From contig CP073212.1 of NCBI GenBank assembly GCA_020342235.1, positions 744,001 through 808,000 on the forward strand: 64,000 nucleotides of DNA, written 5' to 3'. Of this stretch, positions 1 through 64,000 are shown one piece after another. The notes beneath the pieces were generated by a model. The model ran no database searches. It had not been told where the DNA came from and saw only the letters and a list, made by a program, of their open reading frames with translations. The position numbers and the translations under genes are program-made. This DNA comes from Saccharomycopsis phalli. Its lineage: Eukaryota; Ascomycota; Saccharomycetes; Ascoideales; Saccharomycopsidaceae. Every line of letters begins with the position of its first letter. Within the stretch, counting starts at the first letter, position 1.

Positions 1-321
1 ATGTAATACGGTAAGTCTCTCGGCATCAATACCAGCCAATTGAGTAACCAATTGGTGGAAGTAACCCCGAACGTACGCAATAGGCTCCAAGTTCTCTCCT
101 TCGAGACAGACTTGGGCAAAGTTAAGACTCATATCGTCAAATATCCAGCACTGACTGGCCGGATCAAAGACGGGACGTTCAAATAGGGCATCAATATAGT
201 CGAAATTTTCGACCGATGGGATAGTTTCACTTAAATCAGGGGCGTCGCTTAATAGCAACACGTTAGTCATGAATCCTTGGCTAAAAAGCCAAAGGATATA
301 GCGCATCAAACTGAGTATCAT
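1..321 (-). CDS. Unidentified protein, N-terminal part, runs off the left edge
   Basis: An open frame on the minus strand is uninterrupted from the left edge to position 321, where an in-frame stop lies just upstream. In-frame ATG codons are at 321, 306 and 270 (reading leftwards). The 270 start gives 90 visible residues beginning MTNVLLLSDAPDLSETIPS; the longer starts add a hydrophobic stretch (MILSLMRYILWLFSQGF). Codon use looks ordinary, with acidic and aromatic residues spread evenly. I do not recognise the family and see no known motif. The frame has no end inside the window, so only its beginning can be described. Which start is used is uncertain. Confidence 0.5.
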   Translation of the reverse strand, partial: MILSLMRYILWLFSQGFMTNVLLLSDAPDLSETIPSVENFDYIDALFERPVFDPASQCWIFDDMSLNFAQVCLEGENLEPIAYVRGYFHQLVTQLAGIDAERLTVLH

Positions 322-714
322 TGTCAACTAAAGTTATCAAAGATAAGTAATGCGAATACAAATTTTGGGTCTGTCATCCGCTTCTTATAGTGCACAACAC
401 AAAGCCTACGACACAAGACACAAGTCACAGATGCGGCACCAAAGGAAGGAAGCATCATTCTTGTGGCTTGTGGTTTTGCGATATTATCCATGAATCATTG
501 ATGAAATGAGATATACAAGACTTTACGTATTTTGAGGTAGCGCATGTAGTTGTATGATGGAGTTAGCTAGTGCAGTTATGAATGTTCAGCATCAGGAACC
601 ATGCATCACATGTCGCACCGTGCCTATATTATTTTTTTGGCACACTCCCAATCAAGAAGGTATGATATCTGGCTAATAAATAGTATTTATCAGCCTTGAA
701 CTGCTGAACAAATA
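322..714. other. Intergenic, nothing recognised
   Basis: AT-rich spacer between the partial gene and the first LINE relic. No frame of useful length, tRNA or clear LTR terminus was found. Confidence 0.5.
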
Positions 715-1075
715 AGGTACTTAAGCCGAATGACAAGAGGAACCACGGGACGTACCACGATAATATTGTTCAAAACGTGCGCAGTCCCCATCATATCCTA
801 TGGACTCGAAGTGTTCTATAACAGGATGACAAAAACCCATTGGGGTCAGGTCAGTGTGATATTCAACTCAATCCTACGACTGGCGCTAGGTCTCCTCAGA
901 CCCACGTCCACCCCGATCATCTATATCGAAAGTAGTATTCCACCACCAACGATCCTACTCAAGTCCTTGGCAATAATGAAATCCATGAGATGGTTCATGA
1001 ATACATCACGCCAAAACCCAGTCCGCTCAAGTTTGTTTCAAACTACCACGATCAATGGAAGCACGAGAATCACAA
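715..1075 (+). mobile_element. LINE-B reverse transcriptase fragment
   Basis: The plus-strand translation (LSRMTRGTTGRTTIILFKTC, then a stretch with SYGLEVFYNRMTK and LRLALGLLRPTSTPI) matches the region just after the reverse transcriptase domain of the LINE at 12.5-17.9 kb and of the relic near 5 kb. Only this internal piece, about 120 codons, is present. It ends abruptly where the A/T-rich 3' tail of an oppositely oriented LINE begins. This is a dead fragment of a non-LTR retrotransposon. Confidence 0.8.
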
Positions 1076-1590
1076 TTATAATAATAATAATATTTATTTT
1101 TGTATTTAGCTATATATTGTCTCCGGCAATACGGTTATTCGACAGATATATTTTCACTCAGGAACATCCTGAGGCAGCATTGCTGTTGAAGAAAACCCTT
1201 TGTCAACCCTCACTTGGTTGCTTGGGATTAAAAACTTCAATGGGGGCAGTTATATTGTTGGTGCTTGGTGCTTGTATAGGTTGTGTAAGGAGCCTGGTCA
1301 CTCTTGTTGTCGAATGTGACCGCTGAATCTCATCATGTGTTGGATGAATCATATTCCAACACGTTCTGGTAGAACTCAAGGAGTTTGTGGACTAATTTTT
1401 GGTCGGCAAACACTTTTCCAAGCGTATTGCGTATGCCATGAGTGGAATCTAGTATGTCATCAATGCGCGATAGAATTCGAGCTTCTAAGAGCTCTGGACA
1501 TCGTAGGTCATGTATGATGGAGGGGGAGTGAATCCCGCATCTTTTGCACTTTGAACGGACTGGTGCTGATATCAATTCAATAATCACTAC
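1076..1590 (-). mobile_element. LINE-B 3' end fragment, opposite orientation
   Basis: Read on the minus strand this holds the C-terminus of a LINE ORF2 (codons about 1333-1587, with the C-x2-C-x10-H-x4-C knuckle as CKRCGIHSPSIIHDLRC), then a 3' UTR and an (ATT)n-type tail at 1076-1100. The knuckle matches the C-terminus of the LINE at 12.5-17.9 kb. The 3' UTR (TTGGGATTAAAAACTTCAAT on the plus strand) is shared with the relic at 4.3 kb. It is 5'-truncated at about 1590, as usual for incomplete reverse transcription. Confidence 0.8.
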
Positions 1591-1999
1591 TGTTCTGATT
1601 ATTCAATTACAAAGGAACAAAACTCATTTATAATTAACTAAATATCTGAGAATAAGTTTGTAACGATGTCACAATCTCTAGACAAGGATACGGTATTGAC
1701 AGATGGCTTCATTGCAGAAATTGTACATACATTCTGGCGAATTCCCGATGGACAAAAAAACCGTGCGAATCTGGAATGTATGGTTGTTGTTGTAGTTTTA
1801 CAGACACAAATTTCACAAACAAGGTGTAAGACAATGGCATAGTAATTCTTGCAGCTAATTTCAATAATATATTCTGACAACTCTTTTTATAAATCTTTTC
1901 TCGCCAATGATTATCAGATGTTGTCAGCACAGCCTCTAACATACTGTTTCGGCATGCATAACATACATGCAGATCTCTTCCCATACTAAACTTAAGACT

Positions 2000-2007
2000 T
2001 ATATAAA
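2000..2007 (+). promoter_or_regulatory. Candidate TATA box of the subtilase gene
   Basis: TATATAAA lies about 128 bp upstream of the subtilase ATG, in the range usual for yeast promoters. The rest of 1591-2134 holds no gene I can support. Confidence 0.35.
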
Positions 2008-2134
2008 TCACCACAATTCCAAGATATCCAAAATTCAGGATTATTAAAGCTTTAAAACTTTGAATAAGGTTATCGAATTTTATTTGACTTGGCTTTATTA
2101 TCGATATTCATTTGGCAAAACTTGATATCCCCAC

Positions 2135-3733
2135 ATGAACTTTGCATTGCTTCTTCTATTTCTATTCGGATGCCAGGCCAGGTTTGCTCCTTCTGAAATG
2201 TCAATTGGTATGCCGGATGATCTTTCCAACCCATATTATTTGCCCAAGCCTGATGGCGACCCCAACAGTTTGTTCAATCCTGGATACACCGAAGCTAAAT
2301 CCAAACCCATCATATTAGAGTCTGATTCCAATACAGAGCCAGTAGCTGATGAGCCAAAGAAATTCTTCCCAGCTACAAAAAATGCCATTCCATACCTGTA
2401 CATTGTTAGATTCAAAGAGACCATGCCTTCGTCGAAGATGGACGACATCATCAGCAATCTCAATAAACAACAAGAGCTGAGTTTGAAAAAGGAATCGCTT
2501 AAAGTAAAAGATTTCTTCAAAAAGAAATCCGCCAACGGGTTTGGCGGAGTGACTCCGTCCAGCATCACGAGAAACACTGGGAATAAAGTGTTTTATGGAT
2601 ACTTCATTGAATATGTTGCCCAGGATTTTAGTAAAAATGACCTTGTGGAGTATGTTGTTCAAGATAGCAAAACTGTCCAGCCTCTGCAAGTGATCACCAC
2701 AAGTAGTGCCCCGTGGTATTTGAGTATGGTTGCATTTCCTAATGACAAAATCCCTGATCGAGGAAACAGCTTCAACTACCCATACGAGAGTCTTTCTAAT
2801 GGCGGAGAAGGTGTGGCAATCTACGTTCTTGATATGGCAACCCCAAACGACATCCAAGCGTATGCATCAATGTTTCTGAAACCGCCAGAATATCGGTACC
2901 TGAATCCAGATCACAAAACTACCAAGAACTATCAGCCTTATACAGACCATCCGGTCAATGTTGCTCTACTTGCTGGTTCCAAGGACTATAGCGTTGCTCC
3001 ACAAGCGAAGGTGTTTATGGTGCCTGCGTTATTTATAGAAGGCGGTACCGTGCAAGATGTAATACATTCAATCAATTTTGCAGTCGACGATTACCTTGAT
3101 GTAATGAGAAAGCGCTTCAAAAAGGGCGTTGTGATCAATCTCAGTATGTACGGGTATGATAAACCTGATGAACCACACACAGTACTGAATACAATTGACG
3201 ACCTCTCCGAGAAATTCAAAAATATTCATTTTGTTGTGTCCGCAGGAAATGATGCGAACGATGCCTGCAAAGTTGATGTGTCTAGTTCTAAACGTGCCAT
3301 TACTGTAGGCTCCGTCAACCGGAACGCAGAGCAAACGTGGTTCTCCAACTGGGGGACTTGTGTTGACATTTTTGCTCCAGGCGAAGACCTCCAGCTTCGA
3401 GGTAAAGTCATTGAAGGGACATCTCTTTCTGCCCCAATTGTCAGTGGTGTTGTCGCATACCTTATATCACAAAACCCAGACCCATTTAGCTACTTCAGTT
3501 ACCATGATCTCTCGTATAAGCAAATGAAGATTGTTTTAAGTCACCTTGCGGCTCCGACTGGAACCACGCTTCCTGGCACCACCAAAAACATTGTTACAAA
3601 TGGAATCCGCTATTATCAAAGTGACAAAGGAAAAATATGGTGGGACAATTACATGTCTACTACAGTGAACCGTCTTTCTCTTTTATCTCAGCGGGCACGA
3701 GAGCGTGCTCAGGGTCAGGGTCAGACAAAATAA
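2135..3733 (+). CDS. Subtilisin-like serine protease (S8 family), secreted, divergent
   Basis: A 532-residue protein. Residues 1-16 (MNFALLLLFLFGCQAR) look like a signal peptide. Residues about 87-190 resemble an inhibitor_I9 propeptide (YLYIVRFKETMPSS). The protease core follows, with candidate triad residues Asp233 (IYVLDMATP), His272 (YTDHPVNVALLAG) and Ser430 (IEGTSLSAPIVSG) and the oxyanion Asn372 (VVSAGNDAN). The Asp and His contexts are poor matches to the usual DTG and HGTH motifs, so it is a diverged relative of cerevisin-type vacuolar or secreted proteases. Activity cannot be assumed. The C-terminus ends in a short Gln/Gly-rich tail. The start is the first in-frame ATG and gives the signal peptide. 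It probably matures in the secretory pathway by removal of the propeptide. LINE relics lie on both sides. Confidence 0.85.
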   Translation: MNFALLLLFLFGCQARFAPSEMSIGMPDDLSNPYYLPKPDGDPNSLFNPGYTEAKSKPIILESDSNTEPVADEPKKFFPATKNAIPYLYIVRFKETMPSSKMDDIISNLNKQQELSLKKESLKVKDFFKKKSANGFGGVTPSSITRNTGNKVFYGYFIEYVAQDFSKNDLVEYVVQDSKTVQPLQVITTSSAPWYLSMVAFPNDKIPDRGNSFNYPYESLSNGGEGVAIYVLDMATPNDIQAYASMFLKPPEYRYLNPDHKTTKNYQPYTDHPVNVALLAGSKDYSVAPQAKVFMVPALFIEGGTVQDVIHSINFAVDDYLDVMRKRFKKGVVINLSMYGYDKPDEPHTVLNTIDDLSEKFKNIHFVVSAGNDANDACKVDVSSSKRAITVGSVNRNAEQTWFSNWGTCVDIFAPGEDLQLRGKVIEGTSLSAPIVSGVVAYLISQNPDPFSYFSYHDLSYKQMKIVLSHLAAPTGTTLPGTTKNIVTNGIRYYQSDKGKIWWDNYMSTTVNRLSLLSQRARERAQGQGQTK

Positions 3734-4265
3734 TAATAATATTGTCGTGGTAAAACAACCACTGCATAACAGTTCGCTTGGGCAACGTCAATGTCAGTGT
3801 AATATTATAGACATACGGCATTAATTAGACCGAGGGATTTCTCAAATGTTATTGAAGAATGTCGTGACGTCTGAGGCCGTGGGATATGACACAAACGGCA
3901 CCTCGCCGTAAACCATCCCCAGCGGATTATGGCAAAGCCATCCTAGACATTATGTCTAGCAGAGCCCAATCCGGTTATCCAGATCCTAAAGGAACAAAAC
4001 AAATAATTAAGTAGTTTATAGTTCACCATAATAATATGTCTATTCCAGATGAAACGATTAACTACGACAATACACAAATGTGTGGACAATGCCTGATCAT
4101 ATTTATACATACAACAAACCTTCTATAAAAGGTGGGAATTTCACTATGACATACACTCAATTATCGCTTAGCTATCCCACTAATCCGGTTATTCAATATA
4201 AAGGTACAAAACAATTATTTAAGAAGTTTATAGATATACCCTAATTAATTACGGCTAACAGTTCC
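3734..4265. repeat. Non-coding spacer with a short diverged direct repeat
   Basis: Segments at about 3970-4021 and 4192-4232 share a core of the form TCCGGTTAT, CA, then AAGG(A/T)ACAAAACAA and a run ending AAG(T/A)AGTTTATAG. A weaker third match lies near 1593-1640. This could be a small old mobile element or LTR remnant. Otherwise the stretch holds nothing I recognise. Confidence 0.3.
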
Positions 4266-4269
4266 AGTA

Positions 4270-7200
4270 AACTTCAACAAATATTTAATTTTGTACTTAG
4301 CTATCTATATATTGCCTCCAAAAACATGGCTATTCGGCAAATATTTTGTTACTCAGGAACATCCTGAAGCAGCATTGCTGTTGAAGAAAACCCTTTGTCA
4401 GCCTTCATTCGGTCGCTTGGGATTAAAAACTTCAATGTGAACAGTCATATCATTGATACTTAGTGCTTGAATTGATTGTCTAAGAAGCCTGGTCACCCTT
4501 GTTATCGAGTGTGAACGCTGAATCTTATCATGTGTTGGAGGAATCATGTTCCACCACGTTCTGGTAAAACTCAATGAGTTTGTGGACAGATTTTGCATGC
4601 GTTCTTATAGTGGCTTGGTAGTGAATCACTAGTAGAGGTGACCATTTCTTGCCACTCTTTGGTTGCCGTTTCTGAGGCCATTCCCTTGAGCATCTGGATG
4701 TGGGACCGTTGTAGATCTTGTATCGGTGATGGGTCGTCTTCGAGATGCTGTTCCTCTAGTGCATAGTCCGCTCGTTGTTCAAGTAAATGGGTGACTGCAT
4801 CAAACTTTCTGATATTTGGGTTGTGGGGGGCTGTTGCCTGTAACATTTCCTGGATAAGAAGGCGCTTGGGAATTGTGATTCTTGTGCTTCCATTGATCGT
4901 CGTAGTTTGGAACAAACTTGAGCGGACCGGGTTTTGGCGTGATGTATTCATGAGCCGTCTCATGGATTTTATTATTGCCAAGGACTTGAGTAGGATCGTT
5001 GGTGGTGGAATACTACTTTCGATATAGATGATCGGGGTGGACGTGGGTCTGAGGAGACCTAGCGCCAGTCGTAGGATTGAGTTGAATATCACACTGACCT
5101 GACCCCAATGGGTTTTTGTCATCCTGTTATAGAACACTTCGAGTCCATAGGATATGATTGGAACTGCGCACGTTTTGAACAATATTATCGTAGTGCGTCC
5201 CGTGGTTCATCTTGTCATCCTGCTTCAATACCTAATTTGTTTAGTAGTAAGGCGCATCTTGGCCAATGTTTGCTTTATATGGCTCCTGAAGCTGAACTTT
5301 GATTCAAGGGTAATGCCCAATAATTTGACTTCATTTGTTTCCTCCATCCATCATCCTTTCGGTAGTTGGATGCCGGAATCGGATTTCGATACGCGTCTGC
5401 GATTCGGGAATAATCGAATGAGCTGATGTTTCGACCCATATTTGAAGTTTGTGAAATATTCTTGACCCCATTGGTGGCATTCTTTTAATCACGGTTGAAG
5501 CGTGTGCTGATTTGATAACTATCCATCGATTTTGAGCTGAGTGCTCCTTGTTTTGTAAAAAGTTGCCAGTCCAATTGATCAACTCGGGTGGAGTTCCAAC
5601 TGCCTTCATTTTTCTTAGTAGGATCGAGTGGCTCATGATAATGTCCACAACTAGCTTTCGTGACTGTAAGGTGATTCCAACACAGTCTCTGTCCTTTAAT
5701 TCTTTGACGCACCTTATTAGGTAGCCATATTCTTTATCTCTAATTTTCTAGTTAACATATCGTGGCACTGGACCATGCCAACAGTTCGTTGACCTCAGGG
5801 AGGTAATCATATTTGTCATAGGCAGCATGGTTGCATGTCTCGTCGGGATTGCACTGACGTGCCGTCTCCTGGACTAATAATATTACTGCCAAGTTCTTGT
5901 AATAGTCAAGGACCGCTTCAGGATGCGGCCTTCGTTTTTGGATGTTGATTGAGATAATTGTGATCTTCATTGTGAGTTGGCGTGGCTTGAGTCACTGTGA
6001 GAAACCATCTGAGTTCAGCTCGACCGTAGGTTATATTTTGTTGTTAAGTTTTCGTAAGTGACTAGATAAGTCTCCGTTGTGTTGATCACTAGCTTTTTGG
6101 GACCTTGGCTTGACTGGAAGGGTTACTCATGGCGTTTTGGTTCGTTTTATGTGCCATGATGTGCATTAGAAGCAGCAGGTGTGGATGGTGGTTGGTTCTT
6201 TTGTGAATTGGTGCCTCTGTTTTGATGTGGACGTCTTGGTGGCTCTCTACTGAGGTCAAGACGGGTCCATTTACTGTTATTCCGTCTTCCCTTGTATTCG
6301 CTTAGTCTGAAAATTGTTTCTTTGATGCAGTAGCGTTCTGATGCGAATTTCGTTATCTCTTCATCTGGAAAGAATAATCGAGCTGAGTAGCGTTAGTTAG
6401 TATCAAGAGGGATTGTAGACCAGCCAGATCGGCTTCCTAGATGAATGAGTAGTGTTGGGCCCGCCCCAAGATTTCTGCTTCCCAGTGTGTGTTTTGAAAG
6501 ACACTAGTATTTTTTGTGCTACTCTGTCTGGAAAGTAGTTTATTGGAACTTTTTGCATCACTTGTGAGACCCATGGCTTCGTATTAAGAGCTCTTGGGGA
6601 TCCAAGAGCTTCTTGATGCATCATTTTGTTTCCTCAGAAAAGGGATCATTGAGGTGGACCCGAAAGTGGTGGGTCGGGGTGAGTGATCATCAGAATTTTG
6701 TTGTCAGATTGATCAACGATGAGCTTGGATGTGGTGTTGTATTGGTTACCATTTGCTATATCACACGATCCACTATGAAGATTAACGTATTAGGCCAATC
6801 TTCATGCAATTTCTAAGTGTCTGGCGGTTGTTTTTTGTGCTCAAGTTTTGGCACATACAGTGGTTTGATGACTTTTTGGTGAGGCGGCTTGGGGTTGTGG
6901 AAAGTCATGGGCTATTTGGTTCTTCTAAATAGCTTTCTCCTGCCCAGTTTCGCGGAGGAGGGTCATTGTGTCAATTGTGACATTGACAGAGATGTTCACA
7001 ATTACTGCGCTTAGTAGTCTGCAGGTATTTCAGCGTCACGAGCCCTGTCCTTGGTTGTGTATTGTGAGTTACAGGTTTGGGAGGTGTGGACTTTGTAAGG
7101 TTGAATGACCCTTTCTTTGACGTTTTTTCGATTCCAAGTTTGTTGAGGTGGCGAGAATTCGCATGCTTGAGTGGCTTGCCCGCCTGATTCATCTTGCGAG

Positions 7201-7570
7201 GCGTCGGTTCCATCCTGCTTGGCCAAAGACTTTTCCAGTCTTGCAATTGGATTGTGTTACTAGTGCCCTGGTGGCATTTGGATTGATTTCAAGTTGATTA
7301 ATGGATTCGCCTTGATAATCCATACGGTTTGATGTTGTTTGGGGCCCCAATGGGTCTCCCGGAGGTTCATACTCATTTGGTATTTTGCCAAATTGGAAAG
7401 AACTCGTTTTTTTTTATTTATAGTTAATTTCCATATCTGGTCGTCATTGTGGATCTTTGTCTTTTGAAAATATATTAAGGGTGTACATGTATATTTGCCA
7501 AGAGTAGGTAATGTGGTTGGTGTATTAGGGCGATTTAGAGCATGATGATTATTGTATAAAGACATTTATC
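4270..7570 (-). mobile_element. LINE-B relic, two-ORF non-LTR retrotransposon, decayed
   Basis: Minus-strand pieces follow LINE order. From right to left these are: ORF1-like pieces (about 7246-6971 and 6624-6403, the latter with KPWVSQVMQKVPINYF, comparable to SPWATRVVGNIPLKVS of LINE-A); the ORF2 start at 5970 (MKITIISINIQKRR, endonuclease N-terminus); a reverse transcriptase piece (about 5648-5331, ILLRKMKAVGTPPELINW); the post-RT region (5182-4571); and the C-terminus and 3' UTR to about 4270. ORF2 spans about 1.4 kb here against 3.4 kb in LINE-A, so parts of the endonuclease and RT are missing, and several stops and frameshifts are present. The right boundary is uncertain. Confidence 0.75.
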
Positions 7571-8041
7571 TTTGGCTTTTTTCTGGCAATTTTCTGGCGC
7601 AAAGGTCTAGTTGGGTGAATATATTTCAGGTTTATCAAATGTATTTTGGTTAGAGTGCAATTGATGTAGTAATGAGATGTACTGATGTCTTGTACTATTT
7701 GCACTGATGTTCAATCTCGGTGATGTTTTCTAGGTAATATTGGTATATTTGGTATTATGCGTATCTTGGTGACTTATCTGAGTTCATCAAATGTCATTTC
7801 GTTAATACTGGCATTATTCAACATGACGTATATTCGAGCTGGCTTGGTTTATATTATAATAACACAGACCATCTGGTCAAATTAACTAGAACCAATGCTT
7901 GTATGCATATTTTAATGGGTCTCCAAGTTATAATGAGAATTGATTAATCGGCGGTCTTGAACATTTATAATCAACTTCTAAACTCAACAAACTTGTCTCT
8001 GTTAACTTCTATACCTAACCAACTTGTATCTCCTCATTATA
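7571..8041. other. Intergenic, nothing recognised
   Basis: AT-rich spacer between the LINE-B relic and the pyrimidine tract upstream of the peptidase gene. No gene or repeat boundary was identified. Confidence 0.4.
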
Positions 8042-8131
8042 TCTGCCTCCCTCTCTCTTTCTCTCCTTCTCCTATACATCTCCCTCCTTCTCTCGTTCTC
8101 CTATTACATCTTCTCTTTCTTTTCCTTCCTA
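8042..8131 (+). promoter_or_regulatory. Long pyrimidine tract upstream of dipeptidyl peptidase III
   Basis: About 90 nt that are almost all C and T on the coding strand, starting CTGCCTCCCTCTCTCTTTCT. CT-rich tracts are common in yeast promoters. It lies about 265 bp upstream of the preferred ATG. A TATATAAA at 8357-8364 is only about 30 bp from that ATG, which is close for a yeast TATA box. Confidence 0.35.
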
Positions 8132-8395
8132 ACTCAATGCTACATACGCCCGAACCAACTTATACCTCTCTTGAGCCACACTACTCTCCCCCTCCTGAGT
8201 CACCGTGCCCCGCTCATCCTTCTTCTCCTTAGACACCCGCGGCAAATTCATCAGACTCAACAACAAAAAATCTTCGCTTTCCATGCTATTGGCCAACATG
8301 CTGCGCTTTCGCTCCACCAGGTCCATATGCACACACAAGTTGCCCCCGAAAAATACTATATAAACCAGATGCCCCGCCCCACAAAACTCATGACC

Positions 8396-10465
8396 ATGGC
8401 CTCGCAATATTTCGCAGACAGAGCGCCTACCTTTTGCTCGTTCAACTCAAAGACCCACTTTGACAATTTATCATCCAAGGAGAAAAACTACGCCTACCAC
8501 TTTGTCCAGGCGTCTCATCTCGGCTCCAGAGCAGTGTTGCGATCCGTCAGCAACGAGTCCGAGCCCATCTACGACTTCATTCTCGGGCTCCACCGCCACT
8601 TGGCTGGCGATTATTCGGGGCTCAAGGCGTCTGTTGGTGACGATCTTGTCGTCGGGTACTTGGAGTACGCGTCTCAGTTCTTGTCCAACCTCGGCAACTA
8701 CAAGAGCTTTGGCGACGCCAAGTTCATCCCGCGGATCGCCCAGGACGATTTCGCCAAGGTCGTCAAGGCCGCAAACAGCCCGCTGCTCACTCTGTCGTAT
8801 TCGAAGATTGCAGCGCCAATCTACCTGTTGCTGGAAGACGTACTTCTTCTAGGCTTGAACAAGGCCCACCTCAACTCGGCATACTATCCGGCAGACGTCC
8901 CCTTCACCGATGCCGAGATAAAGGCCCTCAACAAGTACCTTACCGGGCTCAAGATCTACCCGGAAAACACCCGGCTCCGCAAAGTTGCCGACGGAAAGTT
9001 CCAGTTGCTTGTAGCTTCGGCGGCGCAGACCAACACAATTCCCCTGGAGTACTTCAGCCAGCCAAAGTCCATTGACATTGACGGCAAGCCTGCGGAAATT
9101 GAGGTGGTTTTTGGAGACCATTCGGCCGAGTTCTCCAAAATCGCCCAGCATTTCCGCGACGCAGTCCCATACGCGGCTAATGACCGCCAAGTGGAGCTCC
9201 TCAAAGCCTATGCCCGGTCGTTTGAGACGGGGTCCATGGAGGCCCACCGAAAGTCGCAGGAAATATGGGTCAAGGACATTGGGCCATCGGTTGAAACCAA
9301 CATTGGGTTCATCGAGACATACAGAGACCCCTACGGCATCCGTGGAGAGTGGGAGGGGTTGGTCAGCACCGTCAACAAAGATCGCACCGAGAAGTTTGCT
9401 GCGTTGGTCAACAATGCCGAGAAGTTCATTGCCCAGTTGCCGTGGAGCAAGGACTTTGAAAAGGACAAGTTCACCCCGCCAGATTTCACCTCGTTGGAGG
9501 TCATTGCGTTTGCCGGGTCAGGAATCCCTGCGGGAATCAACATCCCAAACTACGACGACATCCGCATCAACGTCGGGTTTAAAAACGTCTCCTTGGGCAA
9601 CATCTTGAACGCCAAGGATGCCAACGACAAGCCGGTCACATTCATCGACCTGGCCATCAACCAGCTCTTCAAGGATACTCAGGGAGAGGCTTTTGAGGTC
9701 CAGGTGGGGATCCATGAGCTTCTTGGCCATGGCTCGGGCAAGTTGTTGATCCAGGAAGACGACGACGTCTACAATTTCGACATCGACAACCCGCCGCGCG
9801 GCTTGGACGGCAAGCCTGTGTCCACGTTCTACAAGAAAAACACCACCTGGGGCGGGGTCTTTGGGTCTCTTGCCGGTGCCTACGAAGAGTGTCGTGCCGA
9901 GTCCGTGGCCATGTTCTTGCTCACCAATCGCGAGCTCTTGTCGATCTTCGGCATCAAGGACACGAAAAAACAAGACGACATCATCCATATTGGCTACTTG
10001 CTCATGGCACGGGCAGGGCTTGTGGCGTTGGAGTTCTGGGACCCAAACTCCAACAAATGGGGCCAACCGCACATGCAGGCGCGGTTTTCGATCTTGAAGA
10101 CGTTCTTGGAGGCCGGGCAAGATTTCGTCAAGTTTGAGTATTCCGGCGACTTCTCGGACTTGAAGATCGTCTTGGACCCGTCTAAAATCGACTCCGTGGG
10201 CCAGCCAGCCATTGGAAAGTATTTGGAGGCATTACATGTGTACAAGTGCAGTGCCAATTACGACGCCGGGTCAAAGTTGTTTGGTGAAAGAAGCTCGGTT
10301 CCGCCGGAAATCGCCCAATTCAGAGATGTCATCCTTGCCAAAAAGTTGCCTCGTCGGCAATTTGTGCAGCCAAATGTGGTGAAAACCGGCGACAAGTTGG
10401 TGTACAAGGAGTATCCATTGAATGCCGAGGGGTTGATTACCAGTTTTGCTGAGAGAGAGACATGA
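8396..10465 (+). CDS. DPP3: Dipeptidyl peptidase III (M49 zinc metallopeptidase)
   Basis: Cytosolic enzyme that removes dipeptides from the N-termini of short peptides. From the ATG at 8396 it is 689 residues, close to the roughly 710 of yeast homologues. The M49 signature HELLGH is at residues 440-445 (zinc ligands His440 and His445, general base Glu441) and EECRAE at 497-502 supplies the third zinc ligand. The N-terminus (MASQYFADRAPTF, then SHLGSRAVLRSVSNESEPI) fits the family. The frame stays open upstream, but only through non-ATG codons and weakly supported ATGs; ACCATGG at 8396 is a good context, and 8390 is an alternative. Third positions are strongly G/C, much richer than in the glycosylase next door, perhaps reflecting high expression. 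It is convergent with the glycosylase gene. Confidence 0.95.
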   Translation: MASQYFADRAPTFCSFNSKTHFDNLSSKEKNYAYHFVQASHLGSRAVLRSVSNESEPIYDFILGLHRHLAGDYSGLKASVGDDLVVGYLEYASQFLSNLGNYKSFGDAKFIPRIAQDDFAKVVKAANSPLLTLSYSKIAAPIYLLLEDVLLLGLNKAHLNSAYYPADVPFTDAEIKALNKYLTGLKIYPENTRLRKVADGKFQLLVASAAQTNTIPLEYFSQPKSIDIDGKPAEIEVVFGDHSAEFSKIAQHFRDAVPYAANDRQVELLKAYARSFETGSMEAHRKSQEIWVKDIGPSVETNIGFIETYRDPYGIRGEWEGLVSTVNKDRTEKFAALVNNAEKFIAQLPWSKDFEKDKFTPPDFTSLEVIAFAGSGIPAGINIPNYDDIRINVGFKNVSLGNILNAKDANDKPVTFIDLAINQLFKDTQGEAFEVQVGIHELLGHGSGKLLIQEDDDVYNFDIDNPPRGLDGKPVSTFYKKNTTWGGVFGSLAGAYEECRAESVAMFLLTNRELLSIFGIKDTKKQDDIIHIGYLLMARAGLVALEFWDPNSNKWGQPHMQARFSILKTFLEAGQDFVKFEYSGDFSDLKIVLDPSKIDSVGQPAIGKYLEALHVYKCSANYDAGSKLFGERSSVPPEIAQFRDVILAKKLPRRQFVQPNVVKTGDKLVYKEYPLNAEGLITSFAERET

Positions 10466-11160
10466 TCTCCAACAGCTAAACAATGCTTGGCTCAGGAATG
10501 GCTGATAATGCCTAGCTCAGGAATGTGTGTTGGTGATTTTTGGTCACGTTATTTGGCATTCCTGGGCTTTCCTTGATGCCTCAGAATCGTCTTAGTCGAT
10601 GTAAAGCTATATTAATTGTATGAATTTTCCGATCCCAATTGCTTGATGGACATTCAATGTAGAGAATCCCTTGTACATATTCTAAAAGGTGATGATCCTC
10701 GGTGGATGAAATTAGTTTGTGGAAAACTCCTGAGCGATATTGATGAATGAATCAATCTACAATGTGTATGTTGGGCCTATAACGCAGAGTAGCGCTAATT
10801 ATGTTTATTTACTTCTATACTTGGCTTCCTTGAAGAAGCTATGGAGTTGAGGGAAACTCCATTGAGGATAAAAACTTTCTTCTTGGTATAAAACGGTTAA
10901 AGAGAAATGAATCAGAAGGAGCTATAGTGTCTCGCGTCTGTGAAGCTTTTGCCTATTGTTTGTTAATTAGGCTTGAATTTTCCATATTATAATAGTGAAA
11001 AGTCATGGTTTTGTTTAAATTTTATCATCATGACAATGCCTAGAATGACATCAAAGAGTATTGATGACGGAGTTATGAAGAGGATCTCATTTAAAAATCA
11101 GTCATTCTTTTTGTGTGTTTAGTACATTGCTGAGATCATTACTTATAATCCTTACTCCAT
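10466..11160. other. Convergent intergenic spacer
   Basis: 3' flanks of two convergent genes. A short direct repeat (GGCTCAGGAATG and AGCTCAGGAATG) occurs at about 10490-10526. No other gene or element is visible. Confidence 0.4.
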
Positions 11161-11223
11161 TCATTACTTACAACATTACTTACAACATTACTTACAACAT
11201 TACTTACAACATTACTTACAAAC
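11161..11223. repeat. 12-bp tandem repeat (AACATTACTTAC)n
   Basis: About five near-perfect copies of a 12-nt unit, ending about 10 bp beyond the stop codon of the glycosylase gene and so probably transcribed in its 3' UTR. Confidence 0.8.
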
Positions 11224-11233
11224 ATCATTCTCA

Positions 11234-12253
11234 TCATTTGCCTTCGTTAATACGCCAGTCAATCACTTCGTCCTTTCCATACACCTTCTCAATCCATTCA
11301 TTAGTCTTTTTAAAATGTTGGCACGAAAAAAAACCACGGCTAGCACTCAAAGGACTAGGATGTACACTGGTCAACACCACATTTTTACTGCCGTTCCTTT
11401 TATTAATTGCGTCCAAATTGAGCGTCTTCTTTACCAAATTAATGGCAAAACTGCCCCAGGCAAGAATTAAAACGTCCTGATGCAACTTGGTGTTCTTATA
11501 CTCAATCAAGTTACGGATCATAGTGCTGGTAAACGTCTCCCAGCCCTTGTTATTATGCGAATTGGCCTTGTGTGCCTCAACTGTGAGACACGTATTGAGT
11601 AATAGCACTCCCTGACGACACCATGGCTCCAAATTACCATTTTTCTTTGCGGTAATCGCACCGGGGTAGTCAATATTAACACATTTGTAAATATTTCTCA
11701 ACGAGGGAGGTAGAGCGTCACACAACACCGAAAACGCAAGACCATGGGCCTGGTTATAGTTGTGGTATGGGTCTTGGCCAATTACCAACACTTTTATTTT
11801 AGACAATTCAGGACAGTAGTTTGTGAAGGAGTAGATGTTTTGTGGTGGAGGAAAAATGGTTTTGGATGACTCCAAAGCAAGGAATTTTTTCAATTGGAGG
11901 AAATACGGTTTGGTGAATTCCTTGTAAACAATAGGAAGCCAATTGTCGTTGATGTGCTGCAACTCGGTGCTTAATAATTTGCGATTTTCACCAAGACTTT
12001 GTATCCACTTAGCCTTGTCAAATGATGTATTGGCCAGTGATTTCTCCAAAGATTCGCTTGGATTGTTGTCATTTGATTTATTGTCAACCGAATTGCAAAG
12101 TTTGGGTGTCGTATTATCCAGACTCGCTTCTGCCTGCTCCGACTTCCTGTTCGATGGACTAGCTTCCGTCTTGATCTGTCTTGATTTTAGAAACTGATCA
12201 AGTGTAGCTTGTCCCGCCTTTTTAACTACCAGAGGTTTCGTGACTTTAGACAT
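11234..12253 (-). CDS. UNG1: Uracil-DNA glycosylase (family 1)
   Basis: Removes uracil from DNA to start base excision repair in nucleus and mitochondria. From the ATG at 12253 it is 339 residues. The catalytic water-activating motif GQDPYH is at 159-164 (Asp161), the uracil-binding Asn220 lies in LLLNTCLTVEAH, and the Leu-loop motif HPSPLSASRGFF starts at His298. Residues 15-22 (QATLDQFL) resemble a PCNA-interacting peptide, followed by a polar, probably disordered linker (residues 25-75). A GTG 18 bp upstream would lengthen the frame but is unlikely to initiate in a nuclear gene. The LINE-A insertion begins 282 bp upstream. The promoter has an ACGCGT box and two CACGTG boxes. Confidence 0.95.
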   Translation of the reverse strand: MSKVTKPLVVKKAGQATLDQFLKSRQIKTEASPSNRKSEQAEASLDNTTPKLCNSVDNKSNDNNPSESLEKSLANTSFDKAKWIQSLGENRKLLSTELQHINDNWLPIVYKEFTKPYFLQLKKFLALESSKTIFPPPQNIYSFTNYCPELSKIKVLVIGQDPYHNYNQAHGLAFSVLCDALPPSLRNIYKCVNIDYPGAITAKKNGNLEPWCRQGVLLLNTCLTVEAHKANSHNNKGWETFTSTMIRNLIEYKNTKLHQDVLILAWGSFAINLVKKTLNLDAINKRNGSKNVVLTSVHPSPLSASRGFFSCQHFKKTNEWIEKVYGKDEVIDWRINEGK

Positions 12254-12277
12254 TATACATGTATAATCCACGTAATG

Positions 12278-12322
12278 ACGCGTCAGCCGCTACATGTATC
12301 ACGTCACGTGTATTGTCACGTG
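12278..12322. promoter_or_regulatory. UNG1 upstream sites: MluI cell-cycle box and two E-boxes
   Basis: ACGCGT at 12278-12283 is the core of the MBF-bound MluI cell-cycle box that in yeasts drives S-phase replication and repair genes. CACGTG occurs at 12305-12310 and 12317-12322 (Cbf1/Pho4-type). The ACGCGT lies only 25 bp upstream of the ATG, unusually close, so it might lie in the 5' UTR. Confidence 0.45.
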
Positions 12323-12535
12323 TATGTTACCCCAGATTGCACTATGACATGAGTGTGTGTCTCGACACGCATAAACACACCATGGTGCAAGACAAGAAGT
12401 GATGCTTTACAATTTTGATGCGGGGCCCCAATACATTTCTTATACGTACTTTTGGATGGTAATACCTTTGGAGAATAATCGTATGCAAACTGCATGGCCA
12501 AAGGGATACACCGGACATAGGTAGAAACATAAAAG

Positions 12536-14284
12536 ATGGAAAATTTTGCATACAGGAATCACGTTTCTGAAAGCGAAGTATCCGAGGGGCCTTTGGCCCC
12601 CTCGGTTCATCAATCATCAGCAGATTTCCCGGGAGATCCGCCCAGGATGATTGAAAAAAGCCCAGGCTCGCCGCGGCGGCCAATCCAGGAACCATGGTCA
12701 GATGCAACTGCATCGCACCAATCCCCTAACTTTGCCCCTGAGAGCAGCTCCGCTGCCCAACACGGGACAGAGTACCCCTCACCGACATCCAATTCCGTCT
12801 GGCCGACATCCCATTTACCGCTGCCGTTTGAGAAAGCGCTCGCACGGAGAATCCCTCTTCCTCCACTTACCGAAGACCTCCCAGAGTTCATCCGCACATG
12901 GATTATTACCACCAACAGCATTATGGAGGAGCTCTGCTCTAAACAACCAACACTACCTTGGCAAAAATCAACCACAGAGCGCATCGATCGCCTTGACAAA
13001 GATGCACAAGAAAACAAACAGGCCTACAGCACTCTAGTGAATGAGATCCGGGAGCTAAAGGCTGAATTCAGATCCACCAAAAGCACTAGCTACTCTCAAG
13101 CAGCCGCCCGGGGCATGAGAAGCAATCCACCGTCAACTCGTCCAACCCATAGGGGGCGCCCTAATTCACCTTACCGTATTGACGGAAGGGAGTTGTACGC
13201 TCAAGGGAAACTCTTCTACATTCAGAACCCGAATCCAAACCCATCTTCTCAAGCTGAAAGGGACCAACAAGTCAAGCAAGTCAACACTTTTTGCGAACAG
13301 ATCCCACAGGCGATTCGCGTCACTCTCACACGCTCCAAACAGATCAGAATTCACGCCTCCGAGCCATTGAGCACGGAGGCAAAGAATACTGTCCTTTCCA
13401 TCTTTGAATCACCGGGATTCTTCGACCCGAGCCCTTGGGCCACACGCGTCGTGGGGAACATCCCCCTCAAAGTCTCACCAGCCGCCCTTGAAGCTTTCTT
13501 CATAAAGGAAACCAAAAAAGCAGAATGGGATGATCCACTCTTCTCCGCCCCTCCACGAGCTCTCATCAAACGAGATGTCCACATTGACTGGGACAACATC
13601 TCAGAAGATAACGAAAAAGCTTACTTTGCCAAGCTCTTCTTTCCAAATGAAGACACTGCTACCTTCTTCACCAAGCAAAGTTTCTACCTTAACGGATATA
13701 CACCCATCCCAGTGCACGCCACGAGAGAGCGGTCAAATCCAAGAAAACGGCAACACATGAGCCCGCCAAATGAGCCAATCACAAGCCAACATAGCGGGTG
13801 AGTCACACGCAGTCAATCTCAAATGAGAATTCCACCACTGGAGGCCCAACCTCAAGCCACCACCCCACCATCAGCTACTCCAGATAGCGAGAAGGTACCT
13901 GAAACCCAAGTCAAGGACAACACCCCTGAGGACGACTCCTTGACCCACCAAGACAATGACTACAACGAATCCGAGGACATGGACCCGGACTATGTCCCAC
14001 AAGATGATCAGGAGAGAGACGATACATACCTGGACGACAACATGGATGAAGCATCAGAGCTCCAGTCAGGCCCAGAAGAGGAGCAGGAAGAGGAGCCCTC
14101 TCAGGAAAATGACGAAGACTCGACTCCATCAACAAACGAAGCCACTGTCAGCCGGAAAGCAATCAAGGCAGAAAGAATTGCAAAAGAGATTGAGAGTAAA
14201 GCCCGGAAACTCCGTCCCAGAATAAGTCTAGCCAAAACCTACCAGAGTGGGGCCTCCAAGTCTGGTCGCCGGCAATTAAAATGA
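12536..14284 (+). pseudogene. LINE-A ORF1 (RNA-binding/chaperone-type protein), one in-frame stop
   Basis: 583 codons including the final stop. Residues about 146-182 look like a coiled coil (ERIDRLDKDAQENKQAY, then LVNEIRELKAEF). A central domain (FFDPSPWATRVVGNIPLKVS) may be RRM-like. The last 150 residues are very acidic and then basic. A TGA at 13799-13801 interrupts the frame after codon 421; the other copy has AGA (Arg) at that place and reads through. The true stop (TGA 14282-14284) overlaps the ORF2 ATG. A GC-rich hairpin lies at 12582-12605, 43 nt after the ATG, conserved in both copies. ORF1 proteins coat the LINE RNA; that role is inferred from position and architecture. Confidence 0.8.
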
Positions 14285-17200
14285 AGATATTAGTTATCTC
14301 CATTAACATACAAAAGAAACTATCAATTCTCGAAGCAACACTTAATCACTACAAAAATTCAAAGGCTATTATCATGGTTCAAGAGCCTTCATACCGTCAC
14401 GGTGCATGGAGCCTCACAAATCTAGGACAAGCCTTCACTATTTTCGACGTCCCCGAATCTCAATCATCATCCACAGCAAATGAGGCACTTACGGAGTCGG
14501 CTCCAAATGGAGCACCCCCTATCCGCCCCAGAGTTGTAACCTATGTCAGCAACCACATCATAAAATCAACATCACCAAAGTTCCGGATTGACCACATTGG
14601 TACACTACGGGGAGGAGATATAATAGGTATCAAGATCACATCCAGATGACTCTCCATCGATCTCATCAACATCTACAACGCCCCGGCAACATCCGCGGCA
14701 CACCTCCTATCTGAGTCCCTTGAGACTCTCCAGCATCACCTCGTCTCCTGCGGCGGCCGCTTTAAAGGGGTCATCATGGTTGACCTAAATGCCTCACACC
14801 CATCTTTTACCTCCCGGATCATACCGGGCCAACGTGCTACATCTGACACTGCTGCTATTGACGCCATCATTGAGCTCGGAGATCTCTCCTGCCTTAATGA
14901 GTATGATAAACCTACATATCAAAGAGGCAACACGTTAGACGTCATTTTTGCAAGTCCCTCACTATCTCGGAAGGTAAGTCCCCTGACGAAACTTATGCAG
15001 TTTGGATCCGACCACTATGGCCTTAGGGTCAATATAAGAACCTCGGGCACTAGGGGCCCAGGCCCCTTCCTACTGCTCCCTGATTACTCCAAAACTGACT
15101 GGCTGGAAGTACTCGAAGGGCTAGACCGCAAAGGACCGAAGCTTCATCTCCGGTCCCCCCAGGCTCTCAACAAGGTCACCAACTTGTTCACAAAACGAAT
15201 CCAGAAACTTATAGCTGACCACACGCCAAGGAAAAAAGTTAGTTATCTGTCAAAGAGATGGTTCACCCCAGAGGTGAAAGGTGCATTTGACAGAATGAGG
15301 AAAATGACAATGAATGACCCACAGAGACGGAACGCCTTAGAGGAATTCACAAAGATTCTTGCGAGAGCAAAGGCGGATTGCTGGAACTCGTTTCTTGAAT
15401 CCTTAGACTCCTCTACCATTTGGACCGCGTTCAAATACTCCACCCACCGCATCACCCACAAGATGTCCAAGCTGCATAATGAACAAACTCAACTCTTTAG
15501 TGAAACCTTCTACCCACAGATCTCTGTAGGGGAAGAACTATCACGGAACACGTTCACACTACACGAAGTCCCGTCTGACACTATCAACCTGATTACAAAA
15601 GAGGAGATATACAACTCCTTTCGTTACTTAAAGCTAAAAAAGGCCCCTAGGCCCGACCAAATATCAGTGGGACAGATTCGGGAACTATGGAAAGGAAACA
15701 CATTTCCGAACCAAATGGAAGCTATTTTCAATGCGTGCCTAATGCTAGGCATCTGCCCAGACCAGTGGAAGGAAAGCATCACAGTGGTAATCCCCAAGCC
15801 GGGAAAACCAGACTATAACGTGGCAAAGGCGTACAGGCCAATTAGTCTCTTGAACATAATGGGAAAAATCTACGAATCAATCATGACTCAGCGACTTGCA
15901 GCAACAATCAAGCTACCAAATGGACAATTTGGGGGCAGAGCAGGGTACTTCGCTACAGACGCGGTCATGTCACTAGTCAACGAAGTGTCACGGTACAAAC
16001 AAGTTCAAAAAGTCAGAGAACAACGTGTGTTAACAGCAGGAATCCGCACCTTACCATCCCAACACCGCCACTCTGGGGCAGTATTGGTGGACATCGAAGG
16101 CGCCTTCAACAACATGAATCACCCCATACTCCTAGCCAAAATGAAACAGGTAGGAGCTCCTCCCGAAATAATCAACTGGACTAGCAGCTTTCTAACTAAC
16201 CGGAAGACAAAGCTCCGAATCAACAATGAACTTTCGGAATCGTGGATTCCAGTAACGTTCGGAGTGCCGCAAGGCTCGCCCATCTCGCCCATCCTTTTCA
16301 TGATCTACACACACGACCTCTACAAGCGACTCACAGACAATGGAGTACAAGTAATAGGATTCATTGATGACATTACTATCTTCAAGCATGGCAAACAGAA
16401 GACGATCCAGAAGGCCCTCTCGGAGAGCCTACGGATCTGCCACCAATGGGCACGAGAAAACCACACTAGTTTCGACTATGGCAAAAAGCTACAATACATT
16501 CGCTTCCATCCCAACACCACCGGCTCGGTCCTACGCCTTCCAAATGGACAGACGAAAGACGAATCGGAGGTGGTCAAATTATTGGGAATCACTCTAGACA
16601 AACGACTACGATTCACAGAACACATCAAGTCTACGATTACCCGCGCCAAAAAAGTGACAGGGCGTATTAAAACACTCAGTCGCGTTACACATGGCACAAG
16701 AGGAACTACTACGCTCACTTTGTTCAAAACATGCACGCTCCCGATAATATCCTACGGACTAGAGATCTTCTACTTCAAGCTCAACAAGAGTCAGAGGAAC
16801 AAGATACAGGTATGTCACAACACCGCTCTACGACTGGCCTTGGGCATGCTAAGACCAACTGCAATTGGCATCCTCAACATTGAGTCAGGCTCCCTTCCAC
16901 TATCACTTCTACTCAAACGAATTGCTATTGACAAGTGCACCAGATGGTTCACTAATACCAATCCCAGCAACCCCATACAAAAGAGCATAGACACGCAGAT
17001 TAAATCAGGCGTCGCAAACAATGAACTCCACGCGTATCCCCTCATCAAAGAGACACTCGCGGCCCTCAACATCAGCATTCCCTACCAGCGATCCTTTGAA
17101 GACGTCACCTCAAGAATCAATCAGAGGGCGGAGCAACTAATTCAAGATCAGACTGAACTGGAAACTGTCACACAGCAAATGGCCCCGCTGAAACAAAGAA

Positions 17201-17658
17201 ATATTTCTGTTTTAAAAGAAGCTACAAGGAAAAAAGTAACCAAGGAATGGCAAGAACTCATTGACTCCAATGAAATCCGACTACCGACTCACTACACAAC
17301 GCTACGCCGAGGTCCAATTCAAGTTACTACTGAAAAGTCAACATTACTACTTTCAGAAGCACTATTTGGGCCCAAACGAGCACTAAGCAAAATCAGCCAA
17401 CTCCTTAGCGGCCAAAGCCTAGTCTCACATAAAACTAAGACTTTATTCAACTCCGAAGCGAGCCCATCATGCAGCCGATGTGAGGATGCTGCACCATCTA
17501 TTTTCCATGACTTCACATGCCCGATACTATTGGACTCTCGGGCCCAAGCACAGATTCCTGAAGGAATTACCAACGCTACTCAAGCTCGCATCCTCTTCTC
17601 AGATAAGGCGAAGCTTAAAAATCTTATAGAATTCAACTCGTCGGTGCTGGACCGGTAG
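14281..17658 (+). pseudogene. LINE-A ORF2: endonuclease and reverse transcriptase, one in-frame stop
   Basis: 1125 codons. The APE-like endonuclease occupies about 1-240 (start MKILVISINIQKK; DLNASHPSF; LDVIFAS; SDHYGLRV with the catalytic His). The reverse transcriptase follows, with GVPQGSPISPILF and the catalytic FIDD at 694-697. The C-terminal knuckle CSRCEDAAPSIFHDFTC begins at Cys1064. A TGA at 14647-14649 interrupts the endonuclease, in a place where Trp would fit (TGG to TGA); the remaining 3 kb is open. Target-primed reverse transcription is the known mechanism of the family. Confidence 0.88.
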
Positions 17659-17946
17659 TTTTCCCTTTTTGTTACAGCACGTTAGGAGGGCTACCGAGTT
17701 AGTACCTTGGGGAGGGGGTGGCTAAAGTTACCTCCAAAGATCTAGGCGAAAAACTCATTGCCCCTCCAATGCTCATTACCTTACATATTTACAAGCTCTG
17801 ATCGAAAGTTTTTTATCTCTGTTGCAGAGTTTTCTTTCGACGACTATATAGCAGCACCGTCCTTAGTCGTAGACGGCGAAGTATAAATCTCCCCTGGGAG
17901 CCTAGTATAGCTATAGCCTTAAATAAATATTATTATTATTATTATA

Positions 17947-18318
17947 TTTTCGCTATTATCAGCCCTTGCACCACATATTGGCTGCTGAACAACCTACTAT
18001 AGCCTTGTTTTTTTTGAACCTTGTAAAACCTTGTCTGCAAAACTGCATCCCCATGTGTAATTAAAGTAGTGTCATTAGCAATGTATTATTGCATCTATAC
18101 ACCACATATATGTTCGGGTTTTCTTATTACTAAGAGCACTCACACATCCAAACACAATTCATATGTCCGGATGTATATATATGAGTGCTTTTAGCAAGTG
18201 TGTACACCCGAACACCAATATGTTCAGGTGTTTTGTGTTGTGTTGCAAAATTTAAACTTCCAAACACCATAACGTCACGTTACACGATTACATCCTAACA
18301 TAACATGTCTAGATATTT
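17947..18318. other. Spacer with short repeated motifs
   Basis: Contains repeated forms of ATATGTTC(G/A)GGT at about 18108 and 18211 and a weak inverted repeat between them (GAGCACTCACACATCC against GGATGTATATATATGAGTGC). Possibly an old LTR remnant. No gene is visible. Confidence 0.3.
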
Positions 18319-18606
18319 ATAACAGAATTTATTTAACGCTTCTGCTATAACACTTATATCGAGTTAATCAGTAAGATAATAAGAGTAACTACAAATATAA
18401 GTTGTAAATAGTTCTAAAGTGAACTTAAGATATCCCATTACTAGCGACTTAAACAGCTATTTATACTTTTCCTAAGAATGGATTTGTACTTGTGTAATAT
18501 GTGGGACACTCCGAACACAATCACAATAGTACTAAGGAACACAATCACAACATTATCACAGGGTACAATCACGTGAAGAGTAGTCTTGACCTTTTCTCGT
18601 TACAAT
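18319..18606 (-). repeat. Old solo LTR, family F (Ty3/gypsy-like)
   Basis: Read on the minus strand it begins TGTAACGAGAAAAGGTCAAG and continues like the F copy at 49.0-49.4 kb, ending near GTTATA at 18319. Diverged; no clear target duplication. Confidence 0.55.
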
Positions 18607-18736
18607 ATTGTACAGTTGAGACGGAAGAAAAATAGACCGCAATATAATTTTGCAAATAGGTAAAGTATATTGAATATATTAATGAAAAACAACATGACAA
18701 TTATATATCGAACTTCAAAGCTTGACTTTGCCATAT

Positions 18737-18985
18737 TGTCGTAATCTAGCACAGATCCTTATGGCAACCATATCTTCTATTATAGATAATTCATCTTCTT
18801 GTTACTATTCTAGCTATTTTCTGTCCTATTTATATTATTCTCTAAGATGCATTCAGTTATCCTTAACTTCAGATGTCTGTACCGGTGATCTCCTTAATGT
18901 ATGACCCCACTGTCCATCTCCTTAATTTATGAGATCCCCAATAGGACGATCTCCTTAATCTCTAGGATCTTCGACATCTTCAACA
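18737..18985 (-). repeat. Solo LTR, family K (Ty1/copia), upstream of SPC1
   Basis: Plus-strand ends TGTCGTAATC and CTTCAACA, flanked by an exact 5-bp target duplication CATAT (18732-18736 and 18986-18990). It has the repeated CTCCTTAAT motif also present in the CopK LTR at 58963-59214. It ends 113 bp before the SPC1 ATG. Confidence 0.85.
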
Positions 18986-19098
18986 CATATTTCAATTAGT
19001 GTTTTCCATCCACCCGGACCTATAATATTGAAGAGTCGCCGGGCTCGTAATCTCCGGGCAACTTCATATATATGCCAGCGGGATATAAATACAAAACA

Positions 19099-19401
19099 AT
19101 GTCGCTTGCAGCAGTACAAGAACTCTTCATCGGAAGTATCGATTATAAAGGACAGGAGCAGGTCCAAACGATACTTAAGAAAACGCTCAACTTCACAGCT
19201 GTCAGTTCTTTTTGTTTTGGGTTTCTCTACCAGAATATTTACATTTCCCTTGGGGTATTTGCACTTGGGCTTGTTTTAAGCGGTGTGGCAATAATCCCAC
19301 CATACCAGTACCTCAATAAAAACAACTTGAAGTTCTTATTGCCACGGAATGCTGCCACGGAAACTGCTAATGTGTCAGGAACTGTCATCGATGTCAAGTA
19401 G
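19099..19401 (+). CDS. SPC1: Signal peptidase complex subunit 1 (SPC12-like)
   Basis: A 100-residue protein of the ER signal peptidase complex, a small non-catalytic membrane subunit. The start MSLAAVQELFIGSIDYKGQEQ matches the family pattern of a short cytosolic segment with an IDFxGQ-type motif. Two hydrophobic segments (about 31-49 and 51-69) form a hairpin, followed by PPYQYLNKNNLKFL, which corresponds to the conserved PPWPxYNRxPLxW. Yeast Spc1 is 94 residues. An in-frame ATG at 19072 would add nine residues but sits beside a TATAAAT (19083-19089). The stop (TAG 19399-19401) lies inside the start of the xylulokinase frame. A solo LTR lies 113 bp upstream of the start. Confidence 0.85.
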   Translation: MSLAAVQELFIGSIDYKGQEQVQTILKKTLNFTAVSSFCFGFLYQNIYISLGVFALGLVLSGVAIIPPYQYLNKNNLKFLLPRNAATETANVSGTVIDVK

Positions 19402-21082
19402 CACGTTTTTGGGATTCGACTTGTCAACCCAGCAATGTAAGGTAGTTGCAATAAACAGCCGTTTGGAGCTTTTGAAGGTGTATGCTGTAGACTTTGACGC
19501 CGACCTTCCACACTACGGCACCACTAACGGGGTAGTGACGCAGCCTGGAGGCCATGTGGTTGCACCGGTAGCCATGTGGCTTGAAGCATTAGACTTGGTG
19601 TTTGAACGCATGAGCCATGATGAATTTGATTTTGCCTCTGTGGCTGGTATCTCTGGGTCGTGCCAGCAGCACGGATCAGTGTACTGGGCAACTGGTGCTG
19701 CTACAGCGCTTCAATCCATTCATCACCACAGTTCGTTTCATGCGGCATTGGCCACAAGTTTTAGTCATGCTATGGCACCAAACTGGCAAGATCATTCAAC
19801 GGGAGCCCAATGTGACATGCTTACCCAGTGCATTGGAGGACTGGAGAACTTGGCGAAGGTTACGGGGTCAAAGGCGCACCACCGGTTCACCGGTTCGCAG
19901 ATTATGAAATTCATCCAAGACTACCCCTCAGAGTATGAGAACACCGAGAGGATTAGCCTTGTCTCGAGTTTTCTTACCAGTGTGTTACTGGGAAAGTACT
20001 GTGGCATCGACATGGCAGACGCCTGTGGCATGAATTTGTACGACATTAAGCAGAAACAATGGCACCGCGGCTTGGCTGCCTCTGTAGCTGGTGAAGCCAA
20101 TGTTGAGTCGTTGCTTAAGCGGCTTGGTGATGTTGAGCCTGTGGGTCACAAGTCCGTAGGTAGAGTGTCGCAGTTTCTCGTAAACAAGTACGGTTTTAGC
20201 AGCACATGTGCAATTTATCTGTTTACAGGTGACAATTTGGCCACGATTCTCTCATTACCATTGGTGAAAAACGACCTTTTGGTCAGCTTGGGCACTCTGA
20301 CCACGCTCCTCATGATCACAAACGACTATCAGCCTAGCCCGCACTATCATGTTATGATACATCCAACGGACCCTATGCTCTATATGAATATGATATGCTA
20401 CCTTAATGGTGCGTTGCCGCGGAATTCTGTTAGAGATGCAGTCAATGAGTCGTGCTCATGTTCACGTGACTCGTGGGACAAGTTCAGTGAAATCTTGTTA
20501 GGATCACAATTTCCGGCTTCTGCTGCTGGTCAGATCGGCGTTTATTTTCCAAAGGGTGAGATCATTCCCAACGTAGACCATCCGTTAACTGTACGTCACC
20601 GGTTTGACACGACATCGGGAAAGCTAGGCAAGAAATTGGATGGGTCTCCAGAGACTGACGTCAAAGGTATTGTAGAGTCACAAGCTCTTAGTTGCAGAAT
20701 TAGGATACAAGAGCTCTTGAAATCCTGTGTCGGCTCGCCTATGCCGCATAAGATCTTCTACGTTGGTGGGTCTTCGCGAAACCAGGCCATAATCAATAAA
20801 TTCAGCGAGATTCTTGGTAATGAGGAACAGAAAATTAATCATGGCAGAGGGAATTTTAGAAACGCCGAACCAAACGGGTGTGCCTTAGGCGGTGCCTACA
20901 AGGCTAATTGGTCGCATTATGTCAATCAGCCTGAAAATGCCTTTGTTGGATTCAATAAGTATTTGGAACTGAGATTCGAGTGGGATAACCTTGAAGAATT
21001 TCTGGTGGATTATTGTTGGGACAAGTATAAGGTTCCTGAAATGGCTCTACGTAACTTAGAGGATACTCTACAGCTAACATAA
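19391..21082 (+). CDS. XKS1: Xylulokinase (FGGY carbohydrate kinase)
   Basis: Phosphorylates D-xylulose to xylulose 5-phosphate in the cytosol, feeding the pentose phosphate pathway. From the ATG at 19391 it is 563 residues. The ATP-site motif FLGFDLSTQQCK begins at residue 5, SGSCQQHGSVYW follows at about 88, the catalytic Asp281 lies in TGDNLAT, and the second FGGY signature starts GGSSRNQAIINKF at 459. Because the conserved motif begins five residues after this Met, no later start is possible; ATGs at 19349 and 19370 lie deeper inside SPC1. The frame therefore overlaps SPC1 by at least 11 bp. A CTG codon in SVLLGKY stands at a position that is Leu in homologues. Confidence 0.93.
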   Translation: MSSSTFLGFDLSTQQCKVVAINSRLELLKVYAVDFDADLPHYGTTNGVVTQPGGHVVAPVAMWLEALDLVFERMSHDEFDFASVAGISGSCQQHGSVYWATGAATALQSIHHHSSFHAALATSFSHAMAPNWQDHSTGAQCDMLTQCIGGLENLAKVTGSKAHHRFTGSQIMKFIQDYPSEYENTERISLVSSFLTSVLLGKYCGIDMADACGMNLYDIKQKQWHRGLAASVAGEANVESLLKRLGDVEPVGHKSVGRVSQFLVNKYGFSSTCAIYLFTGDNLATILSLPLVKNDLLVSLGTLTTLLMITNDYQPSPHYHVMIHPTDPMLYMNMICYLNGALPRNSVRDAVNESCSCSRDSWDKFSEILLGSQFPASAAGQIGVYFPKGEIIPNVDHPLTVRHRFDTTSGKLGKKLDGSPETDVKGIVESQALSCRIRIQELLKSCVGSPMPHKIFYVGGSSRNQAIINKFSEILGNEEQKINHGRGNFRNAEPNGCALGGAYKANWSHYVNQPENAFVGFNKYLELRFEWDNLEEFLVDYCWDKYKVPEMALRNLEDTLQLT

Positions 21083-21340
21083 TCTAGAAATTTTATGGAA
21101 CGGCATTCTGATTAATCTTCAGTCTACTAATTTTAGTGTGGTAGATTCCGTTTATAAATTCATTAATCTAATAATAACTCAAATAGAATATATTTCTAAA
21201 AAGTCATTTTGATGTCAAATCACATTGTACTACACACGCAATTCTTTTCTTACCATGCGTTTTTAACATGATTAACTATCTAGAGTGTTTCCAAACTGGA
21301 ATCTATTTTAACACAAAGTATCTTACTAATTCTCATGAAC
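21083..21340. other. Intergenic, 3' flank of xylulokinase
   Basis: AT-rich spacer with no recognised feature; the left arm of unique sequence ends here. Confidence 0.4.
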
Positions 21341-21637
21341 TGACGGACCTCGAATTTACGGGGCCACTTTAGGTTGTTGGTGGGTTGTTGGTGGTTTGTT
21401 GGCAAAAGTATCAGTGGGTAACAGTGTTGTGTCGGTCACAATGCACGAATTACAGCCGTAATATATGTATAATAATATATAAAAATTTGCTCCCTGATTT
21501 AGTGGACCTCCTGTCCTTTAAATACTAACTGGTGATTGCTTATTGTTCCTATTGTTCTCCTCCTCATCCTGCATATTTATTATGATTCCTTTCTGAAACG
21601 ACCTTGATTATTCGTCACATACGTAGTATGTACGTCA
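21341..21637 (+). repeat. Solo LTR, family H
   Basis: 297 bp, starts TGACGGACCTCG and ends ATGTACGTCA, flanked by an exact 5-bp duplication TGAAC (21336-21340 and 21638-21642). Further copies are at 33.7, 48.1 and 56.7 kb. No body of this family is present, so its class is unknown; orientation is arbitrary. Confidence 0.85.
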
Positions 21638-21696
21638 TGAACTGTAAAAATCGTTCCAATTACATAAATAATTTCAAAAGTAAAAGTAACAAAAAA

Positions 21697-21769
21697 TGCC
21701 CTCACTCAGATTCGAACTGAGGATCGCCACATTACTAGTGTGGCGCCTTACCAACTTGGCCATAAGGGC
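21697..21769 (-). tRNA. tRNA-Thr (AGT)
   Basis: The minus strand folds as a cloverleaf: acceptor GCCCTTA/TGAGGGC plus discriminator A, anticodon loop CTAGTAA, T-arm GTTCGAATC. A T6 terminator follows (21691-21696). Five stacked retroelement insertions begin 15 bp from its 5' end. Confidence 0.93.
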
Positions 21770-21784
21770 TAATACATTTAATTT

Positions 21785-22225
21785 TGTAATAATCACTATC
21801 CCAAATCGTCAGGATATTCAGTATTACCTCAATAAAAGTACTATTCCGAGGGGATAGAAGAAGCTTACAATAATGTTTGTTATAATAAGCTAAGATGGAA
21901 TTTCTCCCAGAGTGAGTTGAGCTTATAGCAGGTTTCCCAGCTATTTATATTATTCTATATGGTGGAGGTGTTCAATTGACTTGCGTCTGGTGGAGGCGTC
22001 AGAATCCTTTTTAGGACGGTCTAGACCTTCTTTATCCTTAATAGGGAGGAGCAAGCCTGTCTCTTGGTGCAATGTAACTTAAAGGTGAATCCTCGTAGGG
22101 CCTAGACCTTGTTCTAGGGATTCAGCTCTTCTTCATGTTGTTCATTGCCTGTTGCATGCCTTCACGTGCCATTCACGTGTACCTTCTATGCACCAAAGGA
22201 GAGGTACCGGGGATTGCCCGTTACA
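21785..22225 (-). repeat. Solo LTR, family A (Ty3/gypsy) at tRNA-Thr
   Basis: 441 bp, plus-strand ends TGTAATAATC and GCCCGTTACA, with an exact target duplication AATTT (21780-21784 and 22226-22230, the last base shared with the next element). It starts 15 bp upstream of the tRNA 5' end, the usual Ty3-type distance from a Pol III start. It is oriented like the tRNA. Confidence 0.88.
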
Positions 22226-22229
22226 AATT

Positions 22230-25200
22230 TGTAACGATAAAATATCGTTTACATTAGACACGTGTACTCCACGTGTTGGTCACATGGAATGACACGTGAG
22301 CATCACATGCCAGCGTGCGGATAAGGGATGATGCCTATGGTGACGAGAAAGGAAGTCAAAACACTGCCGTGTACTGAGACGAGTCAGGAAGAATCCCGAA
22401 AGAGGATATAAGGCAAACCTTATTGAAGGAAGTAACCCTGTCTCTGGAATAATATAAATACAGAAGGAAATAGCTAATAAATCATCAAGTAACTTAGAGA
22501 TATATTCTGAGATAACTTTACAACTTATATCTTGTAGTTAACAATACTTCATATTGTTAATTAGCCAGTTTATAAGTGATTGTAACGATACCACCAGGAT
22601 TTTATCGTTACATTTGGTAGCGCCACAAGGTTTAAGAAAACCAAGTTTGAATCTGTGATTATGTCAGATAATATGGAGGGTCCCCCTAATGTCTCATCAG
22701 GAAATGATGATGGACTTCCTAACTATTACCAAAGGATTGACTATTTTACAGGGACTGGGACAATTGATGATGCTCACCAGTTCCGAGCTGCATGTAACCG
22801 GGCAGTCAAGCCAGGTTGGACTGATCTTGACAAGATTAATGCCATAGGGTTTAAGATGAGAGGACCAGCTAGAAAATGGTTTGACGTGTACTGGGTAACT
22901 AGAAGACAGGGGCACACCATTCAAGAGTTTTGGAGAGAATTTGAAAGTCGGTTCGTCTGTTCCATGACACGAATGAAAGGCCCACAAGGAGTTTAGGGAA
23001 ATGAAGTTTTCGGCCCAGCCGGTAATCTTATTGAGTTTCAATATAAAATTCATACACATTGTGCCCTCGTTAGAACTTACCTCAAATTGCTGACAAGATC
23101 TTTTGAGACTATAATATCATGGCTCTTGATTGTGAATTTGCGATTAAAGTTGGAGACTAACCCTGAAACTTTGGAAGAAACTATGGATCGCTCGTCCCAA
23201 TTCCACGCAACTAGATGGGCATAATTTGTCTGAAGAAATGACAGACATGAGATAAGAAAAAGATGTCACCTTCTCTTTGCTTGTGTTTGAAAAATGTACT
23301 CACAAGTGTTATTATAAGGGTCCCCGCTATTATGCAGTATTGGGATTTGTTCGCCATATTATGAACAACCAGAAAAAAACTAGAGGTTATCCAACCCGTT
23401 ACAGCCAGAGAAGCGAATCGGTTATTAAAAAGGCCACCAGCATGAAGTTTTTACCATTTTGGTGACGCCGGCCTCTGGACTGGAAGAATAAATTAACATA
23501 AAATGGAATTAAGGTGAGAGTCAGCTCCCTGACTGTAAGATCGTTCTGACAGTGAGTTAATAATTCCGTCAAACGACATGCAAAGCATGAAAGACTCCTC
23601 TCCTCCAAGAATAAATTAACATAAAAAAAAAAATGTAATTAATACGAGAGTCAGCTCCCTGACTGTAAGATCGTTCCGACAGTGAGTTGATAACTCCGTC
23701 AAACGACATGCAAAGCATGAAAGACTCCTCTTTTCCAAGAATGAATACTTTATTAATTACTGAGCACGAGACGAATTTTCCGGTTAAACCGAAGTACCCC
23801 TCGGCGAACGAGCCCACCTCTCCTGCTCAAGGTCAGAGATTCCAGGAGAATGGGCCGTATTATAAACCCGCGGACGACGTACCACCTTTCGAGTCACCTT
23901 CACAAAATCAGAAGAGAAAGACTACGAACACAGAAATATTGACCGTACGATCGTCCAGTGATGACTATAATTACCAACCGACAGACCTGAGCGAAATAAG
24001 GCGACAAGTGTTGAAGACGTATAAAAACGTAATAAGAAAGGATATGAGGACAGATGGTGTTAGATTCCAAAAAGTGACTCACCACATCCATATAATCCCC
24101 GGAAGCAAGCCCAGCTATAAGAGGCCGTATAGATTGAGCCCTCAAAACAGAGAAGAGCTTAAACAACAAATAAAAGAACTCCTTGATACCAAGAAAATCT
24201 TTCCAACGTCATCACCTTTTGGTGCACCTGTTTTGTTTGTCAAAAAGAAAGACGGCAGTAAACGTCTATGTGTCGACTATAGGAGTTTGAACGATATTAC
24301 GGTTAAATCACGTTTTCCCTTACCCAGAATTGAGGACTTGTTGGACCACATTCATGGGGCCACCGTGTTCTCTAAATTGGATTTGGTAGTGGTTACCATC
24401 AATTACTGATTCACCCGCCAGATCGACACAAGACAGCCATGGTTACTCCATTCGGCCAGTATGGTTGGAATGTGATGCCATTTGGCCTTTGTAATGCACC
24501 AGCGACTTTCCAGGCTGTCATGAATGAACTCCTTATACCACTCGAACAGTTTTGTGTTGTTTATATGGATGATATTCTAATCTTCTCTCCAGATACGGAG
24601 TCTCACGCGAACCACATCAAGAAAGTCTTGAAAGTTTTGGAAGAAGTTCATTTGGTGGTCAGTACTAAGAAGTCAGAGTGTTATTTAAAACAAGTCTGTT
24701 ACCTTGGTTACAAGATCTCGGCTGAAGGTATTACGGTTCTTAATGAAAAGACTAAAGATGTCGAAAACGCCATAGTAAGGACACCTGCACAAGCAAGGTC
24801 CTTTGTGGGGTTTGGCCGGATACTAACGCCGCTTCATACCAGACTTTTCCAAAATTTCCAAACCTCTCAACGATTATTTTAATCACAAACCGGTCGCGTG
24901 GGTAGAAGTAGAAGATTCCATTCGAGTACTTAAGTATAAGTTGACACATGCTCCCGTGTTGAGAATTTTTGATCTGGATTTAATCTGTAGGGTAACCTCG
25001 GATGCGTCGAAAAATCACATTGGAGCAGTGCTTGAGCAATATGACAACAATGGGAAGATCTTGGGAGTCATTGCATACATGTCAAAGACATTACAGGGCG
25101 CTCAGTTAAACTATGACGTAAGAGAAAAGGAATTACTTGCTATCATTGAGGCTTTCAAACAATGGAGACATTACCTCACGATGCCATTTGAAGTGTATAC

Positions 25201-27194
25201 TGACCATCATTATCTCACATACCTCAATTCGGTCAAAAATGCAAACAATCAACGCCTATTGCGTTGGCAACACTTTTTAGCGGATTTTAACTTTTGTTAT
25301 TCGGTATAAACCGGGGCATACAAATGAGGCCGCTGATGCACTTAGCAGAAGTGAGCTCTCTACCGCCGTTGCCACCTTAAGAGAATTAGAGGACGATGAA
25401 GAGATGGCAGATACAGATTTGGATATTGGTCCGGAAGAGGAACGAATGATTTCCCCCGAACCTAAGTGAGACAGAATTAATTAGACTTCCACCATTTAGC
25501 AAAATGACTATTTTTGGTGATGATTACTTAAAAAGATTTATCAAACCCTTGACGGAGACATTGAATGCCCGCGAGAGAGAATGAGTTTAATCAATAAATT
25601 TAAATTTGCAACCGTTGAAGACCGAAAATATATTGCTTTCCAAACATCGGCCAATAATGTGGTTAGATAGTGTATTTCGGATTGCGGCTCTAGACACAGG
25701 TTACTTAAAACCGTGCATGAGTTCCTTGGAAGTCTTCATATGAGAATGCTTAAAATAATATATCAAATTCAAGACCTTCATCTTACTGGCCTAATATGTG
25801 GGAAACCATACGTCAATAAGTTAACCGTTGCAATAAATGCACCCAAGTGAAAGTGATCAATCAATACTCAGCCGGCGTATTACGCCCGCTAGAGGTTCCA
25901 CAAGCTCGTCGGACAGATTTACCAATTGATTTCATAACTGAATTCCAGGCCTCAGGACCTGAGAAATATGACTTAATCATGGTCGTGGTCGACCGTCTAA
26001 CGAAGCGGACAATACTAATCGCTAATCACAAGAAGGATAAAACGGAAGACGTAGCCAAACTATTTTATAAAAGAAATAACTCAGAGAACAGAATGGAGTG
26101 AAGCCCTTCCAACTGTCCAATTTACTTACAACAGGCAATCCCAAGAAAGAATCAAGACTACTCCTTCCTTTGCTGACCTTGGTTATCATCCGCGCTATTG
26201 GTCAGTCGTGACAGGCATCAACATTGCACATTACCTCAACTCTCCTTCCCACCTTACAGCATTACAGTTTGTGGAACGACAATCAAATATCGTTTCTGAT
26301 ATCCAATTGAGAATGGCAGAAGCCCAGGCAGAACAAAGTATACATTTTAATCGCAAACGAACTCCTATTTCATATGAATTAGGGGAACAGGTACTTACTC
26401 ACAGGAAACTCATCAAGGATGCTGCTCATGGGTAAACGAAATTTGTTCCTACTCATTTCGGTCCCTTTTCAATCACCAAGACGTCCGATGTCAACGCTTA
26501 TAGAGTACGGATATCTCCTCTGAAAACAATTAAGGTAAATGTCAAGAACATGAGGAAAATACTAACCTATGGAGGTTGCTAAACCAGGAAGCAAGTTGAC
26601 ACGGAACGACACAAAAATATTGCGGTGTTGAAAACAGGGTACCCTTGCACAGTTGTCCTTTATCAGGGACACACAAGAGCAGTAACAATTCCTACCAGAT
26701 GGGTACGCTCTCTTTCAGAGGAACATCGTCAGCGTCTAACCAGAGAATTACAAGCTGCCAGATCAGAAGGAAACTAAATTGGTCGAGTCGCCCAAGATTA
26801 AAAGGGGGAAGATGTAACGATAAAATATCGTTTACACTAGACACGTGGGATACACGTGTTGGTCACATGGGATGACACGTGAACATCACATGTCAACGTG
26901 CGGATAAGGGATGATGCCGATAGTGACGAGAAGGGAAATCAAAACACTGTTGAATGGAAGGACGAGTCAGGAAGAATCCCAAAAGGGATTTGAGGCAACC
27001 CTTAATTAAGGAAGTAACCCTGTCTCTGGAGTAATATAAATACAGAAGGAAATAGCTAATAAATCATCAAGTAACTTAGAGATATATTCTGAGATAACTT
27101 TACAACTTATATCTTGTAGTTAACAATACTTCATATTGTTAATTAGCCAGTTTATAAGTGATTGTAACGATACCACCAGGATTTTATCGTTACA
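22230..27194 (+). mobile_element. GypB, Ty3/gypsy element with both LTRs, broken fossil
   Basis: LTRs at 22230-22612 and 26813-27194 share TGTAACGATAAAAT and ATTTTATCGTTACA termini and are about 93 percent alike by eye, so the copy is fairly old. The primer site TGGTAGCGCC (22615-22624) matches the 3' end of initiator tRNA-Met, as in Ty3. A short Gag-like region starts at 22655. Pol pieces carry, in order, reverse transcriptase (YMDDILIF), RNase H and integrase. The polypurine tract AAAAGGGGGAAGA precedes the 3' LTR. The coding region is broken in about ten or more places. Flanks AAATT and TAATT agree at four of five bases as a target duplication. Confidence 0.9.
23481..23735. repeat. Tandem duplication inside GypB
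   Basis: A unit of about 125 bp containing GTCAGCTCCCTGACTGTAAG and AAACGACATGCAAAGCATGA occurs twice in a row between the Gag and Pol regions. The two units differ at several bases. Confidence 0.75.
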
Positions 27195-27200
27195 TAATTG

Positions 27201-27487
27201 TGTAACCAGGAAGGTACACCTCCCTGGTTAGGAGAAATGATACAGCGGTTAGAGACCCTGGTTGTATATGTGCACGTGATGGGAGGAAGCCCGGGTTATA
27301 TGTGCACGTGAGAGGAATGAAGCCCTGGTAAGGGATGAGTATAAATATACAAACGGTGGCGTGAAGGAGGTCACGCAAGGTTACGGTCATAATATTGTAA
27401 GCTTTCATATACGTGAATAAGGAATCATAGACGCCTTATTCAGCATAACCAGCATTCTCCAAAGTAGATCGGATCTAACTGGTTACA
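27201..27487 (+). repeat. Solo LTR, family C
   Basis: 287 bp with perfect terminal inverted repeats TGTAACCAG and CTGGTTACA. It sits between GypB and GypA with only 5-6 bp on each side (TAATTG and TTAAT). The only copy in the window; orientation is arbitrary. Confidence 0.7.
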
Positions 27488-27492
27488 TTAAT

Positions 27493-30400
27493 TGTAATAG
27501 TCAATATCCTAAATCGTCAGGATATTCAGTATTACCTCAATAAAATACTATTCCGAGGGGATAGAAGAAGCTTACAATAATGGTTGTTATAATAAGCTAA
27601 GATGGAATTTCTCCCAAAGTGAGTTAAGCTTATAGCAGGTTTCCCAGCTATTTATATTATTCTATATGGTGGAGGTGTTCCATTGTCTTGTGTCTGGTGG
27701 AGGCGTAAGAATCCTTTTTAGGGCGGTCTCGACCTTCTTTTGTCCTTAATAGGAAAGAGTATGTCTGACTCTTGGTGCAATGTAACTTAAAAATGTATCC
27801 TCGTAGGGCCTAGACCTTGATCTAGGTCTCAAGGTCTTCTTCATGTTGTTCATTGCCTGTTGTATGCCTTCACGTGCAATTCACGTGTACCTTCTATGCA
27901 CCAAAGGAGAGGTACCGGGGATTGCCCGTTACAGTTTCCCCCCCTGAAGCGTAGGTCGTCCCTTGACCTACCAATCCCGTAAGGCTTCGAATTCTTCAAG
28001 GTCTTGGAGTAGATGATTCATAAGTTTGTCTGAAATTTTCGCAATCCAAGGTGCGGGAATCGTGACTGGGACAGGTTTGTCCCTATAGAGTACTACCGCA
28101 TGGTGATCACTGATTTCGAGGATTAACACAATCAGTTCTATGTTTTCCTCATACCAACTACCAGTTTCCGCAAGTTCCGTTGAGTAATACTTCCTTAAAT
28201 TTTTCACGTTGACTGTTAATTTCTTTCTGGGACCTACCTGTACAACGTAGCTGTTTGGGTTGTCGGTAGGAGTCACACGGAACGGCCCAGTAAATGGGGC
28301 TTCAAATTTCTTTTCTCGTTCTGAGGACGTTGAAAGAGCCTTTCTTTGTAGTAAAGCTAATTCTCCGTCTTTGAAGGTCACATCGGTTCGATGCTTGTTC
28401 GTCTGATAACTCTGTCTAATCTGGGCTTCAGCCATGTTCAGTTTAAGCCATTCCATATTTTTATCCTGTGCTTCCACAAACGCATTGCCAGCCACAATCT
28501 TTTTGTCATTGAAAAGTCTAGGTATATCGTATCCTACCACTATCTCCCAGTATCTTGGGTGATAGCCTAGATCTGCAAAGAAAGGAGATGTTTTAATAGA
28601 TTCTTGATACTGGCTGTTGTACGCGAACTGTGCCACTGGTAACATTCGGCACCACAGGTTTCCCTGTACCTTCTTGCACACTCTAAGCGCCCGTATCAAG
28701 TTGCGATTCATTCTTTCCGTTTGGCCATCGGTTTAGGGATGTGCACTGGTGGATAGTCGATGATCAATTCCCATTCTTTCTGTAACTGTCTTCCAAAAAT
28801 TGTTCACAAATAATATTCCTCGGTCCGATATTATCGACCTAGGTACTCCATGTTCACACACAATGTGTCTGAAAAATAGTTCACCAAACTGTTCTGCTGT
28901 ACACGTTTTCTTGCATGGAATGAATTTCGCCCGCTTTGTAAGACGGTCGACCACGACCAATATACAATCGTAGCCTTCATCTTCTGGGAACCCTGAGATG
29001 AAATCCATGGAAAGATCTGCCCACCTCGCAATAGGGACTTCTAGCGGTTGAGCGAGCCCATTAGTTGCTTGGTTGGAGGGTTTGATGGCTCGGCATGTGT
29101 CACATCTAAGTAGGTGTTTGCGTATAGAACGTTCCATTCCGGGCCAGTAAAAACCCAGCGACTGGATTTGCCGTACCATCTTATGAGGACCCATGTGAAG
29201 ACTACCAGCAGCGTTGTGGTACATGTGTATCATCTTGGTCTGCCATCTACCTCTGGGTAGACATACCTTGGAGTGATCCAACAGAGACGTGCGGAAAACC
29301 AACACGTCGTTGCCATTTAATTTTCTGGCCAGATAAAAGTTCAATAAAGCTTTGTGTTCTTTCGGACACGGTGCCAGTTGAAATAAAACTTGATAGATTA
29401 ATTTAAAATTGGGGTCTGCAAGGTACTCTTCTTTTTTAATAGGTTGAGTACCAGGGTGTTTGGTCACCTCTGTGTATTGCAAAGAGCCTCCGGATCCTTT
29501 GTTAGAAGTTACTATCGCACTGAGTACACAGCGACTTAACGCGTCGGCCGCTCTATTCAAATGACCCGCCTTGTAGTGGATCGTATAATTGAAATTAGCA
29601 AGGTACTGAAGCCACCTGATCAACCGCGGGTTATCCTCGCTTTTCGACGAGTTTAAATATTTCAAAGAGTGATGGTCCGTGAAAATCTCAAACGGAGCCG
29701 ATAAGTAGTGTTTCCACTGTTTCAAAGCTAAAACTATAGCTAGTAATTCTTTTTCCCGTACCGGATACCGGAGTTGGGCATTTTGAAGTTGTTTAGACAT
29801 GTAGGCAACCACTCCTTTTGTGGTTCCATCATTATCAAATTGTTCAAGTACTGCTCCAGCCGTGAAGTTTGATGCATCAGCTGTGACTCGACACGTTAGT
29901 GCTGGGTCGAAAACAATCAACGTAGGAGCGGTTGTTAATGCCTCCTTAAGAGTTTCTACCGCCGTCTCTTGGTCGTTAGACCACTGAACTTTATCATTCG
30001 CAAACAAATGTAGGGGTCGCACAATTTCGGCAAATCCCCGAATGAAACGACGATAATAGCTTGCAAGTCCAACGAACGATCTCACTTGAGCTGGTGTTTT
30101 GACTAGGTATCGTTTCACTGCCTCTATTTGCGAGTCCGTAACATGGATGCCCTTATCCGACACTTTATACCCAAGAAAGTCCATACTTTTGAGGTAGAAT
30201 TGTGATTTCTTCGAGCTAACAATCAATTGAGCTTGCCGAAAGGTTTCTAATACCGTGCGTATGTGTCGCTTGTGGGACGCTTCGTCTGGAGAAAATATGA
30301 GCACATCGTCAATATAGACCACACAAAACTTTTCAAGCGGAAGGAGGAGCTTATTCATGACGGCCTGGAACGTCGCTGGTGCATTGCAAAGCCCAAATGG

Positions 30401-31066
30401 CATGACGTTCCAGCCATATTTCCCAAACGGAGTCACCATAGCAGTCTTGTGTTTGTCTTCTGGAGTTATCAAGATTTGATGATACCCGCTAACCAAGTCC
30501 AACTTAGAAAATATCTTAGCTCCATGTATGAGGTCCAATAAATCTTCAATACGTGGGAGGGGGAACCGAGATTTTTCTGTAATTTCATTTAACCGTCTGT
30601 AATCCACACAAAGTCTTTTGCTTCCATCTTTTTTTTTAACAAATAAAACCGGCGCTCCGTAGGGGGACGACGTGGGAAAAATTCGATTGCTCCGAATAAG
30701 TTCCTCAATTTGGTTCTTTAATTCTGCTCGATTGTCCGGACTTAACCTGTAGTAATTTTGATAACTAGGTTGACGTCCGGGGAGGATATGAATGTGATGC
30801 ATTACCTTCCTGAAAGAAGTGCCTCCAATCGGTAATTCATTACTGATCACATCGTTAAATTCCAGGAGAAGGACTTTCACCCTAGGATCCCCTGTGGCGG
30901 CAGTCAGAACCAGATTGATATTCACAGCCATGTTTGAACTGGAATTCGTGTTCCTCTTAGTGGTGGGCAACAGACCATCAATAACATCTCCAACAATTGC
31001 CGTTAGGTTGTCGTTGTGAGAGTACTCGTTATCGAGACATTTCTGCGTCGATGAACATATATCAAG
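27493..31066 (-). mobile_element. GypA, Ty3/gypsy element, partial fossil with one LTR
   Basis: The family A LTR at 27493-27933 is followed on the minus strand by a polypurine tract and a Pol region, read from about 30970 leftwards: reverse transcriptase ([23 protein letters not shown]), RNase H (DADALSR-like end), zinc-binding integrase (HxxxH and CDTC) with core (DLSMDFISGFP). The C-terminal integrase part is at 28711-27968. Gag, protease and the other LTR are absent; the left part of the body ends at an LTR L boundary. The reading frame is long, with about one break, so it looks younger than GypB. Confidence 0.88.
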
Positions 31067-31423
31067 TGTCGTAAGCTAGCGTTTCTCTCAATGGCTTCCA
31101 TATCTTACTATTGTAGATATTCTTATTCTTGTTACTATACTAGCTATTTCCTGTCCTATTTATATTCTTTCTGAGATGCCTTCAGTTATCTTTATCTCAT
31201 GACATCATTATTAGTATGACCTCATATTATTATCAGTTCACTATTAGTATGACCTGATAACTTTATTAGATTGCTAATACTATGACCTCATACTCTTAAT
31301 ATACCATAAACAGTATGATATCATGGTACTGAAGGATTGCTATTTCTCAATACCAGCTTATTTATCATGCATGATGTATATCATCATGCATTAACTCCTT
31401 CAACACTTTCAGCACTTTCAACA
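31067..31423 (-). repeat. LTR, family L (Ty1/copia), left arm of an inverted pair
   Basis: Starts TGTCGTAAGCTAGC and ends TTTCAACA. It is a near-perfect inverted match to the LTR at 32574-32921. It ends the GypA fossil on its left. Confidence 0.8.
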
Positions 31424-31941
31424 CTGGAAACCTTGCGATTGTTGGGAAAGGTACAGTTCAGATTTCTACTCCAGCTGGACCTTTTATTCTACACGATGTT
31501 GGTTACACTCCTAACGGTATTGCTAACCTTATCTTGGTTGGAAAAGCTTCTAATCATAAGTTAGAATTTCTCTTCAATCATCAAGGTGCTACTATCCGCT
31601 CCACCAAGAAAATGTTTGCTCATCGAGATCCACTTTCAAACCTTTACACTGTTTCATGTGAACCTTCTACTGTGATTCCGAAGCAGATTGCTTACAAGGC
31701 TGTGTCCTCTGGCCGTGATATTGATCGCTGGCATAGAAGACTTGGCCACCCTAGCGCTTCTGTTATGGCCTCGCTTGTTAAGATCCATCCACTCTGGAAG
31801 GCTGGTCAGAGTTTACTGAGTTGTACCGGATGTATTACTGGTAAAACTGTTGACTCTGCTCCTAAAGAACGGACCACCAATCCTTCTCAGCCACTTGAGT
31901 TAGTCCATGCGGATCTTTGCGGGCCATTTAACTACGGATCC
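31424..31941 (+). mobile_element. CopJ internal fragment (protease to integrase zinc region)
   Basis: Nearly identical to the matching stretch of CopJ-1 and CopJ-2 (VGKASNHKLEFLFNHQ, RWHRRLGHPSASVMAS, CTGCITGK). Fossil fragment with about one break. Confidence 0.85.
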
Positions 31942-32150
31942 TGTTGTAATTTGGGAAGTCTTTCTTTAGCTGACATCTTTGATAAACTGTTTGTATTAAC
32001 TTATTTATCTTATTGGTAAACTACTTACTTATTGTGGGCACATTGCCTCTTATTTGTAGTGCTCTGATTAGCTACCGCGGATACTTCGTCTAAGTGAAAC
32101 TCGTTTAGGTAGACTCGTTTATGCAGCCTCGGATTTTAATCATCACAACA
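31942..32150 (-). repeat. J-family LTR, subtype 2
   Basis: TGTTGTAATTTGG to ATCATCACAACA. The U3 carries AAGTGAAACTCGTTTAGG-type repeats instead of the TAGCTAATGCCGTT repeats of subtype 1. Confidence 0.75.
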
Positions 32151-32573
32151 AACTACTGGGTATGTTTTTAAATTTGGCAATGGTGCAATTACTTGGAAAT
32201 CAAGGAAACAATCAACAATTGCAATGTCTACTGCTGAGGCAGAATATATGGCTCTTGGAGATAGTGTTAAGGAAATGTTGTGGTTAAAGCTGGTATTTAA
32301 AGAGCTAGGCATAAAATTGAATGGAGCAGTCATTCATGAGGATAATGCTAGCTGTATTAATATTGCTAAACATCCAGCGTTACACAATAGAACAAAGCAT
32401 ATTGACATTAGACATCATTTTATTAGAAGTCATATTGCTTCAGGAGAAATGGAACTCAAGCATCTTGGAACTGAGGAGATGCTAGCAGATATGTTTACTA
32501 AGGCTTTGTCTGAGAGACAATTCAAGAAACTAAGATTTATGTGTGGAATGAGAAGTCTTCAGTTAATAGAGGG
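32151..32573 (+). mobile_element. CopK-type Pol C-terminal fragment
   Basis: RNase H end of a Ty1/copia Pol (MSTAEAEYMALGDSVKEMLW, EDNASCINIAKHPALHNRTK, MLADMFTKALSERQF), closely related to the minus-strand CopK at 59.2-60.5 kb. A purine tract AGAGGG directly precedes the LTR at 32574. Fossil fragment. Confidence 0.85.
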
Positions 32574-32921
32574 TGTTGAAAGTGTTGAAGGAGCTAATGC
32601 ATGTTGAAATACATCATGCATGATAAATAAGCTGGTATTGAGAAATAGCAATCCTTCAGTACCATGATATCATACTGTTTATGGTATATTAAGAGTATGA
32701 GGTCATAGTATTAGCAATCTAATAAAGTTATCAGGTCATACTAATAGTGAACTGATAATAATATGAGGTCATACTAATAATGATGTCATGAGATAAAGAT
32801 AACTGAAGGCATCTCAGAAAGAATATAAATAGGACAGGAAATAGTTAGTATAGTAACAAGAATAAGAATATCTACAATAGTAAGATATGGAAGCCATTGA
32901 GAGAAACGCTAGATTACGACA
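32574..32921 (+). repeat. LTR, family L, right arm of the inverted pair
   Basis: 348 bp, TGTTGAAAGTGTTGAAGG to GATTACGACA. It is the 3' LTR of the CopK-type fragment to its left and the inverse of 31067-31423. Confidence 0.85.
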
Positions 32922-33003
32922 TAATAACTTCGGATATGCAACCTTGGACTTTAATCATCATAACACAAAAAATAGAACTTAAAAAAAAACTTAATCTAAG
33001 CAA

Positions 33004-33074
33004 TGCGTAGACCGGGAATCGAACCCGGGGCCCATCGATGGCAACGATGAATTTTACCACTAAACCATCCACGC
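33004..33074 (-). tRNA. tRNA-Gly (GCC), copy 1
   Basis: 71-nt cloverleaf: acceptor GCGTGGA/TCTACGC, anticodon loop TTGCCAT, T-arm GTTCGATTC, discriminator A. The same sequence with flanks recurs at 57869-57939. Confidence 0.93.
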
Positions 33075-33090
33075 CAGATTATTATCTGTG

Positions 33091-33532
33091 TGTAATAATC
33101 AATATCCCAAATCGTCAGGATATTCAGTATTACCTCAATAAAAGTACTATTCCGAGGGGATAGAAGAAGCTTACAATAATGTTTGTTATAATAAGCTAAG
33201 ATGGAATTTCTCCCAGAGTGAGTTAGCTTCATAGCAGGTTTCCCAGCTATTTATATTATTCTATATGGTGGCGGTGTGCCATTGACTTGCGTCTGGTAAA
33301 GGCGTCAGAATCCCTTTTAGGACGGCCTAGACCTTCTTTATCCTTAATAGGAAAGAGTATACCGGTATCTTGATGTACGTGACCTAAAGGCGTATCTTCA
33401 CAAGGGTTATACCTTGTTCACCCACAAGCCCGGTCCTCTTCCTGTTGTTCATTGCATGTTGTATGCATTCACGTGCCATTCACGTGTAACTTCTATACTC
33501 CAGAGGAGAGGTACCGAGGATTGCCCGTTACA
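33091..33532 (-). repeat. Solo LTR, family A, at tRNA-Gly copy 1
   Basis: 442 bp, 16 bp from the tRNA 5' end. Flanks CTGTG and CAGTG agree at four of five bases. Its right end forms a perfect palindrome with the next LTR. Confidence 0.85.
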
Positions 33533-33535
33533 CAG

Positions 33536-33655
33536 TGTAACGGGCAATCCTCGGTACCTCCCTTTTGGTATATGACTGGCACGTGAATCACTCTACGTGT
33601 TACCCTAGGGTAAGCGGCCAACCTGCAGGTTGTATCTAAAAGCCAACATGCAAAG
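33536..33655 (+). repeat. Partial LTR, family D
   Basis: Starts TGTAACGGGCAATCCTCGG and matches the D copy at 48742 up to GCCAACATGCAAAG, where LTR H begins. Its terminus is the inverse of family A, so A and D are related Ty3/gypsy LTRs. Confidence 0.7.
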
Positions 33656-34292
33656 TGACGGACCTCGAATTTACGGGGCCCCTTTAGGTTGTTGGTGGGT
33701 TGTTGGTGGGTTGTTGGCAAAAGTATCAGTGGGTAACAGTGTTGTGTCGGTCACAATGCACGAATTACAGCCGTAATATATGTATAATAATATATAAAAA
33801 TTTGCTCCCTGATTTAGTGGACCTCCTGTCCTTTAAATACTAACTGGTGATTGCTTATTGTTCCTATTGTTCTCCTCCTCATCCTGCATATTTATTATGA
33901 TTCCTTTCTGAAACGACCTTGATTGATGTACTAACAAAAAACCTTAGACTGTAATCAATCATAAGGAAAAACTTAATACGTAGATACGGCCCACAATATT
34001 AAATAAATAATATTGTAGGTCCGGAGCACAGAACTATCAGTAGCTACTACAACAATTATACATTGTTCCAATCGATACCGTAATATACATTGTGTATATA
34101 AAATTCTGAACTAAATAACTTGGAGGCAGTAAATCCCTTTTATAAGGTATTATAGGTAGGGTAATACTGCTCCATCCGGTTGTAACCACATCATCAATAA
34201 TCGTGGTTACGAGACCAAGAACTCTGATAGGATAAGTACATTTCACTAATGTACGTCATTGATTATTCGTCACATACGTAGTATGTACGTCA
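33656..34292 (+). repeat. LTR, family H, containing a nested LTR P
   Basis: TGACGGACCTCG to GTACGTCA, interrupted by LTR P at 33924-34258. The parts outside P match the H solo LTR at 21341. The outer flanks (CAAAG, ATTAG) do not match, so the locus has been rearranged. Confidence 0.8.
33924..34258 (+). repeat. Solo LTR, family P, nested in LTR H
   Basis: 335 bp, TGATGTAC to GTACGTCA, flanked by an exact duplication TTGAT (33919-33923 and 34259-34263) of LTR H sequence. The only copy in the window; class unknown. Confidence 0.8.
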
Positions 34293-34366
34293 ATTAGCCC
34301 GGACTAAATTCGTTATAGGTAATTATTAGGCCCATTACCCTAACGGACCTAAAATATTACAGATTC
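34293..34366 (+). repeat. Remnant of the D/F LTR 3' part
   Basis: AATTCGTTATAGGTAATTAT and what follows match the sequence just after the F LTR at 49340-49400. A remnant, not a complete LTR. Confidence 0.45.
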
Positions 34367-34708
34367 TGTAACGGGAATTGGTCAGGATCATTGAGCACGT
34401 GTTAATTGTCACGTGCCAAGTTAAAAGTTATGAATCCATCTAAACATATGAATACATCGAATGATATTATTACATCTAAAGACATGAATCCAGTTAAAGA
34501 TATTTGGGTGAAAAGATATAAGCCTCCACAGTAGTGGCAAATATTACTATATATAGCGCTTAATAAAAGGCGTAAAAAGGATTAACGAAATCTTACAAGA
34601 CTTCTTAGAACATCCTACAACTTATTCTGTGTAGTTTTACTAAGGATTAATTCGACTATTCAGCATAATAAGTGTTTTAACGAGAGAACTTGAACATTTC
34701 TCGTTACA
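34367..34708 (+). repeat. Solo LTR, family E, at tRNA-Val
   Basis: 342 bp, TGTAACGGGAATTGG to TTCTCGTTACA, with an exact target duplication GATTC (34362-34366 and 34709-34713). It ends 14 bp upstream of the tRNA-Val 5' end and has the same orientation. Confidence 0.85.
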
Positions 34709-34722
34709 GATTCACAAATTAT

Positions 34723-34796
34723 GGTTTCATGGTCTAGTAGGTTATGGCATCTGCTTAACACGCAGAACGTCCCCAGTTCGATCCTGGGTGAAATCA
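34723..34796 (+). tRNA. tRNA-Val (AAC)
   Basis: 74-nt cloverleaf: acceptor GGTTTCA/TGAAATC plus A, anticodon loop TTAACAC, T-arm GTTCGATCC, followed by a T5 terminator. Confidence 0.93.
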
Positions 34797-34812
34797 ATTT
34801 TTGTATAGTTTG

Positions 34813-34927
34813 TGTCGTATTCTAGTAGATCCTTATGGAATCCATATCTACTGTTATAGATAGTTCATCTTTTTGTTACTATACTAGCTATTTCCTGTCC
34901 TATTTATATTCTTTCTGAGATGCCTTC
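34813..34927 (-). repeat. Partial LTR, family K
   Basis: TGTCGTATTCTAG to GAGATGCCTTC, cut by the start of CopI. Confidence 0.65.
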
Positions 34928-37847
34928 TGACGTACTTAGTGTTGTCTCTTCTCTGATGGGGACCTTGCACTAATAGTAATAAATAAATAATAAGTAGTAG
35001 TAGTGAGCTCAGTAGGATACGAGGTATTATTGATAGTGCCGGGCTATCTTACAAACGTATACTATATTTATTTTGAACTAAAGATCTTCAGGTCTAAACT
35101 AATATCTTTTATACCTGCATCTCTCACATATACGTGTCCACTGTGAGGTGGCGGAGTCATATTGCGTATCATCATAGATCGGCGCCTATGCTTCCCATGT
35201 TGCTTATTCCGCTTATCACGTGACCATCTTCTTGTATCATACTTCGTATGACGTCATTTCTCCTCTTTTAATTTCAAAATCGCTGTTTTTTCTTCCAATA
35301 TTGCCGATGTCTCCTTCAACATTTGTGTATGTCCGTCAAAAGATTCTTCATTTGCGATAATTTTTTCCATCTCGTCGCGCGCTGTCTTGGTCGTCCATTT
35401 CGTCAAGTGGTCTGCTGGGTTCATGTTTCCTTTGATTTGGAATACTTCCACGTCATACTGCTGTATGAATTCCTTGATGTATTGTAGCATCTGTTGGCTG
35501 ATTCTGTTGGACGCATTTAGTTTGTAGTTTGTGATATTTTTCACTACCGCCAAATTATCTTCGTAGATCTTAATTTTGATGTTTCTTGCACCAATACCGC
35601 GTAGTATTGAGTATATGTTGGCGACTTGGAAGAGTCCGTCTGTCAATGCTACCATCTCTGATTCCGTTGTACTAACCGCCGCTCGCTTCTGGATTTGACT
35701 TTTCCAATCGACCAATTTACTGTTTAGGAATATAAGGAATCCGGTTACGCTTCTTGGGTCGGTTATGTTTCCTGTTGCAGCGTCGACAAATAGTTCTATC
35801 ACGTAATCCTTGTTGTCTTCTTTTCCTTGTTTCAGGTATTCTATTGGAATTTTGTCAATGCATTTTTTTATGTAATTTTCAAAATGCTTCCGGTCTTCTT
35901 CAGTTGCTTTGTGAGTTTTTGAACTGTAGTATGTGGTCGGAAATGCCGTCATTGGTCGTGTGGTTACTGATTGCCATATGAGATTTCCACATTGTCTTTG
36001 AAAGTATTCCTTGTTTGTTAGATTTGTCTTAGGTAATTCTTGTAGATCTTTCTCGCAGTTTAATTGTATTCTGTATTCGTTGTTTGCAATCTTTATCCCT
36101 AGAAATTTTAGCTGCTGGTCATTTCCATCCATTGTTTCTAGCTTCTTGAGTGGAAATTTCTGTTGTAACTGCTCAATTATTGCGGCGGCCGGTTCTTCTT
36201 TTCCAATGCATAATAAATCGTCCACATATGCTATTAATATAACACAGTCTGGTTTCCCTAGTCTTCCTTTCACGAATATTGTTGCATGCCCATCAATCTG
36301 TTTCATTCCAATCTTCTTTAAGTTTCTTTTTAATACTTCGTTCCAGTAGTATCCTGCTTGTGGTAACCCATACATTGCCTTCTTGAGTAGCCAGCACTTG
36401 TCCTTTGGTACCTTCGCTTCCTTTGGTGGTCTGATATAAACTTTATTGTTTTCCAATGGTGCATTCAAGTATGCCGATTTGATGTCACAATGAGTTATTG
36501 CCATACCGTTGTAGCTCGCAACTGCCAATATCGTTCGTAGTGTCATTGGATTTATAACTTCTACCGCGCGTTCATTTGGGTTATAGTCAACTAGTGGTAA
36601 TGCCTTGTCACCTCGTGCGACCAATCTGGCCTTGTACTCTTCTCCTTTTATGTTAGTTGGGTCCTGTGAGTACACGAACATCGCGTCAATGATTGGATGA
36701 AATGGTCGCTTCACTACCTCTGCTACTTGTAATGACTTAAATTTTTCCAATTCCCGTAGTTTTGCGTCTTGCCAGTCGTAGTAGTTTGATCTTCTTCCTC
36801 TTATCACAATATTGTTAATTCTCACATGGTTCTTCTTCCTCAAAATTGGGTGTCTGTAGTTCTTCTTTACCTTGAGAAGTCGTGCGATCCGTTTCTCATG
36901 GTCTGCTTTCATGATCTTCCTGTAAATCTCTTCTGTGGACGTGTCATCCGACGATGCCCTTTCTCTCTTTTGATTTCTTTGCGTTTCAATTTTTTCCTTT
37001 TCAATCGCCATCGCTTTTTCTTGCTCAATTAACCCCTTTCCTTTTCCTGTTCAACCGCCTTCGCCTTTTCTTGTTCAATTACCTTTGCCTTTTCTTTCTC
37101 AATCGCCTTTGCTTTTTCTTGCTCAATTAATCTTGCCTTTTCTTGCTCAATTAATCTTGCCTTTTCTTGCTCAATTAATCTTGCCTTTTCTTGCTCAGTT
37201 AACCTTGCCTCTTCCTGTTCAATCGCTTGGTCGTCCGTGAATTCTTCGTCCGCCCATGTTTCTTCGTCTTCCATGCATGTGTCGTATTCGGATTCGCGTC
37301 CACTGTCAATCTCGTCTTTCTCCAGTGACAAGTTAGTTTGTTCGTCGCTGGTTGGTTCTTCGTCGTAATTGATCACGTTTCGGTTTCTCTTGCCCTCTAT
37401 AACATTTTCTTGTGCCTTTCCGTATTCCAAATTGTCGATATCCAACTGCTTCAACATTTGAATTTCCTCCATATCCAGTTCGGTTGTTATTCTCGTTTCC
37501 AGTTCCGTTTCCAGTATCATCTCCTCAGTCGTGTCACCAGTTACCCCTCTGCTCTGTGCCGCCGTTTCCTTAATGGTTCCTTCAGATTCATTTTCGTGTT
37601 GTCTTCTCATTAATTCATCTTCCGTTTCTGATTGTTCAGTATAAATTTTTTCAAAAGCGTTGCGAAAGTACACAATGTTTGTCTCTGATTGTTGATCTCG
37701 GTGTTCATGGCAGTACTGTTTTATGTTGTTGTAAGATGACAATGCTGATATATGGCTTGTGATAAATTCTTTTCCGCTGCTGGTTAATACTCTGAAACAG
37801 TTTCCTCCAATGTCCATTCCTGTGATGAAACCAGTAGTTGTGTTGCT

Positions 37848-37975
37848 TGTTGTAATTTGGAAAGTCTTTCTTTAGCTGACATCTTTGATAAACTGTTTGT
37901 ATTAACTTATTTATCTTATTGGTAAACTACTTACTTAATGTGGGCACATTGCCTCTTATTTATAGTCCTCTGATG
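37848..37975 (-). repeat. Partial J LTR inside CopI
   Basis: TGTTGTAATTTGG to about TATAGTCCTCTGAT, matching the U5/R part of family J. Confidence 0.65.
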
Positions 37976-38118
37976 GAAATTCTGGTGCATTGGCACATCG
38001 GAGGCTCCTGATATGGTTTGTTGGGAATTCCTTTCTCACACCCTTCAAAGTCGCTTTTACGGATTTTCCAGTCGTAATAGTCGGCCAACAATAGCCCGAG
38101 TATTTGTCAACCAATGAT

Positions 38119-38387
38119 TGTTGTAATTTGGAAAGTCTTTCTTTAGCTGACATCTTTGATAAACTGTTTGTATTAACTTATTTATCTTATAGGTAAACTA
38201 CTTACTTATTGTGGGCACATTGCCTCTTATTTATAGTCCTCTTATTAGCTACGGCGTGTCGTAATGCCGCTTAACTAATGCCATTTAGCTACGGCGTATT
38301 GTAATGCCGTTTAGCTAATGCCGTTTAACCAATGCCGATAGCTAATGCCGGTAGCTAATGCCGTCTCGAATTTTAATCATCACAACA
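38119..38387 (-). repeat. Solo J LTR inside CopI
   Basis: 269 bp, subtype 1 (GCTAATGCCGTT repeats), with an exact target duplication ATGAT (38114-38118 and 38388-38392), so it entered CopI after CopI inserted. Confidence 0.88.
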
Positions 38388-40385
38388 ATGATGTCATATA
38401 GACTTCTTCCCCGTTTCGATCTCTAAAAGGTCCTAACGTGTCAGTATGCAATCTATATAACGGTGTTGGTGCCGGAATTCTCTTGCCCTGGTGTGACACC
38501 ACCTCCTTAGCGCCGCACATTACACAAATTGGACACCCCATAACTTGTTTTTTGTCCCCCTCGTTATACTTTACCTCAACTTTCATAGTTTTCAATCTTC
38601 GGATTAAACTCTCATAGCTCATATGGTTAGTAATTAGGTGATAATCAAAAAGTGTCTTGCCTCTAAAATGTGGAATTGTCTTGTAGTTCCTGATCACATT
38701 AAATAAATTCATTTCAATCACCCGTTCTCCTGCTTCCTCAATAGTTGTTGCCACTTGTCCCTTGTTTTTGCTCTGCATTATAGTAGGGGATGCTGAGAAA
38801 ACCGATGGAAGTAGATATCTTAAACCGTCCTGTCTTTTAACTCCGATCTTGATTATGTCGCCCCTGTCCTTATGGTATAAGAAAGTGTTGTCGTCGTCAA
38901 AAATTACCACGTTTCCGTTCTGAGTTATATCGTTAATCGCGAGTAAGTTCTGGTGGATGTTGTCAAAACCGAGTGTCCCAATCTGAATCTGATATCTGGT
39001 GTTTGGAAAGAGTCGAAAATTCCCTATTTCAGCCCGTTTTTGGATGTTTGGTTTGCCGAAAGGTAGATGTAAGGTGATCATCTGGGTCTCTCTACTTTCA
39101 TACGCATCTTGTGTATTAAAAAATTTCTTGTCTACCACCGATGCAGTTGCACCTGTATCAAGTACTATATTATTCGGATCCAGTTTTGTTTGTCCCTCAG
39201 TTTTGACATGATTCGCATATACCTCGTGCTTCGTTGGTTTGTTGTCGTATCTTTTTCCAAATTGTAATGGGTTCCACAAGTTAAATGACGGGTTATTTCT
39301 GACCCTACTTATGATATCAGCTTTGGCCACGCAACCTCCTTCCATGATGATATCCAGAATTTCTTTTCCCGCAATTTTTCGGTTGTTGTGTGATCTTCGT
39401 ACTGCGTCCAATAGTGTTATGTATTCATCAGCGGGAGTGTTGTTGAGAGCCTGATATACTGTATCACAATCACGCTGGTATAATATTGCTATATCCCGCG
39501 CTAAAAGGAAGTTCCCAGCTGTCTCTCGTTTCTTTCTCGCTTCTTCGAAAATTTCCACATACCTTTCAAATTCTCTTTCAAGATCAAATTTTCTCTCGTA
39601 TTGCAAATTCCTGGTAGATTTGATCAAGTCGCATCAGTTTTCCAGCTCGGACTTGCACATTTCGGGTGATTTGCCTGTTGATCGTTTCCCACCAGGCATC
39701 TCTCGCATTTCCTTCGTGGGAGGCTTTTCCTGCTTTTTCTGGTGTTTTGCCCTCCAAAAATTCCTTGATATGTTCCCCAAAAATTGATTCACCACATAAT
39801 TCCTCAATTGCATGTCTCCACTTGTTTCTTCCCTTGAAATCATCGATAGTAGGTAAGCTCTTCCATTCTTCATTGTATGGTCTGCAAATTTCTTCAGCTT
39901 CTTTTCTCGCGTTTTTCTTATTTTCGTCAATTGTCGATGCAGGTTCTGCTACCGCCTTTGACATTTCCATTCTCATCAAGATGTTGTTGAACATTGTTTC
40001 TCTTTCTTCATGTCGTTTTTCTCTTTCTTCATATTCTTTTTCACGTTGCTTAGCATCTAAACGCAAGTTTTCAATTAATTTTTTCAAGTCATCGACTTCG
40101 GAGTTCCCTTTTATTTGTTTGTCTTCCGATGATATGACATCCTGTTAAATAGTTTTTGAATTGTTTTCTGACTTCTAATCTGACGTACTTAGTGTTGTCT
40201 CTTCTCTGATGGGGACCTTGCACTAGTATTAATAAATAAATAATAAGTAGTAGTAGCGAGCTCAGTAAGATACGAGGTATTATTGATAGTGCCGAGCTAT
40301 CTTACAAACGTATTTTGTATTTATATTGAACTAAAGATCTTCAGGTCTAAACTACTATCTTTTATACCTGCATCTCTCACATATA

Positions 40386-40637
40386 TGTTGTAATTTGGAA
40401 AGTCTTTCTTTAGCTGACATCTTTGATAAACTGTTTGTATTAACTTATTTATCTTATTGGTAAACTACTTACTTATTGTGGGCACATTGCCTCTTATTTA
40501 TAGTCCTCTGATTAGCTACCGCGGATACTTCGTCTAAGTGAACTCGTTTAAGTGAAACTCGTTTAAGTATCCTCGTTTAAGTGAAACTCGTTTAGGTAGA
40601 CTCGTTTATGCAGCCTCGGATTTTAATCATCACAACA
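40386..40637 (-). repeat. J LTR, subtype 2, ending the CopI LTR
   Basis: TGTTGTAATTTGG to CATCACAACA, with U3 repeats of the AAGTGAAACTCGTTT type. Only 5 bp (CAAAA) separate it from CopJ-1, which has the opposite orientation. Confidence 0.8.
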
Positions 40638-40642
40638 CAAAA

Positions 40643-40925
40643 TGTTGTGATGATTAAAATCCGAGACGGCATTAGCTAAACGGCATTAGCTAAATGGCAT
40701 TAGCTAAACGGCATTACAATAGGCCGTAGCTAAATGGCATTACAATATGCCGTAGCTAAATGGCATTAGTTAAGCGGCATTACGACACGCCGTAGCTTAT
40801 AAGAGGACTATAAATAAGAGGCAATGTGCCCACAATAAGTAAGTAGTTTACCTATAAGATAAATAAGTTAATACAAACAGTTTATCAAAGATGTCAGCTA
40901 AAGAAAGACTTTCCAAATTACAACA
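40643..40925 (+). repeat. 5' LTR of CopJ-1, subtype 1
   Basis: The U3 holds seven or more imperfect copies of GGCATTAGCTAAAC-type units. A TATA box (TATAAATAA, 40809-40817) lies about 75 bp before the Gag ATG. Confidence 0.9.
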
Positions 40926-43900
40926 GGTTATGATGCATCCTGCAAGCGTCCTGCAGTTCCCCTCTGAATTAACATTGACTGGTCCAGAGACTTATCATGT
41001 TTGGATGAAGGAACTCGAGGACTTTCTTTTTGGCTTCGGGGTCGGCTTACTTCAATACGCCGAAAATGGAACTCTGAGCATTGAACTGAACGATGTCTCG
41101 GACATTTCTTCTGCTTTCTTTATTGAACAATTGGATAGCGTGTTTGGTATTATTCTCAAGGCAAGCATTAGCCAAGAGATTCGCGGAATTATTCGCTCCA
41201 CGCACTCACGTCTGACTGCTAGAAATCAATTTTTGTTTCTTCAAGAGAAGTATGGTACTCTTCCACTCCCAGTGGCTCTCACTAGCGCTGGGATTCTGGA
41301 AGAAGCTACTAGGCCCACTGAGTTTGTTGACATCAGGCAATGCTTCAACGCAAAAATTTGTTGGTTAGACAGCAATTGACTAAGGAGCAATCATTGCATT
41401 ATGGACTTTGGATAACATGATGCAACTTGGTGTGCCATATCCGGTTATCTCAAGCGTCATTAAAGAGCTTGAACACAAGGGGATTACTACTAATACTCTT
41501 CTGTATCAGGTCTTGCATGAGATAACTGGATCGCATGAGTATGTTCGTCTGAACAGTCTTGCACTTTTGGGTCACGATTCTCTGTCTAAGAAGACGTCCA
41601 AACCTCGTCGCAAAGGTAAAAAGAAGGAAAAGCAACAACCATATGATGAAGAGTATCCTCAAGGTATGTTGGCTTATTCCTTCCTTGGACATCTGTTACT
41701 GATACCAACATTTCTTGATACTGGTGCCAGTGGACATTTCTTCTCTGACATTCGTTTCTTTCAAGACATGATTCCAGAGAATGGCTCTATTCTGGGTGTT
41801 GCTGGAAACCTTGCAATTGTTGGGAAAGGTACAGTTCGGATTTCTACTCCAGCTGGACCTTTTATTCTACATGATGTTGGTTACACTCCTAACGGTATTG
41901 CTAACCTTATCTCGGTTGGAAAAGCTTCTAATCATAAGTTAGAGTTTCTCTTCAATCATCAAGGTGCCACTATCCGCTCCACCAAGAAAATGTTTGCTCA
42001 TCGAGATCCACTTTCAAACCTTTACACTGTTTCATGTGAACCTTCTACTGTGATTCCGAAGCAGATTGCTTACAAGGCTGTGTCCTCTGGCCGTGATATT
42101 GATCGCTGGCATAGAAGACTTGGCCACCCTAGCGCTTCTGTTATGGCCTCGCTTGTTAAGATCCATCCACTCTGAAGGCTGGTCAGAGTTTACTGAGTTG
42201 TACCGGATGTATTACTGGTAAAACTGTTGACTCTGCTCCTAAAGAACGGACCACCAATCCTTCTCAGCCACTTGAGTTAGTCCATGTGGATCTTTGTGGG
42301 CCATTTAACTACGGATCCTACGATGCATCTCGGTATTTCTTGACTATTGTTGACGGCTATACAAAATGGACCACTGTTGTTTGCCTCAATAAGAAATCTG
42401 GATGCACTCAAGGTATCATTAATTTTATTAATACCTCTGAAACAATGTTCCGCAGCAAGGGCTTGACCTACTGCGTTGGTACTCTCCGTACAGATAATGG
42501 AGGTGAGTTTGTGAGTGAAGAATTGACTAACTTCCTCACCAAGCGTGGCATCTCTCACGAAACCACGGTTCCCCATCATTCGTATCAAAATGGCGTTGCC
42601 GAACGAATGAACCGTACACTTCAAGATAAAGCCCGCGCTCTTATGCTTCATACCAATGTTCCAGCTCAACTTTGGCCTGAAGCAATCAATACTGCTGTGT
42701 TTTTGGCTAATTGTACGCCATCACGCTCTATTGATTTTGATGTCCCATACAAACGATGGTATGGTCGCTCATTCAACTACAAATTTCTCCGAGAATTTGG
42801 ATGTGTTGCTTATGCTATTATTCCTAAGGCTCTCCGTCAAGGAAAGCTCGATGCTAAAGCCTCTCCTTGTGTCATGATTGGCTATGAATTGCAACGAAAA
42901 GCATATCGACTCTATGACCCCAGAACAAATAAGGTTATTTGCGCTGCTCAAGCAACTTTTGAGGAGGATAAATTCTTTTATCCAACTGTGTCTCTGGCGC
43001 TGACTAGCACAATCAATCCTCCTCAAATTTCTGGGGTTGGCAATCCAAAGATTGGAGGGATTCATTCTCTACCTATGAATTCTCAGCCAGCTATTTCTAT
43101 GACTAGAGATGAATTGATAGTTGAATCCGAGCTTGACCCTCTGGACACCTCGTTGATAGTGGACGATAATGATACAGTATCTAAATCAGATGCATACGGT
43201 AATGCGTCTGAGTTGGCTGAAGATACTGGATCTGAGCTTGGTTACTTAAGGGATCATAATACTGCCTTAATTCGCACTGCTGCTCGCGAAATTGGAAATG
43301 AATTAGTCGTTTCTGGTTCATCCAAGTCAAATGAACTAACTATCGCTGATGCTTCAGATGCTGAAATTAACCTGTCCTCTACTATTGATCTGATTGATGT
43401 GAGTAATCCTAATGGTTCTAATGAATCATCTTGTCCTTGATGATCCTCAACCAAGTCGTGAAGCCATCACGTACCCTGGATTTCTGCACACGCCAGAAGA
43501 GCCTGAGTCTCATGCGGATGAGATCAGTGACTCAGAGATATCTGACCCCAGACGGTTGGAATATATCCCTGGAACTACTGACCTGGTTGCAGGTAGTACT
43601 TCGGGATCACCCCAACTTCAGGTTGTGAAATATGTATCACAATCTACTTCTGCGGAGTCTGATGCTTCACTGTCGTTGGACAATCATGTTGCCCAACAAA
43701 CATCACTGTCTCGTCCTGCTACTCCTCAAGCACAAGAAGTTCCTTATACCAATCCCATTGATTATAAGAACTCCAGTTCATCTCACAATCTCTTCAAGTA
43801 TGATCGGTCTCCGTCAGACAAGCGGCCTATCCCATATCCAAGGGTTAAGCGCTATGATCCCAACTATAACCCGTTTTGTGGTGATATACCTCCGACTACT

Positions 43901-45879
43901 TTTGATAATCTTCCAAGGACACCCCAAAATGAGATCATCTATAAGTACTACGGAAAGCTGAAGATTTCACGTACTAAAATCCCGGATTCTGATCTCAGAT
44001 ATCTGGAAGGTGCATCTACTTCAGCTGGTCCTCCTCCTCCGCCTCCGCCTCCACCTTCTGCTTTGCCGCAAAAGCGTCTTATCCGTCACAAAGGCTCCCA
44101 ACCTAAGCCCCTTTTTCCTGGTCCGCTTAGTTCTGATGAACATGATCCTACTACCCACCGTTCGTCTTCAGGGAGGGATAAGAAGCCTCGTGTCTCTGAT
44201 ATTGTCACAAATGGTTCTTCTAATGATGGTGTCCTGACATCCGTTAAGACGCCACTCTCAGATGACACAGATGAATCCGAAATGAATACGAATGGTGTGA
44301 ATTATCCTGCTACTTGTTTTATGGCTGCTAAACATTCTCTTGAGAATGTACCTATGACATTTGATCAAGCTGTTACTTCTGATGATGCTTACTTATGGAA
44401 AGACGCTATTCAAAAGGAAATGGAAGCCCACTATGAGAATCAGACTTTTCTGTTAGTTCCACCTAAGCAAGGTCGTCGACCTATCACTTGCCGTTGGGTT
44501 TTTACAATTAAGAGTGATGGTCAACACAAGGCACGACTTGTGGCTAGAGGTTTTACTCAGATTAAAGGGCTTGATTATGTGGAGACTTTTGCGCCTGTCA
44601 TTAGGTATGCTTCTATTCGAATCATGTTGTCCATTGCTGCAAGATATAGACTTACTATTCATCAGATGGATGTGAAAACGGCTTTTCTCAATGGTGATTT
44701 AAGGGAAGACCTTTACATGATTCAACCTGAAGGTTTTGTGGTCAAAGGAAAAGAAGATCATGTTCTTAAGCTTAATAAGTCGATTTATGGTTTGAAGCAA
44801 GCTCCAATGGTTTGGAATGACAAAATCAATGAAGTGTTACATGTGATTGGTTTTAAGCAAAACTCTGCGGAGTATTGTTTGTATTCTAAGAAAAATGGGA
44901 ATTTGTTTATTATGGTCGCACTTTATGTCGACGATCTTCTCATTGCTGGAAATAATCAGACTGAAATTGATAAGGTTAAAGCTCAATTGATGCTGCACTT
45001 TAAGATGAAAGACCTAGGAGTTGCTAGCAAGTTTCTTGGAATGAACATTAGTCAAGATAAGGCCTCAATACTGCTTTCTCTTCATGATTATGTTCGCCTG
45101 ATGCTAAAGGAGTATCAGATGGTAGATTGCAATCCTATCTACACACCAGCGGATCCTAATCAGATCTAACTATAACTGATGACTCAAAGACTGGGATGCC
45201 ACAATGTATCGATCCTTGGTTGGCAAATTACTTTTTGCTGTTAATACAGTCCGTTTGATATTGCTTATATTGTTGGTGTGTTATCAAGATATTTACAATC
45301 TCCAAAGGAAAAGCATTGGGTTGCTGCGAAGCGTGTTCTTAGATATTTGAAGGCAACAGAGGATATGAAAATTGTTTATTCCAGAAAGGATCATGGGAAT
45401 TATCTTTTGGGATATTGTGATGCTGACTGGGCTACTGATAAGACGGAAAGAAAGTCAACTACTGGTTTCATGTTTAGGTATAGCGGTGGTGCTATTACTT
45501 GGAGATCTAGAAAACAGTCGACTATTGCTTTGTCGACGGCAGAAGCCGAATACATGGCATTAACTGACGGTATTAAAGATGCTCTATGGTTACAGCAGGT
45601 GTTTGCAGAACTTGGTATCCCCTTGGCAAAATTGATAGTTCATGATGACAATGTGAGCTGCGTTAATATTGCTAAAAACCCAGTGTCACATGATCGAACT
45701 AAACATATTGATATCAAGCATCACTTTATCAGGCATCATGTGAAAAATGGCAACATTGAACTACGACACCTAACTACTGACAAGATGCTAGCTGATATGC
45801 TTACCAAGGGATTATCAAGAGAGCAATTTCAAAAACTTCGGATGCTGAGTGGTATGAGGAAATTTTAATTATGGGAGGG

Positions 45880-46162
45880 TGTTGTGATGATTAAAATCCG
45901 AGACGGCATTAGCTAAACGGCATTAGCTAAATGGCATTAGCTAAACGGCATTACAATAGGCCGTAGCTAAATGGCATTACAATATGCCGTAGCTAAATGG
46001 CATTAGTTAAGCGGCATTACGACACGCCGTAGCTTATAAGAGGACTATAAATAAGAGGCAATGTGCCCACAATAAGTAAGTAGTTTACCTATAAGATAAA
46101 TAAGTTAATACAAACAGTTTATCAAAGATGTCAGCTAAAGAAAGACTTTCCAAATTACAACA
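45880..46162 (+). repeat. 3' LTR of CopJ-1
   Basis: Identical by eye to the 5' LTR. Its internal ATG reads directly into the flanking LINE sequence. Confidence 0.9.
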
Positions 46163-47815
46163 GGTTTTGGCTAGACTTATTCTGGGACGGAGTTTCCGGG
46201 CTTTACTCTCAATCTCTTTTGCAATTCTTTCTGCCTTGATTGCTTTCCGGCTGACAGTGGCTTCGTTTGTTGATGGAGTCGAGTCTTCGTCATTTTCCTG
46301 AGAGGGCTCCTCTTCCTGCTCCTCTTCTGGGCCTGACTGGAGCTCTGATGCTTCATCCATGTTGTCGTCCAGGTATGTATCGTCTCTCTCCTGGTCATCT
46401 TGTGGGTCATAGTCCGGGTCCATGTCCTCGGATTCATTGTCGACATTGTCTTGGTGGGTCAAGGAGTCGTCCTCAGGGGTGATGTCCTTGACTTGGGTTT
46501 CAGGTACCTTCTCGCTATCTGGAGTAGCTGATGGTGGGGTGGTGGCTTGAGGCTGGGCCTCCAGTGGTGGACTTCTCATTTGAGATTGACTGCGTGTGAC
46601 TCTCCCGCTATGTTGGCTTGTGATTGGTTCATTTGGCGGGCTCATGTGTTGCCGTTTTCTTGGATTTGACCGCTCTCTCGTGGCGAACACTGGGATGGGT
46701 ATAAATCCGTTAAGATAGAAACTTTGCTTGGTGAAGAAGGTAGCAGTGTCTTCATTTGGAAAGAAGAGCTTGGCACAGTAAGCTTTTTCGTTATCTTCTG
46801 AGATGTTGTCCCAGTCAATGTGGACATCTCGTTTGATGAGAGCTCGTGGAGGGGCGGAGAAGAGTGGATCATCCCAATCTCCTTTTTTGGCTTCCTTTAT
46901 GAAGAAAGCTTCAAGGGCGGCTGGTGAGACTTTGAGGGGGATGTTCCCCACGACGCGTGTGGCCCAAGGGCTCGGGTCGAAAAATCCCGGTGAATCAAAG
47001 ATGGAAAGAACAGTATTCTTTGCCTCCATGCTCAATGGCTCGGAGACGTGAATTCTGATCTGTTTGGAGCGTGTGAGAGTGACGCGGGTAGCCTGTGGGA
47101 TCTGTTCGCGGAAAGTGTTGACTTGTTTGACTTGTTGGTCCCTTTCAGCTTTAGATGATGGGTTTGGATTCGGGTTCTGAATGTAGAAGAGTTTCCCTTG
47201 AGCGTACAACTCCCTTCCGTCAATACGGTAAGGTGAATTAGGGCGCGCCCCCTATGGGTTGGACGAGTTGATGATGGATTGCTTTTCATGCCCCGGGCGG
47301 CTGCTTGAGAGTAGCTAGTGCTGTAGGCCTGTTTGTTTTCTTGTGCATCTTTGTCAAGGCGATCAATGCGCTCTGTGGTTGATTTTTTGCCAAGGTAGTG
47401 TTGGTTGTTCAGAGCAGAGCTCCTCCATAATGCTGTTGGTGGTAGTGATCCATGTGCGGATGAACTCTGGGATGTCTTCGGTGAGTGGAGGAAGAGGGAT
47501 TCTCCGTGCGAGCGCTTTCTCAAACGACAGCGGTAAATGGGATGTCGGCCAGACGGAATTGGATGTCGGTGAGGGAGACTCTGTCCCGTGTTGGGCAGCG
47601 GGGCTGCTCTCAGGGGCAAAGTTAGGGGATTGGTGCGATGCAGTTGCATCTGACCATGGTTCCTGGATTGGCTGCCACAGCGAGCCTGGGCGCTTTTCAA
47701 TCATCCTGGGCGGATCTCATGGGAAATCTGCTGATGATTGATGAACCGAGGGGGCCAAAGGCCCCTCGGATACTTCGCTTTCAGAAACGTGATTCCTGTA
47801 TGCAAAATTTTCCAT
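46163..47815 (-). mobile_element. LINE-A copy 2, ORF1 portion only
   Basis: On the minus strand this starts at the ORF1 ATG (47815) and runs through most of ORF1 until the CopJ-1 LTR at 46163. It is about 95 percent alike to LINE-A at 12.5 kb. Compared with that copy it has AGA instead of TGA at the interrupted codon, one extra A in an A-run near 47390, a 2-bp insertion near 47246 in the GCGCGCC stretch, and lacks 54 bp between two AGCACT repeats, which removes half of the coiled coil. ORF2 is absent. Its 5' end abuts an L-family LTR. Confidence 0.9.
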
Positions 47816-48115
47816 TTTTGATAGTTTGTACTAAAAGATTACTATCTTTTAGTACCACGATGTCATTCTGTTAATGGTATATTAACAGTATGAGGCCATA
47901 GCATTAGCAATCTAATAAAGTTATCAGGCCATACTAATAGTGAACTGATAATAATATGAGGTCATACTGATAATGACCTCATGAGATAAAGATAACTGAA
48001 GGCATCTCAGAAAGAATATAAATAGGGCAGGAAATAGCTAGTATAGTAACAAGAAGATGAATTATCTATAACAGTAGATATGGATGCCATAAGGATCTGT
48101 GTTGGGATTTCGACA
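47816..48115 (+). repeat. Partial LTR, family L
   Basis: Matches the inverse of the L LTR at 56933-57278 from GTTTGTACTAAAAGATTACT onward and ends GGGATTTCGACA. The 5' part is replaced by the LINE. Confidence 0.75.
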
Positions 48116-48370
48116 GGTGGTTTGTTGGCAAAAGTATCAGTGGGTAACAGTGTTGTGTCGGTCACAATGCACGAATTACAGCCGTAATATATGTATAATA
48201 ATATATAAAAATTTGCTCTCTGATTTAGTGGACCTCCTGTCCCTTAAATACTAATTGTTGATTGCTTATTGTTCCTATTGTTCTTCCCCTCATCTTGTAT
48301 CCTAGTTATTTGTTATGGTTGCTCTCTGAGTAATCAGGATTATTCGGCACATACGTAGTATGTACGTCAA
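48116..48370 (+). repeat. Partial LTR, family H
   Basis: GGTGGTTTGTTGGCAAAAGT to ATGTACGTCA. The first part of the family is missing. Confidence 0.75.
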
Positions 48371-48640
48371 ATAGTAGTAGTGAGCTCAGTAAGATACTAG
48401 GTATTATTGATAGTGCCGGGCTATCTTACAAACGTATACTATATTTTATTTTGAACTAAAGATCTTCAGGTCTAAACTACTATCTTTTATACCTACATCT
48501 CTCACATATACGTGTCCACTGTGTGGTGGCGGAGTCATATTGCGCATCATCATAAATCGGCGTCCATGCTTCCCATGTTGCTTATTCCGCTAATCACGTG
48601 ACAAGCTTCTTGTATCATACTTCATATAACTTCAAGAAGG
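48371..48640 (+). repeat. Partial LTR, family I
   Basis: From about TAGTAGTAGTGAGCTCAGTA to the degraded end near CATACTTCATATAACTTC; matches the CopI LTR. Confidence 0.7.
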
Positions 48641-48656
48641 ATATAAAAATATGAAA

Positions 48657-48727
48657 TGCATCGACCGGGAATCGAACCCGGGGCCCATCGATGGCAACGA
48701 TGAATTTTACCGCTAAACCATCCACGC
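48657..48727 (-). tRNA. tRNA-Gly (GCC), copy 2, variant acceptor stem
   Basis: Same body and anticodon as the other Gly genes, but the acceptor 3' strand is TCGATGC instead of TCTACGC, giving one mismatch and one extra wobble against GCGTGGA. It may be decaying. LTR D starts 14 bp upstream. Confidence 0.8.
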
Positions 48728-48741
48728 TTAACTACAAATAT

Positions 48742-49407
48742 TGTAACGGGCAATTCCCGGTACCTCCCTTTTGGTATATAACTGGCACGTGAATTACCCT
48801 ACGTGTTACCCTAGGGAAAGCGGTCACCTGCAGGTTGTATCTAAAAGCCAACATGCAAAGCCTCGAGAAAGAGGAGAAGGATGCCCACTAGAAAGAACTA
48901 TAAATACATGAACGCCAAGCCTTATGGCCAACTTACCGTTTACCCACATCTTGTAAGCTTGCTTTCCTTGAAACCTGATTATAACAGTAATAATATAAGG
49001 AGGTAATTATTAGGCTGTAACGAGATAAGGTCAGGACGACCTTAGTCACGTGCTCATGTGGTTATGAAGGTATGCATCGCGATATCTGGAGGGTATTGGA
49101 TGAAGTAATTAGAAGTGGCGCAGCAACTGCTTACGGGAGGTAGCGTTAGTCTATCCACCTTAGGTAGCATTAGTCTACCTGGGTAGCGTCGGGCTACCCT
49201 ACTTAGGAAAGAGTATAAATATGAAGGAAATACAATATTGAAGGGAACCAAGATTTTGGAGATAAACTTACAACTTATATTCTGTAGTTAGCGTATCTTG
49301 TATTGCTAATTGGATTGTATAAGTGATATAACGAACCCATCGAACTAATTTCGTTATAGTAATTATTAGTAACCCTTACCTTACCAAACTTAAAATAAAA
49401 CTGTAGT
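48742..49407 (+). repeat. LTR D and LTR F composite
   Basis: LTR D starts TGTAACGGGCAATTCCCGG at 48742. LTR F starts TGTAACGAGATAAGG at 49016 and ends near TTCGTTATA (49358). GTAATTATTAG occurs on both sides of F, and the tail to 49407 matches 34300-34361. The exact boundaries and nesting are unsure. Confidence 0.55.
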
Positions 49408-49790
49408 TGTAACGACAAAATATCGTTTACATTAGACACGTGGGATACACGTGTTGGTCACATGGGATGACACGTGAGCATCACATGCCAGCGTGCGGAT
49501 AAGGGATGATGCCTATGGTGACGAGAAAGGAAGTCAAAGCACTGCCGTGTACAGAGATGAATATGGAAGAATCCCGAAAGAGGATATAAGGCAAACCTTA
49601 TTGAAGGAAGTAACCCTGTCTCTGGAATAATATAAATACAGAAGGAAATAGCTAATAAATCATCAAGTAACTTAGAGATATATTCTGAGATAACTTTACA
49701 ACTTATATCTTGTAGTTAACAATACTTCATATTGTTAATTAGCCAGTTTATAAGTGATTGTAACGATACCATCAGGATTTTATCGTTACA
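49408..49790 (+). repeat. Solo LTR, family B (GypB), at tRNA-Glu
   Basis: 383 bp, nearly identical to the GypB 5' LTR, with an exact target duplication GTAGT (49403-49407 and 49791-49795). It ends 13 bp upstream of the tRNA 5' end. Confidence 0.9.
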
Positions 49791-49803
49791 GTAGTAAAAG
49801 TTG

Positions 49804-49875
49804 TCCGATATAGTGTAATGGCTAGCACGGTGTTCTCTCACAGCGCAGATCGGGGTTCAATTCCCCGTATCGGAG
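49804..49875 (+). tRNA. tRNA-Glu (CTC)
   Basis: Acceptor TCCGATA/TATCGGA plus G, anticodon loop CTCTCAC, T-arm GTTCAATTC, terminator TTTTATTTTT. The anticodon stem has two G-T pairs. Confidence 0.9.
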
Positions 49876-49884
49876 TTTTATTTT

Positions 49885-50073
49885 TGTTAAATAAGTTGTT
49901 TTTGGAAAATATTTGTTTAACTAAGATATGTGATAGAATGTTTGTATTTACTGATTTATGTTATCGGTAGACTATTTACTGTTTGTGGAGCACTTCATCT
50001 CATATTTACAATCTTCTAAATAGCAACCTCGGATTGCTCGGATAGTTTGGATTTCAATCATCATGGCACAACA
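49885..50073 (-). repeat. Old J-like LTR (family M)
   Basis: TGTTAAATAAGTTG to TCATGGCACAACA, with the same order of motifs as J LTRs (TTTGTATTTACTGATTTATG, ACCTCGGATT) but strongly diverged. Confidence 0.5.
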
Positions 50074-50105
50074 TTCCATGCTATTCAAGGCTGGGTATAG
50101 AAATA

Positions 50106-50300
50106 TGACGTACTTAGTGTTGTCTCTTCTCTGATGGGGACTTTGCACTAGTAGTAATAAATAATAAGTAATAGTAGTAGTGAGCTCAGTAAGATACGAG
50201 GTATTATTGATAGTGCCGGGCTATCTTACAAACGTATACTATATTTTATTTTGAACTAAAGATCTTCAGGTCTAAACTACTATCTTTTATACCTGCATCT
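50106..50300 (+). repeat. Partial LTR, family I, cut by CopJ-2
   Basis: TGACGTACTTAGTGTTGTCT to ATACCTGCATCT; identical in order to the CopI LTR and interrupted by the CopJ-2 LTR. Confidence 0.8.
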
Positions 50301-53300
50301 TGCTGTAATTTGGAAAGTCTTTCTTTAGCTGACATCTTTGATAAACTGTTTGTATTAACTTATTTATCTTATTGGTAAACTACTTACTTATTGTGGGCAC
50401 ATTGCCTCTTATTTATAGTCCTCTTATAAGCTACGGCGTGTCGTAATGCCGCTTAACTAATGCCATTTAGCTACGGCATATTGTAATGCCGTTTAGCTAA
50501 TGCCGTTTAGCTAATGCCATTTAGCTACGGCCTATTGTAATGCCGTTTAGCTAATGCCATTTAGCTAATGCCGTTTAGCTAATGCCGTCTCGGATTTTAA
50601 TCATCACAACAAATGTTGCCATTTTTCACATGATGCCTGATAAAGTGATGCTTGATATCAATATGTTTAGTTCGATCATGTGACACTGGGTTTTTAGCAA
50701 TATTAACGCAGCTCACATTGTCATCATGAACTATCAATTTTGCCAAGGGGATACCAAGTTCTGCAAACACCTGCTGTAACCATAGAGCATCTTTAATACC
50801 GTCAGTTAATGCCATGTATTCGGCTTCTGCCGTCGACAAAGCAATAGTCGACTGTTTTCTAGATCTCCAAGTAATAGCACCACCGCTATACCTAAACATG
50901 AAACCAGTAGTTGACTTTCTTTCCGTCTTATCAGTAGCCCAGTCAGCATCACAATATCCCAAAAGATAATTCCCATGATCCTTTCTGGAATAAACAATTT
51001 TCATATCCTCTGTTGCCTTCAAATATCTAAGAACACGCTTCGCAGCAACCCAATGCTTTTCCTTTGGAGATTGTAAATATCTTGATAACACACCAACAAT
51101 ATAAGCAATATCAAAACGGACTGTATTAACAGCAAAAAGTAATTTGCCAACCAAGGATCGATACATTGTGGCATCCCAGTTCTTTGAGTCATCAGTTATA
51201 GTTAGATCTTGATTAGGATCCGCTGGTGTGTAGATAGGATTGCAATCTACCATCTGATACTCCTTTAGCATCAGGCGAACATAATCATGAAGAGAAAGCA
51301 GTATTGAGGCCTTATCTTGACTAATGTTCATTCCAAGAAACTTGCTAGCAACTCCTAGGTCTTTCATCTTAAAGTGCAGCATCAATTGAGCTTTAACCTT
51401 ATCAATTTCAGTCTGATTATTTCCAGCAATGAGAAGATCGTCGACATAAAGTGCGACCATAATAAACAAATTCCCATTTTTCTTAGAATACAAACAATAC
51501 TCCGCAGAGTTTTGCTTAAAACCAATCACATGTAACACTTCATTGATTTTGTCATTCCAAACCATTGGAGCTTGCTTCAAACCATAAATCGACTTATTAA
51601 GCTTAAGAACATGATCTTCTTTTCCTTTGACCACAAAACCTTCAGGTTGAATCATGTAAAGGTCTTCCCTTAAATCACCATTGAGAAAAGCCGTTTTCAC
51701 ATCCATCTGATGAATAGTAAGTCTATATCTTGCAGCAATGGACAACATGATTCGAATAGAAGCATACCTAATGACAGGCGCAAAAGTCTCCACATAATCA
51801 AGCCCTTTAATCTGAGTAAAACCTCTAGCCACAAGTCGTGCCTTGTGTTGACCATCACTCTTAATTGTAAAAACCCAACGGCAAGTGATAGGTCGACGAC
51901 CTTGCTTAGGTGGAACTAACAGAAAAGTCTGATTCTCATAGTGGGCTTCCATTTCCTTTTGAATAGCGTCTTTCCATAAGTAAGCATCATCAGAAGTAAC
52001 AGCTTGATCAAATGTCATAGGTACATTCTCAAGAGAATGTTTAGCAGCCATAAAACAAGTAGCAGGATAATTCACACCATTCGTATTCATTTCGGATTCA
52101 TCTGTGTCATCTGAGAGTGGCGTCTTAACGGATGTCAGGACACCATCATTAGAAGAACCATTTGTGACAATATCAGAGACACGAGGCTTCTTATCCCTCC
52201 CTGAAGACGAACGGTGGGTAGTAGGATCATGTTCATCAGAACTAAGCGGACCAGGAAAAAGGGGCTTAGGTTGGGAGCCTTTGTGACGGATAAGACGCTT
52301 TTGCGGCAAAGCAGAAGGTGGAGGCGGAGGCGGAGGAGGAGGACCAGCTGAAGTAGATGCACCTTCCAGATATCTGAGATCAGAATCCGGGATTTTAGTA
52401 CGTGAAATCTTCAGCTTTCCGTAGTACTTATAGATGATCTCATTTTGGGGTGTCCTTGGAAGATTATCAAAAGTAGTCGGAGGTATATCACCACAAAACG
52501 GGTTATAGTTGGGATCATAGCGCTTAACCCTTGGATATGGGATAGGCCGCTTGTCTGACGGAGACCGATCATACTTGAAGAGATTGTGAGATGAACTGGA
52601 GTTCTTATAATCAATGGGATTGGTATAAGGAACTTCTTGTGCTTGAGGAGTAGCAGGACGAGACAGTGATGTTTGTTGGGCAACATGATTGTCCAACGAC
52701 AGTGAAGCATCAGACTCCGCAGAAGTAGATTGTGATACATATTTCACAACCTGAAGTTGGGGTGATCCCGAAGTACTACCTGCAACCAGGTCAGTAGTTC
52801 CAGGGATATATTCCAACCGTCTGGGGTCAGATATCTCTGAGTCACTGATCTCATCCGCATGAGACTCAGGCTCTTCTGGCGTGTGCAGAAATCCAGGGTA
52901 CGTGATGGCTTCACGACTTGGTTGAGGATCATCAAGGACAAGATGATTCTCATTAGAACCATTAGGATTACTCACATCATCATCAGATCAATAGTAGAGG
53001 ACAGGTTAATTTCAGCATCTGAAGCATCAGCGATAGTTAGTTCATTTGACTTGGATGAACCAGAAACGACTAATTCATTTCCAATTTCGCGAGCAGCAGT
53101 GCGAATTAAGGCAGTATTATGATCCCTTAAGTAACCAAGCTCAGATCCAGTATCTTCAGCCAACTCAGACGCATTACCGTATGCATCTGATTTAGATACT
53201 GTATCATTATCGTCCACTATCAACGAGGTGTCCAGAGGGTCAAGCTCGGATTCAACTATCAATTCATCTCTAGTCATAGAAATAGCTGGCTGAGAATTCA

Positions 53301-55778
53301 TAGGTAGAGAATGAATCCCTCCAATCTTTGGATTGCCAACCCCAGAAATTTGAGGAGGATTGATTGTGCTAGTCAGCGCCAGAGACACAGTTGGATAAAA
53401 GAATTTATCCTCCTCAAAAGTTGCTTGAGCAGCGCAAATAACCTTATTTGTTCTGGGGTCATAGAGTCGATATGCTTTTCGTTGCAATTCATAGCCAATC
53501 ATGACACAAGGAGAGGCTTTAGCATCGAGCTTTCCTTGACGGAGAGCCTTAGGAATAATAGCATAAGCAACACATCCAAATTCTCGGAGAAATTTGTAGT
53601 TGAATGAGCGACCATACCATCGTTTGTATGGGACATCAAAATCAATAGAGCGTGATGGCGTACAATTAGCCAAAAACACAGCAGTATTGATTGCTTCAGG
53701 CCAAAGTTGAGCTGGAACATTGGTATGAAGCATAAGAGCGCGGGCTTTATCTTGAAGTGTACGGTTCATTCGTTCGGCAACGCCATTTTGATACGAATGA
53801 TGGGGAACCGTGGTTTCGTGAGAGATGCCACGCTTGGTGAGGAAGTTAGTCAATTCTTCACTCACAAACTCACCTCCATTATCTGTACGGAGAGTACCAA
53901 CGCAGTAGGTCAAGCCCTTGCTGCGGAACATTGTTTCAGAGGTATTAATAAAATTAATGATACCTTGAGTGCATCCAGATTTCTTATTGAGGCAAACAAC
54001 AGTGGTCCATTTTGTATAGCCGTCAACAATAGTCAAGAAATACCGAGATGCATCGTAGGATCCGTAGTTAAATGGCCCACAAAGATCCACATGGACTAAC
54101 TCAAGTGGCTGAGAAGGATTGGTGGTCCGTTCTTTAGGAGCAGAGTCAACAGTTTTACCAGTAATACATCCGGTACAACTCAGTAAACTCTGACCAGCCT
54201 TCCAGAGTGGATGGATCTTAACAAGCGAGGCCATAACAGAAGCGCTAGGGTGGCCAAGTCTTCTATGCCAGCGATCAATATCACGGCCAGAGGACACAGC
54301 CTTGTAAGCAATCTGCTTCGGAATCACAGTAGAAGGTTCACATGAAACAGTGTAAAGGTTTGAAAGTGGATCTCGATGAGCAAACATTTTCTTGGTGGAG
54401 CGGATAGTGGCACCTTGATGATTGAAGAGAAACTCTAACTTATGATTAGAAGCTTTTCCAACCGAGATAAGGTTAGCAATACCGTTAGGAGTGTAACCAA
54501 CATCATGTAGAATAAAAGGTCCAGCTGGAGTAGAAATCCGAACTGTACCTTTCCCAACAATTGCAAGGTTTCCAGCAACACCCAGAATAGAGCCATTCTC
54601 TGGAATCATGTCTTGAAAGAAACGAATGTCAGAGAAGAAATGTCCACTGGCACCAGTATCAAGAAATGTTGGTATCAGTAACAGATGTCCAAGGAAGGAA
54701 TAAGCCAACATACCTTGAGGATACTCTTCATCATATGGTTGTTGCTTTTCCTTCTTTTTACCTTTGCGACGAGGTTTGGACGTCTTCTTAGACAGAGAAT
54801 CGTGACCCAAAAGTGCAAGACTGTTCAGACGAACATACTCATGCGATCCAGTTATCTCATGCAAGACCTGATACAGAAGAGTATTAGTAGTAATCCCCTT
54901 GTGTTCAAGCTCTTTAATGACGCTTGAGATAACCGGATATGGCACACCAAGTTGCATCATGTTATCCAAAGTCCATAATGCAATGATTGCCTCCTTAGTC
55001 AATTGCTGTCTAACCAACAAATTTTTGCGTTGAAGCATTGCCCTGATGTCAACAAACTCAGTGGGCCTAGTAGCTTCTTCCAGAATCCCAGCGCTAGTGA
55101 GAGCCACTGGGAGTGGAAGAGTACCATACTTCTCTTGAAGAAACAAAAATTGATTTCTAGCAGTCAGACGTGAGTGCGTGGAGCGAATAATTCCGCGAAT
55201 CTCTTGGCTAATGCTTGCCTTGAGAATAATACCAAACACGCTATCCAATTGTTCAATAAAGAAAGCAGAAGAAATGTCCGAGACATCGTTCAGTTCAATG
55301 CTCAGAGTTCCATTTTCGGCGTATTGAAGTAAGCCGACCCCGAAGCCAAAAAGAAAGTCCTCGAGTTCCTTCATCCAAACATGATAAGTCTCTGGACCAG
55401 TCAATGTTAATTCAGAGGGGAACTGCAGGACGCTTGCAGGATGCATCATAACCTGTTGTAATTTGGAAAGTCTTTCTTTAGCTGACATCTTTGATAAACT
55501 GTTTGTATTAACTTATTTATCTTATAGGTAAACTACTTACTTATTGTGGGCACATTGCCTCTTATTTATAGTCCTCTTATAAGCTACGGCGTGTCGTAAT
55601 GCCGCTTAACTAATGCCATTTAGCTACGGCATATTGTAATGCCGTTTAGCTAATGCCGTTTAGCTAATGCCATTTAGCTACGGCCTATTGTAATGCCGTT
55701 TAGCTAATGCCATTTAGCTAATGCCGTTTAGCTAATGCCGTTTAGCTAATGCCGTCTCGGATTTTAATCATCACAACA
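50301..55778 (-). mobile_element. CopJ-2, Ty1/copia element with two LTRs, nearly whole fossil
   Basis: LTRs 50301-50611 (3' in element orientation) and 55454-55778 (5') differ mainly by the number of U3 repeat units. The minus-strand Gag start (55488) lies in the 5' LTR. The left-running body has Gag, protease and integrase in one long frame and the proline-rich linker, reverse transcriptase and RNase H in another. It is broken in about two places. Closely alike to CopJ-1 and CopJ-3. It lies in an I-family LTR on the left; no target duplication is seen. Confidence 0.92.
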
Positions 55779-55957
55779 ATACCACGAAGTTACATACCGA
55801 TACCCAATGTATCTTCATAGTAGGGGTCGTACGCCAATGTTCCCAGTAGTATAAATGTGCTGGCGAATTTGTGGCAACAGGAATTAAGAGTGTAATGATA
55901 GGATATGAATCGTTTCAAAAGGAGTATAGGTCATTTTGTCGTTGTGCATAATCAAGG
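55779..55957. other. Spacer, nothing recognised
   Basis: Sequence with no match to the LTR families seen here and no useful frame. Confidence 0.4.
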
Positions 55958-56133
55958 TGTCGTAATCTGGCGTTTCTCTCAATGGCTTCCATATCTTACT
56001 AATGTAGATATTCTTATTGTTACCATTCTAGCTATTTCCTGCCCTATTTATATGCTTTTCTGAGGTGCCTTCAATTATCCTTAACTTATGAGATAGATCC
56101 CTGTTCAGGATGACCTCCTTAAACAGATTTGAT
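55958..56133 (-). repeat. Partial K/L LTR
   Basis: TGTCGTAATCTGGCGTTTCTC to about CTCCTTAAACAGATTTG. Diverged. Confidence 0.6.
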
Positions 56134-56472
56134 CCAGAACAACAAACTGTCATGCCAGCACATGTTTGGTTCGATGAAGGTAGTTACTGTTATTTTGTCG
56201 TGTCTATGGCACAAGAATAATTTACAGGGCCTATCATTTGTGTTATTGCTGCTGTTCCAATTATAAAAGTGATCCTTCACTTGCTCACAAATCGAAGTAA
56301 GCGAACATAACTGTCTGTTGTAATTGATAAACCAGTCAAGGATACAGGTGCCAATGCTGTGCTGATTGACAACACAAATGTTGCCAATAATATTGTGGAT
56401 CATGCTATCATGCATGCTGATATTCATTAATGACAGTTTATCAGCACTCAATGAGATGCTGGAAGTTTGCAT
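56119..56472 (-). CDS. Small open frame of unknown nature in a non-repeat island
   Basis: 117 codons from the ATG at 56472, starting MQTSSISLSADKLSLMNISM and Cys-rich towards the end. Longer extension needs a TTG start. It overlaps a K/L LTR remnant at its 3' end. No family is recognised and no repeat copy is seen in the window. It could be a chance frame, a relic of a host gene, or part of an element family not otherwise present here. Confidence 0.2.
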   Translation of the reverse strand: MQTSSISLSADKLSLMNISMHDSMIHNIIGNICVVNQHSIGTCILDWFINYNRQLCSLTSICEQVKDHFYNWNSSNNTNDRPCKLFLCHRHDKITVTTFIEPNMCWHDSLLFWIKSV

Positions 56473-56668
56473 ATATACAGTTCTGGGTATTGGGAAAGAA
56501 TCTCTACGAGATGAGGCAGCGACAGCTGAATTCAATGGTGAAGTGTTATTATAATTAAAATCGGAACTATCCGAGGATGCTATTCACAAAATTATAAATA
56601 AGAGGCAATGTATTCACAAAAAGTAAGTAGTTTACTGATAAGATAAATAAGGTTTTACAAACAGTTTA

Positions 56669-57294
56669 TGACGCACCTCGAATTTACGGGGCCACTTTAG
56701 TTTGTTGGTAAAAATATCACTATGTAACAGTGTTGTGTCGGTCACAATGCACGAATTACAGCCGTAATATATGTATAATAATATATAAAAATTTGCTCCC
56801 TGATTCAGTGGACCTCCTGTCCCTTAAATACTAATTGTTGATTGCTTCTTGTTCTTCCCTTCATCCTGCATTGCAGCTGTGTGTTATGAGTACTTTCTGA
56901 ACACAACCTTGATTATTCGTCACATACGTAGTGTCGTAATCTAGCGTTTCTCTCAATGACTTCCATATCTTACTATTGTAGATATTCTTATTCTTGTTAC
57001 TATACTAACTATTTCCTGTCCTATTTATATTTTTCTGAGATGCCTTCAGTTATCTTTATCTCATGAGGTCATTATCAGTATGACCTCATATTATTATCAG
57101 TTCACTATTAGTATGACCTGATAACTTTATTAGATTGCTAATGCTATGGCCTCATACTGTTAATATACCATTAACAGAATGACATCATGGTACTGAAAAA
57201 TAGTAATCTTTTAGTACAAACCTATTTATCATGCATGATGTATTTCACCAAGCATTAGCTCCTTCAACACTTTCAACACGTAGTATGTACGACA
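56669..57294 (+). repeat. LTR H, middle layer of the nest
   Basis: TGACGCACCTCGAATTTACG to ATGTACGACA, interrupted by LTR L at 56933-57278. Confidence 0.8.
56933..57278 (-). repeat. Solo LTR, family L, inner layer of the nest
   Basis: 346 bp, TGTCGTAATCTAGCG to TTTCAACA, with an exact target duplication CGTAG (56928-56932 and 57279-57283) of LTR H sequence. Confidence 0.9.
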
Positions 57295-57395
57295 TTTTAT
57301 CAAAGTTATCAATTACAGAAAGACTTTCCAAAATACAACAATCAAATTCTTCTGACTTTCACTATCACAGCATAAGTCACAAATCGGCTAAATAA

Positions 57396-57831
57396 TGTTG
57401 TAATTTGGAAAGTCTTTAACTGTCATCTTTGATAAACCGTCTGTATTAACTTATTTATCTCATCGGGAAACTGCTTACTTTTTGTGAGGACATTACCTAT
57501 TATATATATAGTCCTCCGAATAGCTTAGCTACCTCGGATACTTTGCCTTTCCACTTTTGGATAAACTTATTCAGGCCGTGACCTTCGTCTGTCTTCGCAT
57601 AACTGTTGAAGATGTCGAAGATCTGAGAGATTAAGGAGATCACCAGTAAAGACATCTGAAGTTAAGGATAACTGAATGCATCTTAGAGAATAATATAAAT
57701 AGGACAGAAAATAGCTAGAATAGTAACAAGAAGATGAATTATCTATAACTGTAGATATGGATGCCATAAGGATCTGCTAGATTACGACAATGACTTCGGA
57801 TATGCAACCTTGGACTGTAATCATCATAACA
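57396..57831 (-). repeat. Old J LTR containing a K LTR, next to tRNA-Gly copy 3
   Basis: TGTTGTAATTTGG to ATCATCATAACA, split by LTR K at 57604-57789. The terminal part also occurs at 32929-32965 beside tRNA-Gly copy 1. Confidence 0.65.
57604..57789 (+). repeat. Solo K LTR nested in an old J LTR
   Basis: 186 bp, TGTTGAAGATGTCGAAG to GATTACGACA, flanks ATAAC and ATGAC (four of five bases). Shorter than other K copies because it has fewer CTCCTTAAT-type units. Confidence 0.75.
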
Positions 57832-57868
57832 CAAAAAATAAAACTTAGAAAAAAATTAATCTAAGAAA

Positions 57869-57939
57869 TGCGTAGACCGGGAATCGAACCCGGGGCCCAT
57901 CGATGGCAACGATGAATTTTACCACTAAACCATCCACGC
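57869..57939 (-). tRNA. tRNA-Gly (GCC), copy 3
   Basis: Identical in sequence to the gene at 33004-33074, including the acceptor stem. A family A LTR starts 13 bp from its 5' end. Confidence 0.93.
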
Positions 57940-57952
57940 CTGATTATTGTGT

Positions 57953-58364
57953 TGTAATAGTCAATATCCCAAATCGTCAGGATATTCAGTATTACCTCAA
58001 TAAAATACTATTCCGAGGGGATAGAAGAAGCTTACAATAATGTTTGTTATAATAAGCTAAGATGGAATTTCTCCCAAAGTGAGTTCAGCTTATAGCAGGT
58101 TTCCCAGCTATTTATATTATTCTATATGGTGGAGGCGTAAGAATCCTTTTCAGGACGGTCTAGACCTTCTTTTAGCCTTAATAGGAAAGAGCATGTCTGA
58201 CCCTTGCTGTACGTAACTTGAAGACGTAACTTCGCAAGGCCTAGACCATGTTCCAGAGGGGATGTTGTTCTTCATGTTGATCCTGGCATGTTGTATGCCT
58301 TCACGTGCCATTCACGTGTACCTTCTATACTCCAGAGGAGAGGTACCGGGGATTGCCCGTTACA
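57953..58364 (-). repeat. Solo LTR, family A, at tRNA-Gly copy 3
   Basis: 412 bp, TGTAATAGTCAATATCCC to GCCCGTTACA, with an exact target duplication TGTGT (57948-57952 and 58365-58369). Confidence 0.9.
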
Positions 58365-58399
58365 TGTGTTTGTTATAATTAAAGGTCAAGGCGCCGTTG

Positions 58400-58614
58400 G
58401 ATAATAATTATTATATAACGAAATTAGTTCGATGGGTTCGCTATAACACTTATACAATCCAATTAGCAATACAAGATATGCTAACTACAGAATATAAGTT
58501 GTAAGTTAATCTCCAAAACCTTCGTCCTCTCAATATTGTATTTCCTTCATATTTATACTCTTTCCTAAGCAGGGCAGCCCGACGCTACCTCCCGTAAAGC
58601 AGTTGCTGCGCCAC
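58400..58614 (-). repeat. Partial LTR, family F
   Basis: The minus-strand match to the F copy at 49.1-49.36 kb (TATAACGAAATTAGTTCGAT to GCAGTTGCTGCGCCAC), cut by a J LTR. The left boundary is approximate. Confidence 0.6.
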
Positions 58615-58819
58615 TGTTGTAATTTGGAAAGTCTTTCTTTAGCTGACATCTTTGATGAACTGCTTGTATTAACTTATTTATCTTATTGGTAAACTACTTA
58701 TTGTGTGCACATTGCCTCTTATTTATAGTCCTCTGATTAGCTACCACGGATACTTCGTCTAAGTGAAACTCGTTTAGGTAGACTCGTTTATGCAGCCTCG
58801 GATTTTAATCATCACAACA
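58615..58819 (-). repeat. J LTR, subtype 2
   Basis: TGTTGTAATTTGG to ATCATCACAACA, close to the copy at 31942-32150. Confidence 0.75.
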
Positions 58820-58945
58820 AGATCGCCCGGCACTATCAATAATACCTCGTATCTTACTGAGCTCACTACTACTATTACTTATTATTTATTTATTACTACT
58901 AGTGTAAAGGTCCCCATCAGAGAAGAGACAACACTAAGTACGTCA
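58820..58945 (-). repeat. Partial LTR, family I
   Basis: Inverse of the first part of the CopI LTR, ending CACTAAGTACGTCA. A 17-bp J-like scrap follows before CopK. Confidence 0.7.
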
Positions 58946-58962
58946 ACATTGCCTCTTATTTA

Positions 58963-60471
58963 TGTCGTAATCTAGCGTTTCTCTCAATGGCTTTCATATC
59001 TTACTGTTGTAGATATTCTTATTCTTGTTACTATTCTAGCTATTTTCTGTGCTATTTCTACTTTTCTCTGAGATGCCTTCAGTTATTCTGAACTTCAGAT
59101 ACCTTTACCGGTGATCTCCTTAATGTATGATATTGTTGTCGATCTCCTTAATATATGTGATCACCTGTAGGACGATCTCCTTAATCTCTCAGATCCTCAA
59201 CACGATCTTCAACACCCTCTCTTAACTGAAAGCTTCTCATTCCACACATAAGTCTTAGCTTATTGAATTGTCTCTCAGACAAAGCCTTAGTAAACATATC
59301 TGCTAGCTTCTCCTCAGTTCCAAGATGCTTGAGTTCCATTTCTCCTGAAGCAATATGACTTCTAATAAAATGATGTCTAATGTCAATATGTTTAGTTCTA
59401 TTGTGTAACGCTGGATGTTTAGCAATATTAATACAGCTAGCATTATCCTCATGAATGACTACTCCATTCAATTTGATACCTAGCTCTTTAAACACCAGTT
59501 TTAACCACAACATTTCCTTAACACCATCTCCAAGAGCCATATATTCTGGCTCAGCAGTAGACAGTGCAATCGTTGATTGTTTCCTTGATTTCCAAGTAAT
59601 TGCACCATTGCCAAACTTAAAAACATACCCTGTGGTTGATTTTCTATCTGTCTTATCAGTCGCCTAGTCGGCGTCACAGAAACCATTTAACATCGCGTCT
59701 TTGTTTCTCATATATGTGATTCCCAGCTGCTTAGTTCCTTTCAAATATTTCACCACTTTCTTTGCTGCTGCCCAGTGGATTTCTTGTGGAGTCTTGAGAT
59801 ATCTGGATAACACTCCAACAATATAACCAATATCAAGACGGGCAGTATTAGTCGCAAACAACAATTTTCCAACTAGTGATCGGTATTCTGTAGCATTACA
59901 TGGTTTTGAGTTGCTATCACACTTTGTTTGTTAGATCTTGGTTTGTGGCAGCAGGAATCGCAACTGGTTTTGCATCTCTCATCTGGAATTCTGATAATAT
60001 TGTTTCAATATAATCCTCGAACAGCAATCTGATAGTCTTGCTATCTTGGTAAATATTCATTCCAAGAAATTTTGTAGCGACCCCCAAATCTTTCATTTTA
60101 AAATGCTGCATTAATTGATTTTTAACCTTTTGAATATTACTTACTTGATTTCCAGCAATAAGTATATCATCCACATAAAGTGCGATCATAGTAAAACTGC
60201 TGCCCTCTCTTTTTGAATACAAGCAATTTTCAGCTGCATTATTCTTAAAGCCCAACTCTTGTAGTATATCATTAATCCTTTTGTTCCATACGAGCGGCGC
60301 TTGTTTCAAACCATATAACGATTTTTCAAGTTTAAGAACATAAGTTTCTTTTCCTTCAACCTCAAACCCTTCTGGTTGTTCCATGTAAATGTCTTCCTTT
60401 AATTCTCCATTAAGGAAAGCAGTCTTCACATCCATCTGATGTATAGTAAGTCCATAGTTTCCTGCAATTGA
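58963..60471 (-). mobile_element. CopK, Ty1/copia element, partial fossil
   Basis: The 3' LTR at 58963-59214 (252 bp) is preceded in element order by a purine tract and the C-terminal half of Pol: reverse transcriptase (GLTIHQMDVKTAFLNGELKE, ALYVDDILIAG) and RNase H (EDNASCINIAKHPALHNRTK). The upstream part ends where CopJ-3 begins at 60472. Broken in about three places. Related to, but clearly distinct from, CopJ. Confidence 0.88.
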
Positions 60472-63400
60472 TGTTGTGATGATTAAAATCCGAGACGGCA
60501 TTAGCTAAACGGCATTACAATACGCCGTAGCTAAATGGCATTAGTTAAGCGGCATTACGACACGCCGTAGCTTGTTGACGGCTATACAAAATGGACCACT
60601 GTTGTTTGCCTCAATAAGAAATCTGGATGCACTCAAGGTATCATTAATTTTATTAATACCTCTGAAACAATGTTCCGCAGTAAAGGATTGACTTACTGCG
60701 TTGGTACTCTCCGTACAGATAATGGAGGTGAGTTTGTGAGTGAAGAATTGACTAACTTCCTCACCAAGCGTGGCATCTCTCACGAAACCACGGTTCCCCA
60801 TCATTCGTATCAAAATGGCGTTGCCGAACGAATGAACCGTACACTCCAAGATAAAGCCCGCGCTCTTATGCTTCATACCAATGTTCCAGCTCAACTTTGG
60901 CCTGAAGCAATCAATACTGCTGTGTTTTTGGCTAATTGTACGCCATCACGCTCTATTGATTTTGATGTCCCATACAAACGATGGTATGGTCGCTCATTCA
61001 ACTACAAATTTCTCCGAGAATTTGGATGTGTTGCTTATGCTCTTATTCCTAAGGCTCTCCGTCAAGGAAAGCTCGATGCTAAAGCCTCTCCTTGTGTCAT
61101 GATTGGCTATGAATTGCAACGAAAAGCATATCGACTCTATGACCCCAGAACAAATAAGGTTATTTGCGCTGCTCAAGCAACTTTTGAGGAGGATAAATTC
61201 TTTTATCCAACTGTGTCTCTGGCGCTGACTAGCACAATCAATCCTCCTCAAATTTCTGGGGTTGGCAATCCAAAGATTGGAGGGATTCATTCTCTACCTA
61301 TGAATTCTCAGCCAGCTATTTCTATGACTAGAGATGAATTGATAGTTGAATCCGAGCTTGACCCTCTGGACACCTCGTTGATAGTGGACGATAATGATAC
61401 AGTATCTAAATCAGATGCATACGGTAATGCGTCTGAGTTGGCTGAAGATACTGGATCTGAGCTTGGTTACTTAAGGGATCATAATACTGCCTTAATTCGC
61501 ACTGCTGCTCGCGAAATTGGAAATGAATTAGTCGTTTCTGGTTCATCCAAGTCAAATGAACTAACTATCGCTGATGCTTCAGATGCTGAAATTAACCTGT
61601 CCTCTACTATTGATCTGATTGATGTGAGTAATCCTAATGGTTCTAATGAGAATCATCTTGTCCTTGATGATCCTCAACCAAGTCGTGAAGCCATCACGTA
61701 CCCTGGATTTCTGCACACGCCAGAAGAGCCTGAGTCTCATGCGGATGAGATCAGTGACTCAGAGATATCTGACCCCAGACGGTTGGAATATATCCCTGGA
61801 ACTACTGACCTGGTTGCAGGTAGTACTTCGGGATCACCCCAACTTCAGGTTGTGAAATATGTATCACAATCTACTTCTGCGGAGTCTGATGCTTCACTGT
61901 CGCTGGACAATCATGTTGCCCAACAAACATCACTGTCTCGTCCTGCTACTCCTCAAGCACAAGAAGTTCCTTATACCAATCCCATTGATTATAAGAACTC
62001 CAGTTCATCTCACAATCTCTTCAAGTATGATCGGTCTCCGTCAGACAAGCGGCCTATCCCATATCCAAGGGTTAAGCGCTATGATCCCAACTATAACCCG
62101 TTTTGTGGTGATATACCTCCGACTACTTTTGATAATCTTCCAAAGACACCTCAAAATGAGATTATCTATAAGTACTACGGAAAGCTGAAGATTTCACGTA
62201 CTAAAATCCCGGATTCTGATCTCAGATATCTGGAAGGTGTATCTACTTCAGCTGGTCCTCCTCCTCCGCCTCCGCCTCCACCTTCTGCTTTGCCGCAAAA
62301 GCGTCTTATCCGTCACAAAGGCTCCCAACCTAAGCCCCTTTTTCCTGGTCCGCTTAGTTCTGATGAACATGATCCTACTACCCACCGTTCGTCTTCAGGG
62401 AGGGATAAGAAGCCTCGTGTCTCTGATATTGTCACAAATGGTTCTTCTAATGATGGTGTCCTGACATCCGTTAAGACGCCACTCTCAGATGACACAGATG
62501 AATCCGAAATGAATACGAATGGTGTGAATTATCCTGCTACTTGTTTTATGGCTGCTAAACATTCTCTTGAGAATGTACCTATGACATTTGATCAAGCTGT
62601 TACTTCTGATGATGCTTACTTATGGAAAGACGCTATTCAAAAGGAAATGGAAGCCCACTATGAGAATCAGACTTTTCTGTTAGTTCCACCTAAGCAAGGT
62701 CGTCGACCTATCACTTGCCGTTGGGTTTTTACAATTAAGAGTGATGGTCAACACAAGGCACGACTTGTGGCTAGAGGTTTTACTCAGATTAAAGGGCTTG
62801 ATTATGTGGAAACTTTTGCGCCTGTCATTAGGTATGCTTCTATTCGAATCATGTTGTCCATTGCTGCAAGATATAGACTTACTATTCATCAGATGGATGT
62901 GAAAACGGCTTTTCTCAATGGTGATTTAAGGGAAGACCTTTACATGATTCAACCTGAAGGTTTTGTGGTCAAAGGAAAAGAAGATCATGTTCTTAAGCTT
63001 AATAAGTCGATTTATGGTTTGAAGCAAGCTCCAATGGTTTGGAATGACAAAATCAATGAAGTGTTACATGTGATTGGTTTTAAGCAAAACTCTGCGGAGT
63101 ATTGTTTGTATTCTAAGAAAAATGGGAATTTGTTTATTATGGTCGCACTTTATGTCGACGATCTTCTCATTGCTGGAAATAATCAGACTGAAATTGATAA
63201 GGTTAAAGCTCAATTGATGCTGCACTTTAAGATGAAAGACCTAGGAGTTGCTAGCAAGTTTCTTGGAATGAACATTAGTCAAGATAAGGCCTCAATACTG
63301 CTCTCTCTTCATGATTATGTTCACCTGATGCTAAAGGAGTATCAGATGGTAGATTGCAATCCTATCTACACACCAGCGGATCCTAATCAGGATCTAACTA

Positions 63401-64000
63401 TAACTGATGACTCAAAGGACTGGGATGCCACAATGTATCGATCCTTGGTTGGCAAATTACTTTTTGCTGTTAATACAGTCCGTTTTGATATTGCTTATAT
63501 TGTTGGTGTGTTATCAAGATATTTACAATCTCCAAAGGAAAAGCATTGGGTTGCTGCGAAGCGTGTTCTTAGATATTTGAAGGCAACAGAGGATATGAAA
63601 ATTGTTTATTCCAGAAAGGATCATGGGAATTATCTTTTGGGATATTGTGATGCTGACTGGGCTACTGATAAGACGGAAAGAAAGTCAACTACTGGTTTCA
63701 TGTTTAGGTATAGCGGTGGTGCTATTACTTGGAGATCTAGAAAACAGTCGACTATTGCTTTGTCGACGGCAGAAGCCGAATACATGGCATTAACTGACGG
63801 TATTAAAGATGCTCTATGGTTACAGCAGGTGTTTGCAGAACTTGGTATCCCCTTGGCAAAATTGATAGTTCATGATGACAATGTGAGCTGCGTTAATATT
63901 GCTAAAAACCCAGTGTCACATGATCGAACTAAACATATTGATATCAAGCATCACTTTATCAGGCATCATGTGAAAAATGGCAACATTTGTTGTGATGATT
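60472..64000 (+). mobile_element. CopJ-3, Ty1/copia element, partial fossil, runs to the right edge
   Basis: A shortened J LTR (60472-60572) is followed by integrase, the proline-rich linker, reverse transcriptase (LYVDDLLIAG) and RNase H. The start of another J LTR (TGTTGTGATGATT) is the last 13 bases of the window. Gag and protease are not present. Very similar to CopJ-1 and CopJ-2 in the shared part, so recent. It interrupts CopK. Confidence 0.9.

Follow-up and report, generated by a model that had tools for sequence, protein, structure and literature searches.

Two conserved genes share a short coding stretch

How are two neighbouring yeast genes expressed when the second begins before the first has ended? 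The question is raised by SPC1 and a xylulokinase gene, which follow each other on the same strand of the 64-kb stretch of DNA analysed here (the window, to which all plain coordinates refer). The ATG of the kinase occupies 19391-19393 and the TAG stop of SPC1 19399-19401, and the two frames share the 11 bp ATGTCAAGTAG (19391-19401, forward strand), which hold the start of one gene and the end of the other. The original prediction of an 11-bp same-strand overlap was thereby confirmed from the sequence, as was its statement that the kinase cannot start later: the next in-frame ATG, at 19574, lies past the conserved FLGFDLSTQQ motif. The prediction had, however, overlooked two earlier in-frame ATGs. 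The figure of 11 bp holds for the ATG at 19391; because of those at 19370 and 19349, the overlap could also measure 32 or 53 bp, respectively. The overlap is genuine and, locally, unusual.

SPC1 (19099-19401, forward strand) encodes a protein of 100 residues, signal peptidase complex subunit 1, which matches Pfam SPC12 (64 bits, cut-off 23.6; E 1.4e-17) and is weakly similar to solved SPC1 chains (7p2p_D, E 0.00015; a chicken chain, E 0.012). It is the single SPC1 match in the whole genome (14,148,124 bases searched). Codon use is coding-like both over the gene as a whole (log score +13.5) and at its end (+2.3 for the last 11 codons), and the context of its ATG is good, at the 69th percentile among 51 ORFs. 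An in-frame ATG further upstream, at 19072, would extend the protein to 109 residues.

The xylulokinase (19391-21082, forward strand) has 563 residues, or 577 when counted from 19349. Its FGGY_N and FGGY_C domains score over the Pfam cut-off, and it is similar to the solved xylulose kinase chain 4bc2_A (E 1.7e-93), which we take to be the human one. The bacterial NCBIfam model XylB gave 126 bits, below its cut-off of 380. Here too there is a single match in the whole 14.15-Mb genome; the aldo-keto reductase family gave 12. The kinase frame is open downstream of a stop at 19328 and contains a possible N-terminal extension (19349-19390, forward strand) with the in-frame ATGs 19349 and 19370. The codon use of this extension is not coding-like (log score −2.9), as against +49.3 for the kinase from 19391, and all three ATG contexts are poor (18th, 8th and 8th percentile for 19349, 19370 and 19391 among the 51 ORFs). 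Since both genes carry conserved domains, the pair is not explained by chance open frames. Their conserved parts are 61 bp apart, the SPC12 match ending at 19344 and the kinase motif starting at 19406.

The kinase also bears on the genetic code. When CTG is read as serine, one of its motifs becomes SLGTSTT, in agreement with SLGTSDT in 4bc2. We compared the readings by the summed Pfam bits of four proteins (xylulokinase, HEM13, BIO4 and BIO5), and serine gave the highest sum (854.4), followed by alanine (847.8) and leucine (838.5), so that the organism is most likely a CUG-Ser yeast as judged from these scores. Single proteins differ little between the readings; alanine leads by 0.2 bits in BIO4 and draws level with serine in HEM13.

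Tandem gene pairs elsewhere in the genome

For comparison we took a 250-kb sample of this genome (200 kb from C1, 50 kb from C2; L004-L023 and L033-L037) and listed its ORF pairs with a crude ORF caller that takes the first ATG and misses intron-containing and short genes. The 46 tandem ORF pairs had a median gap of 1331 bp, an overestimate because of the genes that the caller misses, and five pairs overlapped by first ATG. Four of these five are retrotransposon pairs, as judged by Pfam matches on at least one member. In two of the five the second ORF carries reverse transcriptase and endonuclease domains and the first has no Pfam match; two others lie within what appears to be a single copia-type retrotransposon on C2, the domain scan having covered the ORFs on either side of its middle ORF, which crosses two loci. 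The fifth is BIO4/BIO5 (L010:593-2888), named from Pfam matches and, for BIO4, from PDB matches. BIO4/BIO5 was rejected as a second case of cellular overlap, since a later ATG (L010:1380) is preceded by 45 nt by the TATA box TATATATA and leaves a gap of 76 bp. The claim that same-strand coding overlaps are rare in yeast nuclear genomes fits this sample, in which none of the five overlapping pairs among the 46 is a clear cellular overlap.

The next closest cellular tandem pairs are ILM1/HEM13, with a gap of 79 bp, and RSC7/HSP12, with a gap of 99 bp if HSP12 starts at residue 27, as is likely. The names of all three pairs are presumed from Pfam matches. Like SPC1 and the kinase, these compact neighbours lie on the same strand with very little space between them, and the TATA box of BIO4/BIO5 sits inside the gap. 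They differ in that their gaps measure 76-99 bp, whereas SPC1 and the kinase share at least 11 bp of coding sequence and are about 90 bp tighter than compact tandem neighbours of the same style. SPC1-kinase is the only cellular same-strand overlap seen when set against the 250 kb sampled from its own genome, and stands apart within a compact style.

In the other orientations, overlap by first ATG was seen in 1 of 20 convergent and 3 of 19 divergent pairs; the divergent overlaps (8, 16 and 47 bp) probably reflect over-long first-ATG starts. Adjacent retroelement-like frames overlap by four nucleotides, ATGA, in four places: at 14281-14284 in the window (a pair that looks retroelement-like from its frames), and at L004:5416-5419, L005:7587-7590 and C2 local 19837-19840 (L034:9837-9840). 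This 4-nt ATGA overlap is the classic stop-restart arrangement. The LINE-type ORF pairs resemble SPC1 and the kinase in having overlapping same-strand frames; they differ in being part of a retroelement and in the form of the overlap, 4 nt as ATGA.

TATA boxes and start codons

Counted by gene and not by hit (one gene holds eight overlapping hits), a perfect TATAWAWR lies 25-74 nt upstream of the ATG in 10 of 76 sampled genes, one of the ten being a retrotransposon ORF; the smaller set gave 8 of 51. Seven further 50-nt bins covering 75-424 nt upstream held such a box in 0 to 4 of the 76 genes each, and the bin at 425-474 nt in two. At 18-65 nt upstream, 13.2% of genes have a perfect box, as do 1.3% of control stretches (152-200 nt upstream) and 0.6% of coding stretches. 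When one mismatch was allowed, the corresponding values were 31.6, 22.4 and 5.9%; since the control stretches reach 22.4%, the frequency of one-mismatch sites owes much to base composition. Because perfect boxes tend to sit near the ATG, the core promoter seems to need little room in this yeast. We draw no conclusions from an EM-trained TATA model, which drifted towards a mixed motif.

The motif TTACCCG/CGGGTAA, which we take to be Reb1-like, had 17 hits within 600 nt of the 76 genes, ten of them less than 100 nt from start codons. The proximity of TATA boxes to start codons also hints at short mRNA leaders. A passage of a review (PMC9604717) considers a scanning model of transcription initiation the more likely one for Candida albicans.

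At the SPC1 locus, a perfect match, TATATATG (19067-19074, forward strand), lies 32 nt upstream of the SPC1 ATG and is the likely TATA box of SPC1. A second one, TATAAATA (19084-19091, forward strand), lies only 15 nt upstream of this ATG, a proximity found in 1 of the 76 sampled genes, and is a candidate box for transcripts starting inside SPC1. Within SPC1 itself, the TATA-like AATAAAAA (19315-19322, forward strand; one mismatch) lies 34 nt upstream of the kinase ATG at 19349 and is a weak candidate for the kinase core promoter. No TATA-like site with fewer than three mismatches was found 18-65 nt before the ATG at 19391.

A proposed kinase promoter inside SPC1

We regard it as somewhat more probable than its opposite that SPC1 and the kinase are two transcription units, the kinase core promoter lying within the 300-bp SPC1 frame, where both it and the start sites are predicted from the sequence signals. 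Such a buried promoter also accounts for the junction most economically, with odds that we put at slightly better than even; the evidence for it is indirect. With the TATA box at 19067, SPC1 transcription would begin close to the SPC1 ATG. Transcription of the kinase would begin within SPC1, driven by either AATAAAAA (19315), with a short leader, or TATAAATA (19084), with a leader of about 230 nt if the start lies about 30 nt after the box. From either box the first ATG would be that at 19349, because no ATG occurs in any frame between 19099 and 19349; owing to this ATG-free stretch, any transcript starting in that interval would meet a kinase ATG first. With three in-frame kinase ATGs (19349, 19370 and 19391) the exact start would be uncritical. 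The overlap is most likely incidental to compaction, and its 11 bp would be an end state of this process and not a coupling device.

Several observations fit such an internal promoter: the tight tandem pairs BIO4/BIO5, ILM1/HEM13 and RSC7/HSP12, the one-mismatch site 34 nt before 19349, and the perfect box at 19084 so unusually near the SPC1 ATG. Something similar is described in a section of a study in which a test operon was introduced into S. cerevisiae, where cistron 3 became active after gene duplication and a shorter transcript begins within cistron 2 (PMC11952965). Against it stand the 66 of 76 sampled genes without a perfect box 25-74 nt upstream, the weakness of the internal TATA-like site (equal sites occur in 22.4% of control stretches) and the poor contexts of all three kinase ATGs. 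The SPC1 mRNA would, moreover, need to end within the kinase gene, and the 3′-end signals looked for are sparse between 19301 and 21400 (AATAAA at 19450 and 20795, TAYRTA at 21048), with neither TATATA nor TTTTTT in this interval. The locus lends itself to testing how far a yeast promoter can shrink while also encoding protein.

The absence of ATG from the body of SPC1 might have been taken for selection, as for leaky scanning, but this was rejected by synonymous resampling: in 20,000 resamplings of the SPC1 body an ATG never arose. The Spc1 amino-acid sequence alone dictates the absence of ATG, and the ATG-free stretch is therefore no sign of selection. Coding stretches of equal length are free of ATG in 339 of 2927 cases (about 12%), and in 1 of 51 when they directly follow a start codon.

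Alternative explanations

Of the three routes to kinase expression offered in the original prediction, a promoter within SPC1 has the best support, as inferred above; one mRNA carrying both genes found no support in the sequence, and for an unseen splice the signals turned out to be weak. A single mRNA carrying both frames is in our judgement unlikely; ribosomes would reach the kinase by terminating and stepping back 8 nt, or by leaky scanning that bypasses the SPC1 ATG. The spacing of stop and start is as tight as in known termination-reinitiation sites, ATGA overlaps join retroelement ORF pairs at four sites in this genome, and few polyadenylation-type signals follow SPC1. Leaky scanning needs the absence of an intervening ATG, which is seen here. 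Against a single mRNA speak the good context of the SPC1 ATG (69th percentile of 51 ORFs) and the poor ones of the kinase ATGs (18th, 8th and 8th). Calicivirus and influenza B termination-reinitiation sites, as described in one paper (PMC5972666), likewise have a start just upstream of the preceding stop; at our junction, in contrast, the TURBS core was not found and the first ORF is a cellular gene. Of the features of the viral type, the overlapping stop and start are thus present and the upstream TURBS motif 1, with its UGGGA core, is not. A search for this core and for a special RNA fold yielded neither: TGGGA is absent from 19261-19401, and the folding of the junction RNA is unexceptional (z 1.31). 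The first ORF is also long, at 100 codons, and the same paper calls reinitiation after long ORFs "presumably very rare" (PMC5972666). Bicistronic transcripts have been reported in S. cerevisiae (PMC8573964), a fungal 9-bp element supports reinitiation in yeasts (PMC10352335) and two 5′ leaders from P. pastoris drove the second cistron of a reporter (PMC3547764), whereas cistrons 2 and 3 of the operon introduced into S. cerevisiae were untranslated before selection, cistron 2 being translated under selection (PMC11952965). Those S. cerevisiae transcripts resemble SPC1 and the kinase, which could be co-transcribed, in joining two tandem ORFs with little space, but they have a spacer where our pair has a coding overlap (PMC8573964). 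A native bicistron in the strict sense, with a 563-codon kinase translated by a restart 8 nt upstream after the 100-codon SPC1 and without a viral-type TURBS, appears a little more doubtful again. If true, it would be a natural case of what a 2025 paper calls unreported in yeast (PMC11952965). The junction also lends itself to asking whether a second long frame of a single mRNA is ever translated in yeast.

Compared with such an mRNA, an upstream kinase exon with an intron spanning SPC1 (for example, from 18899 to 19401), which would free the mRNA of any coding overlap, seems improbable. GTATGA occurs at 18899 and TGCTAAT at 19365, and a hypothetical exon at 18873-18898 joined at 19402 would be in frame with the kinase motif, which chance alone allows about one time in three. 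The actin intron of the same genome, the one authentic intron used for comparison, has GTATGT and TACTAAC, and neither is near SPC1 and the kinase: a GTATGT-type donor with a TACTAAC-type branch site was not found there, GTATGA and TGCTAAT being what is present. Furthermore, the 5′ site at 18899 borders on repeated DNA, a CAG at 19376 follows the branch-like TGCTAAT more closely, and an in-frame ATG already stands where the kinase should begin. An error of assembly or base calling is slightly more improbable still. A run of five A (19318) and one of five T (19406) lie near the junction, and some shifts would fuse the two frames into one. A one-base shift to the third frame would end SPC1 at a stop starting at 19317 or 19368, and the opposite shift after 19330 would let it run on into the kinase frame. 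Both frames are, however, coding-like (+13.5 for SPC1, +49.3 for the kinase and +2.3 for the last 11 SPC1 codons), and no single indel can restore a normal intergenic region between conserved parts 61 bp apart; on account of this distance, a one-base error could change the overlap, but the crowding would survive. Least credible, and very improbable in our view, is that through the overlap a secretion subunit is expressed in step with pentose metabolism. The suggestion of such coupling found no supporting evidence: adjacency alone speaks for it, and we know of no functional link between the two proteins. In the open-access literature searched, no paper joined SPC1, xylulokinase, overlap and yeast, and none dealt with the junction by title.

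Surroundings of the locus

Upstream of SPC1, similarity searches found DNA resembling other places in the window and the genome at 18735-18986 (no strand assigned), which ends within 113 bp of the SPC1 ATG; the remaining 18987-19098 gave no repeat match in searches of the window and the genome. Further upstream, the segment 17601-17945 recurs elsewhere in close copies (up to 99%), and 18314-18609 is repeated at 97-99% in full-length matches. Because repeats reach so near the SPC1 ATG, part of the upstream region of SPC1 may derive from a mobile element. On the other side of the pair, many ORFs between 22600 and 62200 look retrotransposon-like when read from the sequence and lie around tRNA genes; this is perhaps a pericentromeric or tRNA-targeted insertion region. 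The 64-kb window holds six tRNA genes, compared with five in the 250-kb sample.
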